Assembly: GCF_001864935.2 (NCBI RefSeq)
Contig: NZ_CP126267.1
Coordinates: forward strand, 2,852,001-2,916,000
Direction of reading: 5' to 3'
DNA: 64,000 bases
From: Curtobacterium sp. MCBA15_012
GTDB lineage: Bacteria > Actinomycetota > Actinomycetes > Actinomycetales > Microbacteriaceae
Below the pieces are notes generated by a model. That model ran no database searches. It saw only the letters and a program-made list of their open reading frames with translations, and was not told the origin of the DNA. Shown in pieces: positions 1 to 64,000 of this stretch (positions are counted from its first letter, which is position 1; each line of letters opens with the position of its first letter). Position numbers and translations under genes: made by a program.

Positions 1-12
1 CAGTACGGTTGC

Positions 13-729
13 GTGGTGCGCCTCATCTTCATCGACGAATCAGCGAGGGATGACGACTTCTACTTCTTCGGCGCGCTCGTCGCCGACGCCGACGCGATCA
101 GGTCCATCGAGCGGGGGTTCGACGACATCGGCCGACTGGTGGCCGCACATGTCGGAGGCTTCGAGCCGGATGCGGAGTTCCACGGAGTGGAGATGTTCCA
201 CGGCGAGGGTCCGTGGAAGGGAGTCCCCGTCGGGTGGCGGGTCAAGGCGTGCACCCTGGCTGCGAAGGTCCTGGCGCGATCCTCGGCCTCGTACGTCCTC
301 CGCGGCATCGACCTGCAGGCCCACCGCCGCCGCTACGGCTCACGCGCATTCCCTCCGCACCTCCTCACTCTCGCCCAGCTGCTCGAGTGCGTGCACGAGC
401 GGCTGGGCTCGCTGGACCGCAGCGATGGTCTCGGTCTCGTGCTCGCAGACGAACACCACTCGGCGGCGGGCGCTCGCCGGAGCCTCCGGAGTTTCAAGGT
501 CGAGAGCGTTCCCGGCTACACGAAGAAGCCGCTCACCCGGATCGCGGACACGATCTACTTCGGCCCCTCGCACGAGAGTCGCATGCTGCAGGGAGCAGAC
601 CTGGCGACCTACTTCATGAACCGCTCACGAACAGTTGTCGAGAAGGACGAGCGGGCGGCCGCAGCAGTCGCGAAGATCGTGGCGATCCTCGAACGGATCA
701 CGATCGTGGACTACGTCTGGGCACCGTGA
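13..729 (+). CDS. DUF3800 domain protein
   Basis: The 238-residue product opens with a hydrophobic strand ending in IDES (residues 4-9, LIFIDES), the hallmark acidic strand of DUF3800 proteins, and near residues 195-203 has the ADLATYF stretch that matches the second conserved block of that family (usually ADxxAY). The length of 220-260 residues is normal for the family. DUF3800 proteins have a predicted RNase H-like fold; their biochemical role is not established, and they are common in accessory and phage-related DNA. A GTG at 13 is followed by a second GTG at 16, so the exact start is uncertain by one codon, and the promoter lies outside the window. The gene ends just before a strong hairpin (760-784). 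The family call is good; no function can be assigned. Confidence 0.75.
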   Translation: MVRLIFIDESARDDDFYFFGALVADADAIRSIERGFDDIGRLVAAHVGGFEPDAEFHGVEMFHGEGPWKGVPVGWRVKACTLAAKVLARSSASYVLRGIDLQAHRRRYGSRAFPPHLLTLAQLLECVHERLGSLDRSDGLGLVLADEHHSAAGARRSLRSFKVESVPGYTKKPLTRIADTIYFGPSHESRMLQGADLATYFMNRSRTVVEKDERAAAAVAKIVAILERITIVDYVWAP

Positions 730-759
730 GACCGGGATGATCCTGATCCCGAACGACAC

Positions 760-784
760 AACGCCCCGCCGATGGCGGGGCGTT
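760..784. terminator. Perfect 11-bp hairpin after the DUF3800 gene
   Basis: Arms 760-770 and 774-784 (AACGCCCCGCC and its exact complement) are separated by three bases. There is no downstream T run. It lies between the converging DUF3800 gene and the XRE regulator, so it could serve both strands. Confidence 0.6.
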
Positions 785-867
785 GGCTGGGTGCGGGAGG
801 CTCTGCAGCGTCCTGCTCCTCCATCATATCACCGGCTCCCCACGACGCTCGGCGACGTGCTGCAGTC

Positions 868-1722
868 CTACCGCGCCGGTTCGGAGCCGAACTGCTGGGT
901 GCCGAGGACGCCGAGGAGTTCGAGCTTCTGAGCGTCCTCGCTGCCCGGGGGCGCGGTGAACAGGAGCAGGGCCTGTGCCTGGTCGTCGGTGTGCAGGACC
1001 TGGCAGTCGACGGTGATGCGCCCGAGCTCCGGCTGCACGATCGTCTTGTTGTCCGACCACCGGGTCGCGACCTCGTGCCGCTCCCAGAGCTCGCGGAAGG
1101 CGGGGCTCCGGTCGAGCAGGTCCGCGATCAGCTCGGTGGCGCGGCGGTCGCCCGGACCCGCGAGGCCGACCGCTGCCCGCAGCGACGCCACCACGACGCA
1201 CCCGAGCCGGTCGTGCTGCTCGGGGGCGTACTTCGCGAGCTCCGTCCCCGTCACGAACCAGCGCCACGCCTGGTAGCGCTCGTTGCCGGGTAGGCCGACC
1301 GAGGTGCCGAGGAGGGCGGTCGCCAACCGGTTCTCGACGAGCGTCTCGCCGAGCAGGCTGACGACGATCGCCGGGGTGTCCTCGAGGCGGTCGAGCACCC
1401 GCAGGATCGCCGGGTCGACGTGGTCGCTACGGTGCATCCGGACCGGGGCGGTGTGACCGGCGAGGTGGAACAGGTGGTCCCGTTCGTCGAGGCTGCACCG
1501 GAGCGCCCGGGCGATCGCCGCGACCATCTGCTCGGAGGGCTGGGGGCCGCGCTGCTGCTCGAGCCGGGTGTAGTAGTCGACGCTCATGCCGGCGAGTGCG
1601 GCGACCTCCTCGCGGCGGAGGCCGGGCGTGCGGCGGCGGGGTCCGGTGCCGAGTCCGACGTCGTCCGGGCGGAGCGTCTCGCGGCGGCGTCGGAGGAAGT
1701 CGGCGAGAGCGGGACGGTCCAT
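868..1722 (-). CDS. XRE-family regulator with MmyB-like ligand domain
   Basis: This 284-residue protein has an N-terminal helix-turn-helix (residues 10-75). It contains the motif PGLRREEVAALAGMS followed by YYTRLEQ, which is the XRE recognition helix as found in MmyB-type regulators. The rest (about 105-275) matches the MmyB-like PAS-type ligand domain, with the typical RYQAWRWF and CLxxAVG-like elements. Such proteins are usually autoregulated repressors or activators of a neighbouring oxidoreductase. Here the divergent neighbour is an SDR gene starting 101 bp away, which is the likely target. A hexamer CACGAT lies six bases upstream of the ATG, so the mRNA is probably leaderless. Confidence 0.85.
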   Translation of the reverse strand: MDRPALADFLRRRRETLRPDDVGLGTGPRRRTPGLRREEVAALAGMSVDYYTRLEQQRGPQPSEQMVAAIARALRCSLDERDHLFHLAGHTAPVRMHRSDHVDPAILRVLDRLEDTPAIVVSLLGETLVENRLATALLGTSVGLPGNERYQAWRWFVTGTELAKYAPEQHDRLGCVVVASLRAAVGLAGPGDRRATELIADLLDRSPAFRELWERHEVATRWSDNKTIVQPELGRITVDCQVLHTDDQAQALLLFTAPPGSEDAQKLELLGVLGTQQFGSEPAR

Positions 1723-1728
1723 GTGCCC

Positions 1729-1734
1729 ATCGTG
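1729..1734 (-). promoter_or_regulatory. -10-like hexamer CACGAT, XRE regulator
   Basis: CACGAT read on the minus strand sits six bases before the ATG at 1722. This geometry would place transcription start at or next to the start codon. Confidence 0.4.
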
Positions 1735-1810
1735 CCGCCTGGGCCACGGTCGAGCCAGGGATCGCCGGTCCCCCGATGCGCGCGCCCTGGTGGCCGCCCG
1801 TGCGGCGGAG

Positions 1811-1816
1811 CACGCT
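1811..1816 (+). promoter_or_regulatory. -10-like hexamer CACGCT, SDR gene
   Basis: CACGCT is followed by seven bases and the ATG at 1824. The same CACGCTGG arrangement occurs before the genes at 15616 and 25671. No Shine-Dalgarno sequence is obvious. Confidence 0.4.
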
Positions 1817-1823
1817 GGAGCGC

Positions 1824-2561
1824 ATGGACACCACGAACAGCACCGTCTTCATCCCCGGCGCCACCTCCGGCATCGGGCTCGCCCTCGCCCAGCGCCTGCA
1901 GGCCGCCGGCAGCACCGTCGTCATCGGCGGCCGTCGGCAGGACCGGCTCGACGCCCTGGCCGCCGAGCACGGCTTCGACACCGTGGCGGTCGACGTCGCC
2001 GACGCCGCGTCCGTCCGCGAGGCCGCGTCCGCCGTGCTCGGACGCCACCCCGACCTCGACACCCTCGTGACCATGTCGGGCATCATGCGCAACGAGGACC
2101 TGCGCGACCCCGGGCACATCGACGACGCCGTCGCGACGATCGAGACGAACCTGCTCGGCACCATCCGCCTCATCGACGCGTTCCTGCCGCACCTGCTCGC
2201 CCGACCGACCGCGACCGTCGTCACGGTCTCCTCCGGCCTGGCGTTCGTGCCGCTGACCGCCACCCCCACCTACAGCGCGACCAAGGCCGCGGTGCACTCC
2301 TACACGCAGGCGCTCCGGCAGCAGCTCGTCGGATCGGACGTCGCGGTCGTCGAGCTCGCGCCGCCCGCCGTCGAGACCGACCTGATGGGTGGGCAGGACT
2401 TCGGCGGGATGCCGCTCGACGTCTTCGCGGACGAGGTCATGACGCTGCTGGCCTCGGGGGCCGACGAGGTCCTGGTGGAGAACGTGCAGCCGCTGCGGTG
2501 GGCCGAGCGTGACGGGACGCACCGGCAGATCCTCGAGGCGATGGCCGGCCGCGGGCACTGA
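1824..2561 (+). CDS. Short-chain dehydrogenase/reductase
   Basis: This 245-residue classical SDR has the Rossmann glycine motif GATSGIG (residues 9-15), the NLL segment (equivalent to NNAG/N-x-x-G) near 110, Ser at 137 in the SSG motif, and the YSATK catalytic Tyr/Lys near 151-155. These residues bind NAD(P)H and carry out carbonyl/alcohol chemistry; the substrate is not deducible. It resembles the DltE-like SDRs of gram-positive bacteria. ATG at 1824 is preferred because it starts directly before the first beta strand and follows a -10-like hexamer; an upstream extension would be Arg/Gly-rich shadow sequence. It is divergent from the XRE regulator and probably controlled by it. Confidence 0.85.
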   Translation: MDTTNSTVFIPGATSGIGLALAQRLQAAGSTVVIGGRRQDRLDALAAEHGFDTVAVDVADAASVREAASAVLGRHPDLDTLVTMSGIMRNEDLRDPGHIDDAVATIETNLLGTIRLIDAFLPHLLARPTATVVTVSSGLAFVPLTATPTYSATKAAVHSYTQALRQQLVGSDVAVVELAPPAVETDLMGGQDFGGMPLDVFADEVMTLLASGADEVLVENVQPLRWAERDGTHRQILEAMAGRGH

Positions 2562-2620
2562 GGCCGCGGGCGCGCGTCGGGCGGGCGCCGCGCGCGGTTC
2601 GCGCTGGGCGGGCGCGCCTT

Positions 2621-2682
2621 CGCACAAGGGAAAGCACGTCGCACCACGGAATTCCGTGGTGCGACGTGCTTCTCGTAGTTCG
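2621..2682 (+). repeat. Palindromic repeat, copy 1
   Basis: The core 2632-2671 is a perfect 40-bp palindrome (arms of 20, no loop; AAGCACGTCGCACCACGGAA and its complement). It is framed by a weaker outer stem that begins with CGCACAA at 2621. A tail at 2683-2701 (GGAGCACGTCGCGCCACGG) repeats the left arm and gives the element a direction. It lies between the convergent SDR and PIN-domain genes. Three further copies are at 3619, 32405 and 32581. Confidence 0.85.
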
Positions 2683-2766
2683 GGAGCACGTCGCGCCACG
2701 GCGGCTTGGGAGCACAGCTCGACGAGCACGGACGCCGGTGACCCCGCATCCCGGTGAGCACGCGGT

Positions 2767-3279
2767 TCAGCTCGACCGTCCGCGATGACGTCGTGCGGCG
2801 TCGACGTTGTCGGCGTCCACGAGCAGGGGCAGCGTCCCGGCGTCGACGACACCCAGGCCCGGATCGACGCTGACGAGCGCGTCTGCGTCGACCGCGACTG
2901 TCGTGGCGACCTGGATCGCACCGCTCGCCGTCAGACCGTACCGGTCCACCAGCGCCTCGACGTCGTCAGCGACCTCGTCCACCCCCACCCAGTGCACGCG
3001 TGTCGTCGACTTGACCGTCTCCCACTCGACGAGCAACCCGCGTCGCCCCATCGAGTAGGCGGACTCGATCATCTCCAGCTCGGAGAGGCCGTTGTAGAAG
3101 CAATCGGTCGCCATGAGGTCCAACCGCTGCAGGAACGCCGCCGCCGCACTGTGCCCGCAGACGGTCGTGTCGATCGCCCGTCGGAGGAACCAGGAGTCGA
3201 GGACGACCCTGCGCGGCACGTCGACGTACTGCTCGAACGCGAGCACGCCACGCGCGCCCGGGTCGTCGAACGACGGCAT
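2767..3279 (-). CDS. PIN-domain protein, probable toxin (VapC-like)
   Basis: This 170-residue protein has the features of a PIN nuclease. The LDSWF strand (about 28-32) supplies the first acidic residue, NGLSELE (63-69) carries the second conserved acidic position, and the C-terminal part has GAIQVATTV and a VSVDPG-type strand (about 118-137), matching the third acidic block. PIN toxins are Mg-dependent RNases. The start lies six bases after the stop of a 71-codon gene with a clear ribosome binding site, which is the usual antitoxin-toxin order. The protein is slightly long for VapC (about 130-150 residues), and the substrate is unknown. It is separated from the convergent SDR by a palindromic repeat. 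Confidence 0.7.
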   Translation of the reverse strand: MPSFDDPGARGVLAFEQYVDVPRRVVLDSWFLRRAIDTTVCGHSAAAAFLQRLDLMATDCFYNGLSELEMIESAYSMGRRGLLVEWETVKSTTRVHWVGVDEVADDVEALVDRYGLTASGAIQVATTVAVDADALVSVDPGLGVVDAGTLPLLVDADNVDAARRHRGRSS

Positions 3280-3285
3280 CCGTGA

Positions 3286-3501
3286 TCATCCTCGGCGGAG
3301 GAGCCGAGAGGTCGGCGTGAACTCCCTGTCCGACGCGAAGGTGTTGAGCGCTCGGTGCAGGCGGGCCCGGCGCTCCTCTGGCGTGCCGACGGGCGCGGGC
3401 GTCCGCGCCGTGATGGCGTCGATCTCCTCGCGCGAGAAGACCCGCGTACTGGTCGGCCTTGTGCGGCGGGACGCGGCCAGGGCAGGGTCGGTCGTCGTCA
3501 T
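3286..3501 (-). CDS. Small upstream partner of the PIN protein, probable antitoxin
   Basis: This 71-residue protein starts at ATG 3501, preceded on the minus strand by AAAGGAG at good spacing. Its sequence is polar and Arg-rich (SREEIDAI, GTPEERRARL), with the probable helices of a short antitoxin, but I do not recognise a named DNA-binding family. Its position directly before the PIN gene, six bases apart, supports an antitoxin role. An inverted repeat CACGAA...TTCGTG lies 53 bp upstream and may be the operator. The assignment is from context rather than from a recognised domain. Confidence 0.55.
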   Translation of the reverse strand: MTTTDPALAASRRTRPTSTRVFSREEIDAITARTPAPVGTPEERRARLHRALNTFASDREFTPTSRLLRRG

Positions 3502-3553
3502 GGGTGCTCCTTTCGATGAGGTGGAGCGACCGTACCCAGCGTCGTTCCTGAAC

Positions 3554-3574
3554 CACGAACATGTTGTATTCGTG
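3554..3574 (-). promoter_or_regulatory. Inverted repeat upstream of the toxin-antitoxin pair
   Basis: CACGAA (3554-3559) and TTCGTG (3569-3574) are exact complements around a nine-base AT-richer centre, upstream of the antitoxin start. This is the expected place for an autoregulatory operator. Confidence 0.35.
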
Positions 3575-3618
3575 ACTCCAGGTCTCCGTGCCAACGGGAC
3601 GCCGGGCCTCCGAGCCTT

Positions 3619-3680
3619 CGCACAAGAGGAAGCACGTCGCACCACGGGTTTCCGTGGTGCGACGTGCTTCTCGTTGTGCG
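3619..3680 (+). repeat. Palindromic repeat, copy 2
   Basis: Arms 3629-3647 and 3652-3670 are exact 19-bp complements with a GTTT loop. The outer ends CGCACAA (3619) and TTGTGCG (3680) also pair. The tail 3681-3699 is the same GGAGCACGTCGCGCCACGG as in copy 1. It lies downstream of rsmA and upstream of the toxin-antitoxin promoter. Confidence 0.85.
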
Positions 3681-3795
3681 GGAGCACGTCGCGCCACGGC
3701 GGGACCACGGCACCGGGACCACGGCGCCGGGGGCGCGGGTACCGGGGGCTCCGCGAGCGCAGGAGCGCACCGCGCCGCGCGGAGAGCGCCCCGCG

Positions 3796-3936
3796 GCCGG
3801 ACCGGGGCGCACGGGCCGGTCAGGACGCGGCGAGCACCGCCGGACCGGGGCGCACGGGCCGGTCAGGACGCGGCGAGCACCGCCCGACCGGGTCGTGCGG
3901 GCCGGTCAGGACGCGGCGAGCACCGTCCGACCGAGT
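3796..3936. repeat. 43-bp tandem repeat spanning the rsmA stop codon
   Basis: Units start at 3796, 3839 and 3882, with a partial fourth at 3925. The third unit contains the rsmA stop codon (3906-3908) and its last codons (LAAS), so the end of the gene has been copied twice downstream. Units 1 and 2 are nearly identical and unit 3 differs by a few bases. Confidence 0.85.
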
Positions 3937-4754
3937 CGGACGAAGTCCTCCGGCGCGAGCGCCTCACCCCGAGCCGTGGAGTCGATGCCGGCAGCGGTGA
4001 GCAGCTCGGACGCCCGGGCACTGCTGCCGAGCACGCCGGACAGGCTCTGCCGCAGCATCTTCCGGCGCTGCTGGAACGCTCCGTCGACCAGGGCGAACAC
4101 CTGCGCGCGCAGCGTCTCGTCGCCTGGCTGGTCGTGCCGGTCGAACCCGACGAGCACGCTGTCGACGTTCGGCACCGGCCAGAACACCTGGCGGCTGATC
4201 TGCCCGGCGGTGGACCAGGAGCCGTACCAGGCGGCCTTGACGCTCGGCGCCCCGTAGACCTTGCTGCCCGGTCCGGCGGCGATCCGGTACCCGACCTCGG
4301 CCTGGACCATCACGAGGATCCGCTCGATCGACGGGAAGGTCGCGAGCAGGTGCAGGAGCACCGGCACGGACACGTTGTACGGCAGGTTCGCCACCACGTG
4401 CGTGGGAGCCTCGGGCACGTCGTCGACCGTGACGGTCAGCGCGTCCTGGTGCACGACCCGCAGGCGTGCGTCGGGCTGCATGGCAGCGACGGTGTCCGGC
4501 AGTTGCGCGGCGAGGCGACCGTCGATCTCGACGGCGGTGACGGGAGCGCCGGTCTCGGTGAGCCCGAGCGTCAACGACCCGAGCCCCGGGCCGATCTCCA
4601 GCACGCGGGCATCGGCCGTGACCCGACCCGCGGCGACGATGCGGCGCACGGTGTTGGCGTCGTGGACGAAGTTCTGCCCGAGCTTCTTGGTGGGCGTGAC
4701 GTCGAGCTTGGCGGCCAGGTCGCGGATCTCCGCGGGGCCGAGCAGGGCGCCCAC
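3906..4754 (-). CDS. rsmA: 16S rRNA dimethyladenosine transferase RsmA (KsgA)
   Basis: This 282-residue SAM-dependent enzyme makes N6-dimethyladenosine at A1518 and A1519 of 16S rRNA during small-subunit maturation. Visible motifs are KKLGQNFVHD (residues 23-32), the SAM loop LEIGPGLGSLT (49-59), AVEIDGRLA (about 74-82) and the catalytic NLPYNVS (about 118-124). The length is normal. GTG at 4754 is two bases from the tatD stop, so translation is coupled in the rsmI-metG-tatD-rsmA series. The last codons are duplicated downstream in a 43-bp tandem repeat. The ispE gene that often follows is missing. Confidence 0.95.
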   Translation of the reverse strand: MGALLGPAEIRDLAAKLDVTPTKKLGQNFVHDANTVRRIVAAGRVTADARVLEIGPGLGSLTLGLTETGAPVTAVEIDGRLAAQLPDTVAAMQPDARLRVVHQDALTVTVDDVPEAPTHVVANLPYNVSVPVLLHLLATFPSIERILVMVQAEVGYRIAAGPGSKVYGAPSVKAAWYGSWSTAGQISRQVFWPVPNVDSVLVGFDRHDQPGDETLRAQVFALVDGAFQQRRKMLRQSLSGVLGSSARASELLTAAGIDSTARGEALAPEDFVRLGRTVLAAS

Positions 4755-4756
4755 GG

Positions 4757-5691
4757 CTACTCGTCCACCGTGACGGGTTCGGCGTCCCACGCGCCGTACA
4801 CGAGCTCGGTGTTCGACGCGATCTGCGCGGCGAGCATCGAGGCGTCGGTACCGAGCGTCTCGGCCATCGACCGCAGCGTGTGCGGGATGAGGTACGGCGC
4901 GTTCGGCCGGCCGCGGTACGGCGTGGGCGTGAGGAACGGCGCGTCGGTCTCGATCATCACGAGGTGCCGCGGCGCGACCCGCAGGGCGTCGCGGAGCAGC
5001 TCGGCGTTCTTGAACGTCACGGTGCCGGCGAACGACATGTACCAGCCGCGCTCGGCGCACAGGCGAGCCAGGTCCGGCCCGCCCGAGAAGCAGTGGAACA
5101 CGGTCTTCTCGGGGGCGCCGACACGGTCGAGGACCTCGACCACGGCGTCGTGCGCGTCGCGGTCGTGGATCGTCAGCGCGAGGTCGTGCTCCTTGGCGAT
5201 CCGGATGTGCTCCTCGAACGAGCGCACCTGGGCGGCACGGCCGTCCTCGCCCGTCCGGAAGAAGTCGAGTCCGGTCTCGCCGATCGCGCGCACCCGGGGC
5301 AGCGCCGCGAGCCGCTCGATGCCGGCCAGGTGCTCGTCGAGCAGCCCCTGTTCGTCGAGGACGGGTGCCTCGTTCGGGTGCAGCGCGACCGCGGCGAGCA
5401 CACGGGGCTCGCGGGCGGCGATCTGCGCGGACCACTCCGAGGTCGCCAGGTCGGTCCCGACCTGCACGACACCGCGGACCCCGACGCTCGACGCACGGTC
5501 GAGGTGCTCGCGGTAGTCGAGCGGACCGTCACCGCCGTCACCGACGCCGTCGGCGATCTCCATGTGCGTGTGGTTGTCGTAGACCGGGACGACGAGCGCC
5601 TGCGGCAGCGGCGGGTAGCTCAGGTCGCGCTTCGACCCGCCCGACGAGCCGTCGCCACGGGCCCGGACGTGCGAGGCGTCCGCCGCGTCGG

Positions 5692-5695
<4 letters not shown>
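4757..5695 (-). CDS. tatD: TatD-family metal-dependent hydrolase
   Basis: This 312-residue TIM-barrel nuclease-type hydrolase shows all TatD metal ligands: the HxH of DNHTHME near the start (about residues 40-46), Glu in IGETGLDFF, His in IHDRDAHD, His in FHCFSGG and Asp in ETDAPFL near the end. Family members act as 3'-5' DNA exonucleases and on other substrates. The N-terminal 35 residues are a low-complexity extension. GTG at 5695 overlaps the metG stop codon as GTGA, and the gene ends two bases before rsmA, so the three genes form one operon. Confidence 0.9.
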
Positions 5696-7275
<1,580 letters not shown>

Positions 7276-7282
7276 GCGGACC

Positions 7283-7288
7283 ATCCTA
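7283..7288 (-). promoter_or_regulatory. -10 hexamer TAGGAT, metG
   Basis: TAGGAT on the minus strand ends seven bases before the metG ATG, so metG can be transcribed separately from rsmI and without a leader. Confidence 0.5.
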
Positions 7289-7367
7289 CGGGCGGCCGCA
7301 TGCCGCGTGACGCGCCCCGCGCACCACCTGTGGAGAACACGTCGCGCCCCGCGCGCCGCCTGTGGGC

Positions 7368-7425
7368 CGGCGGACGGGAGGCGCGGGGCGGGCCCGCACC
7401 GTGCCTCCAGACCGGCCGTGGTCGC
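7368..7425 (-). terminator. Imperfect GGGAGGCGCGG-type hairpin after rsmI
   Basis: GGCCGGCGGACGGGAGGC pairs imperfectly with the GCCTCCAGACCGGCC side around a GCGGGCCCGC core. It is placed directly after the rsmI stop and upstream of metG. It belongs to the same hairpin family as 10030-10071, 36484-36527 and 62092-62145. Confidence 0.45.
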
Positions 7426-7427
7426 GA

Positions 7428-8249
7428 CTAGCGCGCGGCGAGCGCGCCCTCGTACAGGTCGCGCTTCGAGAGCCCGGTCGCGTCCGCGACCGCGGCCGAC
7501 GCCTCCTTCATGCGCGTGCCCGCGGCGACGCGTTCCAGGACGAGCCGGACGCCGTCCTCGAGCGAGACCTCGTCGACCGAGCCCGAGGCGCCCGCGACGA
7601 CGATGCAGATCTCGCCCCGCACGCCGTCGGCGGCCCACGCCGCGAGCGCCTCGAGCGAGTCGCGCCGGACCTCCTCGTAGAGCTTCGTGAGCTCGCGGCA
7701 GACGACCGCCCGGCGCGTGGCCCCGAACCCGGCCGCCATGTCGGTGAGCGTGTCGGCGAGCCGGTGCGGCGACTCGAAGAACACCATGGTCCGCTGCTCC
7801 CCGGCGAGCGCCTCGAACGCGCGACGCCGCTCCCCCGCCTTGCGCGTCGGGAACCCCTCGAAGGTGAAGCGGTCGGTCGGCAGTCCGGACACGGCGAGCG
7901 CCATCAGCACGGCCGACGGACCCGGCAGCGCGGTGACCGTCACCCCGGCGGCAGCGGCGGCCTCGACGAGCGGGAACCCGGGGTCGCTGATCGCCGGCAT
8001 GCCCGCGTCGGTGAGCACGACCACGTCCTCGTCGCGCGCGAGTTCGACGACCTCCGCGGCGCGGGCGCGCTCGTTGTGCTCGTGCAGGGCGATGAGCCGC
8101 GGCCGGTTCTCGATGCCGAGCGCGCGCATGAGGTGCACGGCGGTCCTGGTGTCCTCCGCCGCCACGACGGTCGCGTTCGACAGGGTCTCGACGAGTCGGC
8201 GCGACGCGTCGCCGAGGTTCCCGATGGGCGTTGCTGCGAGGACGATCAC
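7428..8249 (-). CDS. rsmI: 16S rRNA 2'-O-ribose methyltransferase RsmI
   Basis: This 273-residue tetrapyrrole-methylase-fold enzyme methylates the 2'-OH of C1402 in 16S rRNA with SAM. It starts with the family signature LAATPIGNLGD (residues 4-14), followed by AEDTR (31-35), LTDAGMPAISDPG (78-90), ALPGPSA and FESPHR, all typical of RsmI. GTG at 8249 gives the conserved N-terminus. A purine-rich GGGGAG abuts it directly, too close for a normal Shine-Dalgarno, so initiation may be leaderless or start differently. It is divergent from the mannosyltransferase with only 54 bp between starts. Confidence 0.92.
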   Translation of the reverse strand: MIVLAATPIGNLGDASRRLVETLSNATVVAAEDTRTAVHLMRALGIENRPRLIALHEHNERARAAEVVELARDEDVVVLTDAGMPAISDPGFPLVEAAAAAGVTVTALPGPSAVLMALAVSGLPTDRFTFEGFPTRKAGERRRAFEALAGEQRTMVFFESPHRLADTLTDMAAGFGATRRAVVCRELTKLYEEVRRDSLEALAAWAADGVRGEICIVVAGASGSVDEVSLEDGVRLVLERVAAGTRMKEASAAVADATGLSKRDLYEGALAAR

Positions 8250-8289
8250 CTCCCCATTGTGGTGGCAGGTCCGTCGTGGGGTCGATCCG

Positions 8290-8295
8290 TAGGAT
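8290..8295 (+). promoter_or_regulatory. -10 hexamer TAGGAT, mannosyltransferase
   Basis: TAGGAT is followed by eight bases and the ATG at 8304; no Shine-Dalgarno is present. Leaderless transcription is likely. Confidence 0.5.
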
Positions 8296-8303
8296 GCACT
8301 GCG

Positions 8304-9935
8304 ATGACCACGGAGCTGACCGACGACCCGACGACCACGCCCGCCGGGCCGGTCGGCTCCCGCATCGACGACTGGTGGGGCCGGGTCCTGTCGACCTCGC
8401 GCCGGGTCGCGGTCTGGCGGTGGACCGGGCCGCTCGCGGTCACGCTCCTCGCGGCGGTCCTGCGCCTCGTCGGGCTCGGCCACCCGCACTCGCTCGTGTT
8501 CGACGAGACGTACTACGTCAAGGACGGCTGGTCGATCGTGCACCTCGGGTACGAGGGCACCTGGCCGGCGAACCCGAGCGGCGAGGGCGCCACGACGACC
8601 GACCAGCGCTTCGCCGCCGGCGAGACCGACCTGTTCACGAAGGCGGCCGAGTTCGTCGCGCACCCGCCGCTCGGCAAGTACCTGATCGGCCTGGGCATGC
8701 TGCTGTTCGGGGCGGACAGCTCCTTCGGCTGGCGCATCACGGTCGCCGTGCTCGGCACCGCCACGGTCCTGCTGACCGCGCTCATCGCCCGCTCGCTCTT
8801 CCGGTCCACCGCGATCGGCACCCTGGCCGGCTTCCTGCTCGCCGTCGACGGGCAGGCCATCGTGCTCAGTCGCGTCACCCTGCTCGACGGCATCGTCACG
8901 TTCTTCGTGGTGCTCGGTGCGGGGGCGCTGCTGCTCGACCGCCGGTGGGCCCAGCGACGGCTGGACGCCTGGGTCGCCCGGTGTCGGGAGGCCGGCCGCG
9001 AGCTGCTCTGGGGCCCGGTGCTCGTGTGGCGGCCGTGGCTCCTGGCGACCGGGATCGCGCTCGGGCTCGCCTCGGCGACGAAGTGGTCGGGCCTGTACTT
9101 CCTGGCGTTCTTCGCGCTGTACTCGGTGCTGGTCGAGATGATGATGCGCCGCCGGGCCGGCATCGCGTTCTGGTCGTCGAGCGCCTTCCTGCAGCAGGCG
9201 CCCGTGACGTTCCTGCTCACGGTGCCGGTCGCCGCCGTCACCTACCTGGCGTCGTGGACCGGGTGGTTCCTGTCGCGGGCGGGCTGGGACCGTGACTGGA
9301 TCGGCTCCGGCGGACAGCGCTGGACGGGCGTGCTGGCGTGGGTCCCGGACTCGTTCCAGAACTGGTGGCACTACCAGTCCGAGATCTACGGCTTCAACAT
9401 CGGGTTGCACACGCCGCACTCGTACCAGGCGAACCCGCTGCTCTGGCTCGTCATGCAGCGGCCCACGTCGATGTACTACGTCGGGACGGACGCCGGGCAG
9501 GACGGCTGCGCGTCCACCCGCTGCGGCGAGGCCATCACCGGGATCGCGAACCCGTTCGTCTGGTACGCGGCGGTGATCGCGACCGTGGCGCTCCTGGTGC
9601 TGTTCGTACTGCGTCGCCGCTGGGAGTACGGCTTCGTCCTGATCGGCGTCGCGGGCGGCTACCTGCCCTGGCTGCTGTACACCGACCGCACGGTGTTCCA
9701 GTTCTACACGGTGGCCTTCGAGCCCTTCATGGTGATGGCGCTCGCGGCGGCGATCGGGCTGGTGGCCGGGTCGCGGGACGACCCGCGGCCGCGCCGCACG
9801 CGGGCACTGGTCTGGATCGGGGTGTACCTGGTGGTCGTCGTCCTGGCGTCGGCGTACTGGTACCCGATGTGGACCGGGATGCAGGTGCCGTGGGACTTCA
9901 TCCGCTCGCACTACTGGGTGCCGAGCTGGTTGTAG
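8304..9935 (+). CDS. Protein O-mannosyltransferase (Pmt, GT39 family)
   Basis: This 543-residue polytopic membrane enzyme transfers mannose from polyprenyl-phosphate-mannose to Ser/Thr of exported proteins. The first luminal loop carries the family's catalytic acidic motif in FDETYYVKD (about residues 68-76), followed by HPPLGKYLIGLG, and the C-terminal half has the conserved YLPWLLYTDRTVFQFY segment. About ten to eleven hydrophobic helices are visible. The length is typical of actinobacterial Pmt proteins, which work with Sec export. It stands alone, divergent from rsmI, and ends before a GC-rich hairpin shared with the convergent tetR gene. Confidence 0.92.
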   Translation: MTTELTDDPTTTPAGPVGSRIDDWWGRVLSTSRRVAVWRWTGPLAVTLLAAVLRLVGLGHPHSLVFDETYYVKDGWSIVHLGYEGTWPANPSGEGATTTDQRFAAGETDLFTKAAEFVAHPPLGKYLIGLGMLLFGADSSFGWRITVAVLGTATVLLTALIARSLFRSTAIGTLAGFLLAVDGQAIVLSRVTLLDGIVTFFVVLGAGALLLDRRWAQRRLDAWVARCREAGRELLWGPVLVWRPWLLATGIALGLASATKWSGLYFLAFFALYSVLVEMMMRRRAGIAFWSSSAFLQQAPVTFLLTVPVAAVTYLASWTGWFLSRAGWDRDWIGSGGQRWTGVLAWVPDSFQNWWHYQSEIYGFNIGLHTPHSYQANPLLWLVMQRPTSMYYVGTDAGQDGCASTRCGEAITGIANPFVWYAAVIATVALLVLFVLRRRWEYGFVLIGVAGGYLPWLLYTDRTVFQFYTVAFEPFMVMALAAAIGLVAGSRDDPRPRRTRALVWIGVYLVVVVLASAYWYPMWTGMQVPWDFIRSHYWVPSWL

Positions 9936-10029
9936 CGCGCGTCGCGTCGCGACCGTGTTCGCCGGTCGGAGCACTGCGTCGCGACCGGCGGACGCCGGTC
10001 GGCGCCCGGTCGCGTCGCGACCAGGGGAC

Positions 10030-10071
10030 GGCCGGGAGGCGCGGGGCGGGCCCGCCACGCGCCTCCCGGCC
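10030..10071. terminator. Hairpin of the GGGAGGCGCG type between pmt and tetR
   Basis: Arms 10030-10043 (GGCCGGGAGGCGCG) and 10058-10071 are exact 14-bp complements, with further pairing inside the loop. It sits between two convergent genes. Confidence 0.6.
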
Positions 10072-10109
10072 GGTCGCGGGTCACGTGACGGGCGCGCGCC
10101 GCACGTCCG

Positions 10110-10769
10110 TCAGACGGTCGGCTGCATCGCGCGCTCGAGCGCGCCCCGGTCGAGCGGCGTCCCGACCATGTCGTCCGGCGTGCTCGGCGGCATCACCCCG
10201 TCGACGAGGACCTGCGCGTAGCGCTGCCATGCCTCGGGGTCGGCATCGCGGGTGGCGTCGGCCACGGCACCGAGCATGGTCGTGAGCATCGGCAGGTCGC
10301 GGTAGTCGAACCCGGCGCGCACCACCCCGGCGTCCTTCGCGCGGCGGATGATGCGGTCGACCTGGTCCTCGAGCCGGTCGCGCTCGCGGGCGATCGACGG
10401 GCGCCCCTTGCCCGCGCGGACGATCGCGTCGGCGAGCGCGCGGTCCCGGGCCCGGAAGGCGAAGACGCCCATCAGGTACACGCGGAGGGCCTCACGCGGG
10501 TCGGACTCGGCGGCGGCCCGGGCAGCGGCCTCGTTGAGGGCCTCGAACTTGGCGGCGAGCAGCGCCTCGATCAGGGAGTCCTTGTCGGCGAAGCGCCGGT
10601 AGACGGTGCCGACGCCGACGCCGGCCTCGTGCGCGATGTCGTTCAGGGTGACCGAGATCCCGCGCTCCGCGAAGCACCGACGCGCGGTCTGCAGGATGAG
10701 CTCGCGGTTGCGTGCGGCGTCGGCGCGCAGGGGGCGCTCGACGTCGTGCGCGTGGTCGGTGGTGCTCAT
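10110..10769 (-). CDS. TetR-family repressor of the adjacent MFS exporter
   Basis: This 219-residue protein has a TetR DNA-binding domain at residues 18-65. It contains RELILQTARRCFAERG, then the helix-turn-helix DIAHEAGVGVGTVYRRFADKDSLIEAL. The C-terminal part is the variable ligand-binding helical domain. The second of two near ATGs (10769) is chosen because TACGTT lies exactly seven bases before it, as in other leaderless genes of this window; the first ATG (10775) would fall inside that spacing. It is divergent from a DHA2-type drug exporter 144 bp away, the classic repressor-exporter pair. Confidence 0.88.
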   Translation of the reverse strand: MSTTDHAHDVERPLRADAARNRELILQTARRCFAERGISVTLNDIAHEAGVGVGTVYRRFADKDSLIEALLAAKFEALNEAAARAAAESDPREALRVYLMGVFAFRARDRALADAIVRAGKGRPSIARERDRLEDQVDRIIRRAKDAGVVRAGFDYRDLPMLTTMLGAVADATRDADPEAWQRYAQVLVDGVMPPSTPDDMVGTPLDRGALERAMQPTV

Positions 10770-10776
10770 GACCATG

Positions 10777-10782
10777 AACGTA
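10777..10782 (-). promoter_or_regulatory. -10 hexamer TACGTT, tetR
   Basis: TACGTT on the minus strand is seven bases before the ATG at 10769. This supports the internal start. Confidence 0.45.
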
Positions 10783-10828
10783 ACGGAACTTTCTGGGAAC
10801 AAGTGGATGCGGTCGCTCCGTTTTGGTC

Positions 10829-10860
10829 TACAGTGTTCCGAAGCGGATGCCGCGCATCCG
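10829..10860 (+). promoter_or_regulatory. MFS exporter promoter with a 17-bp palindromic operator
   Basis: TACAGT (10829-10834) can serve as -10. About ten bases further is a perfect inverted repeat CGGATGC-CGC-GCATCCG (10844-10860), covering the expected transcription start. The position suits repression by the divergent TetR protein. Confidence 0.5.
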
Positions 10861-10912
10861 TTTCCCGGTTCACCAGACCACCTCCCCCTCCACCTTCTCG
10901 AAGGAGGCTGCC

Positions 10913-12463
10913 GTGACGGCAGAACAGACCGCGCCGACCCCGACCGGGTCGGCCCCCGCACCTTCCCGGAGCGCCGGCTCCGCTGACGGCCAGCCGCAGC
11001 ACCGGTGGATCGCCCTCGCGGTGATCGCCCTCGCCCAGCTCATGGTCGTCCTCGACGCCACCATCGTGAACATCGCACTGCCCTCGGCGCAGGCCGACCT
11101 CGGCTTCGCGACCGACCAGCGGCAGTGGATCGTCACCGCCTACTCGCTCGCGTTCGGGTCGCTCCTGCTGCTCGGCGGCCGCCTCGGCGACCTGTTCGGG
11201 CGCAAGAACACCTTCATCATCGGCCTGGTCGGCTTCGCGGTCGCGTCCGTCCTGGGCGGCCTCGCCGACTCGTTCGGGCTGCTCGTCGCGGCCCGCGCGT
11301 TGCAGGGCGTGTTCGGTGCCCTGCTCGCACCGTCGGCCCTCGGCATGCTCACGACGACCTTCCGCGACCCGAAGGAACGCGGCCGCGCGTTCGGCATCTT
11401 CGGGTCGATCGCCGGGTCCGGTGCCGCCATCGGCCTGCTGCTCGGCGGTGTCCTCACCGAGTACGCCTCGTGGCGCTGGTGCCTCTACGTGAACGTCGTG
11501 TTCGCCGTCCTCGGCGTGATCGGTGCGCTCGTCTTCATGGCCCGTCCGCCCAAGGTCGACCGCCCGCGCATCGACGTCGCCGGGGTGCTCACGATCACCG
11601 CCGGCCTGGTCGGGATCGTCTACGGGTTCTCGAACGCCGAGTCGAACGGCTGGGATGCTCCCGTCACGATCGTCATGCTCGCCGCGGGCGTCGTGCTCGT
11701 CGCCGCATTCGTGTTCATCGAGACCCGCGTCGCACACCCGCTCCTGCCGCTCCGGGTCGTGCTCGACCGCGACCGCGGCGGCTCGTTCCTCGCCATCGGC
11801 CTCGTGGCGATCGGCATGTTCGGGATCTTCCTGTTCCTGACCTACTACCTCGAGCAGACCCTGGGCTTCACCTCGCTCCAGACGGGTCTGGCGTTCCTGC
11901 CGATGCCGGCGTCGATCATGCTCTCCTCGACGCAGATCGGTGGGCGGCTCCTGCCCCGCGTCGGCCCCAAGGTGCTGGTGTTCGCCGGTGGCCTCGTGGC
12001 GGCGACGGGCCTGCTGCTCCTGCTCCGCACCGACCTGGACAGCACCTACGCGGGCACCGTCCTGCCGGCGCTGATCGTCATCGGTCTCGGCATGGGCACG
12101 ATCTTCTCGTCCGCGATGAACACCGCGACCACCGGGGTGGCCCGCGCCGACGCCGGTGTGGCCTCGGCGACCGTGAACACCGCGCAGCAGGTCGGCGGCT
12201 CGATCGGGACAGCGCTGCTGTCGACGATCTTCGCCGACGTCGTCTCGAACAGCCTGTCCGGACTGCAGGGCGCCCCGAGCAAGCTGCAGCAGGCGCAGGC
12301 GGTGCTCGACGGGTACCACGCCGCGTTCGCGATCTCGGCGGGCGTGCTCGTGCTCGTCGCCCTCGCCGGCGGGCTGCTCATCAACCGGCAGTCGGTGCGG
12401 CTCGCGAAGCTCGAGCACGCGGCGTCGACCGCCACGGGCAGCATCCCCGCGGCAGCGCACTAG
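10913..12463 (+). CDS. DHA2-type MFS multidrug exporter (14 TM segments)
   Basis: This 516-residue drug:proton antiporter has a 26-residue Pro/Ser-rich leader and then MFS motifs. Motif D1-like LDATIVNIALP is near residues 45-55, motif A GGRLGDLFGRKN near 87-98, and motif C GSIAGSGAAIGLLLGG near 165-180. Around 14 hydrophobic segments are visible. The start is GTG 10913, with AAGGAGG at 10901-10907 at ideal spacing, one of the few strong ribosome binding sites here. It is divergent from its probable TetR regulator. The stop codon lies inside the first unit of a 26-bp tandem array. Confidence 0.92.
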   Translation: MTAEQTAPTPTGSAPAPSRSAGSADGQPQHRWIALAVIALAQLMVVLDATIVNIALPSAQADLGFATDQRQWIVTAYSLAFGSLLLLGGRLGDLFGRKNTFIIGLVGFAVASVLGGLADSFGLLVAARALQGVFGALLAPSALGMLTTTFRDPKERGRAFGIFGSIAGSGAAIGLLLGGVLTEYASWRWCLYVNVVFAVLGVIGALVFMARPPKVDRPRIDVAGVLTITAGLVGIVYGFSNAESNGWDAPVTIVMLAAGVVLVAAFVFIETRVAHPLLPLRVVLDRDRGGSFLAIGLVAIGMFGIFLFLTYYLEQTLGFTSLQTGLAFLPMPASIMLSSTQIGGRLLPRVGPKVLVFAGGLVAATGLLLLLRTDLDSTYAGTVLPALIVIGLGMGTIFSSAMNTATTGVARADAGVASATVNTAQQVGGSIGTALLSTIFADVVSNSLSGLQGAPSKLQQAQAVLDGYHAAFAISAGVLVLVALAGGLLINRQSVRLAKLEHAASTATGSIPAAAH

Positions 12464-12565
12464 CGGCAACCCCGCAGCGGGCGCACCAGCGGCATCCCCG
12501 CAGCGGGCGCACCAGCGGCATCCCCGCAGCGGGCGCACCAGCGGTGTCCCCCGAGTGGCGCACCT
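12461..12565. repeat. 26-bp tandem repeat starting at the MFS stop codon
   Basis: Units start at 12462, 12488, 12514 and 12540 (AGCGGCATCCCCGCAGCGGG core); the fourth is degenerate. The first unit includes the TAG stop (12461-12463) of the exporter gene. Confidence 0.85.
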
Positions 12566-12594
12566 GGCGACCGCCCGACGCGGGGACCGCTCCA

Positions 12595-12633
12595 CGGCCC
12601 GGGCCGCGCAGAACCTCTGCGCGACCCGGGCCG
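12595..12633 (+). terminator. 17-bp hairpin, MFS terminator
   Basis: Arms 12595-12611 and 12617-12633 (CGGCCCGGGCCGCGCAG and complement) have a single wobble-compatible mismatch and a five-base loop. It lies after the tandem array and before the sulfurtransferase promoter. Confidence 0.65.
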
Positions 12634-12724
12634 TCCTGCTGCACGGAAGTTCGGATTCCGTGCGCTCCGGACGGCGCGGTTGCGCACTGTGTCGATCCTG
12701 CTGGGATGCGTCGGGGGCCGCGGA

Positions 12725-12730
12725 TATCGT
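12725..12730 (+). promoter_or_regulatory. -10 hexamer TATCGT, sulfurtransferase
   Basis: TATCGT is followed by seven bases and the ATG at 12738. Confidence 0.45.
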
Positions 12731-12737
12731 GAGCGCC

Positions 12738-13595
12738 ATGTCCCCCGTCCTGACCTCGCCGCTCGTGTCCACGCAGTGGCTCGCCGACCACCTCGGTGCC
12801 GACGACCTCGTCGTGCTCGACGCGTCGGTGCACACGACGGGGACCGGACTGGCGATGAGCTGGCAGGACGCCCGCGACGCGTACGAGCAGCAGGGCCACG
12901 TGCCCGGTGCCCGCTACGCCGACCTCGTCGACGCCTTCTCCGCCCCGGACGCACCCGTCCCGTTCACCCGTCCCGGTGCCGAGCGGTTCGAGGCCGCGGC
13001 CCGGGCGCTCGGCGTGACGAACACCTCGTGCGTCGTCGTCTACGACGACAGCGTCGGCGAGTGGGCTGCACGGCTGTGGTGGATCTTCCGCGCGTTCGGC
13101 TTCGAGCAGGTGGCCGTGCTCGACGGCGGCTTCACGAAGTGGCGCGACGAGGGCCGCCCGGTCCGCGTCGGTGCCCTGCGCGCCGCGGTGGCCGTGCCGT
13201 CGGAGCCGTTCCTCGCGGGTGAGGAACGCGCCGTCTGGGCCGACCACGACCGGGTCCAGCGCGCCGTCCGCGGCGACGAGCCCGCCGCGATCGTCCTGGC
13301 GGCACCGCGGTCACTGCTCGGCGACGACCACCCGGACGTCGTCCCGGGGAGCACGGCGATCACCACCGACGACCTGGTCGACCCGGTGTCGAACACGCTG
13401 CTGCGGCGCCCCGCGCTGGCCGAGGCGTTCCGGCCGGTCCTCGATGCCGACGAGATCGTCACCTACTGCGGGGTCGGGAGCGCGGCGTGCGTCGACGCCC
13501 TGGTCCTGACCGTCCTCGGGCACGAGCACGTGACGGTGTACGACGGGTCGCTCGTGGACTGGTGGCAGCGGGAGCCGGAGCGGCTCGCGTCCTGA
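12738..13595 (+). CDS. Two-domain rhodanese-type sulfurtransferase
   Basis: This 285-residue protein has two rhodanese folds, as in thiosulfate or 3-mercaptopyruvate sulfurtransferases. The N-terminal domain has HVPGARYADL (about 54-63) and the inactive-domain segment VVVYDDSVGEWAAR, which lacks Cys. The C-terminal catalytic loop is YCGVGSAA (about residues 242-249), whose Cys would carry the persulfide. The usual loop is CG-S/T-G-V-T-A, so the order V-G-S-A is slightly atypical and leaves the donor uncertain. It stands alone with its own promoter. Confidence 0.85.
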   Translation: MSPVLTSPLVSTQWLADHLGADDLVVLDASVHTTGTGLAMSWQDARDAYEQQGHVPGARYADLVDAFSAPDAPVPFTRPGAERFEAAARALGVTNTSCVVVYDDSVGEWAARLWWIFRAFGFEQVAVLDGGFTKWRDEGRPVRVGALRAAVAVPSEPFLAGEERAVWADHDRVQRAVRGDEPAAIVLAAPRSLLGDDHPDVVPGSTAITTDDLVDPVSNTLLRRPALAEAFRPVLDADEIVTYCGVGSAACVDALVLTVLGHEHVTVYDGSLVDWWQREPERLAS

Positions 13596-13804
13596 GTCCG
13601 GCCAGCGCCCGGTCCGGGCCGGGTGCCCGCCGGGCCGGGCGAGCGCGCCGTCCCGGCCACGCGCCTCCGCGTCCGAGGCATCTGCACACCGTGACGAGCG
13701 CGCGGACCCGGCCGCGCGCATCCCGTCCGTCCCTCGTGCACGCCGTGGGCGGCGCGCCGGACCAGCCACGTGCCTCCCCGTCCCGGCCCGCGCCTGCTCG
13801 GGGC

Positions 13805-13810
13805 TAGCGT
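13805..13810 (+). promoter_or_regulatory. -10 hexamer TAGCGT, epimerase-like gene
   Basis: TAGCGT is followed by seven bases and the ATG at 13818. Confidence 0.45.
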
Positions 13811-13817
13811 TGACGCC

Positions 13818-14885
13818 ATGAGCACCAGGCGAGCCGTCGTCCTCGGCGGCACCGGCGGCATCGGCTCCGCCGTGGTCCGCGACCTCCTCGACGCGTCCGG
13901 ACGCGGGGGTGACGACTGGCAGGTGGACGTCCTCGCCCGCCGGGGCGGGCCCGCCGCGGACGCCCTGACGGCGGCCGGCGCCTCCTTCACCGCGGGCGAC
14001 CGTCGCGACACCGCGGTGCTGCGCGACCTGCTCCGTCCCGGGGCCGACCTGCTGGTGGACACCGTCGGCGTCACGCGCGACGACGCCCTGCAGCTGCGCC
14101 CGTACCTCGACGACGTCGGCTCGACGGTGTTCGTGTCGTCCAAGGCGGTCTACGTCGACGAGCAGGGTCGGCACTCGAACTCCCTCGACAAGCCGGTGTT
14201 CGGCGGCGCGGTCACCGAGCTGCAACCGACCGTGACCGCGGGCGACGGCGACCCGACCAGCCGTGACGGCTACGCGGCCGCGAAGGTCGCCGCGGAGCAG
14301 GTGCTGCTCGACCACGGCGCCCCCGTCACGGTGCTGCGCCCGTCGAAGGTGCACGGCCCGGGCACCGGCCGGCCCCGGGAGTGGTTCGTCGTGCGCCGCG
14401 CGCTCGACGGTCGGGAGCGGATCCTGCTCGCCGACGCGGGCCGCGGTGTCGACCACACGACCGCCGCGAGCGGCATCGCGTCGCTCGTCCGGCTCGTCGC
14501 GGACGCACCCGACCGCCGCATCCTCAACGTGGCCGACGAGGACGCACCGAGCGTGCTCGAGATCGTCCGCACGCTCGCCGGCCTGGTGGACCACCGGTTC
14601 GACGAGGTCCTGCTCGACCAGGACGCTCCCGGCTTCGTGGGCGTCACCCCCTGGAGCGTGCCGTCGCCGTCCGTGCTCGACACCACCGCCGCCCGAACGC
14701 TCGGGTGGCAGCCGCCGCGGTACGCCGAAGCGGTGCGCACGACCGTGGACTGGCTGCTCGAGACCGCGCACACGGTGCCCGCCGACGGCGACGTGCCGTG
14801 GGCGGCGGACCCGTTCTGGGACCGCATGTTCGACTACGGGCCCGAGGACGCCGCGCTGGTCCTGCTGTCGCTCGGGCGCGGCTGA
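13818..14885 (+). CDS. NAD-dependent epimerase/dehydratase-like protein
   Basis: This 355-residue extended-SDR protein has the nucleotide-binding motif GGTGGIGSA (residues 10-18). It has VFVSSKAVY (about 108-116) in place of the usual SSxxxYG, then YAAAKVAAEQ (about 151-160) carrying the Tyr-x-x-x-Lys pair, followed by LRPSKVHGPG. The substrate is not identifiable. The gene is followed after three bases by a P-loop kinase-like gene and probably forms a two-gene operon with it. Confidence 0.8.
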   Translation: MSTRRAVVLGGTGGIGSAVVRDLLDASGRGGDDWQVDVLARRGGPAADALTAAGASFTAGDRRDTAVLRDLLRPGADLLVDTVGVTRDDALQLRPYLDDVGSTVFVSSKAVYVDEQGRHSNSLDKPVFGGAVTELQPTVTAGDGDPTSRDGYAAAKVAAEQVLLDHGAPVTVLRPSKVHGPGTGRPREWFVVRRALDGRERILLADAGRGVDHTTAASGIASLVRLVADAPDRRILNVADEDAPSVLEIVRTLAGLVDHRFDEVLLDQDAPGFVGVTPWSVPSPSVLDTTAARTLGWQPPRYAEAVRTTVDWLLETAHTVPADGDVPWAADPFWDRMFDYGPEDAALVLLSLGRG

Positions 14886-14888
14886 GTC

Positions 14889-15419
14889 GTGCCGCGGTCG
14901 GAGGTCCTGTTCGTCGGCGGACGTTCCGGCGTCGGCAAGTCGACGGCAGCAGCGACCCTGCACGACCTGTTGTCCGCCGCGGACGTCCACCACGCGGTGA
15001 TCGAGGGCGACGTGCTCGACCTCGCCTACCCGGCCCCGCACCTCGTGCACCCCGAGGCGCACCTGGCGGAGCGGAACCTCGCGGTGCTGTGGCGCGCGTA
15101 CCGGGAGCTGGGGCACCACCGGTTGGTGTTCACGAACACGGCCGCGGTGCTCGAGCACGACCGGTTGGCCGCGGCGATGGGCGACGACCCGGTCGTGCAC
15201 GTCGTGCTCCTCCGCGCGGACGACGACACGACCGCGGAGCGGCTGGGCCGACGGGCGGGCGGCCCCGCCCCGCCGGCGCAGCTCGCGCACAGCGCGGCGA
15301 CGGCCGGGAGGCTCGACTCGGCCGTCGCGGACACGGTCACCCGGGTGGACACCGCTGGACTGTCGCCGTCGGACGTCGCGCGTCGGCTCGCGGCCGTCAC
15401 GGGGTGGTTGCCCGCCTGA
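14889..15419 (+). CDS. P-loop ATP-binding protein, kinase-like
   Basis: The 176-residue product begins with a beta strand and a clear Walker A motif GGRSGVGKS (residues 10-18), followed by a helix and an IEGDVLDL strand. A Walker B-like hydrophobic strand occurs at [10 protein letters not shown]. The size and layout resemble small nucleotide or gluconate-type kinases and broad-specificity AAA-type kinases, but no substrate signature is recognised. GTG at 14889 is three bases after the epimerase stop; translation is probably coupled. Confidence 0.7.
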
Positions 15420-15602
15420 GGCGGGTCGGAGCGGCCCGGTGCGGCTGGGGCGCCCGCGCTGCGCGGGCCGCCGCCGCTCGCGGTGCCGTCGCTCGCGGTG
15501 TCGCCGACGCGGCTGGCGGTCCGGTTCCCCCGCGGTGCCTGTGGACGGCGTCGACGTGTCCACCGGTCCCACTCCGATCCCCCGTGTCCAGCGTCGGCGG
15601 GG

Positions 15603-15608
15603 CACGCT
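15603..15608 (+). promoter_or_regulatory. -10-like hexamer CACGCT, DUF255 gene
   Basis: CACGCT is followed by seven bases and the ATG at 15616, the same arrangement as before 1824 and 25671. Confidence 0.35.
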
Positions 15609-15615
15609 GGACGGC

Positions 15616-17451
15616 ATGAGCGACAACCGACTCGGCAGTGCGGTCAGCCCGTACCTGCGGCAGCACGCGGACAACCCCGTCGACTGGCGGGAGTGGGGGC
15701 CCGACGCCTTCGCCGAGGCACGCGCCCGCGACGTACCGGTGCTCGTCTCGGTCGGGTACGCCACCTGCCACTGGTGCCACGTCATGGCGCGCGAGAGCTT
15801 CTCCGACCCCGAGGTGGCCGAGCTCCTGCGACGGGACTTCGTCGCGGTGAAGGTCGACCGCGAGGAACGGCCCGACGTCGACGCGAGCCTCATGGCCTCG
15901 GCGAGCGCCTTCACGCAGCAGCTCGGCTGGCCGCTCACCGCGTTCACGACGGGCGACGCGCAGGTGTTCTTCGCGGGGACCTACTACCCCCCGGTCCCGG
16001 TCGGCCAGGTGGGCTCGTTCCGGCAGGTCCTCGCGGCCGTCCTCGACGCGTGGCGGGAGCGTCGGCACGAGGTCGACGCGAACGCGACCGCGATCGCGGC
16101 GGCGATCCGGCAGGGAGCCGAGGCGGAGGCGACCGCCCGTCGGGGTGGGGCCGACGGCGGCGACGAGCCGCGCCTCCCGACCGTCGACGCGATCCGGGCG
16201 GTGACCACGCAACTGGCCGCGGCCGAGGACACCACGTACGGCGGCTTCGGAGGCGCACCGAAGTTCCCGAGCACGCCCCTGCTCGAGTTCCTCGCCGACG
16301 TCGCGGCCGACGGCGACGACGCCGCCCGTGCCCTGCTGGAACGGAGCCTGCACGCGATCCGGTCGACGGAGCTCACCGACGCCGACGGCGGGGTCTTCCG
16401 GTACGCGACGAAGCGCGACTGGAGCGTGCCGCACTACGAACGCATGCTCTACGACAACGCCGGACTGCTCGCCGTCGCCGACGCGGAGCAGGCCCGCGGC
16501 ATCGCCGACTTCCTGCGGGACACCCTCCGCAGGGACGACGGGGCGTTCGTCGCCGCGCAGGACAGCGAGTCGACGATGGACGGTCGGCGGGTCGAGGGCG
16601 AGTGGTACCGCCTCCCGCTCGACCAGCGGGGTCGGTTCGACCCGCCGCCGCTCGACGACCAGGTGTTGACCGGGTGGAACGGGCTGGCGATCCGCGGCCT
16701 CGCGATCGCCGGGTCGCGGCACGGTGACGACGAGATGCTCGCCATCGCGCGGGGAGCGGCCGATGCGGTGCTCGCCGCCCACGTCCGCGACGGGCACGTG
16801 GTGGTGCGGTCCAGCACGCCGCGTGGTGCGTCCTCCGCCGCCCCGACCGTCGAGGACGTCGGACTCTTCGCCGAGGGGCTCCTCGAGCTCGCCCTCGTGA
16901 CCGGTGACGTCACCCTCGCCGAACAGGCGCGCACGATCGTCGACGACGGCCTCGCCGGTCGCTTCACCGTCGACCCGGTCCTGGCCGGTGCCGGCACGGC
17001 GACGGGCGAGCAGCCGCAGACGGCGATGCGGTCCGGGACCGTGGCGCTGGCGTCTGCCGCGGTGACCCTGGCCGCGCTGACGGGCGACGACGCGTACCGC
17101 CACGCCGCCGCACGGCTCGTCGCGGACCGCGCCAGCACCGGGACCGAACGACCGCTCGGCCACGCGGACGCGCTCGGGGTCGCCCTCGCGCTGGGCCGTC
17201 CGTCGCGTGAGGTCGTCGTCGTGGCCTCCGACCCGGTCGACCCGATGCGCGCCGTCACCCGCGACGCGAGACGGCCCGGGACGGTCGTCGCCCACGTCAC
17301 ACCGGACCAGGCCGACCAGTGGGCCGAGGCCGGGTTCGAGCTCTTCGCGGGACGCAGCGCGCTCGACCCCGCGGGCTACGTCTGTCACGACCGCGTGTGT
17401 GCCCTCCCCGCGCGTCGGGCCGAGGACCTGCACGCGCAGCTCGTGGGCTGA
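15616..17451 (+). CDS. DUF255 thioredoxin-like protein (YyaL/SPATA20 family)
   Basis: This 611-residue protein has an N-terminal thioredoxin-like domain with the family signature [14 protein letters not shown] (residues 10-23). The CxxC-type motif is in [15 protein letters not shown] (about 48-62), followed by [10 protein letters not shown]. The remainder has the six-hairpin glycosidase-like repeats (e.g. [34 protein letters not shown]). Family members are widespread, but their biochemical role is not settled. The length is a little shorter than the usual 650-700. It is followed by hrpA after 75 bp with a separate promoter. Confidence 0.9.
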
Positions 17452-17511
17452 CGAGCCGCTCCTGCTCCGACGTGCAGTCCCGGGGCAGCACGGCTGCCCC
17501 TCCCGAACCGC

Positions 17512-17517
17512 TATCCT
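17512..17517 (+). promoter_or_regulatory. -10 hexamer TATCCT, hrpA
   Basis: TATCCT lies ten bases before the ATG at 17527; GGAAGG overlaps the spacing and could act as a short Shine-Dalgarno. Confidence 0.45.
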
Positions 17518-17526
17518 GGAAGGCTC

Positions 17527-20500
17527 ATGTCTGCCACGCCCGTCATCACGTACCCGCCGGAACTGCCCGTCTCGCAGCGGCGGGACGACATCGCCGCCGC
17601 GATCCGCGACCACCAGGTCGTCATCGTCGCGGGCGCGACCGGTTCGGGCAAGACCACGCAGCTGCCGAAGATCTGCCTCGAGCTCGGTCGTGAGCACATC
17701 GGGCACACGCAGCCCCGACGCATCGCGGCGCGCACGATCGCCGAGCGCGTCTCCGAGGAACTCGGCGGCGAGCTCGGCGACCTCGTCGGCTACCAGGTGC
17801 GCTTCACCGACAAGGTCTCGGCGAACACGCGGATCAAGCTGATGACCGACGGCATCCTGCTCAACGAGATCCACTTCGACCGCGACCTCACCCGGTACGA
17901 CACGATCATCATCGACGAGGCGCACGAGCGGTCGCTCACGATCGACTTCCTGCTCGGGTACCTCAAGCGGCTGCTCCCCCGTCGTCCCGACCTCAAGGTC
18001 ATCATCACGAGTGCGACGATCGACCCGGAGTCGTTCTCGCAGCACTTCGGCGGTGCGCCGATCATCGAGGTCTCGGGCCGCACCTACCCGGTCGAGATCC
18101 GCTACCGGCCGCTCGTCGGCGACGACCCGGAGGACGCCGACGACGACACCGACTCCCGCACCGGCGACAGCGGCAACGCGGCCGACGACCGCGACGTGCT
18201 GCAGGGCATCACCGACGCGCTCGACGAGCTGGCGCGCGAGGACCCGGGCGACGTGCTCGTGTTCCTCTCGGGCGAGAACGAGATCCGCGACGCGCAGGAC
18301 GCCATCGAGGGCAAGCGGTACCCGGGCACCGAGGTCCTCCCCCTCTACGGCCGCCTCTCCGCCGCGGACCAGCACCGGGTCTTCGAACGCCGCAGCACGC
18401 CGGGGATCCGCCGCCGGGTGGTCCTCGCGACGAACGTCGCCGAGACCTCCCTGACCGTGCCGGGCATCAAGTACGTCGTGGACACCGGCACCGCCCGCAT
18501 CTCGCGGTACTCGCCGCGGGCCAAGGTCCAGCGGCTCCCGATCGAGGCGATCAGCCAGGCGAGCGCGAACCAGCGGTCCGGGCGTGCAGGTCGCACGAGC
18601 GCGGGCATCGCGATCCGGCTGTACGCCGAGGACGACTTCGAACGCCGCCCGGAGTTCACCGACCCCGAGATCCTGCGCACGAACCTCGCGGCCGTGATCC
18701 TGCAGATGATCTCGCTCGGCTTCGGCGACATCGAGTCGTTCCCGTTCCTGCAGCCGCCGGACTCCCGCGGTGTGAAGGACGGCCTCGACCTGCTCCGGGA
18801 GTTGCGGGCGGTGGACGCCGACGGTCGGATCACGAAGCCCGGACGGCAGCTGACCCGCCTGCCGATCGACCCTCGGCTCGGGCGGATGGTGCTCGAGGCC
18901 GGGCGACAGGGCGTCGGGCGCGAGGTCATCGCGATCGTCAGTGCCCTGAGCATCCAGGACCCCCGGGAACGCCCCCTCGAGAAGCGTGCGCACGCCGACC
19001 AACTGCACGCCCGCTTCGCCGACCCGACGAGTGACTTCCTGACGCTCCTCAACCTCTGGAACCACATCGAGGACAAGCAGGACGAGCTGTCGTCGAGCGC
19101 GTTCCGTCGCCTGTGCAAGGCCGAGTTCCTCAACTACCTGCGCATCCGCGAGTGGCAGGACCTGTACCGGCAGCTCTCCCGCGCCGCCAAGCAGGTCGAC
19201 GTCCGGATCGCCCAGTCCCGCTCCGAGGACGGCGACGCCGTGCACCGCTCCCTGCTCGCCGGACTGCTCAGCCAGATCGGCCTCCGCGACCGCGAGAAGC
19301 GCGACTACCTCGGCTCGCGGAACACCCGGTTCGTGGTCTTCCCGGGCAGCGTCCTCGCGAAGAAGCAGCCGGACGCCGTGATGGCCGCCGAACTCGTCGA
19401 GACGAGCCGGTTGTTCGCCCGGACCGTCGCGCGCATCGACCCCGCGTGGGTGGAGCCGCTCGCCGGTGACCTCCTCAAGCGCACCCACGGCGAACCACAC
19501 TGGGAGAAGAAGCAGGGCGCGGCCGTCGCCTACGAGCGGGTGACGCTGTTCGGCGTCCCGATCGTGCAGCGCCGCCGCGTGCAGTACAAGCGCATCGACC
19601 CGGAACACTCGCGCGAGCTCTTCATCCGGCACGCGTTGGTGGAGGGCGAGTGGGACGGCCAGCAGGCGTTCGACCGCGACAACCGTCGACTCCGCAAGGA
19701 ACTCGAGCAGCTCGAGGAACGCACCCGCCGCCGGGACATCCTGTTCGACGACGAGCGCGTGTACGAGTTCTACGACGCCCGCATCCCGGCCGACATCGCG
19801 ACCACGCGCGACTTCGAGGGATGGTGGCGCACCGCGCGTCGCGACCAGCCCGACCTGCTCACGATGCGCCGGTCGGACCTCCTCGACGAGGACGCCGCCG
19901 ACGCCGCACAGGACGAGCAGGAGTACCCGACGCAGTGGCGCAGCGGCGACCAGCGCCTCGCGGTCCGCTACCGCTTCGAGCCCGGCGCGCAGGACGACGG
20001 CGTCAGCGTGCAGGTCCCACTCGCGCTGCTCCCCCGGATGCGCGAGGAGGGCTTCGACTGGCAGGTCCGCGGGCTCCGGCGCGAGCTCGTCACGGCGCTC
20101 ATCAAGTCCCTGCCGAAACAGATCCGCAAGAACGTCGTCCCCGCGGCCGACTGGGCCGAGAAGATCGTCGCCGAACTGCCCGACGACGCCCCCACCGAGC
20201 CGACCGAGTCGTTCCGCGCGACCCTCGCCAAGGCCATCCAGCGCATGACCTACGTGACCGTGTCGGAGTCCGACTTCGACCTGTCGCGCGTGCCCGCGCA
20301 CCTCCTGCCCACGTGGGCGGTCGTCGACGAACGCGGCCGCCGGGTCGAGTCCGGCAAGGACCTGTCGGCCCTGCAGACCAAGCTCAAGGACCGGACCCAG
20401 CAGAGCGTCGCCGCCGCCACCGCGAAGGGCGCGGCACGGTCGGGAGGCGCGGCTCGTGTCGCCGGGGCCGCCTCCGGCCAACAGGTGGAGGCGTCCGGCC

Positions 20501-21369
20501 TCACCGCGTGGCCGTCCCGCGACCTGCCGCAGGTGCTCGACACGAAGCAGGCCGGCGGCGTCATCCGTGCGTACCCGTCCCTCGTCGAGGAGGGCGAGGG
20601 ACCGAAGGCGACGGTCGGCGTGCAGCTGCTCGCGACGCCGGGCGACCGCGCGGTCCGCATGCCCGGCGGTGTCCGTCGCCTCGTCATGCACGCGGTGCCG
20701 TCCCCGGTGTCGTACGTCCAGTCGCACCTGACGTCCCAGGAGAAGCTCGGGCTCGCGGCGAGCCCCTACCCGTCCACCGCTGCCCTGTTCGACGACGTGC
20801 TCGCCGCGGTCGTCGACGCCGGGATCCGCGCGGCACACCCGGACGGGCTCGTCTTCGCGAGGGTCGACTTCGAGGCGGTCCGCGATCGCGTGTCGTCGAC
20901 CGTCGTCGACACGATGTTCACGGCGGTGTCCGAGGTCGCCGCGGTCCTCACAGCACACCGCGCCGCCGAGAAGTCCCTCAAGCAGGCCAACTCGATGTCC
21001 CTGCTGCCGGCCCTGACCGACATGCGGCAGCAGATGGAGCGCCTCGTCTTCCCGGGCTTCGTCGCCGTCGCCGGGCTCGACCGACTGCGGCGGATCCGCG
21101 TGTACCTGCAGGGCGTCGACGCACGGGTGCAGAAGCTCCTGCAGAACCCGGGGCGCGACGCCACGTGGATGCGCGAGGTCACCGTCGCGACCGACCGCTA
21201 CACCGATGCGGGTGGGACCTTCCCGCCCGCGGTCGGCGCGCACCCGGAGCTCGTGCACGCGCGGTGGATGCTCGAGGAGTTCCGCCTCAGCCTGTTCGCC
21301 CAGGAGCTCGGGACGGCCGAGACGGTGTCGCTGCAGCGCATCACGAAGGCACTGACCGCCGCGCGCTGA
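17527..21369 (+). CDS. hrpA: ATP-dependent RNA helicase HrpA (DEAH box)
   Basis: This 1280-residue superfamily 2 helicase has Walker A GATGSGKTTQ (residues 37-46), TQPRRIAARTIA motif Ia, the DEAH box (IIIDEAHERS, about 127-136), SATID motif III, and motif VI NQRSGRAGRT (about 344-353). OB-fold and DUF3418 regions characteristic of HrpA follow. Family members unwind or process RNA, including rescue of stalled ribosome complexes in E. coli. A Ser/Ala/Gly-rich linker near residue 970 carries the GGGAGGCGCGG motif also seen in terminators. The gene ends 12 bp before the convergent ybaK-like gene. Confidence 0.95.
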   Translation: MSATPVITYPPELPVSQRRDDIAAAIRDHQVVIVAGATGSGKTTQLPKICLELGREHIGHTQPRRIAARTIAERVSEELGGELGDLVGYQVRFTDKVSANTRIKLMTDGILLNEIHFDRDLTRYDTIIIDEAHERSLTIDFLLGYLKRLLPRRPDLKVIITSATIDPESFSQHFGGAPIIEVSGRTYPVEIRYRPLVGDDPEDADDDTDSRTGDSGNAADDRDVLQGITDALDELAREDPGDVLVFLSGENEIRDAQDAIEGKRYPGTEVLPLYGRLSAADQHRVFERRSTPGIRRRVVLATNVAETSLTVPGIKYVVDTGTARISRYSPRAKVQRLPIEAISQASANQRSGRAGRTSAGIAIRLYAEDDFERRPEFTDPEILRTNLAAVILQMISLGFGDIESFPFLQPPDSRGVKDGLDLLRELRAVDADGRITKPGRQLTRLPIDPRLGRMVLEAGRQGVGREVIAIVSALSIQDPRERPLEKRAHADQLHARFADPTSDFLTLLNLWNHIEDKQDELSSSAFRRLCKAEFLNYLRIREWQDLYRQLSRAAKQVDVRIAQSRSEDGDAVHRSLLAGLLSQIGLRDREKRDYLGSRNTRFVVFPGSVLAKKQPDAVMAAELVETSRLFARTVARIDPAWVEPLAGDLLKRTHGEPHWEKKQGAAVAYERVTLFGVPIVQRRRVQYKRIDPEHSRELFIRHALVEGEWDGQQAFDRDNRRLRKELEQLEERTRRRDILFDDERVYEFYDARIPADIATTRDFEGWWRTARRDQPDLLTMRRSDLLDEDAADAAQDEQEYPTQWRSGDQRLAVRYRFEPGAQDDGVSVQVPLALLPRMREEGFDWQVRGLRRELVTALIKSLPKQIRKNVVPAADWAEKIVAELPDDAPTEPTESFRATLAKAIQRMTYVTVSESDFDLSRVPAHLLPTWAVVDERGRRVESGKDLSALQTKLKDRTQQSVAAATAKGAARSGGAARVAGAASGQQVEASGLTAWPSRDLPQVLDTKQAGGVIRAYPSLVEEGEGPKATVGVQLLATPGDRAVRMPGGVRRLVMHAVPSPVSYVQSHLTSQEKLGLAASPYPSTAALFDDVLAAVVDAGIRAAHPDGLVFARVDFEAVRDRVSSTVVDTMFTAVSEVAAVLTAHRAAEKSLKQANSMSLLPALTDMRQQMERLVFPGFVAVAGLDRLRRIRVYLQGVDARVQKLLQNPGRDATWMREVTVATDRYTDAGGTFPPAVGAHPELVHARWMLEEFRLSLFAQELGTAETVSLQRITKALTAAR

Positions 21370-21381
21370 ACGAGACGACCG

Positions 21382-21930
21382 TCAGACGGCGGCAGCCTCG
21401 GTCGCCAGGCCCTCGACCACGGTCACGTTCGGCAGCGCCGCGAGGACCTCGCCCGGCAGGAACACCTTCGCACCGCGCAGTCCCGCACCGACGACGATCT
21501 CGGGCGCCCGGAGCACGCGGGCGTCGACGTACACGGGCCAGTCGGCGGGCAGGCCGATCGGCGTGATGCCGCCGTACTCCATGCCGGTGAGCTCGACCGC
21601 CCGATCCATCGGCGCGAAGCTCGCCTTGCGCACGTCGAGGAGCTGCTTCACGACACGGTTGACGTCGAGCTTCGTCGAGGCGAGCACCACGCACGCCGCG
21701 TACCGGACCTCGTCGCCGCGCCTGCCCGCGACCACGATGCAGTTCGCGCCGGCCTCGAGCGGGTACCCGTAGGCCTCCGAGAACGCCGCGGTGTCGGCCA
21801 GCTCCGGGTCGATCGGCGCCGCCTGGATGCGCGAGAGGAGTGCGCTCGGCAGCGCGACCAGGGCCTGGGCGACGGGGATCGCGAGGAACCCGGTGGCGAC
21901 GAGGGCGTTGGATCGTTCGAGCGTCGGCAT
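21382..21930 (-). CDS. YbaK/EbsC-type aminoacyl-tRNA deacylase
   Basis: This 182-residue protein has the Cys-tRNA(Pro)/YbaK-like deacylase fold. It contains EAGANCIVVAG (about 60-70), the conserved Lys in ASTKLDVNRVVKQLL (about 84-98), and the GGITPIGLP loop (about 119-127) that is diagnostic for the family. Members hydrolyse mischarged aminoacyl-tRNA in trans. The ATG at 21930 is preceded at six bases by TACGGT. It converges on hrpA with only 12 bp between stops and no hairpin there. Confidence 0.85.
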   Translation of the reverse strand: MPTLERSNALVATGFLAIPVAQALVALPSALLSRIQAAPIDPELADTAAFSEAYGYPLEAGANCIVVAGRRGDEVRYAACVVLASTKLDVNRVVKQLLDVRKASFAPMDRAVELTGMEYGGITPIGLPADWPVYVDARVLRAPEIVVGAGLRGAKVFLPGEVLAALPNVTVVEGLATEAAAV

Positions 21931-21936
21931 GGTCCC

Positions 21937-21942
21937 ACCGTA
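21937..21942 (-). promoter_or_regulatory. -10 hexamer TACGGT, ybaK-like gene
   Basis: TACGGT on the minus strand, six bases before the ATG at 21930. Confidence 0.45.
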
Positions 21943-22088
21943 GGGAACCCTCCCCCGGCGATGATGGAGCCACGGCAGGCGACCACCGCCGGCACACCAC
22001 TGCAGCCGCTACACCGCTGGGGCCAGCAGGTGACCGCAGCCGCCACTCGACCGTGGCCACCACGAGACCAGGACGGAGCGCCAGACCC

Positions 22089-22733
22089 GTGTTCCGACGA
22101 CTCCTCCGACGACACCTCCGACCTCCGTCGGTGCAGCAGCGGCCGGTCCGGACCCCTGCGGTCGTCCCTCGGCCGGGCGTCCCGCTCACCACACCCGGGC
22201 CGGAGCCGACGGACGCGCCGGAGGTCGTCCGGGCGCTGCTGACGATGCGGGCGCTCGGGGTGCTCGGCCAGCGTGAGCCGCGGCACTCCTCGGCACTCGC
22301 CGCGCAGGCGGTCGCACTCGGCCTCGGCGGACCGGCGGCGGTGGCGCTGGCTGCCCGGTACACCGACGACGACCCCGAGGGTCTCGACTCCGAACTGGTG
22401 GACTGTCTCGACGAGCTCGGGTGGTCGACCGCGGGGATGTCGACCGCGGACGCTGCCGTCCACCTCACCCGGGCGCGTGCCGCCCACGTCCTCACCGGTG
22501 CGGCCGACGGCCGATCGGTCGCGGCATGGGTGAACGCGCGCTTCGCGTGGGACGAGGCCGTCACCACCGGGGCCTTCGACGGCTTCGTCGGTCTGCACTG
22601 GGAGTTCGAGGAACTCGACGAGCTCGCAGAGCACGACCCCGGGGCCCGATGGGTGTTCCCCGACGTCGACGACGTCGCGGCTGCGTTCATCAACGACACG
22701 TCCCCCGTCGTCGAACGGTGGCGGCGCCGCTGA
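22089..22733 (+). CDS. Hypothetical protein
   Basis: I do not recognise this 214-residue protein. It starts with a basic stretch (FRRLLRRHLRPP), has a Pro-rich linker to about residue 45, and then an Ala/Leu/Asp-rich helical region with EVVRALLTMRALGVLGQ and a acidic C-terminal part (WEFEELDELAEHD). No membrane segment is present. GTG at 22089 is the best start; the upstream in-frame sequence is Arg-rich shadow. Third-position GC is high in this frame, which supports coding. It stands between the divergent ybaK-like gene and a convergent membrane protein gene. Confidence 0.5.
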   Translation: MFRRLLRRHLRPPSVQQRPVRTPAVVPRPGVPLTTPGPEPTDAPEVVRALLTMRALGVLGQREPRHSSALAAQAVALGLGGPAAVALAARYTDDDPEGLDSELVDCLDELGWSTAGMSTADAAVHLTRARAAHVLTGAADGRSVAAWVNARFAWDEAVTTGAFDGFVGLHWEFEELDELAEHDPGARWVFPDVDDVAAAFINDTSPVVERWRRR

Positions 22734-22768
22734 CGGGACACGCTCCGCTCAGCGGAGCGAACGGCTGC

Positions 22769-23644
22769 TCAGCGTTCGAGGCAGATCGTCCTGAGGGTCA
22801 CCGTCGGCCCCGGACGCGCGTACGACGAGGGCGAGAGCCAGTCCGCCCGCGGCTCGTACTGTTCCTCGGGCCCGACGTCGCTGCGCTCCGCACGGATCCC
22901 CTCGGCCTTCCACGCCGCGACGACCTCGGACATGTCCGTCGTGCCACCGGGAACGGTCTCGGCCCCCTCGGGCAGCAGGTCCGCGCCCGAAGCGTCCACG
23001 AGCTCGGCGGCGGTGAACCAGTACTCCCACTGCAGGCCCTCGTGCCGGTTGTCGAGCAGGCACGGTTCCGAGTACGCCCCGCCCTTCGGGGACCCGTCGG
23101 ACCGGAAGGCGTCCGATCGTCGGGACCCGAGGAGCTCGACGGTGCGGTCGCCGATGCGGTTCAGGGCGGCCTCGGGGTCGTCCTCGCCGTCCGAGAAGTG
23201 CCGCTCGGCGGCGGTGGCGGGCTGCGCGCGGAGCCGGGCGTCCTCGGCGACCGACCCGGCCTGTGCGGTGATCCCGATCACGTTGAACGGGACCGCGATG
23301 ACGAGCACGACGATGGCGGAGATCACCGCGGCGAGCGATGTGCGGGGCTGTCGCCGACGCTTGACGGCGTAGGTGACGACGACCGCCACGGGGACGCCGA
23401 CGGCGAGCAGCGCGCCGAACAGGAACCCGGTCAGCACGCCGCCGGGTCCGGGTCGCTCGTCCTCGGGCGCGAACGAGCTCTGCAGCAGGACCGCGAGCTG
23501 GATCCACCAACTCACGAGGAGCAGGATCGGCAGCACGACCGCGACGACGACCGCGTTCGTCCGGCCGACGACCCCCGCGCCCGGCTCGGCCCCGTCGTCG
23601 GTCTGGTTCCAGGCCGGTTGTGGCCCCTGGTCGTCGATGCTCAT
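22769..23644 (-). CDS. Membrane protein of unknown function
   Basis: This 291-residue protein has a polar 27-residue N-terminus and three hydrophobic helices (about 28-53, 72-92 and 102-122). An extracytoplasmic domain follows with two Cys (CLLDN and TICLER at the C-terminus) that could pair. The family is not recognised. The gene is convergent with the hypothetical gene at 22089 and ends 35 bp from it. The start ATG 23644 is preceded by a GAGGGGG purine run at usable spacing. A 31-bp tandem repeat lies immediately upstream. Confidence 0.6.
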   Translation of the reverse strand: MSIDDQGPQPAWNQTDDGAEPGAGVVGRTNAVVVAVVLPILLLVSWWIQLAVLLQSSFAPEDERPGPGGVLTGFLFGALLAVGVPVAVVVTYAVKRRRQPRTSLAAVISAIVVLVIAVPFNVIGITAQAGSVAEDARLRAQPATAAERHFSDGEDDPEAALNRIGDRTVELLGSRRSDAFRSDGSPKGGAYSEPCLLDNRHEGLQWEYWFTAAELVDASGADLLPEGAETVPGGTTDMSEVVAAWKAEGIRAERSDVGPEEQYEPRADWLSPSSYARPGPTVTLRTICLER

Positions 23645-23672
23645 GCGTCCCCCTCGCGCCGCCCATCCTGGC

Positions 23673-23748
23673 AGGCTCCCGGCGATCGGGCGCACGGACT
23701 GCGAGGCTCCCGGCGATCGGGCGCACGGACTGCGAGGCTCCCGACGAC
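23673..23748. repeat. 31-bp tandem repeat, 2.4 units
   Basis: Units begin at 23673, 23704 and 23735 (AGGCTCCCGGCGATCGGGCG core); the first two are identical and the third is partial and diverged. Unlike the other arrays it does not include a stop codon. It lies between the membrane protein start and the DUF2461 stop, so it falls in the upstream region of the former. Confidence 0.85.
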
Positions 23749-23776
23749 CCGGGCGACCTGCCGGGCGTGCTGCGCG

Positions 23777-24448
23777 CTACGCCCGTTCGTCGATGGACCG
23801 TGCCCCCGGCACCGGCGGCGCCGGGTCGTCCGCGGCCTCGGGGTCGTCCGCCCGCGCCCACTTCACCGTCCACCGCACGAGGGGCTGCACCCGGTCCCAC
23901 GCCGCCACGATGTCCTCCGTGCTGCTGTCGAGCGGCAGGTGCACGAGCGCGGCGTAGTGCTGCATCCGGAGCAGGTCGATCCGCGGGTGGTCGGCGTCGT
24001 ACCCGCGCGGGGCGGTCTTGAGCGGCGGCCCGGCGAGCTCGTACCCCGCGGCGACCAGGTCGTCGAGTTCCCGGCGCAGCGCGGCAGCGGCCTGCGGGTG
24101 CCCGTCGATGGTCTCCCGCGCCGCCCGCAGCTGTGCGCGCGACGGTTCGTAGAGCCCACCCCCGACCTGCAGACCATCGGCACCGGCGCTCAGGTACATC
24201 CCGCCGGCGGTGAGCCCGGTGTCCTCGCGGTAGGGCCGCTTGTCGGGCGTGAAGCGCAGGTCGCGGTGCTGCCGCAGCACCCGACCGGGCCCGTACCGTC
24301 GCTCGGCCTCGTGCAGCAGGGCCTCCATCGGGTCCCGGACGTGCCGTTCCCAGTCCTCGCGGTGGTCCTCGAACCACGACTTGTCGTTGTGCGCGGCGAG
24401 CCCGCGGAAGAACGTCGCCAGCGCTGGCGAGAACGGCGTCTGGGTCAT
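23777..24448 (-). CDS. DUF2461 family protein
   Basis: This 223-residue protein matches DUF2461 (TIGR02453-like). It contains FFRGLAAHNDKSWFEDHR (residues 13-30, the N-terminal signature), then DLRFTPDKRPYR (about 66-77), GGMYLSAG and RAARETIDG. The function is unknown for the family. ATG 24448 gives the usual start a dozen residues before the signature; a longer ATG-initiated frame exists but would overlap the divergent CAT-like gene. It is divergent from that gene, with 61 bp between starts. Confidence 0.85.
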   Translation of the reverse strand: MTQTPFSPALATFFRGLAAHNDKSWFEDHREDWERHVRDPMEALLHEAERRYGPGRVLRQHRDLRFTPDKRPYREDTGLTAGGMYLSAGADGLQVGGGLYEPSRAQLRAARETIDGHPQAAAALRRELDDLVAAGYELAGPPLKTAPRGYDADHPRIDLLRMQHYAALVHLPLDSSTEDIVAAWDRVQPLVRWTVKWARADDPEAADDPAPPVPGARSIDERA

Positions 24449-24509
24449 GCACCAGTGAACCGCCGCCGCGTGCAGGACCGTCGGCGGGTCGGGGTACGAG
24501 GATGACGAC

Positions 24510-25160
24510 ATGAGCGAACTCCGTCCGATCGACCTCGACCGCTGGCCCCGTCGCGAGCACTTCGCGCACTACCGACGGGAACCCTGCGCGTGGGAGCTGA
24601 CGGTCGACGTCGACGTGACGGCGTTCGTCGCGGCGGTGCGTGCGGCGGGCGTGAAGACGTACCCGTCGCAGATCTGGGCGATCGCGACGGTCGTGAACCG
24701 GCACGACGAGTTCCGCATGGCGCTGACCGAGGACGGGCAGCCCGCCGTGTGGGACTCGGTCGACCCGACCTTCACGGTGTTCCACCCGGACACCGAGACG
24801 TTCTCGGTGCTCGGCGTGCCGTACGACGCCGACCACCGGCGCTTCCACGACGCCGTGGTCGCGACGACCGCGACGTACCGGGACGACCACCGGCTGTTCC
24901 CGCAGGAGGACCGCGCGACGAACCGCTTCGACGTGTCGACCCTCCCGCGCACGTCGTTCACGGGGTTCGCGCTGCACCTGACCGGCGCCGAGGACCACCT
25001 GCTCCCGGTCGTCACCCTCGGCCGGTACCGCGAGGTCGGAGGCCGCACCCTCATGCCCCTCGCGCTGCGGGTGAACCACGCGGCGGTGGACGGCTTCCAC
25101 GCGTCGCGGTTCGTCGCCGAGCTCGAGGAACTGTTCGCCGACCCCACGTGGCTCGCCTGA
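24510..25160 (+). CDS. Type A chloramphenicol acetyltransferase-like protein
   Basis: This 216-residue protein has the CatA layout. It has the N-terminal LDRWPRREHFAHY segment, TYPSQIWAIATVVNRHDEFRM in the middle, and the catalytic motif RVNHAAVDGFHASRFV near residues 187-201. The HxxxDG catalytic His is kept, but the preceding His of the canonical HHxxxDG is Asn. CatA acetylates chloramphenicol with acetyl-CoA; chromosomal homologues of this type are common in actinobacteria and need not confer resistance. It is divergent from the DUF2461 gene. Confidence 0.85.
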   Translation: MSELRPIDLDRWPRREHFAHYRREPCAWELTVDVDVTAFVAAVRAAGVKTYPSQIWAIATVVNRHDEFRMALTEDGQPAVWDSVDPTFTVFHPDTETFSVLGVPYDADHRRFHDAVVATTATYRDDHRLFPQEDRATNRFDVSTLPRTSFTGFALHLTGAEDHLLPVVTLGRYREVGGRTLMPLALRVNHAAVDGFHASRFVAELEELFADPTWLA

Positions 25161-25237
25161 CCGGACCCGCCAGCCCACCGCCCCGCGTCCCCCGACCGCA
25201 CGGCCCACGGGCACCCGGACGGAGCACCGTGGCCGGC

Positions 25238-25507
25238 ATGAACGACGACGACGTCTTCGTCACGGCCTACCCGTGCCCGATGTGCCTCGGTGCGCTCTAC
25301 TACGCCCAACCCGACCGCGTCGTCTTCGCCGCCACCCGCGAGCAGGAGGGCGAGCACTACGAGGACGGCAACCGCCTGATGACCCTCGCGACGTTCTACG
25401 ACGAGTACGCCAAGCCCGTCGCCGACCGGAACCTGCCCACCGAGCAGGGATCGGTCGACGACCCGACGGCCCCGTTCCGCGCGTGGACCGCCCGCTACCC
25501 GGCCTGA
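25238..25507 (+). pseudogene. C-terminal half of a nucleoside/guanine deaminase
   Basis: The 89-residue frame starts at YPCPMCLGALYYAQPDRVVFAATRE, which is the PCxxC zinc half of a cytidine/deoxycytidylate-deaminase-fold protein of the guanine deaminase type. The N-terminal half with the H/C-A-E zinc and catalytic residues is absent; the DNA immediately upstream belongs to the CAT-like gene. Without that Glu the protein cannot deaminate. Either ATG 25238 or GTG 25229 could start translation of a remnant. A strong hairpin follows. I read it as a truncated gene; a functional small zinc protein is less likely. Confidence 0.65.
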
Positions 25508-25527
25508 GGCGGACGCGACCACCCACC

Positions 25528-25569
25528 GGACGGGAGGCCCGTGGCGGCGCCGCCACGGGCCTCCCGTCC
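25528..25569 (+). terminator. 19-bp perfect hairpin
   Basis: Arms 25528-25546 (GGACGGGAGGCCCGTGGCG) and 25551-25569 are exact complements around GCGC. It ends the deaminase remnant and resembles the GGGAGGC hairpins elsewhere. Confidence 0.75.
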
Positions 25570-25658
25570 GTCCCCCGGTCCACCACCGCGAGCCGCGCTG
25601 CCGGGCGGGTCCGGGACGGCCTGAGGCGTCTCGCATCGACAGCCTGGCCGCGACGGAC

Positions 25659-25664
25659 CACGCT
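25659..25664 (+). promoter_or_regulatory. -10-like hexamer CACGCT, methyltransferase
   Basis: CACGCT is followed by six bases and the GTG at 25671. Confidence 0.35.
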
Positions 25665-25670
25665 GGAACC

Positions 25671-26402
25671 GTGACCCTCGACCGCTTCGCCCGCTCCTTC
25701 GGATCCGCCGTCGACGCCTACGAGCGCGGCCGGCCCGGCTACCCCGCCGCCGTGGCGGCCGCGCTCGTGCCGGACGGGACCGACACGGTCGTCGACGTGG
25801 GTGCGGGCACCGGCAAGTTCACGCGCACGCTGCTCGGCCGGGCCGACCACGTCGTGGCGGTGGAGCCCGACCCGGCGATGCGCGCGCGGCTGGTCGCGGA
25901 GCTGCCCGGCGTGCGCGCGCTCGACGGAACCGGCGAGGCGATCCCGCTCGACGACGGCGAGGCCGACGTCGTGACCTTCGCGCAGTCGTGGCACTGGGTC
26001 GACCCGGACCTGGGTGCGGCCGAGGTGGCCCGGGTGCTGCGGCCGGGCGGCGTCCTCGGGCTCGTCTGGAACGCACGCGTCGAGGACCGGGGGTGGGCGG
26101 AGCGGATCGGGCGGCTCGTGCCGCAGCCCGAGACGCGTCGGAGCGCGCAGGGCGCGCCGGTCGTCGGGCCGCCGTTCGGGCCGGTGGAGCACCACGAGGT
26201 CCGCTGGACGCTCGACCAGGACCGTGACGGGTTCCTCGACGCGATCGCCTCGCGGAGTGCGGTCATCGTGCTCCCGGCGGACGAGCGGGCCGCGCTCCTC
26301 GACGCCGTCCGCCGGGTGCTCGACGACGACCCGCAGACCGCCGGTCGGTCGACGATCCCGGTCGAGTACGTCACGCGGGTGCACCGCTCCGTCCGGGCCT
26401 GA
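25671..26402 (+). CDS. SAM-dependent methyltransferase (class I)
   Basis: This 243-residue methyltransferase has a RPGYPAAV entry (20-27), SAM motif I VVDVGAGTGKFT (40-51), the acidic end of strand beta-2 VAVEPDP (62-68), and the post-motif FAQSWHWVDP (about 102-111) typical of the UbiE/Methyltransf_11-like group of unassigned enzymes. The substrate is unknown. GTG start is inferred from the -10-like hexamer and the usual N-terminus. It is the last core-like gene before the accessory island. Confidence 0.85.
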   Translation: MTLDRFARSFGSAVDAYERGRPGYPAAVAAALVPDGTDTVVDVGAGTGKFTRTLLGRADHVVAVEPDPAMRARLVAELPGVRALDGTGEAIPLDDGEADVVTFAQSWHWVDPDLGAAEVARVLRPGGVLGLVWNARVEDRGWAERIGRLVPQPETRRSAQGAPVVGPPFGPVEHHEVRWTLDQDRDGFLDAIASRSAVIVLPADERAALLDAVRRVLDDDPQTAGRSTIPVEYVTRVHRSVRA

Positions 26403-26412
26403 CCGTCGGGCG

Positions 26413-26613
26413 ATGCGTTCCGCGCCACGCATCTGGCTCTTCCCGCTCTACCTCGTTCCGGTCGTCTGGCTCTGGAAGCTGATCGTGTTCGGCTTGCTGC
26501 TCGGGTTCTCTCTGCCTCGCGGACTGATGGGGCTCGCGTCCCTCGGCGTAGAAGAACACCGCGGCGCCGGAAGCCGGTTCCAGTGGGCGTCCCGGTGGTC
26601 AACACCGCGATGA
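26413..26613 (+). CDS. Small membrane protein, doubtful
   Basis: This 66-residue frame has a hydrophobic segment IWLFPLYLVPVVWLWKLIVF (about 7-26) that would span the membrane once or form a hairpin. The last 25 residues look unlike coding sequence (GAGSRFQWASRWSTPR). No ribosome binding site is clear. It may be a real small protein with a frameshifted or replaced end at the island boundary; the call rests only on hydrophobicity and position. Confidence 0.3.
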   Translation: MRSAPRIWLFPLYLVPVVWLWKLIVFGLLLGFSLPRGLMGLASLGVEEHRGAGSRFQWASRWSTPR

Positions 26614-26616
26614 GCG

Positions 26617-26632
26617 GGGTGGTGGGCGTTAG
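26617..26632 (+). repeat. 16-bp direct repeat, left copy
   Basis: GGGTGGTGGGCGTTAG, identical to 28598-28613. The two copies bracket the disrupted gene and its IS element. Confidence 0.7.
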
Positions 26633-26694
26633 GTGCCGACCACATTGCCGTAGAGGCGATCCCGGTGGCCGGTGAGCAGCGACCCATCCGCCAA

Positions 26695-26724
26695 TTGACA
26701 TCGCAGGCATCGGAGCTCTACGAG
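26695..26724 (+). promoter_or_regulatory. Promoter of the island gene at 26748
   Basis: A consensus -35 TTGACA (26695-26700) is followed at 18 bp by TACGAG (26719-26724). AAGGAG precedes the ATG at 26748. This consensus -35 is unlike the leaderless style of the core genes. Confidence 0.45.
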
Positions 26725-27220
26725 GAGCCGCAACCAAGGAGAGACCAATGACCGACAACGTGGTGCGGCGCACCAAACGCCGCTACGCGCACGAGCTCCA
26801 CCCCGCCGGCGACGGACGGGAAGTCCGTCCCCTCGCCGTCGAGGTACCGCGCCTGTACGCCCGCGCTCTGGGTACAGAGGTCCTCGGCACGAGCTGGCGC
26901 GACGGCGACGAAGACGCCGTCCGCCGCAGGTCCGATCGCCTCCTGCAACTCCTCGACGCACGAAGAATCGCGTTCCTTGCAGACGCGCTCGCTTAGGGCA
27001 CGACCGGTGACGCTGCCTGGAGATGGGCGGATGCACACACCCAGGACGGGACCGGAGAGCCGGTATGGAACCACGCCGAGCGCTACAGTGTGCGGCCCTG
27101 GGTGATCAAGCCGTACCCATGTGGGGCTGAGCCCGACTACCACGAGCACTTGGGACTGCTGCAGGTTCGGTTGACTCCTGAGAGGTAGGGGCATTGGCTC
27201 CTGCTGGAAGGATGTGCGCC

Positions 27221-27517
27221 ATGGTGAAGGCGTATCCGGAAGAGTTCCGCCGTGACGTGATCGCGGTCGCCCGGAAGGGCGAGACGTCAGTGCGGCAGGT
27301 CGCGAAGGACTTCGGCGTCTCCGAGTCCTGCCTGGCCCGCTGGTTGCGCCTCGCGGACCGTGACGACGGCATCGGGGTCGCAGAGCCGCCGTCGCTGAAA
27401 GCGGTGGAGCAAGCCGAGCTGCGGGAGGCGCAGAAACGGATCCGGCTGCTCGAGCAGGAGAACGAGATCCTCCGCCGGGCAGCGGCGTACTTCGCGCAGT
27501 CACAACTCCCAAAATGA
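27221..27517 (+). CDS. IS3-family transposase OrfA
   Basis: This 98-residue DNA-binding subunit has a helix-turn-helix at residues 5-45 (YPEEFRRDVIAVARKG, VRQVAKDFGVSESCLARWL). A leucine-zipper-like coiled coil follows (ELREAQKRIRLLEQENEILRR, cited here as residues 65-85). GGAAGG precedes the ATG. The end reads CCA AAA TGA, containing the heptamer C CCA AAA in the correct phase for -1 frameshifting into orfB, which starts at the overlapping ATGA. Such frameshifting yields the OrfAB transposase in this family. Confidence 0.92.
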   Translation: MVKAYPEEFRRDVIAVARKGETSVRQVAKDFGVSESCLARWLRLADRDDGIGVAEPPSLKAVEQAELREAQKRIRLLEQENEILRRAAAYFAQSQLPK

Positions 27518-28383
27518 TCTACCCGCTGGTCCTTGAACTCGCCGACGACGGTGTTCCTGTCGCGGTGGCCTGCCGGGTACTGGGCTTCTCGAAGCAGGCG
27601 TTCTATCGCTGGCGCGCCAGCCCCGTGTCCAAACGGGACTGGGACGACGCGCACCTGACCAACGCCGCCATCGACGCGCATCGCGACGATCCGACGTTCG
27701 GGTACCGGTTCATCGCTGACGACTTGGCCGCGGCTGGCCACCGGACCTCCGAGCGTCGGGTGTGGCGGTTGTGCTCGCAGCAGCGGCTCTGGTCCCTGCA
27801 CTCGAAGAAGCGCGGCCTGACCCGGAAGGCCGGTCCGCCGGTGCACGACGACCGGGTCCGGCGAACGTTCACAGCACCAGACCTGGACCGGCTGTGGCTG
27901 ACCGACATCACCGAGCACCCGACCGGGGAGGGCAAGCTCTACCTCTGCGCGATCAAGGACGCCTGCTCCCGCCGGATCGTGGGCTACTCGATCGGTGATC
28001 GGATGCGGTCCTCGCTCGCCGTCGCAGCCCTGCAGATGGCGGTGCACCGCCGGAACCCGACCGGGACGGTCGTCCACTCGGATCGCGGCAGCCAGTTCCG
28101 GTCGAAGAAGTTCGTCCGCGCCCTCTGCGATGCAGGGCTCCTCGGATCGATGGGCAGAGTCGGCGCCTGCGCGGACAACGCTGCGATGGAATCGTTCTTC
28201 GCCCTGCTGCAGAAGAACGTCCTCAACCGGAAACGATGGACGACCCGGGAAGAGCTCCGGCTGGCGATCATCACTTGGATCGAAGCGACCTACCACCGGA
28301 AACGACGCCAACGCGGTCTTGGGAAGTTGACCCCAATCGAGTACGAGACGATCATCAACCCACAGGTCGCACTCGCGGCCTAA
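27514..28383 (+). CDS. IS3-family transposase OrfB (DDE integrase core)
   Basis: This 289-residue catalytic subunit has an HTH_21-type region (YGYRFIADDLAAAG equivalent at about 60-75) and an rve integrase core. The catalytic triad is D131 (LTDITEH), D190 (HSDRGSQ) and E226 (AAMESFF), giving the DD(35)E spacing typical of IS3. The C-terminal YHRKRRQRGLGKLTPIEYE motif is complete. It overlaps orfA by four bases (ATGA) and is probably made as a fusion by -1 frameshifting. No disabling change is seen. Confidence 0.95.
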   Translation: MIYPLVLELADDGVPVAVACRVLGFSKQAFYRWRASPVSKRDWDDAHLTNAAIDAHRDDPTFGYRFIADDLAAAGHRTSERRVWRLCSQQRLWSLHSKKRGLTRKAGPPVHDDRVRRTFTAPDLDRLWLTDITEHPTGEGKLYLCAIKDACSRRIVGYSIGDRMRSSLAVAALQMAVHRRNPTGTVVHSDRGSQFRSKKFVRALCDAGLLGSMGRVGACADNAAMESFFALLQKNVLNRKRWTTREELRLAIITWIEATYHRKRRQRGLGKLTPIEYETIINPQVALAA

Positions 28384-28597
28384 ACGAACGAGTCAACCAA
28401 ACCTGCAGCAGTCCCCTTCGCTAACCAGGAGGAGCAGCAAGGCACCGTGACGCGCGTAGACGGACCAGAGTCAAGCTGCCCGCTCTGCACCGAGGCGCTT
28501 CCCACCGCAGTGGTCGCGGCATGATGCCCAGCGCCACCCCGATGCCCGCACACTTAGCGGCGGTGCGGTCCGGTGCCATGCGGGCGTCGATCTAGTC

Positions 28598-28613
28598 GGG
28601 TGGTGGGCGTTAG
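28598..28613 (+). repeat. 16-bp direct repeat, right copy
   Basis: Identical to 26617-26632. It ends directly at the ATG of the HNH gene (28614), so it also covers that gene's initiation region. Confidence 0.7.
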
Positions 28614-29411
28614 ATGACCGGTGCCGCGCTAAACGAGCAGGAACGGTTCTGGTCGCACCTGATTCGTGGACCGCTGCCGGATGACTGCCGGATCTGGACC
28701 GGCGCGATTAGTGACGACGGTTACGGCCGGTTCTGGATTCGGCCCGGCGCAGGTCGGCAGCGTACGGCGCGTCCGTCCCGCTACGCGCACCAGATCGTGA
28801 CGGGGCGGGCGTTGCCGTCGTCGGTGATGCTGCTCCACACCTGCGACGTACCGCTGTGCGCGCACGTCGACGCCGACCCGATGGCGTCGCATCTGTTGGA
28901 GGGTGACCACCGGATCAACATGCTCGACCGAGAGCAGAAGCACGTGCAAGTGCAAGTGCAGGTGCAGGTGCAGGTGCAGGTGCAGGTGCAGCGCATCAAC
29001 GCATGGGCGGCGCGGCCGATTGAAGCCGGCTTGGGACAGGGCACCTTGAACGGCCACTTCGAGGGACAGGGCTTGCGGATCGACCCACTCGTCGCCTTGG
29101 ACGTCGACGACCTGCATGAGTCAGTACAGGGGCCACGCTACGAAGGGCTCCGCGGCGCAGTCGACAAGGTCCTGCTCGTTGGGACGCCGCGGAGCCGCGA
29201 CGCGTTGCAGGAGATGCAGCGCCTCGTGTTCGACGTCGTCGTGGCACCGCAGTGGCACGCCGCAGCTCAGTTCCTCACGGACATCAGCAGCGCCGCTGCG
29301 CAGTGGAGTGGTCGTGATGACAACGTCGACGCGTTCGTCGCTGCTCTCGATGGCATCAGCGCGCAGCACCGGGATCAGGTCAACGTCGCTGAAGCTCTCC
29401 GCGGAACCTGA
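28614..29411 (+). CDS. HNH endonuclease domain fused through a VQ repeat to an unknown domain
   Basis: The first 110 residues of this 265-residue protein match phage-type HNH nucleases. They have CRIWTGAISDDGYGRFW near 22-38, YAHQIVTG near 60-67, and the metal-binding block LLHTCDVPLCAH...HLLEGDHRINMLDRE near 76-108. Residues 111-126 are eight VQ units encoded by a hexanucleotide tandem repeat. The remaining 139 residues (e.g. DALQEMQRLVFDVVVAPQW) are coding by codon bias but belong to no family I recognise. The sudden change suggests a fusion formed at the repeat. HNH nucleases nick or cut DNA in phages, introns and mobile elements. The ATG follows a 16-bp repeat rather than a Shine-Dalgarno. 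Confidence 0.75.
   Translation: MTGAALNEQERFWSHLIRGPLPDDCRIWTGAISDDGYGRFWIRPGAGRQRTARPSRYAHQIVTGRALPSSVMLLHTCDVPLCAHVDADPMASHLLEGDHRINMLDREQKHVQVQVQVQVQVQVQVQRINAWAARPIEAGLGQGTLNGHFEGQGLRIDPLVALDVDDLHESVQGPRYEGLRGAVDKVLLVGTPRSRDALQEMQRLVFDVVVAPQWHAAAQFLTDISSAAAQWSGRDDNVDAFVAALDGISAQHRDQVNVAEALRGT
28944..28991 (+). repeat. Hexanucleotide repeat (GTGCAR)8 within the HNH gene
   Basis: Two GTGCAA units are followed by six GTGCAG units, encoding alternating Val-Gln. Change in unit number would alter the linker length without shifting the frame. Confidence 0.9.
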
Positions 29412-29722
29412 CTGAGCACCAACTACGGCTTCAGCGAAAGCGCCGATAGTATGGCTAATATCAGTAACTGGTCGTCGTCGAACTGCAGTCACCCCCGGAC
29501 CCCTCGCGGACGGCGCCCTGAGTCCTCGAAGCGCACGCGAGTCTTGAATCCTTCAGGAAGGGCACGCAGGCCCGGAACAGAGACGTCACCCTGGACAGCC
29601 ACAAAGCTCCCGTCGGCGGTTCCACTGAGGCCCGCAAGAAGTCGCATGCCCACGGCTGCGACGCCGGCGCCCAGTCGCGGCACGGACGTGCAGAGCAAGT
29701 CGTTTCATGGAACGATCTGACC
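29412..29722. other. Island stretch without a supported gene
   Basis: These 311 bases contain no promoter or repeat I can support. A minus-strand frame at 29489-29698 has a plausible stretch (GDVSVPGLRALPEGFKTRV) and could be a decayed gene fragment, but it has no ribosome binding site and no recognised family. Confidence 0.4.
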
Positions 29723-30016
29723 GTGCACTACCGCCTCATGAACGACTACGGTGTCGAATGGCCACTCTGGGACGACGAAGGGCAATGCAAGGCCCATATA
29801 CCCCCGCTACCCCCTGCCGTCCGCCAAGAGATCCTGTCCTGGACGCAACACTTCAACGACTCGTATTCCAGGGAATACGGATGGCCCTCGTCTGCGGCGG
29901 CGGCATTCCATAGGAGACAAGGAGAGCGGCTGTTGGAGATTATTCGACGCGAGCTCCCCTCGGGCGACACAATTGACCTTCAACTATGGGAGTCAAGAAG
30001 TCGATTGGGCTTTTAA
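29723..30016 (+). CDS. Small acidic protein, possible immunity protein
   Basis: This 97-residue protein begins HYRLMNDYGVEWPLWDDEG and continues with LPPAVRQEILSWTQHFND, REYGWPS and GERLLEIIRRELP. Small proteins of this pattern (WPLW near the start, a short helical body, GW in the middle) occur in many actinobacteria, often close to polymorphic-toxin genes. Here it converges on a truncated toxin gene across two near-identical hairpins. An immunity function is an inference from this context only, since true immunity genes usually lie downstream on the toxin strand. GTG 29723 or ATG 29738 may start it. Confidence 0.55.
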   Translation: MHYRLMNDYGVEWPLWDDEGQCKAHIPPLPPAVRQEILSWTQHFNDSYSREYGWPSSAAAAFHRRQGERLLEIIRRELPSGDTIDLQLWESRSRLGF

Positions 30017-30047
30017 GAACACCCTGGCGCTGTTCGCCAGGGTGTTC
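30017..30047. terminator. Twin hairpin 1
   Basis: Arms 30017-30029 (GAACACCCTGGCG) and 30035-30047 are exact 13-bp complements around CTGTT. It is immediately after the small protein gene, preceded by a T-rich TTTTAA. Confidence 0.8.
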
Positions 30048-30066
30048 TCTCGGTTAACGCTCCTAC

Positions 30067-30097
30067 GAGCACCCTGGCGCTGTTCGCCAGGGTGCTC
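30067..30097. terminator. Twin hairpin 2
   Basis: Arms 30067-30079 (GAGCACCCTGGCG) and 30085-30097 are exact complements around the same CTGTT loop. One base pair differs from hairpin 1, with the compensating change in the other arm. It lies seven bases from the toxin stop, so each convergent gene has its own copy. Confidence 0.8.
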
Positions 30098-30103
30098 TCC
30101 CGG

Positions 30104-31159
30104 TCAACTAGGGAAGGCCGTGATGATCCTCCAGCTCCCTGCAGAGTGGCCTACCTTGACCGTGTATGTACGTACAACCTTGCCTTTTTGCTTGATCTGA
30201 ACCAAGCCGTAATAGGTATACGTATCATTGGCCCGATTGTACACAACGCTCGACGGCGCGCGCAGCGTGGTGTTGATCGATTGATCCATGAAACTTTCGG
30301 CACTAATTCCCATCGGATACTCATTTACGATACCAATCCAATCATCACCGTGCCCTGCCCAGATGTGCCGCATCCCCATGCCACCTGGGGTTCCGCAGAT
30401 GAGCGTGCCGACTCCGCCTCGACCGACTACCCCCGGGAAGGCCTTTCGCTCGTAGATGCGAACTGTCTTCGACGTGTTATCACGCGAACTGCAATAGGGC
30501 ACATCTGCATATCTCCTTGATACGCCGAAGCTGGATTGAGATGGATCCTGAGCGAAAGCACCAGCCTGATTGGCATCGCTTGCCGTCCACGTCCCATCTG
30601 AGGAAGTAGTCGCAGCTTGCTCTGCTCCCGCAGCGTGATCAGAGGCAGTGAATGAGAAGACAGGGGTAACGACTGTGGACTGCGTGCCGGAGGGATCAAC
30701 GCTCCCCGTGATCTCAGCGTGCCACGAATATGTCACTCCATTCGTGAGCGGCATTGAAACTTGTGCAAATGGCTTTGTGATTTGCCCGCTGTCCCAGAGT
30801 ACCTGCGTCGAGGCCGAGTCGCTTAGATAGTATCGATACGTGCTATCCCGAGGGAACTGATCGGCACCCGCGAGCGTGACCGACAAGTAGGGATTGAGAT
30901 GGGTAACTTCACCTTCAGTCGGGGCACCAACCAGGGCAGATTCAGTCCAGGTTCCGAACGTCAGCGGGTAGACAGTGGTGGAAGTTGCCGTCCCGTCGAT
31001 GATTCGCGTCGCAGTAATGAGATGAGCACCGCGAGTTGCGGCAACTTGTACACTCTGGCTGAATGCGACACTTTCAGGAACAGTTCTTGTGACCGCGTCG
31101 GCGGCGTCCACCGAAACCGTAATCTGCGCGGAACTTGATGTTGCGGGGGGTGCGGTCAC
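30104..31159 (-). CDS. Truncated polymorphic toxin: Fn3-like stalk plus C-terminal nuclease-like domain
   Basis: The 351-residue frame starts at GTG 31159 without a signal peptide. The first 190 residues are Ser/Thr-rich beta-strand sequence with TYRYYLSDSAS, QVLWDSGQI and LTNGVTYSWHAEI, like wall-associated/Rhs-type repeat domains. The last 100 residues (GMRHIWAGHGDDW, GISAESFMDQSI, KVVRTYTVKVG, WRIITAFP) have the order His-helix-F-strand-RTY-strand-TxFP of BECR/EndoU-like RNase toxin tips. Codon use is more AT-rich than in neighbours. The missing N-terminus (secretion and delivery parts) and the junction with unrelated DNA at about 31160-31171 indicate a displaced toxin cassette. The exact toxin family is uncertain. 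Confidence 0.65.
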   Translation of the reverse strand: MTAPPATSSSAQITVSVDAADAVTRTVPESVAFSQSVQVAATRGAHLITATRIIDGTATSTTVYPLTFGTWTESALVGAPTEGEVTHLNPYLSVTLAGADQFPRDSTYRYYLSDSASTQVLWDSGQITKPFAQVSMPLTNGVTYSWHAEITGSVDPSGTQSTVVTPVFSFTASDHAAGAEQAATTSSDGTWTASDANQAGAFAQDPSQSSFGVSRRYADVPYCSSRDNTSKTVRIYERKAFPGVVGRGGVGTLICGTPGGMGMRHIWAGHGDDWIGIVNEYPMGISAESFMDQSINTTLRAPSSVVYNRANDTYTYYGLVQIKQKGKVVRTYTVKVGHSAGSWRIITAFPS

Positions 31160-31171
31160 CGAGTCGGACGG

Positions 31172-31306
31172 TCAGAACCGGTTGGGGTCGTAGCGAGGCA
31201 GGCGGACCGGATCCCGATCCTGCTGCTCGTCCGCGATCGCAGCGAACTCCGCCCACACCGCGTTCGACAGCGGGGCGCCGGCCCGTCGGGCGACGGCCCT
31301 CGGGCG
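31172..31306 (-). pseudogene. C-terminal remnant of an unidentified gene
   Basis: A short minus-strand frame ends with PLSNAVWAEFAAIADEQQ and RDPVRLPRYDPNRF before TGA at 31172-31174. The sequence looks like a genuine protein end, with core-like GC-rich codons, but the frame is closed upstream by TAG near 31315, and lacI starts at 31332. It probably marks the core side of the island junction. The parent family is not recognised. Confidence 0.4.
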
Positions 31307-31319
31307 CGGACCGTCGCGC

Positions 31320-31325
31320 TACGCT
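31320..31325 (+). promoter_or_regulatory. -10 hexamer TACGCT, lacI-type gene
   Basis: TACGCT is followed by six bases and the GTG at 31332. Confidence 0.45.
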
Positions 31326-31331
31326 CGACCG

Positions 31332-32339
31332 GTGCGCGCCACCGTGCGGGACGTGGCGGCCCTCGCCGGGGTCTCCGCCAAGACCGTGTCCAACGTGATC
31401 AACGGCGTCGTCCCGGTGCGCCCGGACACCCGCGAGCGGGTCGAACGGGCGCTCGCGGAGCTCGACTACGTGCCGAACCTGTCCGCCCGGGGGCTGCGGA
31501 ACGGCCGCTCGGGGGCGATCGCGCTGACGCTGCCCGAGCTGGGGAACGCGTACTCCGCCGAGCTCGCCCAGTGGTTCGTCGAACTCGCGCGGGACCGCGG
31601 GTGGACCGTGCAGCTCGACCAGACCGGCAACGACCCCGACCGGGAGCGGGAGCTCGTGTCGCGGGCCCGGGCGCACCTGGTCGACGGGCTCGTCCTCAAC
31701 CCGGTGTCGCTCAGCGCGAGCGTCCTCGCCACGACCGAGGGGCTGCCGCCGACGGTCGTCATCGGCGAGGTCGAACCCGAGCACGTCGACCAGGTCCACG
31801 TGGACAGTCGTCGGGCGGCCGAGGAGGTCACCGCCCACCTGCTCGCCCGCGGCCACCGGCGGATCGCGGTCGTCGGGGCGGCCCGGGAGGGTGCTCCGAC
31901 CGCGACGAGCGAACTCCGGGAGCGCGGGTACCGGGCAGCGCTCGACGCCGCGGGGGTCCCCGCCGACCCGGCTCTTCGGGTACCGCTGTCGGCGTGGACG
32001 ACGAGCGCCGCCGCCGGGGCCTTCGCCGCGTGGCTCGACGCCCACCCGCTGCCCGACGCGGTGTTCGCCTTCACGGACTCGATCGCGTTCGGCGTGCTGC
32101 ACGTCCTCGCTGCGCGGGGCGTCCGGGTACCGGAGCAGGTGAGCGTGGTCGGGTTCGACGACGTCGACCCGGCGGCGTACGCGATCCCCGCACTGACGAC
32201 GGTGTCCTTCGACCGCCGGGCCTTCGCGACCGCGGCGCTCGACCTGCTGTCCCGGCGCATCGCGGACCCGTCGGCGCCGCCGGAGACCGTCGTGGTGCCG
32301 CACCGGATCGTCGAGCGCGCGAGCGTGCGCGCGCGCTGA
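31332..32339 (+). CDS. LacI-family transcriptional regulator
   Basis: This 335-residue regulator has a LacI helix-turn-helix with TVRDVAALAGVSAKTVSNVING (cited as residues 4-25), a hinge helix at NLSARGLR, and a periplasmic-binding-protein-like core (e.g. VDGLVLNPVS, VFAFTDSIAFGVLHVL, VSVVGFDDVDPAAY). Members repress carbohydrate genes and are released by sugars. No sugar genes lie beside it now: the island and a gene remnant occupy its left side and convergent hydrolases its right. Its target may have been lost or lie elsewhere. Confidence 0.92.
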   Translation: MRATVRDVAALAGVSAKTVSNVINGVVPVRPDTRERVERALAELDYVPNLSARGLRNGRSGAIALTLPELGNAYSAELAQWFVELARDRGWTVQLDQTGNDPDRERELVSRARAHLVDGLVLNPVSLSASVLATTEGLPPTVVIGEVEPEHVDQVHVDSRRAAEEVTAHLLARGHRRIAVVGAAREGAPTATSELRERGYRAALDAAGVPADPALRVPLSAWTTSAAAGAFAAWLDAHPLPDAVFAFTDSIAFGVLHVLAARGVRVPEQVSVVGFDDVDPAAYAIPALTTVSFDRRAFATAALDLLSRRIADPSAPPETVVVPHRIVERASVRAR

Positions 32340-32404
32340 GCGGCGCGGGCGCGGCCGCGGCGCGGCACGGCAGGCGGCGGGCACGGCGCGGTTCGACGTG
32401 CTCC

Positions 32405-32466
32405 CGCACAACGGGAAGCAGGTCGCACCACGGGAAACCGTGGCGCGACCTGCTTCCGGTTGTGCG
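32405..32466 (-). repeat. Palindromic repeat, copy 3
   Basis: Outer ends CGCACAAC (32405) and GGTTGTGCG (32466) and inner arms (GGAAGCAGGTCGC... and complement) form a 62-bp hairpin. The base change GCAGGTC versus GCACGTC of copies 1-2 is matched by GACCTGC in the other arm. The directional tail lies at 32392-32404, so the element is inverted relative to copies 1 and 2. One position would be G-U in the minus-strand transcript. Confidence 0.85.
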
Positions 32467-32580
32467 CCGGCCAGACGGCGCGCGCGGAGCGCCGCCAGGG
32501 CGGCGCTCCGCGACGGCAGTCGCCGCGGCGGCCGAGGACGGCGCCACGAGGCTCTCGGCAGTGGTTCGACGTGCTTCTGA

Positions 32581-32639
32581 ACAACGGGAGGCACGTCGCG
32601 CCACGGAAACAGGTGGTGCGACGTGCCTCCCGTTGTGCG
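32581..32639 (-). repeat. Palindromic repeat, copy 4
   Basis: Left arm 32581-32604 and right arm 32615-32638 pair over 24 bp with a single G-U-type position. GAGGCAC replaces GAAGCAC, again with a compensating change in the other arm. The tail at 32563-32578 gives the same direction as copy 3. Confidence 0.85.
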
Positions 32640-32681
32640 ACGCGCCAGCAGCGCGCTGCTGACGCCCCTCCGGCCCGCCGG

Positions 32682-33494
32682 TCAGGCCGGCCCGCCGGCC
32701 TCCGGCCCGGGTCCCAGCCCGGCCCCCGGCTCGCCGGCCCCCGACCCGAGGGCCGGCCGCGCAGCGCCCGACCCCGCCGCGGCCAGCACCGCCTCCCGCG
32801 TCTGCCGCGCGCCCAGGATCCGGAAGTGGCCACCGACCGGCACCCGCACGTTCGCGGCCCCGGCGAGCGCACTGCCGCCCGGGATGAGCGTGTCGAACAC
32901 CCCGTACACCGAGGTGATCCGGGCGTTCACCGCGAGGTCCCTCCCGAGCGCCGCGAGCACCGGGTCCGTCGCGCGGAAGGCCCGCAGGTGCGCCACGGGT
33001 GCGAGCCGCGCGTACGCTGAACCACCGAACGGCGTCGACACGGCGACCATGCGGTCGATCCGGTTCCCCTCGGGCATCGTCATCGCGTACTTGCCGATCA
33101 GCCCGCCCTTGCTGTGCGCGACGACGAGGACCCCGCGCAGGTCCTGCTCGGCGCAGTACGCGAGCACCTCGCGCGCCGACTCGGGGACGGGCCGCAGGTT
33201 GTGCCGGAGCACCGGCAGCACGTGCACGGGGTGGCCGGCGTCGTGCAGGGCGTCCATCAGCGGGCGCATGAAGTGCCAGGTCTCGTAGACACCGGGCACG
33301 ACGACGACCGGCTGGCCGTCGCCGCTGCGGTAGTCGTCGGCGGTCGTCGGCCCGAGGCTCCGGAGCTGCCACCGGGCCGCGTACCACCAGTCGAGTGCGG
33401 CCCACCACGCGCGTCGCACGAGCGACACCCGGACGGGAGGCTCGGTGCCGGTCGTGCGCGCCGGTCCGGTCGCGGGGGCGGTCGCGTCGCTCAC
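32682..33494 (-). CDS. Alpha/beta-hydrolase, lipase/esterase-like
   Basis: This 270-residue protein has VVVVPGVYETWHFMRPL (oxyanion region, about 63-79) and the nucleophile elbow VVAHSKGGLIGKYA (about 125-138), in which Ser sits in AHSKG, a GxSxG variant seen in triacylglycerol-lipase-like proteins. A probable acid is in GVFDTLIP and the His in VGGHFRILG. The C-terminal 35 residues are Gly/Ala/Pro-rich linker. GTG 33494 overlaps the stop of the upstream hydrolase as GTGA, so the two form an operon. Confidence 0.8.
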   Translation of the reverse strand: MSDATAPATGPARTTGTEPPVRVSLVRRAWWAALDWWYAARWQLRSLGPTTADDYRSGDGQPVVVVPGVYETWHFMRPLMDALHDAGHPVHVLPVLRHNLRPVPESAREVLAYCAEQDLRGVLVVAHSKGGLIGKYAMTMPEGNRIDRMVAVSTPFGGSAYARLAPVAHLRAFRATDPVLAALGRDLAVNARITSVYGVFDTLIPGGSALAGAANVRVPVGGHFRILGARQTREAVLAAAGSGAARPALGSGAGEPGAGLGPGPEAGGPA

Positions 33495-34396
33495 GGTGCG
33501 GCCCCCGCTCCGCGGTCGTCGCCCTCCGACGCCGGTCCGCGGTCGTCGCCCTCCGGCGCCGGTTCCGCTCGTCCGGCAGTACCGGCAGGACCGGCAGGAT
33601 CAGCGCGACCAGCTGAACCGGCGAGCCCGGGGTCCTCGAGGGTCTGCACGCGGCGCAGCTCGTCGACGAGCCGGGCCACGGCCTGCGGCTGCCGCTCCTG
33701 CACGTGGTGGCCGCCGGGCAGCTCGACGAACGCGCCGCGGGGCGCCAGGGCCGCGAGCGACGTCGCCCAGTCCCGCCGGGCGATCGGGTCACGGTCGCCG
33801 CGGACGACGAGCACGGGCTGCGTCACGGTGGGCAGGGCGTCCTCGAGCCGGTGACGCAGCATCGGGCCGAGCTGCCGGACGTACTGCCGGATGCTGCGGA
33901 GGTAGTCGGTCGTCACGACGGCGTTCAGGCGCGGGGTCTCGGCGAGGGTGTCCCGGGCGAGGTCGACCGCCTGGTGCAGCAGGGTCCGTCGAGCGCGGTC
34001 GACGACGGGCCCGACGAGGACCACGGCCGTGACGAGACCGGGGTGTCGGCGTGCGGCCTCGACGGCGACCTGCGTGCCCATCGACTGCCCGACCACGACG
34101 AGGTCGCCCGCCCCCGCGGTGCGGACCGCGGCCACGACGAGGTCGGCGAGCTCCTCGATCTGCAACCGCCGACCCGCGGGTGGAAGTCCCCCGAACCCGG
34201 GCAGGTCGACCGCGACGGTGCGGTGCGTCCGCGCGAGCGCCCGCTGTGTCCGGGCGAAGGACCGGTGCGACATGCCGATGCCGTGCACGAGGACGACCGT
34301 CGGGGCCAGCACGTCGCGGAGCCGTCCGGCCGGGGCGAGCGTCCGGAGGCGCACGGGGAGCCCGTCGACCTCGACCGTCTGGACCCGCGCACGCAC
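33491..34396 (-). CDS. Alpha/beta-hydrolase
   Basis: This 301-residue canonical alpha/beta-hydrolase has VVLVHGIGMSH (oxyanion, about 34-44), nucleophile elbow VVGQSMGTQ (about 96-104), acid in VVRGDRDPI and catalytic His in PGGHHVQ. The C-terminal 50 residues are a repetitive Ala/Gly/Glu/Asp-rich extension whose DNA contains a near-direct repeat. The substrate is unknown. GTG 34396 is chosen because TACGGT lies six bases upstream; the next gene follows with a GTGA overlap. Confidence 0.82.
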   Translation of the reverse strand: MRARVQTVEVDGLPVRLRTLAPAGRLRDVLAPTVVLVHGIGMSHRSFARTQRALARTHRTVAVDLPGFGGLPPAGRRLQIEELADLVVAAVRTAGAGDLVVVGQSMGTQVAVEAARRHPGLVTAVVLVGPVVDRARRTLLHQAVDLARDTLAETPRLNAVVTTDYLRSIRQYVRQLGPMLRHRLEDALPTVTQPVLVVRGDRDPIARRDWATSLAALAPRGAFVELPGGHHVQERQPQAVARLVDELRRVQTLEDPGLAGSAGRADPAGPAGTAGRAEPAPEGDDRGPASEGDDRGAGAAP

Positions 34397-34402
34397 GACC
34401 CG

Positions 34403-34408
34403 ACCGTA
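34403..34408 (-). promoter_or_regulatory. -10 hexamer TACGGT, hydrolase operon
   Basis: TACGGT on the minus strand, six bases before the GTG at 34396. Confidence 0.45.
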
Positions 34409-34473
34409 CCCGGGGGCCGACGCGTCGCCGTCAGGATCGCGGGGACACCCTCGACGTGCGGGGCCGCCGGTCC

Positions 34474-34479
34474 TATGCT
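34474..34479 (+). promoter_or_regulatory. -10 hexamer TATGCT, DHFR-like gene
   Basis: TATGCT is followed by seven bases and the ATG at 34487. Confidence 0.5.
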
Positions 34480-34486
34480 CCGCAAC

Positions 34487-35035
34487 ATGCGCAAGGTGAC
34501 CTCGGGCCTCTTCACGTCGGTGGACGGCGTGGTGCAGGACCCGTACACGTTCCAGTACGACTCGTTCGACGCCGAGCTCGGCACCGCCATGGGCGCGTGG
34601 ATGGAGCGCACCGAGACGGTCCTGCTCGGCCGGCAGAGCTACCTCGAGTGGTCGGAGTGGTGGCCGTCCCACGACGACGACCCGTTCGGACAGTGGATCA
34701 ACCCGATCGAGAAGCACGTCGCCTCGACCACGCTCGACGGCGACCTGACCTGGCAGAACGCGCACCTGATCCGCGGCGACGTCGACGACTTCGTCCGCGA
34801 CCTCAAGGCCGGCGACGGCGGCGACGTCGCGGTGACCGGCAGCGTCACGCTCGTGCGGCACCTGCTCTTCGCGGGCCTGCTCGACGAGCTGCAGCTCATG
34901 GTCCACCCGGCCGTCGCCGGTGCGGGGCGCAGGCTGTTCGAGCCGACCGACCCGCCCACGCGGCTGCGCCTGGTGCGCAGCGAGGTGACCAGCAAGGGGA
35001 ACGTGCTGGCCACCTACGCGCCGTTCGCCGACTGA
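34487..35035 (+). CDS. Dihydrofolate reductase-fold protein (RibD C-terminal type)
   Basis: This 182-residue protein starts RKVTSGLFTSVDGVVQDP, the N-terminal signature of the dihydrofolate reductase/RibD C-terminal superfamily common in actinobacteria. LLGRQSYLEW (about 45-54), VTGSVTLVRHLL (about 114-125) and the DELQLMVHPAVAGAGRRLF block follow. These proteins bind NADPH; most are of unknown substrate and are not true folate reductases. It is divergent from the hydrolase operon and followed by a weak hairpin (35037-35055). Confidence 0.88.
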   Translation: MRKVTSGLFTSVDGVVQDPYTFQYDSFDAELGTAMGAWMERTETVLLGRQSYLEWSEWWPSHDDDPFGQWINPIEKHVASTTLDGDLTWQNAHLIRGDVDDFVRDLKAGDGGDVAVTGSVTLVRHLLFAGLLDELQLMVHPAVAGAGRRLFEPTDPPTRLRLVRSEVTSKGNVLATYAPFAD

Positions 35036-35036
35036 C

Positions 35037-35055
35037 GGAGGCGGGGCGCGCCTCC
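35037..35055 (+). terminator. Short GGAGGCG hairpin
   Basis: Arms 35037-35043 and 35049-35055 (GGAGGCG/CGCCTCC) have a five-base loop, directly after the DHFR-like gene. Weak. Confidence 0.35.
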
Positions 35056-35171
35056 AGACCGACCCGGCGCGGAGCGCTCCATCGGCACCGGGACGGGCCG
35101 GTGGACGGACAGGGTGCGGAAGCGGCGTACCCTTCTGGGTGGCCGTCGACCGCACCACACTGGAGTTCACC

Positions 35172-36470
35172 ATGTCCGAGGACACCCGCCCGCACGTCGT
35201 CATCGTCGGCGGTGGCTTCGCCGGCGTCGCGGCCATGCGCGAGCTCGCCGACGCCGACGTCCGGGTGACCCTGGTCGACCGGCACGTCTACAACATGTTC
35301 CAGCCGCTCATGTACCAGGTGGCGACCGGTGGGCTGAACGCCGGCGACGTGACGTACTTCCTCCGCAGCCTCCGCGCGAAGCAGGCGAACGCCGACTTCC
35401 GGCACGGGCTGCTCACCGGCATCGACCACGAGAACCGCGTCGCCGAGATGTCCGACGGCGAGCACCTGCACTACGACTGGCTGATCCTGGCCAACGGCGT
35501 CAACACGAGCTACTTCGGCACGCCCGGCGCCTACGAGTACGCGTACTCGATGTACTCCCGCTCGCAGGCGCTCCGGATCCGCGACGAGCTGTTCACCCGT
35601 CTCGAGCAGGCCGCGGCGAAGCAGGGTCCCGACGAGATCCGCGTGGTGATCGTCGGCGGCGGGGCCACGGGCGTCGAGATGGCCGGCGCCCTCGCGGAGC
35701 TGCGTGACCAGGCGCTCGTCGGGGCCTACCCCGAGATCGAGCGCGGCAACATCTCGATCACGCTCGTGCACCGCAGCGGCGAACTCCTCAAGCCGTTCGC
35801 GCCGCGCCTGCGTCGGTACGCGGCGAAGATCCTCCGCAAGCGCGGCGTCGAGCTGCGGCTGAACACCGGCGTCGCCGAGGTCAAGCCCGACGGCGTGGTG
35901 ACGGCGACCGGCGAGTTCATCCCCGCCTCGCAGGTGATCTGGGCGACGGGCGTCGCCGCGCACAAGGAGGTCTCGGGCTGGGGTCTGCCGCAGACGCACG
36001 GCGGTCGCATCCAGGTGAACGACGACCTCAGCGTCAAGGGCGTCGAGCGGATCTTCTCGGCCGGTGACATCGCGGCGCAGGACGACGCGCTCGCCCAGCT
36101 CGCCCAGCCGGCCCTGCAGGGCGGCAAGCACGCGGCACGGCAGATCGTCCGGCTCATGCAGGGCAAGCCGACCGAGCACCTCAAGTACTTCGACAAGGGC
36201 ACGATGGCGACGATCGGCACGAACGCCGCGGTCGCGCAGCTGCGCGGCGGCGTCACGATGGTCGGGCCGGTCGCGTGGATCGCGTGGGTCGCGGTGCACA
36301 TCGCGTCGCTGCTCGGCAACGGCAACCGGCTGTCGACGCTGTCACACTTCTTCGTCCGCTACATGTGGTTCATGCGGAAGCGCTCGATCCCGATCGTCGG
36401 CGACGTCCGGCCGGTGCGCCCGAACGGCGACCGCGAGCCGGAGCCGTGGCAGATGCAGAAGGCCGAGTAG
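35172..36470 (+). CDS. ndh: Type II NADH dehydrogenase
   Basis: This 432-residue flavoprotein has the FAD motif VVIVGGGFAGVAA (residues 9-21), the NADH-binding Rossmann motif VVIVGGGATGVEMAG (about 158-172), and IFSAGDIAAQ plus QPALQGGKHAARQI toward the C-terminus. A hydrophobic segment at GPVAWIAWVAVHIASLLG and a basic FVRYMWFMRKRS tail anchor it to the membrane. It oxidises NADH and passes electrons to menaquinone without proton pumping. ATG 35172 has a weak GGAG at usable distance. The gene ends before a strong hairpin. Confidence 0.93.
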   Translation: MSEDTRPHVVIVGGGFAGVAAMRELADADVRVTLVDRHVYNMFQPLMYQVATGGLNAGDVTYFLRSLRAKQANADFRHGLLTGIDHENRVAEMSDGEHLHYDWLILANGVNTSYFGTPGAYEYAYSMYSRSQALRIRDELFTRLEQAAAKQGPDEIRVVIVGGGATGVEMAGALAELRDQALVGAYPEIERGNISITLVHRSGELLKPFAPRLRRYAAKILRKRGVELRLNTGVAEVKPDGVVTATGEFIPASQVIWATGVAAHKEVSGWGLPQTHGGRIQVNDDLSVKGVERIFSAGDIAAQDDALAQLAQPALQGGKHAARQIVRLMQGKPTEHLKYFDKGTMATIGTNAAVAQLRGGVTMVGPVAWIAWVAVHIASLLGNGNRLSTLSHFFVRYMWFMRKRSIPIVGDVRPVRPNGDREPEPWQMQKAE

Positions 36471-36483
36471 CGCCGCACGCGGC

Positions 36484-36527
36484 GCGGACGGGAGGCGCGG
36501 GTCGGGGTCGACCCGCGCCTCCCGTCC
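36484..36527 (+). terminator. 19-bp GGGAGGCGCGG hairpin, ndh terminator
   Basis: Arms 36484-36502 (CGGACGGGAGGCGCGGGTC) and 36509-36527 are exact complements around a six-base loop. Confidence 0.75.
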
Positions 36528-36546
36528 GTCACGTGGTGACGCGGGG

Positions 36547-36765
36547 CTGACGCCGCCGCGTGCACGCGAGCTCGCCGAGCTCGCGAACCTGAAGGTCCAC
36601 CTGGCCGACGCACTGCGGGCGCACGGGATCACCGAATCGACCGCCACGATCGCCGCGGAGACGGCGTTCGCGCAGTGGATCGCCGACGAGGAGACGCGGG
36701 ACTTCCGCGCCGTCGTGCAGGAGCGACTGGCGGCCTTCACCGCACTCGTGCACCCCGGTCGTTGA
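36547..36765 (+). pseudogene. Short helical remnant, possibly TetR C-terminus
   Basis: The frame ending at TGA 36763-36765 encodes about 70 residues (LAELANLKVHLADALRAHG, AETAFAQWIADEETRDF, VVQERLAAFTALVHPGR), with good codon bias and amphipathic helices like the last helices of a TetR-type regulator. No start codon other than CTG is available before the ndh terminator, and no DNA-binding domain is present. A decayed gene is the simplest reading. Confidence 0.4.
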
Positions 36766-36831
36766 GCGCGCTCTTACCTCGGCGGAGCAGTCTGGTCGTC
36801 ACCCGGAAGACCGATCCCGCAGGGAGGGACC

Positions 36832-38040
36832 GTGACGACGAACGCGATCGCGCCCGAGCGCACGAGCACCACCGGCCGCACCCCGGTCGGCACGGTGGTC
36901 GGCGCTGCCCGGACCGCACCGCCGCCACCCCTCACGCGCCGGGCCCCGGCGCTCGACGGGCTGCGCACGGTCGCCATCCTGATGGTGATCCTGTACCACC
37001 TGCACGTGCCGCGGTTCGACGGCGGGTTCACCGGCGTGACGGTCTTCTTCGTCCTGTCCGGGTTCCTCATCACGACCCTGCTGCTCGGCGAGCACCGGAA
37101 GACGGGCCGCATCCGGCTCGGGTCGTTCTGGTGGAAGCGCCTGCTGCGGCTCTACCCGGCGCTGCTCGCCCTGGTCGTGGTCGGCCTGCTCCTGTGGAAC
37201 TGGGTCGGCGACTACAAGGGTGCGTCCTTCGGCCCCGGTGAGGCGGCCTTCATCGCCCTGACGTACACGGGCAACCTGTTCCGCTCGTTCTGGGACACCA
37301 CGCAGGGCGTGTTCGCGCACACCTGGAGCCTGTCGATGGAGGAGCAGTTCTACCTCGTGTGGCCGCCGGTGCTCGTGCTGCTGTTCACGCTCCGGGCACG
37401 CCGCCGCTGGCTGCTCGCGGGCCTCGGTGCCGTCGTGGTCGGCGGGTCCGTCGCCGCGGGTCTGCTCTACCGCACGCCGAGCGGCAACGCGACGCCCGAC
37501 GTGTACTTCTCCCCCGTGCTCGGCGTCGTGCCGCTCGCCACCGGCTGCCTGCTCGCGCTCCTGCTCGACGACGAACGGGTCCGGACGTGGGCGTCCGGTG
37601 TCGCCGGGCACGTCGCGACCTGGGGCGGGATCGTCCTGCTCGCCGTCGTGACGGCCTCGATCGGCGACGACTGGACCCAGCACGCGTCGACCTTCGGCGT
37701 CGTGCTGCCGCTGACCGGCCTGGTGTCGGCGGTGCTCATCGGCGGGCTCGTCTCGGTCCGGTCGCCGCTGTCGTCCGCCCTGGCGTGGACGCCGGTGTCG
37801 TGGTTCGGTCGGCGGGTGTCGTACTCGGCGTACCTGTGGCACCCGCTCGTGATCGCCCTGCTCGACCCGTTCGCGATCGGTCCGTGGGGCACCGTGTGGC
37901 TCGTCGGCGTCGCGCTGCTCGTGGCCGTCGGTGCCGCGTACGCGGTCGAGGTGCCCGTCGAGAAGGCCCGGAAGCGCGTCCGCGAGGCACGCCGGGCCGT
38001 GGCCGCCGACCGCGCCGGACGCGCCAGCGCCACCAGCTGA
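36832..38040 (+). CDS. Acyltransferase 3 family membrane protein (OafA/YrhL type)
   Basis: This 402-residue protein has the family entry motif PALDGLRTVAILMVILYHL (about 39-57), GGFTGVTVFFVLSGFLIT (about 62-79), WKRLLRLYPALL and TWSLSMEEQFYLVWPP, and about ten hydrophobic helices. Such enzymes O-acylate cell-surface glycans or antibiotics. The SGNH esterase domain often fused at the C-terminus is absent; instead a basic tail follows. GTG 36832 has GGGAGG at good spacing. The stop codon is inside a 32-bp tandem duplication. Confidence 0.9.
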   Translation: MTTNAIAPERTSTTGRTPVGTVVGAARTAPPPPLTRRAPALDGLRTVAILMVILYHLHVPRFDGGFTGVTVFFVLSGFLITTLLLGEHRKTGRIRLGSFWWKRLLRLYPALLALVVVGLLLWNWVGDYKGASFGPGEAAFIALTYTGNLFRSFWDTTQGVFAHTWSLSMEEQFYLVWPPVLVLLFTLRARRRWLLAGLGAVVVGGSVAAGLLYRTPSGNATPDVYFSPVLGVVPLATGCLLALLLDDERVRTWASGVAGHVATWGGIVLLAVVTASIGDDWTQHASTFGVVLPLTGLVSAVLIGGLVSVRSPLSSALAWTPVSWFGRRVSYSAYLWHPLVIALLDPFAIGPWGTVWLVGVALLVAVGAAYAVEVPVEKARKRVREARRAVAADRAGRASATS

Positions 38041-38103
38041 CGCAGCCGCAGGCCGACCCAGCCATCACCTGACGCGGCCGCGGGCCGGCACAGCCATCGG
38101 CGG
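38037..38103. repeat. 32-bp tandem repeat at the acyltransferase stop codon
   Basis: Units at 38037 and 38069 (CTGACGCAGCCGCAGGCCG / CTGACGCGGCCGCGGGCCG...CAGCCATC) differ at a few positions. A further CGGCTGACGC follows at 38101. The first unit contains the stop codon TGA (38038-38040). Confidence 0.75.
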
Positions 38104-38130
38104 CTGACGCCCCGGACACCCGCCCGTCCG

Positions 38131-38136
38131 TAGGCT
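38131..38136 (+). promoter_or_regulatory. -10 hexamer TAGGCT, FAD monooxygenase
   Basis: TAGGCT is followed by six bases and the GTG at 38143. Confidence 0.5.
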
Positions 38137-38142
38137 CGGGCC

Positions 38143-39333
38143 GTGACCACGGAGCAGACCGACGTCCTCGTCGTGGGCGGCGGCCCCGTCGGCCTGTCCG
38201 TCGGCGCACTGCTCGCCGCCGAGGGCCTCGACGTCCGGGTCTGGGAACGCCGGGACGCCCCGCCGTCCGGGTCCCGGGCGATCGGCATCCACCCGCCGTC
38301 GCTCGACCTGTTCGCGCGCCTCGGGGTCGCCGCACCGGTCGTCGCCGAGGCCGCCCTCGTCCGCCGCGGGATCGCCACGAGCCGCGGACGCACGCTCGGC
38401 ACCCTGTCGTTCGACCACGTGTCCGCCACGCACCCCTACGTCGCCGCGCTCGACCAGCACCGCACCGAGACGATCCTGCGCGACCGGCTCGCGGCCCTCG
38501 CCCCGGGCGCCCTCCGCACCGGCACCGCCGCGACCGCGCTGCACAGCCACCGGGACCACGTCGACGTGCACGGTACGGGACCGGACGGCACCCCGGTCAC
38601 CGTCCGGGCACGCTTCGTGGTCGGCGCCGACGGGGCCAGGAGCGCGGTGCGCGACCTGCTCGGCGTCGGGACGCACGGCCGCGACTACGGCGACCGGTAC
38701 GTCATGGGCGACTTCGCCGACCCGGGCGGTACCCCCGCCGACACCGCGGTCGTCGACGTCGGGCCGGCTGGCGTCCTCGAGTCGTTCCCGCTGCCCGGCG
38801 GGCGCCGACGTTACGTCGCCCTGGTGCCCCACCACGACGAGGAGGCGACCACGCGCGCCCCGGACGGCGACGCGGCGGAGGCGGGACGGGCCTCCCGGCT
38901 GGCCGCCCTCGTGCGCGACCGCACCGGCGTCGCGCCGGACCCCGCGACCAGCTCGATGACGAGCGGGTTCCGGGTGCGGCGACGGACGGCGGACCGCGTC
39001 GGCGTCGGCCGCGTCGTGCTCGTCGGCGACGCCGCCCACGAGATCAGCCCGATCGGCGGGCAGGGCATGAACCTCGGGTGGCTGGACGCCGCGGCGCTCG
39101 CGCCGGTCCTGGCCGGGGCGGTGCGCTCCGGGAGCTCCGGGCCGTGGCCCCGGTACGCGGCGACGCGGCAGGCCGCGGCCGCGCGCGCGGCGCGGCAGGC
39201 GGAGGCGAACATGGCGGTGGGTCGGCCGGCCCGGGGGCTCGCGCTCGTCGGCCGGGAGGCGCTGCTCCGGTCCGCCCTGCGGCTCCCGACCGGCGGGCTG
39301 CTGGCCTCGGTCTACGCGATGCGGTGGGCCTGA
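38143..39333 (+). CDS. FAD-dependent monooxygenase (UbiH/PHBH type)
   Basis: This 396-residue group A flavoprotein has VLVVGGGPVGLSVGALLA (residues 7-24, FAD Rossmann), FVVGADGARSAVR (about 160-172, the DG motif), and VLVGDAAHEISPIGGQGMNLG (about 288-308, the GD motif). It hydroxylates or epoxidises an unknown substrate with NAD(P)H. A Gly/Ala linker near residue 248 carries a GGGACGGGCCTCCC sequence. It converges on a UbiA prenyltransferase. Such a pair occurs in quinone/isoprenoid-modifying clusters, but no polyketide synthase is present here. Confidence 0.88.
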   Translation: MTTEQTDVLVVGGGPVGLSVGALLAAEGLDVRVWERRDAPPSGSRAIGIHPPSLDLFARLGVAAPVVAEAALVRRGIATSRGRTLGTLSFDHVSATHPYVAALDQHRTETILRDRLAALAPGALRTGTAATALHSHRDHVDVHGTGPDGTPVTVRARFVVGADGARSAVRDLLGVGTHGRDYGDRYVMGDFADPGGTPADTAVVDVGPAGVLESFPLPGGRRRYVALVPHHDEEATTRAPDGDAAEAGRASRLAALVRDRTGVAPDPATSSMTSGFRVRRRTADRVGVGRVVLVGDAAHEISPIGGQGMNLGWLDAAALAPVLAGAVRSGSSGPWPRYAATRQAAAARAARQAEANMAVGRPARGLALVGREALLRSALRLPTGGLLASVYAMRWA

Positions 39334-39384
39334 CGGGTCGCGTCCGCGCGCGGCCGGACGGCCCGCTCGGGACGGGCGCGACCC

Positions 39385-39420
39385 GTCGCCGTCGCTGTCG
39401 CCGTCGCTGTCGCCGTCGCC
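39385..39420. repeat. Hexanucleotide repeat between convergent genes
   Basis: Six hexamers alternate GTCGCC and GTCGCT. It lies in the 142-bp space between the monooxygenase and UbiA stop codons; no gene is there. Confidence 0.85.
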
Positions 39421-39475
39421 GGTCGTGCGGGTCGGGAGCCGATCGCTCCGTGCGGGGCCGGGCAGGGCTCCCCGG

Positions 39476-40342
39476 TCAGGCGACGAGCCGGGCGCCCGCG
39501 ACGCCGAGCTCGACCACCAGGACGAGCGAGGACGCGATGACCAGCCGGAACAGCGCTCGGGTCGGACGTCCGGCGAACACGAGTCGGACGCCCACTGCGG
39601 CCAGGACGACGACCACCACGGCGCCGACGACCGCGAGCACGGCACCGACACCGCGCGCCGGTGCATCCCCGAGGAGCTGTCCGCCGAGCACGAGCACGGC
39701 CGCGACCACGAGCGCGCCGAACGCGAGGGTCCCCGCACCGCGGAGCCCGAGCCGGTGCGGGAAGCCGCGCACCCCGGTCGCCGCGTCGTCGAGCAGGTCG
39801 GGCAGGACGTTCGTGCAGTGGATCGCGACGCCGAACACCGCACCCGTCGCGACCGCCCACCACGCCGGCCACGCGCCACCGCCCGCGGCGACCGCGACCA
39901 CCGGCAGGAGCCCGAACGCGACCACGAACGGCACGACGGACCACGCCGTCCGCTTCAGGCCGGCGTCGTACGCCCACCCCGCGGCGACGAGCACGACGTG
40001 CGCGACGGCGGCGACCGGGCCGAGGAACGCGCTGAGGACGACCGCGACGGCCGCCGTGGCGAACGCCGTCGTGCGGACGGTCGCGACGGGGACGAGACCG
40101 CGGGCCACCGGCTTGTCGCTCCGACCCACCGCGCGGTCGCGATCGGCATCGATCCAGTCGTTCGCGAGGCCGATCGACAGCTGCCCGGCGACGACGGCGA
40201 GCGCGACGAGGACGACGAGCCACACCGGGTCCCCCACGGCCCCGGCGACCACCGCGGCGAGGACGGTCACGGTGACGGTCGGGCCGGGGTGCGAGGACGC
40301 GACGAGCAGCCTCGCGGTGGTCAGGGGGGCGGGTCGGCTCAC
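39476..40342 (-). CDS. UbiA-family prenyltransferase
   Basis: This 288-residue integral membrane enzyme has both Asp-rich motifs of UbiA prenyltransferases. The first is NDWIDADRDRAVGRSDKP (about 61-78, NDxxDxxxD) and the second is DLLDDAATGVRG (about 176-187). About eight hydrophobic helices are visible. It attaches a prenyl chain to an aromatic acceptor; it is shorter than MenA-type enzymes and of unassigned acceptor. GTG 40342 is supported by TACGCT seven bases upstream. The gene converges on the FAD monooxygenase. Confidence 0.87.
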   Translation of the reverse strand: MSRPAPLTTARLLVASSHPGPTVTVTVLAAVVAGAVGDPVWLVVLVALAVVAGQLSIGLANDWIDADRDRAVGRSDKPVARGLVPVATVRTTAFATAAVAVVLSAFLGPVAAVAHVVLVAAGWAYDAGLKRTAWSVVPFVVAFGLLPVVAVAAGGGAWPAWWAVATGAVFGVAIHCTNVLPDLLDDAATGVRGFPHRLGLRGAGTLAFGALVVAAVLVLGGQLLGDAPARGVGAVLAVVGAVVVVVLAAVGVRLVFAGRPTRALFRLVIASSLVLVVELGVAGARLVA

Positions 40343-40349
40343 CGCGCCC

Positions 40350-40355
40350 AGCGTA
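40350..40355 (-). promoter_or_regulatory. -10 hexamer TACGCT, ubiA-type gene
   Basis: TACGCT on the minus strand, seven bases before the GTG at 40342. Confidence 0.45.
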
Positions 40356-40379
40356 GAGCGGGGCGGCTGACCGGGTCCG

Positions 40380-40420
40380 CCGGCACGCGCCCCGCCGGGT
40401 GTCGACGGGGCGCGTGCCGG
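40380..40420 (-). terminator. 15-bp hairpin, fdhA terminator
   Basis: Arms 40380-40394 (CCGGCACGCGCCCCG) and 40406-40420 are exact complements with an 11-base loop, just downstream of the formaldehyde dehydrogenase gene. Confidence 0.7.
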
Positions 40421-40436
40421 GACCGTCCTCGCGGGG

Positions 40437-41657
40437 TCAGGCCGCGGGGATGAGGCCGTTCGGGTTCAGCACGTACTTCGTCGCCGCGCCCTTGTCGAAC
40501 TCCTCGTAGCCGCGCGGGGCCTCGTCGAGGCCGATCGCCTTCGCGTTGACGTTCTTCGCGATGCTCGTGCGGTCGTGCAGGATCGCCATCATGAGCTGCC
40601 GGTTGTACTTCATGACCGGGCACTGCCCCGTCGTGAAGGACAGCGACTTCGCCCAGCCGGTGCCGAGGCTGAGCGACAGGGCGCCCTTCTTCGCGGCCTC
40701 GTCGACGCCGCCCGGGTCACCGGTGACGTAGAGCCCGGGGATGCCGAGGGCACCACCAGCGGCCGTGACGTCCATGAGCGAGTTGAGGACGGTCGCGGGG
40801 GCTTCCTCCCCCGATCCCGAGCCGTGGCCCTTCGCCTCGAAGCCGACGGCGTCGATGCCGCAGTCGACGAGCGGTTCGCCGAGGATCTGGTCGATCTGGT
40901 CGGCGGGGTCGCCCTTCGTCAGGTCGACGGTCTCGCAGCCGAACGTCCTCGCCTGGGCGAGGCGGTCGGCGTTCATGTCCCCCACGATCACGACGCTCGC
41001 GCCGAGCAGCAGGGCGCCGGTCGCAGCCGCGAGCCCGACCGGTCCGGCACCGGCGACGTAGACCGTCGAGCCGACCTCGACGCCCGCCGTGACGGCGCCG
41101 TGGAACCCGGTCGGGAAGATGTCGGACAGCATCGCGAGGTCGAGGACCTTCTCGAGCGCCTGGTCGCGGTCCGGGAACTTCAGCAGGTTCCAGTCGGCGT
41201 AGGGCACGAGGACGTACTCGGCCTGCCCGCCGACCCACCCGCCCATGTCGACGTAGCCGTAGGCACTGCCCGGGCGGTCGGGGTTGACGTTGAGGCAGAT
41301 GCCGGTCTTGCGCTCCTTGCAGTTCCGGCAGCGCCCGCAGGCGATGTTGAACGGCACGGAGACGATGTCGCCGACCTTGATGAACTCGACGTCGGACCCG
41401 ACCTCGACCACCTCGCCGGTGATCTCGTGCCCGAGGACGAGGTCGCTCGGGGCGGTCGTCCGGCCGCGGACCATGTGCTGGTCGCTGCCGCAGATGTTCG
41501 TCGCCACCGTGCGCAGGATCGCACCGTGGTTCACCTTGCGTCCGACGTTCGCGGGGTTGACCCCGGGTCCGTCCTTGAGTTCGAACGTCGGGTAGTCGGT
41601 CTCGATGACCTCGACCTTCCCCGGCCCCTTGTACGCGACTGCGTGGTTGCTCGCCAT
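40437..41657 (-). CDS. fdhA: Glutathione-independent formaldehyde dehydrogenase
   Basis: This 406-residue zinc-dependent medium-chain dehydrogenase closely resembles Pseudomonas-type FdhA. It has catalytic-zinc residues in TNICGSDQHM and LGHEITGE, a structural-zinc block CGRCRNCKERKTGIC (about 97-111), NAD-binding AGAGPVGLAA (about 176-185), and GLYVTGDPGGVDEAAKKG. It oxidises formaldehyde to formate with NAD and without a thiol cofactor, for detoxification or C1 metabolism. GAGGAGGA precedes the ATG at ideal spacing. It is monocistronic, with its own terminator. Confidence 0.93.
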   Translation of the reverse strand: MASNHAVAYKGPGKVEVIETDYPTFELKDGPGVNPANVGRKVNHGAILRTVATNICGSDQHMVRGRTTAPSDLVLGHEITGEVVEVGSDVEFIKVGDIVSVPFNIACGRCRNCKERKTGICLNVNPDRPGSAYGYVDMGGWVGGQAEYVLVPYADWNLLKFPDRDQALEKVLDLAMLSDIFPTGFHGAVTAGVEVGSTVYVAGAGPVGLAAATGALLLGASVVIVGDMNADRLAQARTFGCETVDLTKGDPADQIDQILGEPLVDCGIDAVGFEAKGHGSGSGEEAPATVLNSLMDVTAAGGALGIPGLYVTGDPGGVDEAAKKGALSLSLGTGWAKSLSFTTGQCPVMKYNRQLMMAILHDRTSIAKNVNAKAIGLDEAPRGYEEFDKGAATKYVLNPNGLIPAA

Positions 41658-41701
41658 GTGATCCTCCTCGATCCTCGGCGGCCACCCGGTGTCCCCACCG
41701 G

Positions 41702-41725
41702 GACGTCGTCATCGTCGACGACGTC
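41702..41725 (-). terminator. 9-bp hairpin after the D-Ala ligase gene
   Basis: GACGTCGTC (41702-41710) pairs with GACGACGTC (41717-41725) around ATCGTC, downstream of the ligase stop at 41747. Confidence 0.45.
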
Positions 41726-41746
41726 TCGGACAGTACGCCGCCGGGA

Positions 41747-42727
41747 TCACCGTGCGGTGGCCGCGCGCAGGAGCGCGTCGACGAGGGCGACCTGGTCGAG
41801 TCCGACGGCGGCGAACACGAGCGGCACCTGCGACCGTTCGGTGAAGCCCGGCGTGGTGTTCACCTCGTTGAGCACGACCCCGTCGTCGGTCACGAAGAAG
41901 TCGAACCGGGCCACCCCGGCGCACCCGAGCGCGTCGTACAGCGCCACGGCCGCCCCCGTCACCGCCGCCTGCTCGGCGGTCGACAGGCGCGCGGGGACGC
42001 GGAAGTCGGCCGTCCCGTCGTACTTCTGCTCCCGGTCGAACACCTGGTCCGCGGCGACCACGACCTCGAGCGGCGCCCCGGTGCGGAGCGTCCCGGTCGC
42101 GTCCCGGAACAGGGCGACGTCGACCTCGCGGCCGGAGACGAACGACTCGACGAGCACCGCGTCGCCCGCCGCCCGTGCGTGCCGGACGGCTGCGGCGACC
42201 CCGGCGGACCGCCGCACGACCGTGACGCCGTTGCTCGACCCGGCCGAGGTGGGCTTCACGACCCACGGCGGTCCGGGCAGCGCCCGCACGGCGACGTCGA
42301 CCTCGCGGTCGTCGGCCGTCCGGCGCACGAGCACACCCGGCGCGGTCGCGATGCCCAGTGCCTCGGCCACGAGCTTCGTCACCCACTTGTCCGCGGCGAG
42401 CGCCCCCGCCCGGACCGGCGAACCGACGACCGGCACGCCGATCATGTCGAGCAGCCCGGCGACCGCGCCGTCCTCGCCGTGGTCGCCGTGCAGGAGCGGG
42501 AAGGCGGCGTCGCAGGTGGTGATCGCGGCGACCGCGGCGGCGGCGGACAGGGGCGTCCCGTCCGCCGCGTGCCAGGAACCGTCGCGCCCGACCGTGAGCG
42601 CGACGGTCGCGGTGCCGCCGGCGCGGAGTGCCCGCTCGGCGGCGGCCGCCGACGCCAGGGAGACGTCGTGTTCGTCGTTCGCGCCGCCGCCGATGACGGC
42701 GACGCGGAGGTGGGAGTGGTCAGGCAC
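41747..42727 (-). CDS. ddl: D-alanine--D-alanine (or D-Ala--D-Ser) ligase
   Basis: This 326-residue ATP-grasp ligase has VIGGGANDEHDVSLASA (about 10-26) and the FPLLHGDHGEDGAVAGLL motif (about 77-94). WVVKPTSAGSSNGV (about 152-165) is the ATP lysine loop, REQKYDGTADFRVPARL (about 223-239) is the omega loop, and VLNEVNTTPGF (about 291-301) holds the Mg ligands. The KY pair in the omega loop excludes the D-lactate-type (VanA/B, which has His there) and fits D-Ala or D-Ser as second substrate. GTG 42727 has GGAGGG and overlaps the racemase end by eight bases. It is last in the peptidase-racemase-ligase operon. Confidence 0.87.
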   Translation of the reverse strand: MPDHSHLRVAVIGGGANDEHDVSLASAAAAERALRAGGTATVALTVGRDGSWHAADGTPLSAAAAVAAITTCDAAFPLLHGDHGEDGAVAGLLDMIGVPVVGSPVRAGALAADKWVTKLVAEALGIATAPGVLVRRTADDREVDVAVRALPGPPWVVKPTSAGSSNGVTVVRRSAGVAAAVRHARAAGDAVLVESFVSGREVDVALFRDATGTLRTGAPLEVVVAADQVFDREQKYDGTADFRVPARLSTAEQAAVTGAAVALYDALGCAGVARFDFFVTDDGVVLNEVNTTPGFTERSQVPLVFAAVGLDQVALVDALLRAATAR

Positions 42728-43994
42728 GGTGGCCCTCCTGGTGGTGGATCGGGGAGCGGACGGACGGCGGGCGCCCGGACGGCGAGTGCTCGGACGGCAC
42801 GGGGGCAGCGTCGTCTCCGCGGGGGTGTGCCGCGGAGTCGGCGTCGGCGCGGGTGGTGGTGCGGTGCACCCGGGCGACGCGCGTGCCGACCCGGGTGACG
42901 AGTTCGTGCGGGATCGTGTCGGCCCAGGCCGCCCACTCCGCCACGGTCGGCACGGCGTCCCGGCCGACGGCACCGGTACCGGCACCCGCGCCGCTCGCCC
43001 GGGGCCCGAACACCGTGACGCGCTCGCCGGGCAGCAGCAGGTCGTCGCCCGTGTCGACGACGACGCTGTCCATCGAGAAGCGGCCGACGAGCGGGCGTCG
43101 CCGTCCCCGGACCCACACCACCGCGCGGCCCGAGGCGGCGCGGGGCAGCCCGTCGGCGTACCCGAGCGGCAGCAGCGCGGTGTTCGTGGGCCGGTCGGTC
43201 ACGTGGTCGCCGCCGTACCCGATCCGGGTCCCGGTCGGCACCGCCCGCGCGGACACCACGGTCGTCGTCAGGGAGAGCGTGTCGCGCAGGGCGGTCGTCG
43301 TGCCCGAGGGGTCGATCCCGAACAGTCCCGCGCCGACCCGGTGCAGGTCGAACCCGTCGGCGGCTCCGGTGACCGTCGCCGCGGTCGCCGCCAGGTGGCG
43401 CACGAGCGGGCCGAGCCCCCGTCGACGGGCGCTCCGGACGGCGTTCCGGAAGAGCAGCACCTCGCGGGTGTCCCGCCCGTCCCCGGGTCGGTCGGCCGAG
43501 GACATGTGCCCCATCACCCCGACGACACGCAGCGCCCCCGTCCCCTGCAGCTCCCGCGCGAGGACGCACAGCGCGTCCCACGCCGACGGCGGACAGCCCT
43601 CCCGTCCCATCCCGACGTCGACGTGCAGGTGGACGGCGGCGCGACGTCCGGTCCGGCGGGCGGCTCGCCCCACGGCGACGAGCGTCGCCGGGTCGGCGAC
43701 GGCGAGCGCGACGTCGGCACGGAGTGCCGACGCGAAGTCGGCGTCCGGCGGGTTGAGCCAGCTGAGCACGGGCGCGCGGACGCCCCCGGCGCGGACCGCG
43801 AGTGCCTCGTCGACGCTCGTCACGCCGACGGAGCCGGCCCCCGCCTCCAGGACGGACCGCGCGACCGCGCCGTGCCCGAAGCCGTCGGCCTTGAGCACGG
43901 CCATCAGGCGTCCGCCCGTCAGGGCGGCGAAGTGGGCTGTGTTCGCCCGCACCGCGTCGTCGTGGACGAGCAGTTCGGAGACCGGCGCGGTCAC
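42720..43994 (-). CDS. alr: Alanine racemase (PLP-dependent)
   Basis: This 424-residue fold-type III PLP racemase has catalytic Lys in AVLKADGFGHGA (about 32-43), the DVGMGREG strand, and HRVGAGLFGIDP. The second catalytic Tyr is in RIGYGGDHVT, and FSMDSVVVDTG follows. It interconverts L- and D-alanine, or possibly serine as in VanT-type racemases; no membrane domain is present. The C-terminus has a 45-residue low-complexity tail not found in typical Alr. GTG 43994 overlaps the peptidase stop as GTGA. Its place between a D,D-peptidase and a D-Ala ligase suggests a role in peptidoglycan precursor remodelling. Confidence 0.9.
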   Translation of the reverse strand: MTAPVSELLVHDDAVRANTAHFAALTGGRLMAVLKADGFGHGAVARSVLEAGAGSVGVTSVDEALAVRAGGVRAPVLSWLNPPDADFASALRADVALAVADPATLVAVGRAARRTGRRAAVHLHVDVGMGREGCPPSAWDALCVLARELQGTGALRVVGVMGHMSSADRPGDGRDTREVLLFRNAVRSARRRGLGPLVRHLAATAATVTGAADGFDLHRVGAGLFGIDPSGTTTALRDTLSLTTTVVSARAVPTGTRIGYGGDHVTDRPTNTALLPLGYADGLPRAASGRAVVWVRGRRRPLVGRFSMDSVVVDTGDDLLLPGERVTVFGPRASGAGAGTGAVGRDAVPTVAEWAAWADTIPHELVTRVGTRVARVHRTTTRADADSAAHPRGDDAAPVPSEHSPSGRPPSVRSPIHHQEGHRA

Positions 43995-44644
43995 CGCTGC
44001 ATCCGCGGGTCGGCCGTCGGGTCCGCGTAGAGGCGGGGGCAGCCGGCCTCGGGCGCCTCGGGCCGGAGCTCGAAGTGCCACGCCTCGTTGTCGTAGACCT
44101 GGCAGAGCCCGTACCCGGCGCCGTGGTCCTGCAACCACTCGGCGGCGTCCCAGTCGCCGATGTCGATCGCCTCGCCGCGGACGTGCAACGACGTCTGCGG
44201 GGTCGAGACCCATCGCGCGGCCTCGTCGCGGGAGCCGTACTCGGCCACCGCGTCGTCGAGCAGGCGTTCCTGCAGCGCGGCGGACCGCCAGCCGCTGTTC
44301 ACCACGAAGCGGACGCCGTCCCCCTCGGCGTCGCGGGCGGCACGGCGGACGGCCTCGAGCAGGTCCGGGTCGAGCTTCGTCACGGCGGGCAGGTCGTCGT
44401 CGAACACCGAGGCGCCGGAGGGCGCCTCACCGCCCGCGGGTCCGGTCGCGCCCTCCGTGCCGGCGGCACCGGCGCCGACGGAGGCGGCTCCCGGCCAGGA
44501 CGGTCCGCCCGGGGCGGCGACGGCGAGCGCTCCCGCGACCACCGCGGCAGCCAGGACCAGCACGAGGACGACGACCAGGGGCAGCGCGCGGGACCGACGC
44601 GGTCGGTGACGGACGGGGACCGGGGTGTGCAGGGAGTGGAGCAT
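43991..44644 (-). CDS. M15 D,D-carboxypeptidase (VanY/VanXY-like), membrane anchored
   Basis: This 217-residue protein has a basic N-terminus, one membrane segment (about 21-45), and a Gly/Ala-rich linker. An M15B peptidase domain then carries SGWRSAALQ, the zinc motif SLHVRGEAIDIG (SxHxxGxAxD), and NEAWHFELR (ExxWH, catalytic Glu and third zinc ligand). It would remove the terminal D-residue from peptidoglycan peptides outside the cell. ATG 44644 precedes the anchor. It is divergent from a two-component system across an inverted repeat and leads the racemase-ligase operon. Confidence 0.87.
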   Translation of the reverse strand: MLHSLHTPVPVRHRPRRSRALPLVVVLVLVLAAAVVAGALAVAAPGGPSWPGAASVGAGAAGTEGATGPAGGEAPSGASVFDDDLPAVTKLDPDLLEAVRRAARDAEGDGVRFVVNSGWRSAALQERLLDDAVAEYGSRDEAARWVSTPQTSLHVRGEAIDIGDWDAAEWLQDHGAGYGLCQVYDNEAWHFELRPEAPEAGCPRLYADPTADPRMQR

Positions 44645-44676
44645 GTCGACCAGTGCAACGGGCCGGACGTCGCCGG

Positions 44677-44700
44677 AGCGTACGCGTTTCCGCATACGCT
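44677..44700. promoter_or_regulatory. Inverted repeat in the peptidase/response-regulator promoter region
   Basis: AGCGTACGCG (44677-44686) and CGCATACGCT (44691-44700) are complements except for one base, separated by TTTC. Each arm contains a TACGCT hexamer in outward orientation that could serve as -10. A good candidate site for the response regulator. Confidence 0.45.
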
Positions 44701-44719
44701 CACGACACGTCCCGCCGCC

Positions 44720-44725
44720 TAGCAT
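44720..44725 (+). promoter_or_regulatory. -10 hexamer TAGCAT, response regulator
   Basis: TAGCAT is followed by seven bases and the GTG at 44733. Confidence 0.5.
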
Positions 44726-44732
44726 CGGGGTC

Positions 44733-45463
44733 GTGCGTGTACTGATCCTCGAGGACGAACCCCTGCTGGCCGGGGCGGTGCGGGACGGCCTGCGGCTCGA
44801 GGCGATCGCCGCGGACGTCGCGGCCGACGGGGACGCCGCGCTCGAGCTCCTCGCGGTGAACCGCTACGACGTCGCCGTGCTCGACCGGGACGTCCCGGGG
44901 CCGTCCGGCGACGAGGTGGCCGAGCACGTCGTCGCGACCGGGTCCGGCACGCCGATCCTCATGCTCACCGCCGCGGACCGGCTCGACGACAAGGCGTCCG
45001 GGTTCGCCGCGGGTGCCGACGACTACCTGACGAAGCCGTTCGAGCTGCGGGAGCTCGTGCTGCGGATCCGCGCGCTCGACCGGCGTCGTCCGGAGCGTCG
45101 GCCGCCCGTGCTCGAGGTCGCCGGGGTCCGGCTCGACCCGTTCCGCCGCGAGGTCTTCCGGGGCGGCCACCACGTCGCGCTGACCCGCAAGCAGTTCGCC
45201 GTCCTCGAGGTCCTGGTGCAGGCCGGGGGCGGCGTGGTCAGCGCCGAGCAACTGCTCGAACGAGCCTGGGACGAGCACGCCGACCCGTTCACGAACGCCG
45301 TGCGCATCACCGTCTCGGCGCTCCGCAAGCGGCTCGGGGAGCCCTGGGCGATCGTGACCGTGCCCGGCGTCGGCTACCGGATGGACGTGCCCACGGCCGC
45401 GGACACGGCGGTCGACCGGGCTGCGGGCGTCGACGCGGGTCGTGCTGCGGACGGTCCCCCGCG

Positions 45464-45467
<4 letters not shown>
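44733..45467 (+). CDS. OmpR-family response regulator (VanR-like context)
   Basis: This 244-residue regulator has a receiver domain with LILEDEPLL (acidic pocket, 4-12), phospho-acceptor Asp in VAVLDRDVPG (about 51), the Thr of LMLTAAD, and Lys in DYLTKPF (about 101). A winged-helix domain of the PhoB/OmpR type follows (LTRKQFAVLEVLV, TNAVRITVSALRKRLG, TVPGVGYRM). It starts leaderless and overlaps the histidine kinase by GTGA. It is divergent from the peptidase-racemase-ligase operon, which is its probable target. Confidence 0.9.
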
Positions 45468-46663
<1,196 letters not shown>

Positions 46664-47649
46664 CCCCGGCCGGACCGGCAGCCCCGGCCGGACCGTCTGC
46701 AGCCCGGGCCGGCCCGCGCCCCGCCCCGGCCGCCCCGGCAGCGACCCGCCGCCCGCGCAGCAACCCCGACGCGAGCGCGATCCCGGCGAGGACGACGACC
46801 CCGCCCACCGGCTCGTTCCACCGCAGCGGCTCACCGAGCACGAGCACCCCGAGCCCCACCCCGACCACCGGCGTCAGGTACGTCACGGTCGACGCGCGGC
46901 CCGCACCCCACGCGCCGACCAGGCGCGTGTTCCACGCGTAGGCCAGCCCCGTGCCCACCGCACCGAGCGCGACCATCGCGGCCACGATCCTCCAGTCCAG
47001 CCGCACCGGACCGGTCGCGACCACGGGCGCGACCACCAGCATGAGCAGCGCCGCCAGGCTGAGCTGCACGGTCGCGACGGTCGTCGGGTCCTGCCCGCTG
47101 CCGACACCGAAGCGGCGGAGCCAGGCGAGACCGACGCCGTACGACGCCGTCATGCCGAGCAGGGCCAGCTGCCCGGGCACCGTCGCGAGCACGCGCGGGT
47201 CCCCGACGAGGTCCCACGGCCCGACCAGGACGAGCACCCCGACGATCCCGGTCACGATGCCGAGGACCTGTCGGCGGGACAGGCGTTCGGTCGGCACGAG
47301 CACCGCGAGCGCGAGCAGCGTCATGATCGGGGTCGTCGCGTTGTAGATGCTCGCGAGCCCGGACGGCACGGTCTGCTCCGCCCACGCCATGAGCGAGGAC
47401 GGCACCGCGTTGAGGAACACCGCGACGACGAACAAGTGGCCCCACACACGGCGGTCGCGCGGCCAGCGGCGACGGGTGACGAGCAGGATGCCGACCAGCG
47501 TCACCGCGCCGAGCACCGTGCGCACGGTGGCGACCTGCTGCGGGGCGAGCCCCTCGAGCCCGATCTTGGCGAAGAAGAAGCTGGAGCCCCAGGTCAGGGC
47601 CACGAGCACGTAGAGGAGGGCGTTCACGAGGGCTAGCATCGAGCACCGT

Positions 47650-47676
47650 CGGCGCATGTGTCGAACGCATGCGCCG
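47650..47676. promoter_or_regulatory. LysR-type operator between the EamA and LysR genes
   Basis: Perfect 9-bp arms CGGCGCATG (47650-47658) and CATGCGCCG (47668-47676) flank a nine-base centre, the dyad form expected for a LysR activator site, in the middle of the 59-bp divergent region. Confidence 0.55.
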
Positions 47677-47698
47677 CATACCCTCATGAGGAGGACGC

Positions 47699-48547
47699 AT
47701 GGCCGTCTCGATCCCGCAGGTCCGTGCCTTCGTCGCGACCGTCGACGCCGGCTCGTTCACGAGCGCCGCCACCGCGCTCGGCGTCGGGCAGTCGGCCGTC
47801 TCGCACGCCGTCGCCGGCTTCGAACGCGAGGTCGGCGGTCCCGTCGTGCGCCGCGGCGGCGCCGCGGTCCCGACCGCCCTCGGCGAACGGCTGCTGGCGC
47901 ACGCCCGCCAGGTGCTCGCCTCGGTCGACGGCCTGGAGGCGGTGGTGCGGCCCGCCACGGCGCGCGGCACCGTGCGCCTCGCCGCGGTGCCGACGGTGTG
48001 CCAGGGCCTGCTCCCCCGCCTCCGCGAGCTGTGGTCGGTGACGCTGCCGGACGTCGACGTCCAGGTGTACGAGGGCGACGACGACGAGATGGCGGAGTGG
48101 TTGGAGGGCGGCACCGTCGACGCGGCCGTGCTCGTCGACCCGACGCCGGTGCCCGAAGGCGGGGTGGTCGTCGCGCGGGACGAGATGGCCGCGGTCGTCC
48201 GGCGGGACCACCCGCTCGCGGACACCGCGGCGATGACCCTCGACGACCTGCACGAGGACGGGCTCGTCGCGGGCGGCGGCGGGTGCGAGCACCAGATCGA
48301 ACGGATGCACGAGCTCGCGGGGCAGCCCTTCCGGTGGGCGCACCGGGTGCGGGAGATGAGCACGATGTTCGGGATGATCCAGCGCGGCGAGGGGGTCTCG
48401 ATCGTCCCGTCACTCGGGCGGGTGATGCTGCCCGAGGACCTCGTGATGCTGCCGGTCGCGCCGCGGTACGAGCGGACGCTGGTGCTGAGCGGGCCCTCGA
48501 CGCGGGCGTGGCACCCGCTGGCGCGGGCGCTCGTCGACGCCGTGTGA
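47699..48547 (+). CDS. LysR-family regulator
   Basis: This 282-residue protein has an N-terminal winged helix (IPQVRAFVATVDAGSFTSAA, then LGVGQSAVSHAVAGFE; cited as residues 5-42). A substrate-binding domain follows, with VRLAAVPTVCQGLLPRL, DAAVLVDP and GEGVSIVPSLG. It probably controls the divergent EamA exporter and itself through the dyad at 47650-47676. It has a clear GAGGAGG ribosome binding site seven to ten bases before the ATG, unlike the leaderless neighbours. Confidence 0.92.
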   Translation: MAVSIPQVRAFVATVDAGSFTSAATALGVGQSAVSHAVAGFEREVGGPVVRRGGAAVPTALGERLLAHARQVLASVDGLEAVVRPATARGTVRLAAVPTVCQGLLPRLRELWSVTLPDVDVQVYEGDDDEMAEWLEGGTVDAAVLVDPTPVPEGGVVVARDEMAAVVRRDHPLADTAAMTLDDLHEDGLVAGGGGCEHQIERMHELAGQPFRWAHRVREMSTMFGMIQRGEGVSIVPSLGRVMLPEDLVMLPVAPRYERTLVLSGPSTRAWHPLARALVDAV

Positions 48548-48622
48548 CGTCGCCGGCGGCACCGGTGCCGACGCCCGGACATCTCCGACCTTCGGCCGAT
48601 CCGGCGACCGCCCGGTCCTTCC

Positions 48623-48628
48623 TAGGCT
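48623..48628 (+). promoter_or_regulatory. -10 hexamer TAGGCT, histidine kinase
   Basis: TAGGCT is followed by seven bases and the ATG at 48636. Confidence 0.5.
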
Positions 48629-48635
48629 CGGGGGC

Positions 48636-49844
48636 ATGACCGCGACCGTGCTCCCGCCACCCGCGCCCCTCGGACGACGGGTGTGGGCGCAGACCTGGCG
48701 GGTGCTCGTCGCCCTCGTGGCCGGCTTCACCGCGTTCGGCCTGATCTGGCCCGAGCTCGACACGTCGTCGTGGTCGGAGGCGCGGCTCGGCATCGGGCTC
48801 CTCGGGGACGTCACGGCCGGGGTCGTCGCACTCGTCGTGTACTGCTTCCGCCACCGTGCGCCGCTGTTCGTCACCCTGGCGGTGATCGGCCTCAGCACCG
48901 TGTCGACGTTCGCCGCGGGCACCGCCGTGCTCGCGCTCGTCTCCCTCGCCACCCGGCGCCGCGGGGTCGAGATCGCGGTGGGCAGCGCGGCGATGCTCGT
49001 CACCGGGCTCGTCGGCGAGCAGCTCGTCTTCCCGGGCGGTGACATGGCGCTGTGGCAGACCACGCTGGTGTCGGTCGTCTTCCTCGCGCTCGTGGTCGTC
49101 GTGGGTGTGGCGATCGGGCAGCGCCGGGCGCTCGTCCAGTCCCTCCGGGAGCGGGCCGCCCTGCTCGAACGCGAACAGGCCGTGCGCGAGGACCGCGCGC
49201 GCGAGCAGGAACGCGCGCACATCGCCCGCGAGATGCACGACGTGCTCGGCCACCGGCTCTCGCTCGTGGCCCTGCACGCCGGCGCGCTCGAGTTCCGCGG
49301 ACGTTCGCTGTCGCCGGACGACACCGTCGAGGCCGCGGGGGTCGTCCGCGCCGAGGCGCACGCGGCCCTGACCGACCTGCGCGACGTACTGGGGGTCCTG
49401 CGCGACCCCGCCGGTCGCGACACCGACGACCCGACCGGCACCGCGCCTCCGCAACCGACGCTCTGCGACGTGCCGGCCCTCGTCGACGAGGCCCGTGCAG
49501 CCGGTGCGACCGTGACCTGCACGGTCGCCGAGGGTGCCTGCGCCGCCGGGGAGACCGTCGGCCGCCACGCGTACCGGATCGTCCAGGAGGCCCTGACGAA
49601 CGCCCGCCGGCACGCCCCGGGCCAGCCGGTCACGGTGTCGATCGCGGTGCTGCCGACCCCGGCGCTCCGGGTCACGGTGACCAACCCGACGCTGCCCGGG
49701 GACCGCGGGCACGACACCGACGGCGGCGGGCACGGGCTGCGCGGCCTCGCCGAGCGGGCGCGGCTCGTGGGCGGCTCGTTCCGCGCCGACGTCGACGCCG
49801 CCGGCGTCCACACGGTCGAGGCGGTGCTCCCGTGGACGGCGTGA
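48636..49844 (+). CDS. NarL-type sensor histidine kinase
   Basis: This 402-residue kinase has four to five N-terminal hydrophobic helices (about 22-170), a coiled-coil helix (LLEREQAVREDRAREQE), and the HisKA_3 motif ERAHIAREMHDVLGHRLSL with the phospho-acceptor His at about residue 202. An HATPase_c domain follows (IVQEALTNARRHA, GHGLRGLAERARLVGG). The signal is unknown and would be membrane or envelope related. The stop overlaps the response regulator start as GTGA. Confidence 0.9.
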   Translation: MTATVLPPPAPLGRRVWAQTWRVLVALVAGFTAFGLIWPELDTSSWSEARLGIGLLGDVTAGVVALVVYCFRHRAPLFVTLAVIGLSTVSTFAAGTAVLALVSLATRRRGVEIAVGSAAMLVTGLVGEQLVFPGGDMALWQTTLVSVVFLALVVVVGVAIGQRRALVQSLRERAALLEREQAVREDRAREQERAHIAREMHDVLGHRLSLVALHAGALEFRGRSLSPDDTVEAAGVVRAEAHAALTDLRDVLGVLRDPAGRDTDDPTGTAPPQPTLCDVPALVDEARAAGATVTCTVAEGACAAGETVGRHAYRIVQEALTNARRHAPGQPVTVSIAVLPTPALRVTVTNPTLPGDRGHDTDGGGHGLRGLAERARLVGGSFRADVDAAGVHTVEAVLPWTA

Positions 49845-50569
49845 CCGCGCCGGTCCGCGTGGTGCTCGTCGACGACGACCACCTCGTGCGCGCCGGGCTC
49901 CGGCTGCTGCTCAGCGGCGACGACGGTGTCGACGTCGTGGGCGAGGCCGGCGACGGCGTCGAGGCCGAGCAGGTCATCGACGCGGTCGAGCCGGACGTCG
50001 TGCTCATGGACATCCGGATGCCGCGCTGCGACGGGCTCGCCGCCACCGAGCGGGAGCTCCGGAAGCGGCCGGAGCTCGCCGTCCTCGTGCTCACCACCTT
50101 CCAGGGCGACGACATGGTCCTCGGTGCCCTGCAGCGCGGTGCGCGCGGGTTCCTGCTGAAGGACACCCCGCCGCAGGAGCTCGTGGCCGCGATCCACGCG
50201 GTCGCCGCCGGCCGCTCGACGCTGTCGCCGTCGGTGCTCGACCGGGTGATCGCCTTCGCCGCGGGCACCGGGAACGCGACCGGTCCCGGGAGCGGACCTG
50301 CCGACGGGTCCGGTGGAACCCGGGACGGCCGCGCCGCGGGAGGCGCGCTGCCGGACGCGAGCGAGGAACGCCGGCTGATGGCGACGCTGACCGACCGGGA
50401 ACGCGAGGTCGCGGTCGCCGTCGCGAACGGGGCCTCGAACGCCGAGATCGCCGCGGACCTGTTCGTCGGGCTCGCCACCGTGAAGACCCACATCGGGCAC
50501 GTCTACGACAAGTTCGGGGTCGACAACCGGGTGCAGTTGGCGCTCATCGTGCACGCCGCCCAGCGCTGA
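49841..50569 (+). CDS. NarL/LuxR-type response regulator
   Basis: This 242-residue regulator has a receiver domain (VVLVDDDHLVRAGL, phospho-acceptor Asp in VVLMDIRMP at about 57, Lys in GFLLKDTPP) and a LuxR helix-turn-helix (LTDREREVAVAVANGASNAE, LFVGLATVKTHIGHVYDK; cited as about 185-230). The linker between them is long, Gly-rich, and carries the GGGAGGCGCG motif. GTG 49841 overlaps the kinase stop; GTG 49832 is an alternative. It forms a two-component pair with the kinase; its targets are unknown. Confidence 0.9.
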   Translation: MTAPVRVVLVDDDHLVRAGLRLLLSGDDGVDVVGEAGDGVEAEQVIDAVEPDVVLMDIRMPRCDGLAATERELRKRPELAVLVLTTFQGDDMVLGALQRGARGFLLKDTPPQELVAAIHAVAAGRSTLSPSVLDRVIAFAAGTGNATGPGSGPADGSGGTRDGRAAGGALPDASEERRLMATLTDREREVAVAVANGASNAEIAADLFVGLATVKTHIGHVYDKFGVDNRVQLALIVHAAQR

Positions 50570-50661
50570 CGAGCCGGGGCGACGAGCCGAGCTGACGAAC
50601 CGGCACGAGTCGGGCGCGACGACCCGGGGGCGGTACCGAGCCGCCGGGCAGGCGCGACCGG

Positions 50662-50667
50662 CAGGAT
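50662..50667 (+). promoter_or_regulatory. -10-like hexamer CAGGAT, fructosamine kinase
   Basis: CAGGAT is followed by six bases and the ATG at 50674. Confidence 0.4.
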
Positions 50668-50673
50668 GGGGCG

Positions 50674-51486
50674 ATGCCCGCGACGCACGTGAAGACCTTC
50701 ACCGACCCGGACGAGGCCACCGCCGAGGCCCTCGGACTCGAGTGGCTCGCCGAGGCCGAGGACGCCGGCGGCACCCGGATCGCCCGTGTGCTCGCCCACC
50801 CGGAGCCGACGGTCCTGCACCTCGAGCGCATCACCGACGGCGTCCCCGACCGCGGCCAGGCGGAACGCTTCGGCCGGTCCCTGGCGCACACCCACGCCGC
50901 GGGTGCGACGCACTGGGGCGCCCCCGCACCGGGCTTCCCGTCCGGACGCGGGATGCGCGTCGGGCGGTCCCGGACACCGTTCGTCCCCGCCGCCGAGGCG
51001 CCCGCGAGCTGGGGCGAGTTCTTCGCCGAGTACCGCATCCGTGACTTCGTCCGCCGCATCGTCGACCGTGGCGGGTTCGACGGTGCCGAGGCGGCGGTGT
51101 TCGACCGGGTCGCCGACCGGGTCGCGGACGGGACGCTCGGCTCCCCGCAGCCCGCGCTCGTCGGCGACGGACCGGCCCGCCTGCACGGCGACCTCTGGGC
51201 GGGCAACGTGCTCTGGCCCACCGACCGGAGCGAGCCGACCGGCGCGGTGCTCATCGACGCGACCCCGCACGGCGGCCACGCCGAGACCGACCTGGCCCTG
51301 CTGGCGCTGTTCGGACTGCCGCGTCTCGAGACGGTCCTGGCCGGCTACGACGCCGAGTCGCGGTTGGCCGACGGCTGGCAGGAACGGGTCGAGCTGCACC
51401 AGCTGGCGCCGCTGCTGCTGCACGTGTTCCTGTTCGGCGGCTCCTACGCCGACGACGCCCTGCGCGCCGCCCGCCGCTACGCCTGA
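50674..51486 (+). CDS. Fructosamine kinase family protein
   Basis: This 270-residue protein-kinase-like-fold enzyme has GQAERFGRSLAHTHAAGATHWG (cited as about 66-87), the catalytic block RLHGDLWAGNVLW (about 168-180, HGDxxxxN) and the metal loop LIDATPHGGHAETDLALL (about 191-208). Bacterial members phosphorylate ketoamines such as fructosamines or ribulosamines, allowing deglycation of proteins or metabolites. The length is slightly below the usual 280-300. The stop codon is the beginning of a 45-bp tandem array. Confidence 0.88.
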   Translation: MPATHVKTFTDPDEATAEALGLEWLAEAEDAGGTRIARVLAHPEPTVLHLERITDGVPDRGQAERFGRSLAHTHAAGATHWGAPAPGFPSGRGMRVGRSRTPFVPAAEAPASWGEFFAEYRIRDFVRRIVDRGGFDGAEAAVFDRVADRVADGTLGSPQPALVGDGPARLHGDLWAGNVLWPTDRSEPTGAVLIDATPHGGHAETDLALLALFGLPRLETVLAGYDAESRLADGWQERVELHQLAPLLLHVFLFGGSYADDALRAARRYA

Positions 51487-51615
51487 CCCAGTCGCAGGCC
51501 GGTTCCAGCCCGCCGTCCGGACTCCGCCTGACCCGGTCGCAGGCCGGTTCCGGCCCGCCGTCCAGACCCCGCCTGACCCGGTCGCCGGTCGGCTCCGGCC
51601 CGCCGTCCGGACCCC
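51481..51615. repeat. 45-bp tandem repeat starting at the fructosamine kinase stop codon
   Basis: Three units start at 51481, 51526 and 51571 (GCCTGACCCGGTCGCAGGCC...CCGCCGTCCGGACCCC). The first includes the gene's stop TGA (51484-51486). Units differ by two to four bases. Confidence 0.88.
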
Positions 51616-51737
51616 GCGCACGTCCGGCGGCCGGCGAGGCCCGAGGTCGGACCGCCGGTCCCGCTCCCCCGCTGACGCAACCGGTGCACGACCCCCGGGG
51701 AACGGGCACCGGGATCGTCAGCAGCTCCCCCACGGCT

Positions 51738-51779
51738 CGGTGCCCGGCCCGGCGTGGGGCCCGCTCGGGCCGGGCACCG
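51738..51779 (+). terminator. 14-bp hairpin upstream of the GOGAT-like promoter
   Basis: CGGTGCCCGGCCCG (51738-51751) pairs exactly with 51766-51779 across a 14-base loop. It probably ends fructosamine kinase transcription. Confidence 0.55.
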
Positions 51780-51854
51780 GGCGTCGACCGGCGACCGCGG
51801 CGCACCGCGACGCGCCCGCCGGAGCCGACCCGCGCCTCCCGTCCGGTCGGTCTG

Positions 51855-51884
51855 TTGCGTGCGCGGTATACCAACCCGTAGCAT
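51855..51884 (+). promoter_or_regulatory. Promoter of the GOGAT-like/diflavin operon
   Basis: TTGCGT (51855-51860) and TAGCAT (51879-51884) are 18 bp apart. Transcription would start near 51892, leaving a leader of about 105 bases to GTG 51999, unlike the leaderless genes around it. Confidence 0.5.
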
Positions 51885-51998
51885 CGGCTCACCCCACCCC
51901 ACCGGGCCCGGCCGCCACCAGACGGTCTGCCCACGGCGAGCGCTCCACCGATGCAGCCTGGCCGACCGCTGCCGGCACTCGTTGCACTGGATCCGCTC

Positions 51999-54900
51999 GT
52001 GAACCCCTCCCCCTTCGGCCTGTACGACCCTGCTCGCGAGTCGAGCGACTGCGGCGTCGGCTTCATCACCCGTCTCGACGGCACCCCGAGCCACGACGTC
52101 CTGGTGAAGGGCGACGAGGCGCTCTGCTCGATCCCGCACCGCGGCGGCAAGTCCGCCGAGGGCGTGGGCGACGGGGCGGGTGTCAGCATCGACCTGTCCG
52201 TCGAGTTCTTCAGCGCGATCACCGGGCAGGCCCTGCGCGCCGGGCACTTCGGCGTCGCGAACTGCTTCGTGCCGAGCGACCCCGACGAGCGTGCCGACGC
52301 CGAACGGCTCGTGACCGCGGAGCTCGACCGCCAGGGCTTCGAGCTGCTCCTCGTGCGCGACGTCCCGGTCGACCACTCCGTCGCCCGTCCCGAGGCCGAG
52401 CGGTACCAGCTGCCGATCGTGCAGTGGGTGTTCCGCGCCCCGGAGGACTGGGCCCGCGCCGACGTCGACGCGGCCGCGAACCGAGCGCTGCTCGCGATCG
52501 AGGCGGTGTCCTACGCCCGAGCCGCCGAGACCCGCGCCCCGCACGCCGCCCTGTACCCGCTGTCGCTCAGCGCACGCACGCAGGTGCTCAAGGGGCGCCT
52601 GAACTCGGGCGAGGTGATCGGGTACTTCACCGACCTGCGCGACCCGCGGCACTCGGTCCGGACGCTGTACTTCCACGCGCGCTTCTCGACGAACACCGAG
52701 CCGCACCCGACGATGGCCCAGCCATTCCGACTGATGGCGCACAACGGCGAGCTGAACACCGACCGCAAGAACCGCCTGTCCGACGAGGCCTCGGCCCGGG
52801 CCCGCACGCGCAGCATCGTGCGTCCGCCCGGGCAGTCCGACTCGAGCCGGCTCGACCAGACCCTGCAGAGCCGGGTGTTCGAGGACGGCCTGGACATCGT
52901 CGAGGCTGTCGTGACCCTGATGCCGCCGGCGTGGGAGAACGACCGCACGCTGAGCCCGGCGGTGCGGGACATGCTCGAGTACCACTCGCTGTACGAGGAG
53001 AAGAACGACGGCCCGGCCGCCGTGATCTTCAGCGACGGCGACGTCGTCGGCGCCCGCCTCGACCGGCTCGGCCTCCGCCCGCTGCGCACGGTGCAGACGG
53101 ACGAGTACCTCATCGTGGCGTCGGAGAGCGGCCAGGTGTCGTTCGACGCCGACACCGTCGTGCACCGCGGCCGCATCGAGGCCGGCGGGATGCTCGTCGT
53201 GGACCACCGCACCGGCGCGGTCCTGCGCACCGACGAGGCCCTCGAGCTGCTCGCCACCCGGAAGCCGTACGGCGCGCTGCTGGACGCCGCCCGGGTCGAC
53301 CTCGACGCGCTGCCCGCGCCCGACTACGACCGCGGCGCGAGCACGCTCGGCTACGACGGCGACCTGTCGCTCGCGGGGCGCTACGTGGCGTACTCGCTGA
53401 ACCAGGAGAGCTTCCGGTTCATGCTCGACCCGATGCTCGCGACCGGATCGGAGCGCATCTCGGCGATGGGCTACGGCACCGCGATCAACGCGCTGAGCGA
53501 CACCGAGGGCGGCATGGCGAAGTACTTCTCGCAGCGCTTCGCCCAGGTGACGAACCCGCCGCTCGACTCGATCCGCGAGGCCGACGGCATGTCGATGCGG
53601 GTCGCCCTCGGTGCCAAGCTCGACGCGCACGCCAGCGCAGGAGCCCCGGTCACCGACGGCGCCGGCACCGCCCCCACCCGCCAGATCGTCGTGCAGTCCC
53701 CCGTGCTCGGCCACCTCGACATGGTCCGCCTGCGCGACCAGACCGTCGTCCCGCTCGAACGCTTCGACATGCTCTACGTCCCCGTGCTCGGCGACGAGCA
53801 GGCCAACGCCGCGGCCGTCCGCTCGGCGGTCGACGCGCTGTGCGACGCCGTCGAGGCGTTCGCCCGCACCTCGGGCGGCATCGCCGTCCTGACCGACCGC
53901 GCGGTGTCGTCGACGCACGCCCCGCTGCCCGTGATCCTGGCCGTCGCCGCGGTCAACCAGCGGCTCATCGAGACCGGCCTGCGCCTGCGGCTGTCGATCG
54001 TCGCCGAGTCCGGACAGCTGCCGTCGTCGCACCACGTGGCGACCGCGCTCGGCTTCGGCGCCTCGGCCGTGTACAGCCTGTCGGCACGACTGCGTGCGGA
54101 GGAGCAGTACCCCGCCGAGGCCGCCCCCGCCGGCGAGGTCACCGCGACCGACCTGGCGCTGCAGCGGTTCCGGAAGGCCGCCGAGAAGGCCCTCGCGAAG
54201 ACCATGGGCCGCGTCGGGCTGTGCACCGCGGAGAGCTACATCGGCGGCGCGTTCTTCGAGCCGAACTACCTCGACACCGGCGACGACCTGTTCGCGCGGG
54301 TGTTCCCGTACATGCAGGCACCGGTCGGCGGCGTCGGCTTCGCGCGCATCGCCCAGGCCGCGACGGACTGGCACGAGCGCGCACGATCGGTCGCATCGGC
54401 GGCCCAGGTCCCGCTCCTCGGGCTGTTCAAGGAGCGCTCGGACGGCGCGGGCCACTCGTTCGGCGTCGCGAGCGTCCGCGGCTTCGGCGGCATGACCGAG
54501 GAACGCCCGGCGTTCGAGCGCGCGGGCGACTCCGAGGCGCTGCGCCTGCTCACCCTCGGGCAGCTCGACGACGCCTTCGGCATCACCGACAGCGCGTACC
54601 GCCACACCGGGTACGACCGGCTGAGCGACGCCGAGGTCGACGCGCACCGGATCACCCCGGGCTACGTGTCGTTCCTGCAGACCACGCACGACGAGCGCTC
54701 GCGTCGCCCGGCCGCGCTCCGCGACGTGCTCGCGCTGCCCGCCGACGTCACCGGCATCGACACCGCCGAGGACTTCGCGCGCGAACTCGGCCGCTTCTCG
54801 ACGAGCGGCAACGCGAGCATCACGGTGCGCGGGCTGTCCGGCTCGCGTCCGGCGTCGTCCGACGGTCTGCCGGGAGGCGCGGCCCGCTTCCGCCTGGAGC

Positions 54901-57584
54901 TCACCTCGACGGGACCCACGGGTGCCGTGCGCCACACGGCCCTCGCGGACGGGCTCGCGCTGCTGCACCCCGGCCAGGTCGCCGTCGACACGGTCGACGA
55001 CGACCAGGTGACGCTGCGCGCCACGGGCGGCGCGGCCGCCCTGCTCGCCCTGCTGCAGAGCGCCCCCGCGAGCGTCGACCTCGACGAGGTCCAGCCCGCC
55101 CACGAGGTCACCCGCACGCTGGCGTCCGGCGCGATGAGCCACGGCGCCCTCGTCGCCGCGGCGCACGAGGCGGTCGCGCACGGCACGAACATGGTCGGCG
55201 GCATGTCGAACTCCGGCGAGGGCGGCGAGCACCACACCCGCTACGGCACCATCCGCGGCTCCCGGATCAAGCAGTTCGCCTCCGGCCGGTTCGGCATCTG
55301 GGCCGGGTACCTCGCCGACCCGATGCTCGAGGAGCTCGAGATCAAGATCGGCCAGGGTGCGAAGCCGGGCGAGGGCGGCCAGCTGCCCGCGCCGAAGGTC
55401 ACGGTCGACATCGCCGCGGCGCGCGGTGGCACCCCGGGCGTCGAGCTCATCTCGCCGCCGCCGCACCACGACACGTACTCGATCGAGGACCTCGCGCAGC
55501 TCATCCACGACTGCAAGGCCGCCCGCGTGCGCGTCGTCGTGAAGCTCGTGTCCTCCGAGGGCATCGGCACGATCGCGGTCGGCGTCGCGAAGGCCGGCGC
55601 CGACGTCATCAACGTCGCGGGCAACACCGGCGGCACGGGTGCCGCGGCCGTCACGAGCCTGAAGTACGCGGGGCGCTCCGCCGAGATCGGCGTGGCCGAG
55701 GTGCACCAGGCCCTCGTGGCGAACGGCCTGCGGCAGAAGGTCACGCTCCGCTGCTCGGGCGCCCACCAGACCGGCTCCGACGTCGTCACGAGCGCCCTGC
55801 TCGGCGGGGACTCGTTCGAGTTCGGTACGACGGCGCTCATGATGCTCGGCTGCGTGATGGCGAAGAACTGCAACGTGAAGTGTCCGGCGGGCCTGACCAC
55901 GAACCCGGAGGCGTTCGAGGGCGACCCGCGCGCGCTCGCGCAGTACCTGCTGAACATCGCGCACGACGTCCGGCAGATCCTCGCCCGCCTCGGCCTGCGG
56001 TCGCTCCGCGAGGCCCGGGGGCGCACCGACCTGCTCCAGCTCCTCGACCACCCGGCGAGCGTCGGGCGGCTCGACGTCCGCGGCCTGCTCGCCCGGGTGC
56101 CCGAGAAGGTCGTCACCGACCCGGAGTACCTCGAGAAGGACTACCGCACCGACGACGCCCTCATCGAGCAGGTCCGCGCCGCGCTGGTCGAGGGGCACGA
56201 GGCCGCGCTGACGATCGACGGCGTCCTGCTCGGCAACGCGGACAAGTCCGTCGGCGGCCAGCTCGGCATCGACCTCGAGCGCGTCCTGAACCACGAGCTG
56301 CGGGGCGTCGACCTGTCGGCGCACCCCGCGGTCACGACGGACGACCGTGGTCGCCGCCGGCTCGTCGACGGCGCCCTCACGGTGCGCACCTCCGGCTCGG
56401 CCGGGCAGTCGTACGGCGTCTTCACGAACGACGGCACGACCCTCGAGCACACCGGCACCGCGAACGACGGCGTCGGCAAGAGCCAGTCCGGCGGCCGCAT
56501 CGTCGTGCGTGCGCCCGGCGGCGGCAGCGCCGAGCGGGGCGGCAACGTCCTCGTCGGCAACTTCGCGCTGTTCGGCGCGACCGGTGGCCGCACGTTCGTC
56601 GAGGGCGAGGCCGGCGACCGGTTCGCCGTCCGCAACTCCGGCGCGACCGCGGTCGTCGAGGGCCTCGGCGACTTCGGCTGCGAGTACATGACCGGCGGCG
56701 CGGTGTTCAACCTCGGCGGCTTCGGCAAGGGCCTGGGCAACGGCATGTCCGGCGGGTTCCTGTACCAGTACGACCCGACCGGCCGGGTGACCGAGCGGGC
56801 GAGCACCGACTCGCTCCTGGTGTTCCCCGTGACCGAGACCGCACGCGGGGCGTTCCACGAGGCGGCCGCCCGGCTGCTGCTCGAGTGGCACCTCGAGGCC
56901 ACCGGTTCGGCACGCGCCGAGCAGCTCCTGGCCGACTGGGACACCACCCGCACGCACGTGTACGTCGGCATGCCCCGGGCGCTCCTGCTCAGCCAGGACG
57001 CGGACGAGATCCTCGCGGCGGCGACCCGCACGGAGCTCCTCGACGAACTCGCGACCTCGGTCGCGACGGACAAGCTCCGTGCGTTCAAGACCGACTACCG
57101 CGACCGGCGCACGGTGCTCGACGGCCGCGCCCCCGCGCTCGGCGACCAGGGCGGCGACACGTTCTCGCTGCTGTCGTCGTACACGGTGCTCGCGGTCGCC
57201 CAGGACGTGGCGCAGGAGCGGGTGCCCGGCGCCGCCCCGGCCGACCCGCGGGTCACCGAGGCCGTCCGGAACCTCGTCCTGACCGAGGACTTCCAGGTGA
57301 AGCAGCGCGTGGTCAAGTACCTGCGCGCGACCTTCGAGTCGTTCGCCGACGACGAGCTCGCCACGCTCATCGCCGTGAAGCGGCTCGACGACGCCAAGCG
57401 CGCGCTGACGCAGCGGAACAACCGCAGCTCGGACGCGCCCGGGACCACGGGGTGGATCATGCACCAGAACGCCAAGAACGCCGGACGGGTCCGCGCGGCC
57501 CGGTTCGACGAGCTGCTCGCGACCGCGGCCCTCGACGACATCGCGCGCCGGGCACCGCAGGCACCGGTGGAGGTGGGCGCGTGA
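51999..57584 (+). CDS. Divergent glutamate synthase (GOGAT) large-subunit-like protein
   Basis: This 1861-residue protein has the GltB domain order. A class II amidotransferase domain has nucleophile Cys18 (SSDCGVGFI), with MAHNGELNT and KNDGPAAVIF. A central domain follows, then an FMN barrel with GQGAKPGEGGQLP near 1116 and ISPPPHHDTYSIEDLAQLI. A GXGXG domain lies at about 1500-1590. Departures from standard GltB are HRGGKSAEG after the N-terminus, VAGNTGGTGA instead of SGHDGGTGA, and SGAHQTGSD instead of DGGLKTGRD. The iron-sulfur cysteines are C1285-x5-C1291-x3-C1295 rather than x5/x4. An extra C-terminal helical region of roughly 190 residues is present. It probably moves amide nitrogen from glutamine to a 2-oxo acid, but the substrate may differ. 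Its stop overlaps the start of a diflavin reductase. Confidence 0.8.
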   Translation: MNPSPFGLYDPARESSDCGVGFITRLDGTPSHDVLVKGDEALCSIPHRGGKSAEGVGDGAGVSIDLSVEFFSAITGQALRAGHFGVANCFVPSDPDERADAERLVTAELDRQGFELLLVRDVPVDHSVARPEAERYQLPIVQWVFRAPEDWARADVDAAANRALLAIEAVSYARAAETRAPHAALYPLSLSARTQVLKGRLNSGEVIGYFTDLRDPRHSVRTLYFHARFSTNTEPHPTMAQPFRLMAHNGELNTDRKNRLSDEASARARTRSIVRPPGQSDSSRLDQTLQSRVFEDGLDIVEAVVTLMPPAWENDRTLSPAVRDMLEYHSLYEEKNDGPAAVIFSDGDVVGARLDRLGLRPLRTVQTDEYLIVASESGQVSFDADTVVHRGRIEAGGMLVVDHRTGAVLRTDEALELLATRKPYGALLDAARVDLDALPAPDYDRGASTLGYDGDLSLAGRYVAYSLNQESFRFMLDPMLATGSERISAMGYGTAINALSDTEGGMAKYFSQRFAQVTNPPLDSIREADGMSMRVALGAKLDAHASAGAPVTDGAGTAPTRQIVVQSPVLGHLDMVRLRDQTVVPLERFDMLYVPVLGDEQANAAAVRSAVDALCDAVEAFARTSGGIAVLTDRAVSSTHAPLPVILAVAAVNQRLIETGLRLRLSIVAESGQLPSSHHVATALGFGASAVYSLSARLRAEEQYPAEAAPAGEVTATDLALQRFRKAAEKALAKTMGRVGLCTAESYIGGAFFEPNYLDTGDDLFARVFPYMQAPVGGVGFARIAQAATDWHERARSVASAAQVPLLGLFKERSDGAGHSFGVASVRGFGGMTEERPAFERAGDSEALRLLTLGQLDDAFGITDSAYRHTGYDRLSDAEVDAHRITPGYVSFLQTTHDERSRRPAALRDVLALPADVTGIDTAEDFARELGRFSTSGNASITVRGLSGSRPASSDGLPGGAARFRLELTSTGPTGAVRHTALADGLALLHPGQVAVDTVDDDQVTLRATGGAAALLALLQSAPASVDLDEVQPAHEVTRTLASGAMSHGALVAAAHEAVAHGTNMVGGMSNSGEGGEHHTRYGTIRGSRIKQFASGRFGIWAGYLADPMLEELEIKIGQGAKPGEGGQLPAPKVTVDIAAARGGTPGVELISPPPHHDTYSIEDLAQLIHDCKAARVRVVVKLVSSEGIGTIAVGVAKAGADVINVAGNTGGTGAAAVTSLKYAGRSAEIGVAEVHQALVANGLRQKVTLRCSGAHQTGSDVVTSALLGGDSFEFGTTALMMLGCVMAKNCNVKCPAGLTTNPEAFEGDPRALAQYLLNIAHDVRQILARLGLRSLREARGRTDLLQLLDHPASVGRLDVRGLLARVPEKVVTDPEYLEKDYRTDDALIEQVRAALVEGHEAALTIDGVLLGNADKSVGGQLGIDLERVLNHELRGVDLSAHPAVTTDDRGRRRLVDGALTVRTSGSAGQSYGVFTNDGTTLEHTGTANDGVGKSQSGGRIVVRAPGGGSAERGGNVLVGNFALFGATGGRTFVEGEAGDRFAVRNSGATAVVEGLGDFGCEYMTGGAVFNLGGFGKGLGNGMSGGFLYQYDPTGRVTERASTDSLLVFPVTETARGAFHEAAARLLLEWHLEATGSARAEQLLADWDTTRTHVYVGMPRALLLSQDADEILAAATRTELLDELATSVATDKLRAFKTDYRDRRTVLDGRAPALGDQGGDTFSLLSSYTVLAVAQDVAQERVPGAAPADPRVTEAVRNLVLTEDFQVKQRVVKYLRATFESFADDELATLIAVKRLDDAKRALTQRNNRSSDAPGTTGWIMHQNAKNAGRVRAARFDELLATAALDDIARRAPQAPVEVGA

Positions 57585-59374
57585 GCACGCTCCGCCCGAC
57601 CGGGTCCCTGATCCCCGTCGACGCCCCGTTCTCGGCCGCCCAGGAGTCCTGGCTCGCGGGCTTCATCGCGGGGGTCGCCGCCGCGGGACGCCGGTCGACC
57701 GCGCCCGCACCGACGACCACGGTGGACGTGCTCTTCGGCACGCAGACCGGCAACGCCGAGGTGCTCGCCGACCAGCTCGTCGCCGGTGCCGTCGCCCGCG
57801 GGCTCGGCGGCCGGGCCACCGCGCTCGACGACGTCTCCCCCGAGCAGCTCGCCGACATGTCCCACGTGCTCGTCGTCACCTCGACGTACGGCGAGGGCGA
57901 GATGCCCGACAACGCCGGTCTGTTCTGGGAGGCGCTGCAGGCGAGCACCGTGCCCCGGCTCGAGGGGCTGCAGTACGCCGTGCTCGGGCTCGGCGACACG
58001 AGCTACGACGAGTTCTGCCAGGCCGGCAAGCTCCTCGACACCCGCCTCGAGCAGCTCGGCGCGACACGGATCCACGACCGGGTCGACTGCGACGTCGACT
58101 TCGAGGACCCGGCCGAGCTCTGGACGGCTGCCGTCCTCGACCGCGTCGCCGCCCAGGCGGGAGCCACGGGCGCCGCTGCGGGCGCGACCACCGGGGTCGG
58201 CGCGACCACGACCGCGACCGCAGCCGGCGGGGCGGGCGCGAGCCGCGCCTCCCGGCCGGGTGCGCAGTGGACCAAGCGCACCCCGTACCGTGCGCCCCTC
58301 GTCGTGAACCGCCTGCTCAGCGCACCGGGCAGCGCCAAGGAGATCAGGCACCTCGAGTTCGACCTCGGCGACTCGGGCATCGAGTACGCGGCCGGTGACG
58401 CCCTGGCCGTCGTCCCGCACAACGACCCGGCACTCGTCGACGAACTGCTCGACCACCTCGGCGCCGACGGCTCCGCGGACGTCGACGGCCGCACGCTCGC
58501 CGAGGTCCTGCGCGTCGACCGCGAGGTCAGGACCCCGTCGAAGGACCTGGTCGCCGACCTCGTGCAGCGCGCGCCGGCGTCCGAGCTCGCCGCGGTCGTG
58601 GCGCACGGCGACAAGCAGGAGCTGGACCGGTGGCTGTGGGGCCGCGACGTCCTCGACCTGCTCCGGGACGCGGGTCCCGCGGCGCCGACCCTCGAGGAAC
58701 TGCTGCCGAACCTGCGCGGACTGCAGGCGCGCCAGTACTCGATCTCGTCGAGCCCGCTCGCCCACCCGGGCCGGGTCCACCTGACCATCGCGAGCGTGCG
58801 GTACGGCGACGCCCACCGCACCCACCACGGCGTCGCCTCGACGTACCTGGCGGACCGCGTGCAGGCGGACGGCGAGGTCGGGGTGTACCTGCAGCCGAAC
58901 GCCGCGTTCGGGGTGCCCGCCGACGGCGACGCCCCGATGGTGATGATCGGTCCGGGCACCGGCATCGCGCCGTTCCGCGGGTTCCTGCACGAGCGTGCCG
59001 CATCCGGGGCGCGGGGTGCGAACTGGCTGTTCTTCGGCGACCAGCACCGCGCCACCGACTTCGTGTACGAGGACGAGCTCACCGACCTGCAGGAGCGCGG
59101 CGTGCTCGACCGCCTCGACGTCGCGTTCTCGCGCGACCAGGCCGAGAAGGTCTACGTGCAGACGCGCATGCGGGAGCAGGCGGCGGAGCTGTACCGCTGG
59201 CTGGAGGACGGTGCGTCCGTGTACGTGTGCGGCGACGCCTCGCGGATGGCGAAGGACGTCGAGCAGGCGCTGCTCGACGTGATCGCCGCCGGTCGGGGGC
59301 GCGGCGTGGACGACGCGCTCGCGTACCTGGCCGACCTGCGCCGCGCGAAGCGGTACGTGCGCGACGTGTACTGA
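57581..59374 (+). CDS. CysJ-type diflavin reductase coupled to the GOGAT-like gene
   Basis: This 597-residue NADPH-to-FMN electron carrier has a flavodoxin domain (LFGTQTGNAEVLA from about 50, TSTYGEGEMPDNA, LGLGDTSYDEFC) and an Ala/Gly/Thr-rich linker (about 195-230). The FAD-binding domain has RQYSISSSP (about 382-390) and GVASTYLADR. The NADPH domain has MIGPGTGIAPFRGFLHER (about 454-471) and VYVCGDASRMAKDVE, ending in the KRYVRDVY tail of sulfite reductase flavoproteins. No sulfite reductase hemoprotein gene is adjacent. GTG 57581 overlaps the GOGAT-like stop as GTGA, so it likely delivers electrons to that protein in place of a GltD subunit. This partnership is inferred from coupling. 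Confidence 0.88.
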   Translation: MSTLRPTGSLIPVDAPFSAAQESWLAGFIAGVAAAGRRSTAPAPTTTVDVLFGTQTGNAEVLADQLVAGAVARGLGGRATALDDVSPEQLADMSHVLVVTSTYGEGEMPDNAGLFWEALQASTVPRLEGLQYAVLGLGDTSYDEFCQAGKLLDTRLEQLGATRIHDRVDCDVDFEDPAELWTAAVLDRVAAQAGATGAAAGATTGVGATTTATAAGGAGASRASRPGAQWTKRTPYRAPLVVNRLLSAPGSAKEIRHLEFDLGDSGIEYAAGDALAVVPHNDPALVDELLDHLGADGSADVDGRTLAEVLRVDREVRTPSKDLVADLVQRAPASELAAVVAHGDKQELDRWLWGRDVLDLLRDAGPAAPTLEELLPNLRGLQARQYSISSSPLAHPGRVHLTIASVRYGDAHRTHHGVASTYLADRVQADGEVGVYLQPNAAFGVPADGDAPMVMIGPGTGIAPFRGFLHERAASGARGANWLFFGDQHRATDFVYEDELTDLQERGVLDRLDVAFSRDQAEKVYVQTRMREQAAELYRWLEDGASVYVCGDASRMAKDVEQALLDVIAAGRGRGVDDALAYLADLRRAKRYVRDVY

Positions 59375-59470
59375 GCGGGGCCATCACCCCTGCGGCGCCA
59401 CCCTGCCCCGGGGCGCGACGGCTCGGACCCAGGGCACCCCCGGGGCCGCCCCCGGTGCAGCGCGCTGCGC

Positions 59471-60613
59471 TCAGCGGGTCGGCAGCCCCGGCAGCGCGGC
59501 GATCCACCCGCCGACCTGCGCGTCGAACCACGCCGCGTCGAGGTTCCGCTCCCACGCGTGCTCGGCCGACCCGCTCACCGCCAGGGTCACCCGGTCGGGG
59601 TGCGCGGCGGCGAAGTCCTGGCTCACCGTGAACGGCACGGTGCGGTCGCCGTCGGAGTGCACGAGCAGGGTCGGCGGCAGCGGCGGCAGCACCCGCAGCC
59701 ACGACAGCGCGCGGACGTCCACCGGCCGCCGCAGTCCCACGACGCGGTGCAGCCCGGGCGTGCGCATCGCGGCGAGGGCGGCGGACACGACGGCACCGGG
59801 CACGGGGGTGCGGGCGGCCTGGAAGCGGACGGCGGCCTCCCAGTCGAGCGCCGGCGCGACGAGCAGCACGCCGACCACCAGGTCGCGGTGTGCCGAGCGC
59901 AGGAGCAGCTCGTGCGTGACGGTCGCGCCCATCGACCAGCCGACCAGGACGATGCGCCGTGCACCGTTCGCGACCGCGTGGTCGAGCGCGGCCTCGACGT
60001 CGACCCACTCCCGGGCACCGAGGTGGGACGCCCGCCCCTCCCACGGGGCCTCGCCGTCGCCGCGGAACGACGGGACGATCGAGGTCCACCCGGCCTCGAG
60101 CGCGGCCGGGACGGTCCGGAGCGCGGTGACGCGGGTGGTCCGGATGCCGTGCACGTGCACGGCCCAGGTCGACGCGGCGTCGTCGTCCGGACGGGCCGGG
60201 CGGACCACCCACGCGGGGGCGTCGCCGAGCGGCGTCGGGATCGCGACCTCGGACCAGTCGACCGCCATCGCCGCCGGGTCCGGGTGCACGTGCCCGCTCC
60301 ACCGGATCCGGTCGGACACCGCACCCGTCGTCCGGACCACGGCGCGGCGCACGGTGCCCGCGGTCTCGTCGACCTCGAGCACGGGGCCGACGGTGGTGTG
60401 CCCGTCGCCGTCGTGCCACAGGCCGTACTCGCCGGGCCGGAGCGTGTCGGGCGTCAGCGGCAGCTGCACCGAGTCGGCGTCCGCCGAGAGCACGGGCGTC
60501 CAGCGGTCCCGCCCGGGCAGCACGATCTTGCCGACCACGGCCCGCAGGCCCAGCAGGCCGCCGACCACCACGAGCACCACCAGGGCGACGAGCACCCACA
60601 CCACGACCGTCAT
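59471..60613 (-). CDS. Membrane-anchored alpha/beta-hydrolase
   Basis: This 380-residue protein has an N-terminal anchor (VVVWVLVALVVLVVVGGLLG, residues 3-22), a beta-rich region of about 120 residues, and an alpha/beta-hydrolase domain. The latter has HVHGIRTTR, nucleophile elbow LVGWSMGATVTHEL (Ser in GWSMG, about 218-222), Asp in LLVHSDGDRTVP and His in GSAEHAWERN. The substrate is unknown. It is the last gene of a three-gene operon, four bases after the membrane protein gene. The pair of genes upstream suggests an envelope or regulatory function. Confidence 0.8.
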   Translation of the reverse strand: MTVVVWVLVALVVLVVVGGLLGLRAVVGKIVLPGRDRWTPVLSADADSVQLPLTPDTLRPGEYGLWHDGDGHTTVGPVLEVDETAGTVRRAVVRTTGAVSDRIRWSGHVHPDPAAMAVDWSEVAIPTPLGDAPAWVVRPARPDDDAASTWAVHVHGIRTTRVTALRTVPAALEAGWTSIVPSFRGDGEAPWEGRASHLGAREWVDVEAALDHAVANGARRIVLVGWSMGATVTHELLLRSAHRDLVVGVLLVAPALDWEAAVRFQAARTPVPGAVVSAALAAMRTPGLHRVVGLRRPVDVRALSWLRVLPPLPPTLLVHSDGDRTVPFTVSQDFAAAHPDRVTLAVSGSAEHAWERNLDAAWFDAQVGGWIAALPGLPTR

Positions 60614-60617
60614 GCCG

Positions 60618-61523
60618 TCATCCTCCGATGTTCCGTGCGAGCACCCGCTCCGCGGACCGCACGTGGGCGAGCTCGCCCGGGTCGATCGACCGTCCCTGCA
60701 CCTCTGCGTCGCGGATCGCGATGACGAGGTCGTACGTCCGCACCCGCAGGTCCGCGCGGCGTTCGACCGGCCGCAGCCCGTGGTGCCGCACGACGCGGGC
60801 GAGCCGCCGGTGGTGCCGGCCGAGCCGCAGGTCGCGCACCCACCGGCGCACCGTGAACGAGGCCATGCCGACCACGACGAGCACGATCCCGAGGTAGAAC
60901 GGCGGGTCGAAGGCGAACCGCAGCACGTCGCGGACCCCGGCCGGGAACAGGCCGAAGTGGTCGGCCGTCAGCGACACGACCTCCTCGACGCTCGCCGCGG
61001 TGACGAGGACGAGCCCGACCCGGAAGACCCCGAGCGCGCCTCGGCCGGTCGGCATCCCGCGCACGAGCGTCGTCACGGTGATCGCCGCCACGCAGGCCAT
61101 GTACACCGAGGCGTACAGCCACATCGCGGTCTGGTCGATGCCGAGCACGATGAAGTGGAACGCGGTGGTGCCGCGGTCGGTGATGCAGGCGAAGGGGATC
61201 GCGAACGCGGCGACCATCGCCAGGAGCGCAAGCGGGTGCGCGAGGAGCGGTCGTCGCGGCAGGTCGCCCGTCGCGGCGCGGAGCATGAGCCAGAACGCGG
61301 TGGTCGCGCACACGTTCTGCACCAGGTTGACGACGTTCGTCCCGCCGAGCCACCCGTCGAGCACGGTCTGCGGCACCACGCTGCCGAGGGTCAGCAACCC
61401 GAGGGCACCGACGCCCGTCGCCGCCCAGGCCGCACGGCCGCGGGGGTTCCGCCGGACGGACGGCGTCCGCGCCACGAAGATCAGGGCCGCGCACCAGAAG
61501 GTCGCGGCGTGCAGGGCACCCAT
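60618..61523 (-). CDS. MAB_1171c-like polytopic membrane protein
   Basis: This 301-residue protein has about seven hydrophobic helices (residues 1-225) and a basic cytoplasmic tail containing YDLVIAIRDAEVQGR. It resembles the actinobacterial MAB_1171c family of putative transporters, which often sit beside ImmA/IrrE-type proteases or XRE regulators; the resemblance is from overall pattern and that motif. The ATG overlaps the upstream protease stop by one base (TGATG). Transport activity is unproven for the family. Confidence 0.65.
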   Translation of the reverse strand: MGALHAATFWCAALIFVARTPSVRRNPRGRAAWAATGVGALGLLTLGSVVPQTVLDGWLGGTNVVNLVQNVCATTAFWLMLRAATGDLPRRPLLAHPLALLAMVAAFAIPFACITDRGTTAFHFIVLGIDQTAMWLYASVYMACVAAITVTTLVRGMPTGRGALGVFRVGLVLVTAASVEEVVSLTADHFGLFPAGVRDVLRFAFDPPFYLGIVLVVVGMASFTVRRWVRDLRLGRHHRRLARVVRHHGLRPVERRADLRVRTYDLVIAIRDAEVQGRSIDPGELAHVRSAERVLARNIGG

Positions 61524-62017
61524 CAGCCGTAGGCCCGCTCGTCGGACGCGCCCGCACCCGCACCGAGCAGCACGGTCGCGACCTCGTAGGCGAACCGCTC
61601 GGCGAAGTGCTCGTCGTCCCCGGAGACCCGCGCGAGCCCGGCACCGGCGTGGCCGGCGTGCGGCGCTGGGGTCCCGTCGACGTCCCGCTGGCACACGTTC
61701 GTCCCGCTGGCGAGGGCGGCGACCGCGGTCGGGGTCGGCGCTCCGGCGTCGCCGTGCACGAGGTGGCCGAGTTCGTGCAGCACGCAGTGCATCCGGTACA
61801 GCGGCGGGACGGCGGCCGGCACGAGGACGAGGTTCTCGTGCGGCGCCTGCGACACCAGGGCGGTCAGGCTCCCCCACGACGGCCCGTCGACGTCGACGAC
61901 CCGCGTCGGGCGGCCGACGGTGCGGGCGACCGCGGCGACCACGTCGTCGAGTCGCGGGGCCCGCGGCAGCGTGCGCACGAGGTCGGCGACCACCGCCGTC
62001 ACGTCCCGCTCGGCCAT
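61523..62017 (-). CDS. ImmA/IrrE-like zinc protease
   Basis: This 164-residue protein has a short helical N-terminus (VADLVRTLPRAPRLDD), a VVDVDGPSWGSL strand pair, and the zinc motif CVLHELGHLVHGD (HExxH at about 81-85). A C-terminal helix HFAERFAYEVATVLL follows, in which Glu may be the third ligand. ImmA/IrrE proteases cleave XRE-type repressors; none is encoded here. GGGGGAG precedes the ATG, and TAGGCT lies 22 bases upstream. It leads an operon with a membrane protein and a hydrolase. Confidence 0.78.
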   Translation of the reverse strand: MAERDVTAVVADLVRTLPRAPRLDDVVAAVARTVGRPTRVVDVDGPSWGSLTALVSQAPHENLVLVPAAVPPLYRMHCVLHELGHLVHGDAGAPTPTAVAALASGTNVCQRDVDGTPAPHAGHAGAGLARVSGDDEHFAERFAYEVATVLLGAGAGASDERAYG

Positions 62018-62091
62018 CGACTCCCCCTCGTCCCGCGGACAGCCTAGCGGCGCGGTGGGGCGGACCGGGCGGACGCCGGTCGCGGCGACCG

Positions 62092-62145
62092 GACGACGGA
62101 CGGGAGGCGCGGTGCCGTCCAGCACCGCGCCTCCCGTCCGTCGTC
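62092..62145 (-). terminator. 24-bp perfect hairpin, mevalonate operon terminator
   Basis: Arms 62092-62115 and 62122-62145 are exact 24-bp complements containing GGACGGGAGGCGCGG, with a six-base loop. This is the longest of the hairpin family and ends the mvaS transcript. Confidence 0.8.
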
Positions 62146-62173
62146 AGGTCGCGTCCACCGCGACCTGCCGCAC

Positions 62174-63349
62174 TCAGTCCTGCGCGACCGCCTCGTAGTG
62201 GCGCGCGCCACCGCGGACGCCCGCGAAGCGGAACGGTCCGGCGGTCACGCGCGGACGCTCGACGTCCTCGCTCGTCGCCGCACCCGCGGCGTGCAGGGCG
62301 CGGTACTCGTCGACGGTCAGCCGCACGCGGGACCCGAGCACCTCCTGCACCCGGCCGACACGGCGGTGCTGCTGGTGGTCGGGCCGCACGATGCCGGTCA
62401 TCAGCTCGCCGACGCTGCCCGAGCCGTAGCTGAACATCGCGATCCGCTGCCCGGCGAGGTCGTCGTCCAGGTCGAGCAGCGCCGCGAGCCCGATCCAGAT
62501 CGACGCCGTGTACGTGTTGCCGGTCTGCTTGTTGTACGTGAAGCCGATCGCGAGCTCGGACTCGTCGAAGGGCTCACCGACGTGCTGCGTGAGCTTCCGG
62601 TGCGCCTTGATCGCCATCTTCGTGAACGGCTGGTGGTGCACGAACCGGGCGATGTCGCCGAAGGCCGGACCGCCCTGCGCGGCGAGGTCGTCCCACGCGC
62701 CGATGAAGGCGTCCACGTAGGCGCTGACCGACAGGCGGCCGTCGACGAGCGCGGTGGAGCGGTCGTTCGGCCGCCAGAAGTCGTCGACGTCCGCGGTGAA
62801 GACCCCGGCGGCCGGCTCGATCTCGATGAGGTCGGGGTCGGCCGACACCAGGATCGCGGCGGCGCCGGCACCCTGCGTCGGCTCCGCGGCGGTGTCGACG
62901 TCGTAGCGGGCGACGTCGGCGGCGATCACGAGCACGCGCTCGTGCGGTGCGCGCGCGACGATGCCGAGCGCGAGCTGCACCGCGGCGGTCCCGCCGTAGC
63001 AGGCCTGTTTGAGCTCGACGACGCGGACGCCCTTCGGCAGCCCGAGCAGGCCGTGCACGAAGACACCGGCCGCCTTCGACTGGTCGACGCCGGACTCGGT
63101 CGCGAACAGCACGGTGCGGATGCCCTCGACGCCGTGGCGGTCGATGACCTCCTTGGCCGCGGCCGCGCCCATCGTGACGATGTCCTCGTCCGGGGCGGGC
63201 ACGCTGAAGGCGTCCTGGCCGATGCCGACGTGGTACTTGGCCGGGTCGACGCCGAGGCGCTCCGCCAGGTCGTCGAGCTCGAGCACGTGGTGGCCCGTGG
63301 CGATCGCGATGTCGTGGATGCCGACGGACAGCGACTGCTGCGTGGTCAT
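62174..63349 (-). CDS. mvaS: Hydroxymethylglutaryl-CoA synthase
   Basis: This 391-residue thiolase-fold enzyme condenses acetyl-CoA with acetoacetyl-CoA to HMG-CoA, the first committed mevalonate step. Catalytic residues are visible: Glu85 (LFATESGVDQSKA), Cys117 (LKQACYGGTAA) and His238 (RFVHHQPFTKM); NTYTASIWIGL and FSYGSGS follow. The length matches bacterial MvaS. ATG 63349 has GGAGG at ideal spacing and overlaps the HMG-CoA reductase stop as ATGA, so the two pathway enzymes are translationally coupled. A 24-bp hairpin follows. Confidence 0.95.
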   Translation of the reverse strand: MTTQQSLSVGIHDIAIATGHHVLELDDLAERLGVDPAKYHVGIGQDAFSVPAPDEDIVTMGAAAAKEVIDRHGVEGIRTVLFATESGVDQSKAAGVFVHGLLGLPKGVRVVELKQACYGGTAAVQLALGIVARAPHERVLVIAADVARYDVDTAAEPTQGAGAAAILVSADPDLIEIEPAAGVFTADVDDFWRPNDRSTALVDGRLSVSAYVDAFIGAWDDLAAQGGPAFGDIARFVHHQPFTKMAIKAHRKLTQHVGEPFDESELAIGFTYNKQTGNTYTASIWIGLAALLDLDDDLAGQRIAMFSYGSGSVGELMTGIVRPDHQQHRRVGRVQEVLGSRVRLTVDEYRALHAAGAATSEDVERPRVTAGPFRFAGVRGGARHYEAVAQD

Positions 63350-64000
63350 GCTGCACCTCCTGCAGGTCGGGAGCCACGGCGTTCCATCGCGACGTGCGCG
63401 GCCATCAGCTCCCCGGGGTTCGTCTGGGCGGCGAGCAGGGACAGCTCACCGCAGAGCACCGTCGCGGCGCACATGGCGGCCAGACGACGGGCGTTGGCGC
63501 CGGGCTCGCGCTCCTCGCGGCAGCCGAGGCGCACGAGGGCGTCCTCGACGACCGGTAGGTCGCCGCCCTTGCCGTTGCCGACCGTGCCGACGATCAGGTG
63601 CGGCAGCGCGGTCGAGAAGTACAGGTCGTCGCCGCGCGCCTCGGCGAAGGTGATGCCCTGCGAGCCCTCGACGATGTTCGCGGCGTCCTGCCCGGTGGCC
63701 AGGTAGAAGCCGAGGAGCATGTTCGCGTAGTGCGCGTTCGCGGAGCGCAGGGCCCCGGCGATGGTCGAGCCGACGAGGTTCTTCGCGACGTTGAGCTCGG
63801 CGATGCGGGCGGCGGAAGACCGTAGCCGCTTCTCGACGACCTCACCCGGGATGACGATCTCGGCGATGGTGTTGCGCCCGCGGCCGCGGATGCCGTTCAC
63901 CGCGGTGGCCTTCTTGTCGGTGCAGAAGTTGCCCGAGACGCTGACGTACCGCAGGCCCGGCTCCCACGCGAGGATCGCGGGCAGGAGCGTGTCCGCCGCC
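63346..64000 (-). CDS. HMG-CoA reductase, class I, partial (C-terminal part)
   Basis: The last 218 codons lie in the window; the gene continues past 64000. SGNFCTDKKATAVN, GRGRNTIAEIVIP, GQDAANIVEGSQG, LPHLIVGTVGNGKGG and LCGELSLLAAQ match class I (eukaryote/streptomycete-type, NADPH) reductases. Class II (degradative) enzymes are less similar. The catalytic His is in MAAHVAMER near the end. It reduces HMG-CoA to mevalonate. It overlaps mvaS by four bases. The remaining mevalonate genes are expected upstream, beyond the window. Confidence 0.93.
   Translation of the reverse strand, partial: AADTLLPAILAWEPGLRYVSVSGNFCTDKKATAVNGIRGRGRNTIAEIVIPGEVVEKRLRSSAARIAELNVAKNLVGSTIAGALRSANAHYANMLLGFYLATGQDAANIVEGSQGITFAEARGDDLYFSTALPHLIVGTVGNGKGGDLPVVEDALVRLGCREEREPGANARRLAAMCAATVLCGELSLLAAQTNPGELMAAHVAMERRGSRPAGGAA

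Follow-up and report, generated by a model that had tools for sequence, protein, structure and literature searches.

What donates electrons to the divergent glutamate synthase of Curtobacterium sp. MCBA15_012? Nitrogen enters biomass at two main points, and glutamate synthase (GOGAT) is one of them. The textbook electron donors of this enzyme are GltD (an iron-sulfur flavoprotein), ferredoxin, or, in the eukaryotic form, NADH. In the window, which is the whole stretch of DNA that we analysed (64,000 nucleotides; positions 2,852,001 to 2,916,000 of contig NZ_CP126267.1), the gene for a large subunit that we call GltB2 is followed by a gene for a CysJ-like diflavin reductase. We propose that these two proteins together are an NADPH-dependent glutamate synthase, with the CysJ-like flavoprotein in the place of GltD. 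Judging from the sequence, we give this reading a probability of about 0.8.

The locus and the start of gltB2

51853..51975, + strand: promoter-like block (TGTTGC..GGTATACC..TAGCAT) and leader element, common to other Curtobacterium
51999..57584, + strand: gltB2, divergent glutamate synthase large subunit, 1861 amino acids from GTG (1877 amino acids from the ATG at 51951)
57581..57584, + strand: four-base stop/start overlap GTGA, the GTG of the reductase lying over the TGA of gltB2
57581..59374, + strand: gene for the CysJ-like diflavin reductase, 597 amino acids, GTG start

The earlier note described a 1861-residue GOGAT-like protein that overlaps a complete diflavin reductase by GTGA. We found both frames as described, with all Pfam domains above their cut-offs. 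The gltB2 frame stops at 57584, and an ATG is listed for it at 51951. The GTG at 51999 seems the likelier start, because this ATG sits inside a leader whose sequence is kept across Curtobacterium and in a few Streptomyces, because relatives have GACG or GTTG in its place, and because one Streptomyces relative starts at the position of the GTG. (Residue numbers for GltB2 refer to the 1877-amino-acid frame; subtracting 16 gives the numbering of the 1861-amino-acid protein.) The core of the leader is also present at four Streptomyces loci and at locus L060. The sole Rfam match to the leader was a miRNA, below the threshold, and we rejected it.

GltB2 keeps the domains and motifs of glutamate synthases

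52050..53273, + strand: class II glutamine amidotransferase domain (residues 34-441, PF00310)
53382..54260, + strand: glutamate synthase central domain (residues 478-770, PF04898)
54477..55070, + strand: GltB2-specific inserts ahead of the FMN domain (residues ~843-1040, from the alignment)
55041..55997, + strand: FMN / 2-oxoglutarate synthase domain (residues 1031-1349, PF01645)
55851..55883, + strand: three-cysteine motif C1301-x5-C1307-x3-C1311 (from alignments)
56343..56834, + strand: GXGXG domain (residues 1465-1628, PF01493)
57018..57581, + strand: C-terminal extension, GltB2-specific and predicted to be all-helical (residues ~1690-1877)

All four GOGAT Pfam domains are above cut-off in GltB2, and alignments that include the solved GOGATs show that the catalytic and substrate motifs are kept. 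Both QGAKPGEGGQLP and SPPPHHD in the FMN domain are common to the solved enzymes, and Cys34, the presumed nucleophile of the amidotransferase domain, is invariant across the 10 rows aligned. GltB2 thus shares with the NADPH-GOGAT of the GltB/GltD type (PDB 6s6s, 1ea0, 7mfm) the GATase II, central, FMN synthase, and GXGXG domains, the active-site motifs, and a three-cysteine site. The new pair differs in having a CysJ-like partner instead of GltD (NADPH as its donor is our inference), and GltB2 differs in its inserts and in a helical C-terminal extension of ~190 amino acids. Against NCBIfam PRK11750 it scores 1032 bits, under the cut-off of 1047.

The cysteine spacing also differs. As the earlier note had it, the motif is C-x5-C-x3-C, and we found this in 88 of 88 GltB2 rows, versus C-x5-C-x4-C in 28 of 28 canonical GltB rows (actinobacterial only). 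The bait patterns MPPAWEN and CVMAKNC include the first two motif cysteines, so the invariance of these two across the 80 loci described below is partly built in; the third cysteine lies outside the baits. The motif is presumably the 3Fe-4S site with one residue deleted, and GltB2 may then carry an iron-sulfur cluster.

The ferredoxin-dependent enzyme (PDB 1llw/1ofd) has the same large-subunit architecture as GltB2 and also lacks GltD. However, 1llw, the only ferredoxin enzyme that we compared, has an insertion between GEGGE and IKQ, in the ferredoxin-binding loop, that is absent in GltB2; this loop has 12 residues in all 88 GltB2 rows (12-17 in canonical rows). GltB2, by contrast, has a dedicated reductase.

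The second of the GltB2-specific inserts (~970-1030) is absent from members G288 and G298. In AlphaFold models, the insert region forms an alpha/beta element (pLDDT ~85-90) and the extension, modelled alone, reached a pLDDT of 80.4. The model of residues 772-1877 was poor (pLDDT 65.5), and a Foldseek search with it ranked glutamate synthases first, with TM-scores below 0.3. Past the first ~45 residues of the extension, none of the Pfam, PDB-sequence, or fold searches gave a convincing match, from which it does not follow that the fold is novel. The extension is a candidate docking domain.

In the proposed enzyme, glutamine would be hydrolyzed in the N-terminal domain of GltB2, and the ammonia would be channelled to the FMN site, where 2-iminoglutarate would be reduced. 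Electrons would run from NADPH to the FAD and then the FMN of the reductase, probably on to the three-cysteine iron-sulfur site, and finally to the FMN of GltB2. The helical extension and the inserts would likely provide the docking surfaces. If this is correct, a flavin-only donor is a new electron-input module for GOGAT.

Is the reductase a sulfite reductase subunit?

Reductase residues 50-173, 232-422, and 455-561: flavodoxin, FAD, and NADPH domains, all three above the Pfam cut-off

One alternative is that only chance has placed the reductase gene next to gltB2: the protein would be an ordinary CysJ, or the electron donor of a nitrate reductase, and would work with a different acceptor. 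The reductase does resemble CysJ of the NADPH sulfite reductase (PDB 6efv) over its full length, with the same flavodoxin-FAD-NADPH order, the N-terminal W-L-x-G-F motif, and ~40% identity. It passes the curated model NF004859, "sulfite reductase subunit alpha" (477 versus a cut-off of 432 bits), and a SIR/NIR domain is found somewhere in 31 of 35 genomes that have GltB2. On the other hand, its score against TIGR01931 (cysJ), 586 bits, is under the equivalog cut-off of 668. Also, in a tree of 87 GltB2-linked reductases (the truncated L045 was dropped) and nine outgroup reductases, the GltB2-linked group is apart from both CysJ and the nitrate reductase fusions. (Three of the outgroup reductases, L125, L132, and L133, have no annotation, and the E. 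coli one is CysJ by assumption.) Two reductases that lie beside aldehyde dehydrogenase genes branch within the GltB2-linked clade, on long branches.

The genome itself offers no other partner. The earlier note pointed out that no CysI gene is adjacent; moreover, a profile search of the genome found no PF01077 / NIR_SIR domain (the search was positive in 11 of 14 control genomes). No SIR/NIR domain was found in any of the three Curtobacterium genomes that we examined, which argues against the ordinary-CysJ explanation. Nor did we find a second FAD_binding_1 (PF00667) protein in this genome. Because neither was found, we rejected partners for the reductase other than GltB2. The earlier note also raised the possibility of standard gltBD and cysIJ genes elsewhere: an ordinary gltB-gltD is present, in which gltD sits with its own large subunit (gltB1), and we found no orphan cysI. 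If GltB2 is the partner, this would explain what some of the proteins annotated as "sulfite reductase subunit alpha" do in genomes that have no sulfite reductase.

A CysJ-type module attached to an acceptor that does not act on sulfite has been seen before. Fusion proteins annotated as "bifunctional nitrate reductase/sulfite reductase flavoprotein subunit alpha" are ~45% identical to our reductase; their acceptor is a molybdenum nitrate reductase, versus a GOGAT here.

GltB2 and the reductase travel together

Among the best 80 of 553 relatives, which include 17 Curtobacterium and 14 Streptomyces, the reductase is directly downstream of gltB2 and on the same strand in 80 of 80 loci, so no GltB2 homolog in this set lies apart from a reductase, as the refutation named in the earlier note would have required. 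Of 66 Curtobacterium genomes, 52 carry both genes and the other 14 carry neither. Eight of 28 database matches are single-chain fusions of GltB2 and the reductase, with Lentisphaera as one source; these fusions lend themselves to structural and kinetic work. GltB2 forms a clade separate from canonical GltB, and the GltB2 and reductase trees are congruent. The fusions, the identical presence and absence, and the congruent trees imply that the two genes are functionally linked. Together with the adjacency, they support the suggestion in the earlier note that the pair is an amidotransferase type of its own, and the adjacency, co-loss, and fusions make it very unlikely that the reductase is a chance neighbor with another acceptor.

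GltB2 might instead be a related amidotransferase that makes a different product in species where gltBD is present anyway. Consistent with this, 25 of the 34 GltB2 genomes that we checked also keep canonical GltB, and the GltB2 clade has its own inserts and C-terminal domain. Because canonical GltB is kept in these genomes, the role of GltB2 there may be special. We nevertheless consider another product unlikely: the catalytic and substrate motifs are unchanged, and we found no full-length GOGAT besides this pair in four Pantoea genomes. No canonical GltB or GltD was found in these four genomes, and the same was true of two relatives that have a GltB2-like gene. In G493, G542, and G516, GltB2 was assigned by score and frame length. 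Furthermore, a gltB knockout of P. ananatis is reported, at second hand, to be a glutamate auxotroph (PMC12364357, in a statement whose cited source is the genome paper of Hara et al. 2012), and we infer that this gltB, PAJ_RS19710, is a GltB2. If the pair is a glutamate synthase, it would account for how Pantoea make glutamate without gltBD.

A possible link to iron

GltD carries two 4Fe-4S clusters. DtxR/IdeR-like boxes lie upstream of the pair in 30 of 36 non-Curtobacterium actinobacterial loci, versus 5 of 1499 control windows, and in 3 of 3 further loci. A HemS-like gene is directly downstream in 29 of the 80 loci (again the best 80 of 553). Both features of the pair are new here. They hint that in these relatives the pair is an iron-saving isoenzyme; Curtobacterium has neither. 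In most other actinobacteria, the pair would probably be switched on under iron shortage, with GltD swapped for an iron-free reductase. If true, this suggests an iron-sparing isoenzyme strategy in nitrogen assimilation.

Somewhat less probably, the pair is a GOGAT with some role other than iron saving (such as in oxygen, nitrosative, or redox-supply stress), and the boxes are a lineage-specific add-on. The box is absent from all 16 Curtobacterium-group loci with full upstream sequence (2 of 18 are omitted as incomplete), and it occurs in 1 of 26 proteobacterial loci (background 6 of 1071). At the window's own pair, the best box matches at only 12 of 19 positions; the same genome has three DtxR-like boxes elsewhere. 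Upstream of the 26 proteobacterial loci, a scan with a 99th-percentile threshold gave Fur 1, Irr 3 (background 5.2%), MUR 0, and IscR-like 0, or no clear signal, and a k-mer look upstream in the Rhizobiales and Rhodobacterales gave nothing convincing. Against this explanation are the boxes in the other actinobacteria, the HemS-like neighbor, and the textbook expectation that the loss of GltD removes iron-sulfur clusters.

Since a HemS-like gene comes next at 29 of the 80 loci, the reductase could mainly feed this haem protein, with GltB2 merely co-transcribed. We regard this as highly improbable: no HemS-like gene was detected in 51 of the 80 loci (best 80 of 553), including all those from Curtobacterium and Pantoea, and eight proteins fuse the reductase to GltB2 (the fusion search is blind to short HemS fusions). 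Of five HemS-like neighbors from the 80 loci that we scanned, those at L110, L102, and L069 pass the HemS cut-off, L108 is below it, and L113 has no match; of two on plasmids, L040 passes and L044 fails. The remaining HemS-like labels among the 29 are by similarity to L110 or L108.

In the literature that our search covered, mainly open-access papers, we saw no description of a GOGAT paired with a diflavin reductase; Hara et al. 2012 may mention the neighbor. The pairing appears to be present in many bacteria, fused in some, and little noticed, and it perhaps serves iron-saving nitrogen assimilation. More broadly, we think it likely that the pair represents a third class of glutamate synthase holoenzyme in prokaryotes, neither GltD- nor ferredoxin-dependent; that it spread as a unit by lateral transfer, sometimes as a single fusion of ~2480 residues; that many actinobacteria keep it as an iron-thrifty spare controlled by DtxR/IdeR; and that it displaced GltBD entirely in Pantoea.

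A probable glutamate synthase paired with a diflavin reductase

The best-supported reading of our data is that GltB2, a divergent second glutamate synthase (GOGAT) large subunit, and the CysJ-like protein encoded directly downstream form an NADPH-dependent GOGAT with a diflavin electron donor. The sequences show that the two genes are paired, sometimes fused, and lost together, that catalytic motifs are kept, and that this genome has no other recognizable partner; the path of the electrons, the docking parts, a bound cluster, and iron saving are inferences. The two reading frames are:

51999-57584, + strand: gltB2, glutamate synthase-like large subunit, 1861 residues
57581-59374, + strand: diflavin reductase, 597 residues

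An earlier note had described a GltB-like protein of 1861 residues whose stop overlaps the start of a complete diflavin reductase (GTGA), and we found both frames and all of the expected domains. GltB2 has all four Pfam domains of GOGAT (GATase_2, Glu_syn_central, Glu_synthase, and GXGXG), and the reductase has Flavodoxin_1, FAD_binding_1, and NAD_binding_1. Among NCBIfam models, GltB2 scores 1032 bits against PRK11750 glutamate synthase (cut-off 1047), while the reductase scores 586 bits against TIGR01931 cysJ (cut-off 668) and passes NF004859 sulfite reductase subunit alpha (477 bits, cut-off 432). GTG at 51999 is a likelier start for gltB2 than ATG at 51951 (1877 residues); our residue numbers follow the 1877-residue frame from that ATG. 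Two very long open frames overlap gltB2 (51477-57464, - strand, 1995 codons; 50786-59374, + strand, 2862 codons), but they look like side effects of G+C-rich codon use and not like genes.

Conservation of the pair

A scan of GTDB species genomes gave at least 553 relatives. In all of the best 80 of these, a diflavin reductase lies immediately 3' of gltB2 on the same strand. The genes overlap or lie within ~200 bp (two of these 80 loci end at a contig edge). Curtobacterium contributes 17 of the best 80 and Streptomyces 14; the others include Microbacterium, Pseudoclavibacter, Rhodococcus, Nocardia, and Mycolicibacterium, as well as many Rhizobiales and Rhodobacterales, Lampropedia, SAR92, and Pantoea. 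Only 3 of 396 genomes sampled evenly across the phylum of this genome had GltB2-level matches; one is this genome itself, and the reductase adjoins in both of the others. GltB2 is present in 52 of 66 Curtobacterium genomes (broken or split in a few), as is a relative of the reductase, and the same 14 genomes lack both.

In a plasmid collection, GltB2 matched nine records at 60-80% identity (98% coverage each); the other 187 matches were below 60%, with those listed at 34-36%. The same nine records, and no others, match the reductase at 50% identity or more. In all five that we inspected, the reductase is downstream (annotated in four, and as reading frames in the fifth).

The two proteins also occur as fusions. 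Among 28 long proteins that contain a relative of the reductase, eight have the four GOGAT domains: seven of 2268-2482 amino acids, including those of Lentisphaera profundi and L. marina, and one of 3384 amino acids that is labeled Artemia franciscana, which is probably a contaminant or an assembly fusion. The GOGAT part comes first (43-51% identity to GltB2), has the C-x5-C-x3-C motif, and extends into the C-terminal extension of GltB2; the reductase part follows (39-48% identity). We examined the order of Pfam domains in three of the eight. The N-terminal cysteine motif is present in five, and the other three start later in the alignment. Of the 20 other long proteins, 15 have a molybdopterin oxidoreductase domain of the nitrate reductase type, so there is precedent for CysJ modules that serve other acceptors.

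In quick trees with SH-aLRT support only, one branch (support 100) separates 88 GltB2 sequences from 28 canonical ones. Tree distances for GltB2 and the reductase are correlated (r = 0.91, 87 rows), also with one row per genus label (r = 0.83, 47 rows; none of 2000 permutations was as high). Both trees share unexpected groupings; for example, Streptomyces falls with Curtobacterium, Pantoea with Lampropedia, and SAR92 with Rhodobacterales. In the reductase tree, the partners of GltB2 are separate from CysJ and from the nitrate reductase fusions, and two long-branched reductases that adjoin aldehyde dehydrogenase genes sit among them. These two (L128:2917-4620 and L129:2917-4623, from Paracoccus and Arthrobacter plasmids) are also near glutamine synthetase genes, with no CysI in the displayed stretch around them, and possibly have another unusual partner.

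Other potential partners in this genome

The earlier note had asked whether standard gltBD and cysIJ exist elsewhere in the genome (3.58 Mb, one contig). An ordinary GltB1 (the canonical large subunit, 1535 amino acids) is followed by GltD (485 amino acids, 671 bits). No NIR_SIR domain was found, and the same search was positive in 11 of 14 control genomes, so there is no recognizable CysI or NirB, and the reductase, which is the only FAD_binding_1 protein in the genome, has no recognizable sulfite or nitrite reductase to serve. NIR_SIR was not found in any of the three Curtobacterium genomes examined (this one, G396, and G397).

Genomes in which GltD was not found

Canonical GltB is also present in 25 of the 34 distinct genomes with GltB2 that we examined. 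A full canonical GltB is missing from the other nine. Four of these are Pantoea, one titled as a complete genome; the remaining five are metagenome-assembled, and one of the five has GltD along with fragments of canonical gltB. One Pantoea genome has a short Glu_synthase protein (446 amino acids) besides GltB2. A sample of 119 genomes from the Pantoea family gave four with a frame that resembles GltB2 in score and length, and three of the four lack canonical GltB. GltD (TIGR01317) could be found neither in the four Pantoea genomes with GltB2 described above nor in two others that lack canonical GltB (best 20-44 bits); it scores ~355 bits in two relatives that have canonical GltB.

P. ananatis AJ13355 is described as lacking a close homologue of E. 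coli GOGAT, and the product of its putative gltB is 64% identical to a GOGAT large subunit from Agrobacterium; a knockout of gltB is reported there, from earlier work, to have led to glutamate auxotrophy (PMC12364357). The words gltD, small subunit, flavoprotein, and sulfite do not appear in the main text of that article. Pantoea GltB2 is 67.7-69.6% identical to five GltB2 from Rhizobiaceae/Rhizobiales (three from Agrobacterium), so by sequence similarity the P. ananatis gltB is very probably GltB2. Given the reported auxotrophy and that no GltD was found in the four Pantoea genomes, GltB2 very likely makes glutamate in cells without GltD. Within the open-licence literature that we searched, we found no enzyme assay of such a pair and no article on a GOGAT with a diflavin reductase, which to that extent appears to be new.

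Anatomy of GltB2

We aligned GltB2 with eight relatives and GltB1. GltB2 retains the N-terminal cysteine (Cys34) and the synthase-site stretches QGAKPGEGGQLP and SPPPHHD, which are common to solved structures. It also retains three cysteines. Their spacing is C-x5-C-x3-C, the motif named in the earlier note, in all 88 GltB2 rows and C-x5-C-x4-C in all 28 canonical actinobacterial rows. The ferredoxin-dependent enzyme (1llw) has an insertion between GEGGE and IKQ, but GltB2 does not: this loop is 12 residues in 88 of 88 GltB2 rows and 12 to 17 residues in canonical rows (in one, no loop was found). Two features are specific to GltB2: inserts ahead of the FMN domain, and an extension of ~190 residues at the C terminus. 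The extension is predicted to be all-helical (structure model, pLDDT 80.4), and searches of Pfam, PDB sequences, and PDB folds gave nothing convincing for it. Inserts and extension are candidates for docking. Electrons would pass from the reductase to GltB2, whose three cysteines are a presumed Fe-S site.

A potential link to iron

With a flavoprotein that contains no iron in place of GltD, which has two 4Fe-4S clusters, most of the iron would be saved. We infer an iron-saving role for the pair. In B. subtilis, the iron-sparing response is reported to reduce the iron-containing glutamate synthase (PMC9938188).

We scanned ~425 bp upstream of gltB2 for DtxR/IdeR boxes (at least 14 of 19 matches to the consensus). 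Such boxes are present in 30 of 36 actinobacterial loci outside of Curtobacterium, versus 5 of 1499 other windows from those loci. Three further loci score 15-17: G288 and G298, which are GltB2 members without the second insert, and Tsukamurella. None of 16 loci from the Curtobacterium group has a box upstream of gltB2 (12/19 at the locus in the window), and this genome has three elsewhere with one or two mismatches each; an iron-saving role in Curtobacterium itself is unsupported. Boxes were found in 1 of 26 proteobacterial loci (background 6/1071), where Fur, Irr, MUR, and IscR-like patterns gave no clear signal.

Directly 3' of the reductase, a HemS/ChuX-like gene is present in 29 of the best 80 loci (16 genus labels), and three of five that we scanned pass the Pfam HemS cut-off. 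Examples directly downstream are:

L110:14316-15371, HemS/ChuX-like gene
L102:14518-15510, HemS/ChuX-like gene
L108:14215-15204, HemS/ChuX-like gene

In a Rhodococcus locus, a separate flavodoxin gene (L087:14156-14722, 188 amino acids) overlaps the end of the reductase in place of the HemS-like gene. Ketogulonicigenium has siderophore uptake genes near its GltB2 locus.

Surroundings of the locus

A promoter-like block (TGTTGC...GGTATACC...TAGCAT) and a leader at 51853-51975 are kept across Curtobacterium. The leader core GCGAGCGCTCC is present in 23 of 81 upstream stretches, including four from Streptomyces and that of locus L060, and Rfam gave nothing above threshold for the leader in the window. 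It could reflect leader regulation or be a trace of lateral transfer.

Genes for alanine racemase, a VanY-type D-Ala-D-Ala carboxypeptidase, an OmpR-type response regulator, and a histidine kinase are grouped at 42720-46663, in what looks like a peptidoglycan-related regulatory cluster. The HMG-CoA synthase and HMG-CoA reductase genes at the end of the window (62174-63999, - strand) may belong to a cluster for the mevalonate pathway.
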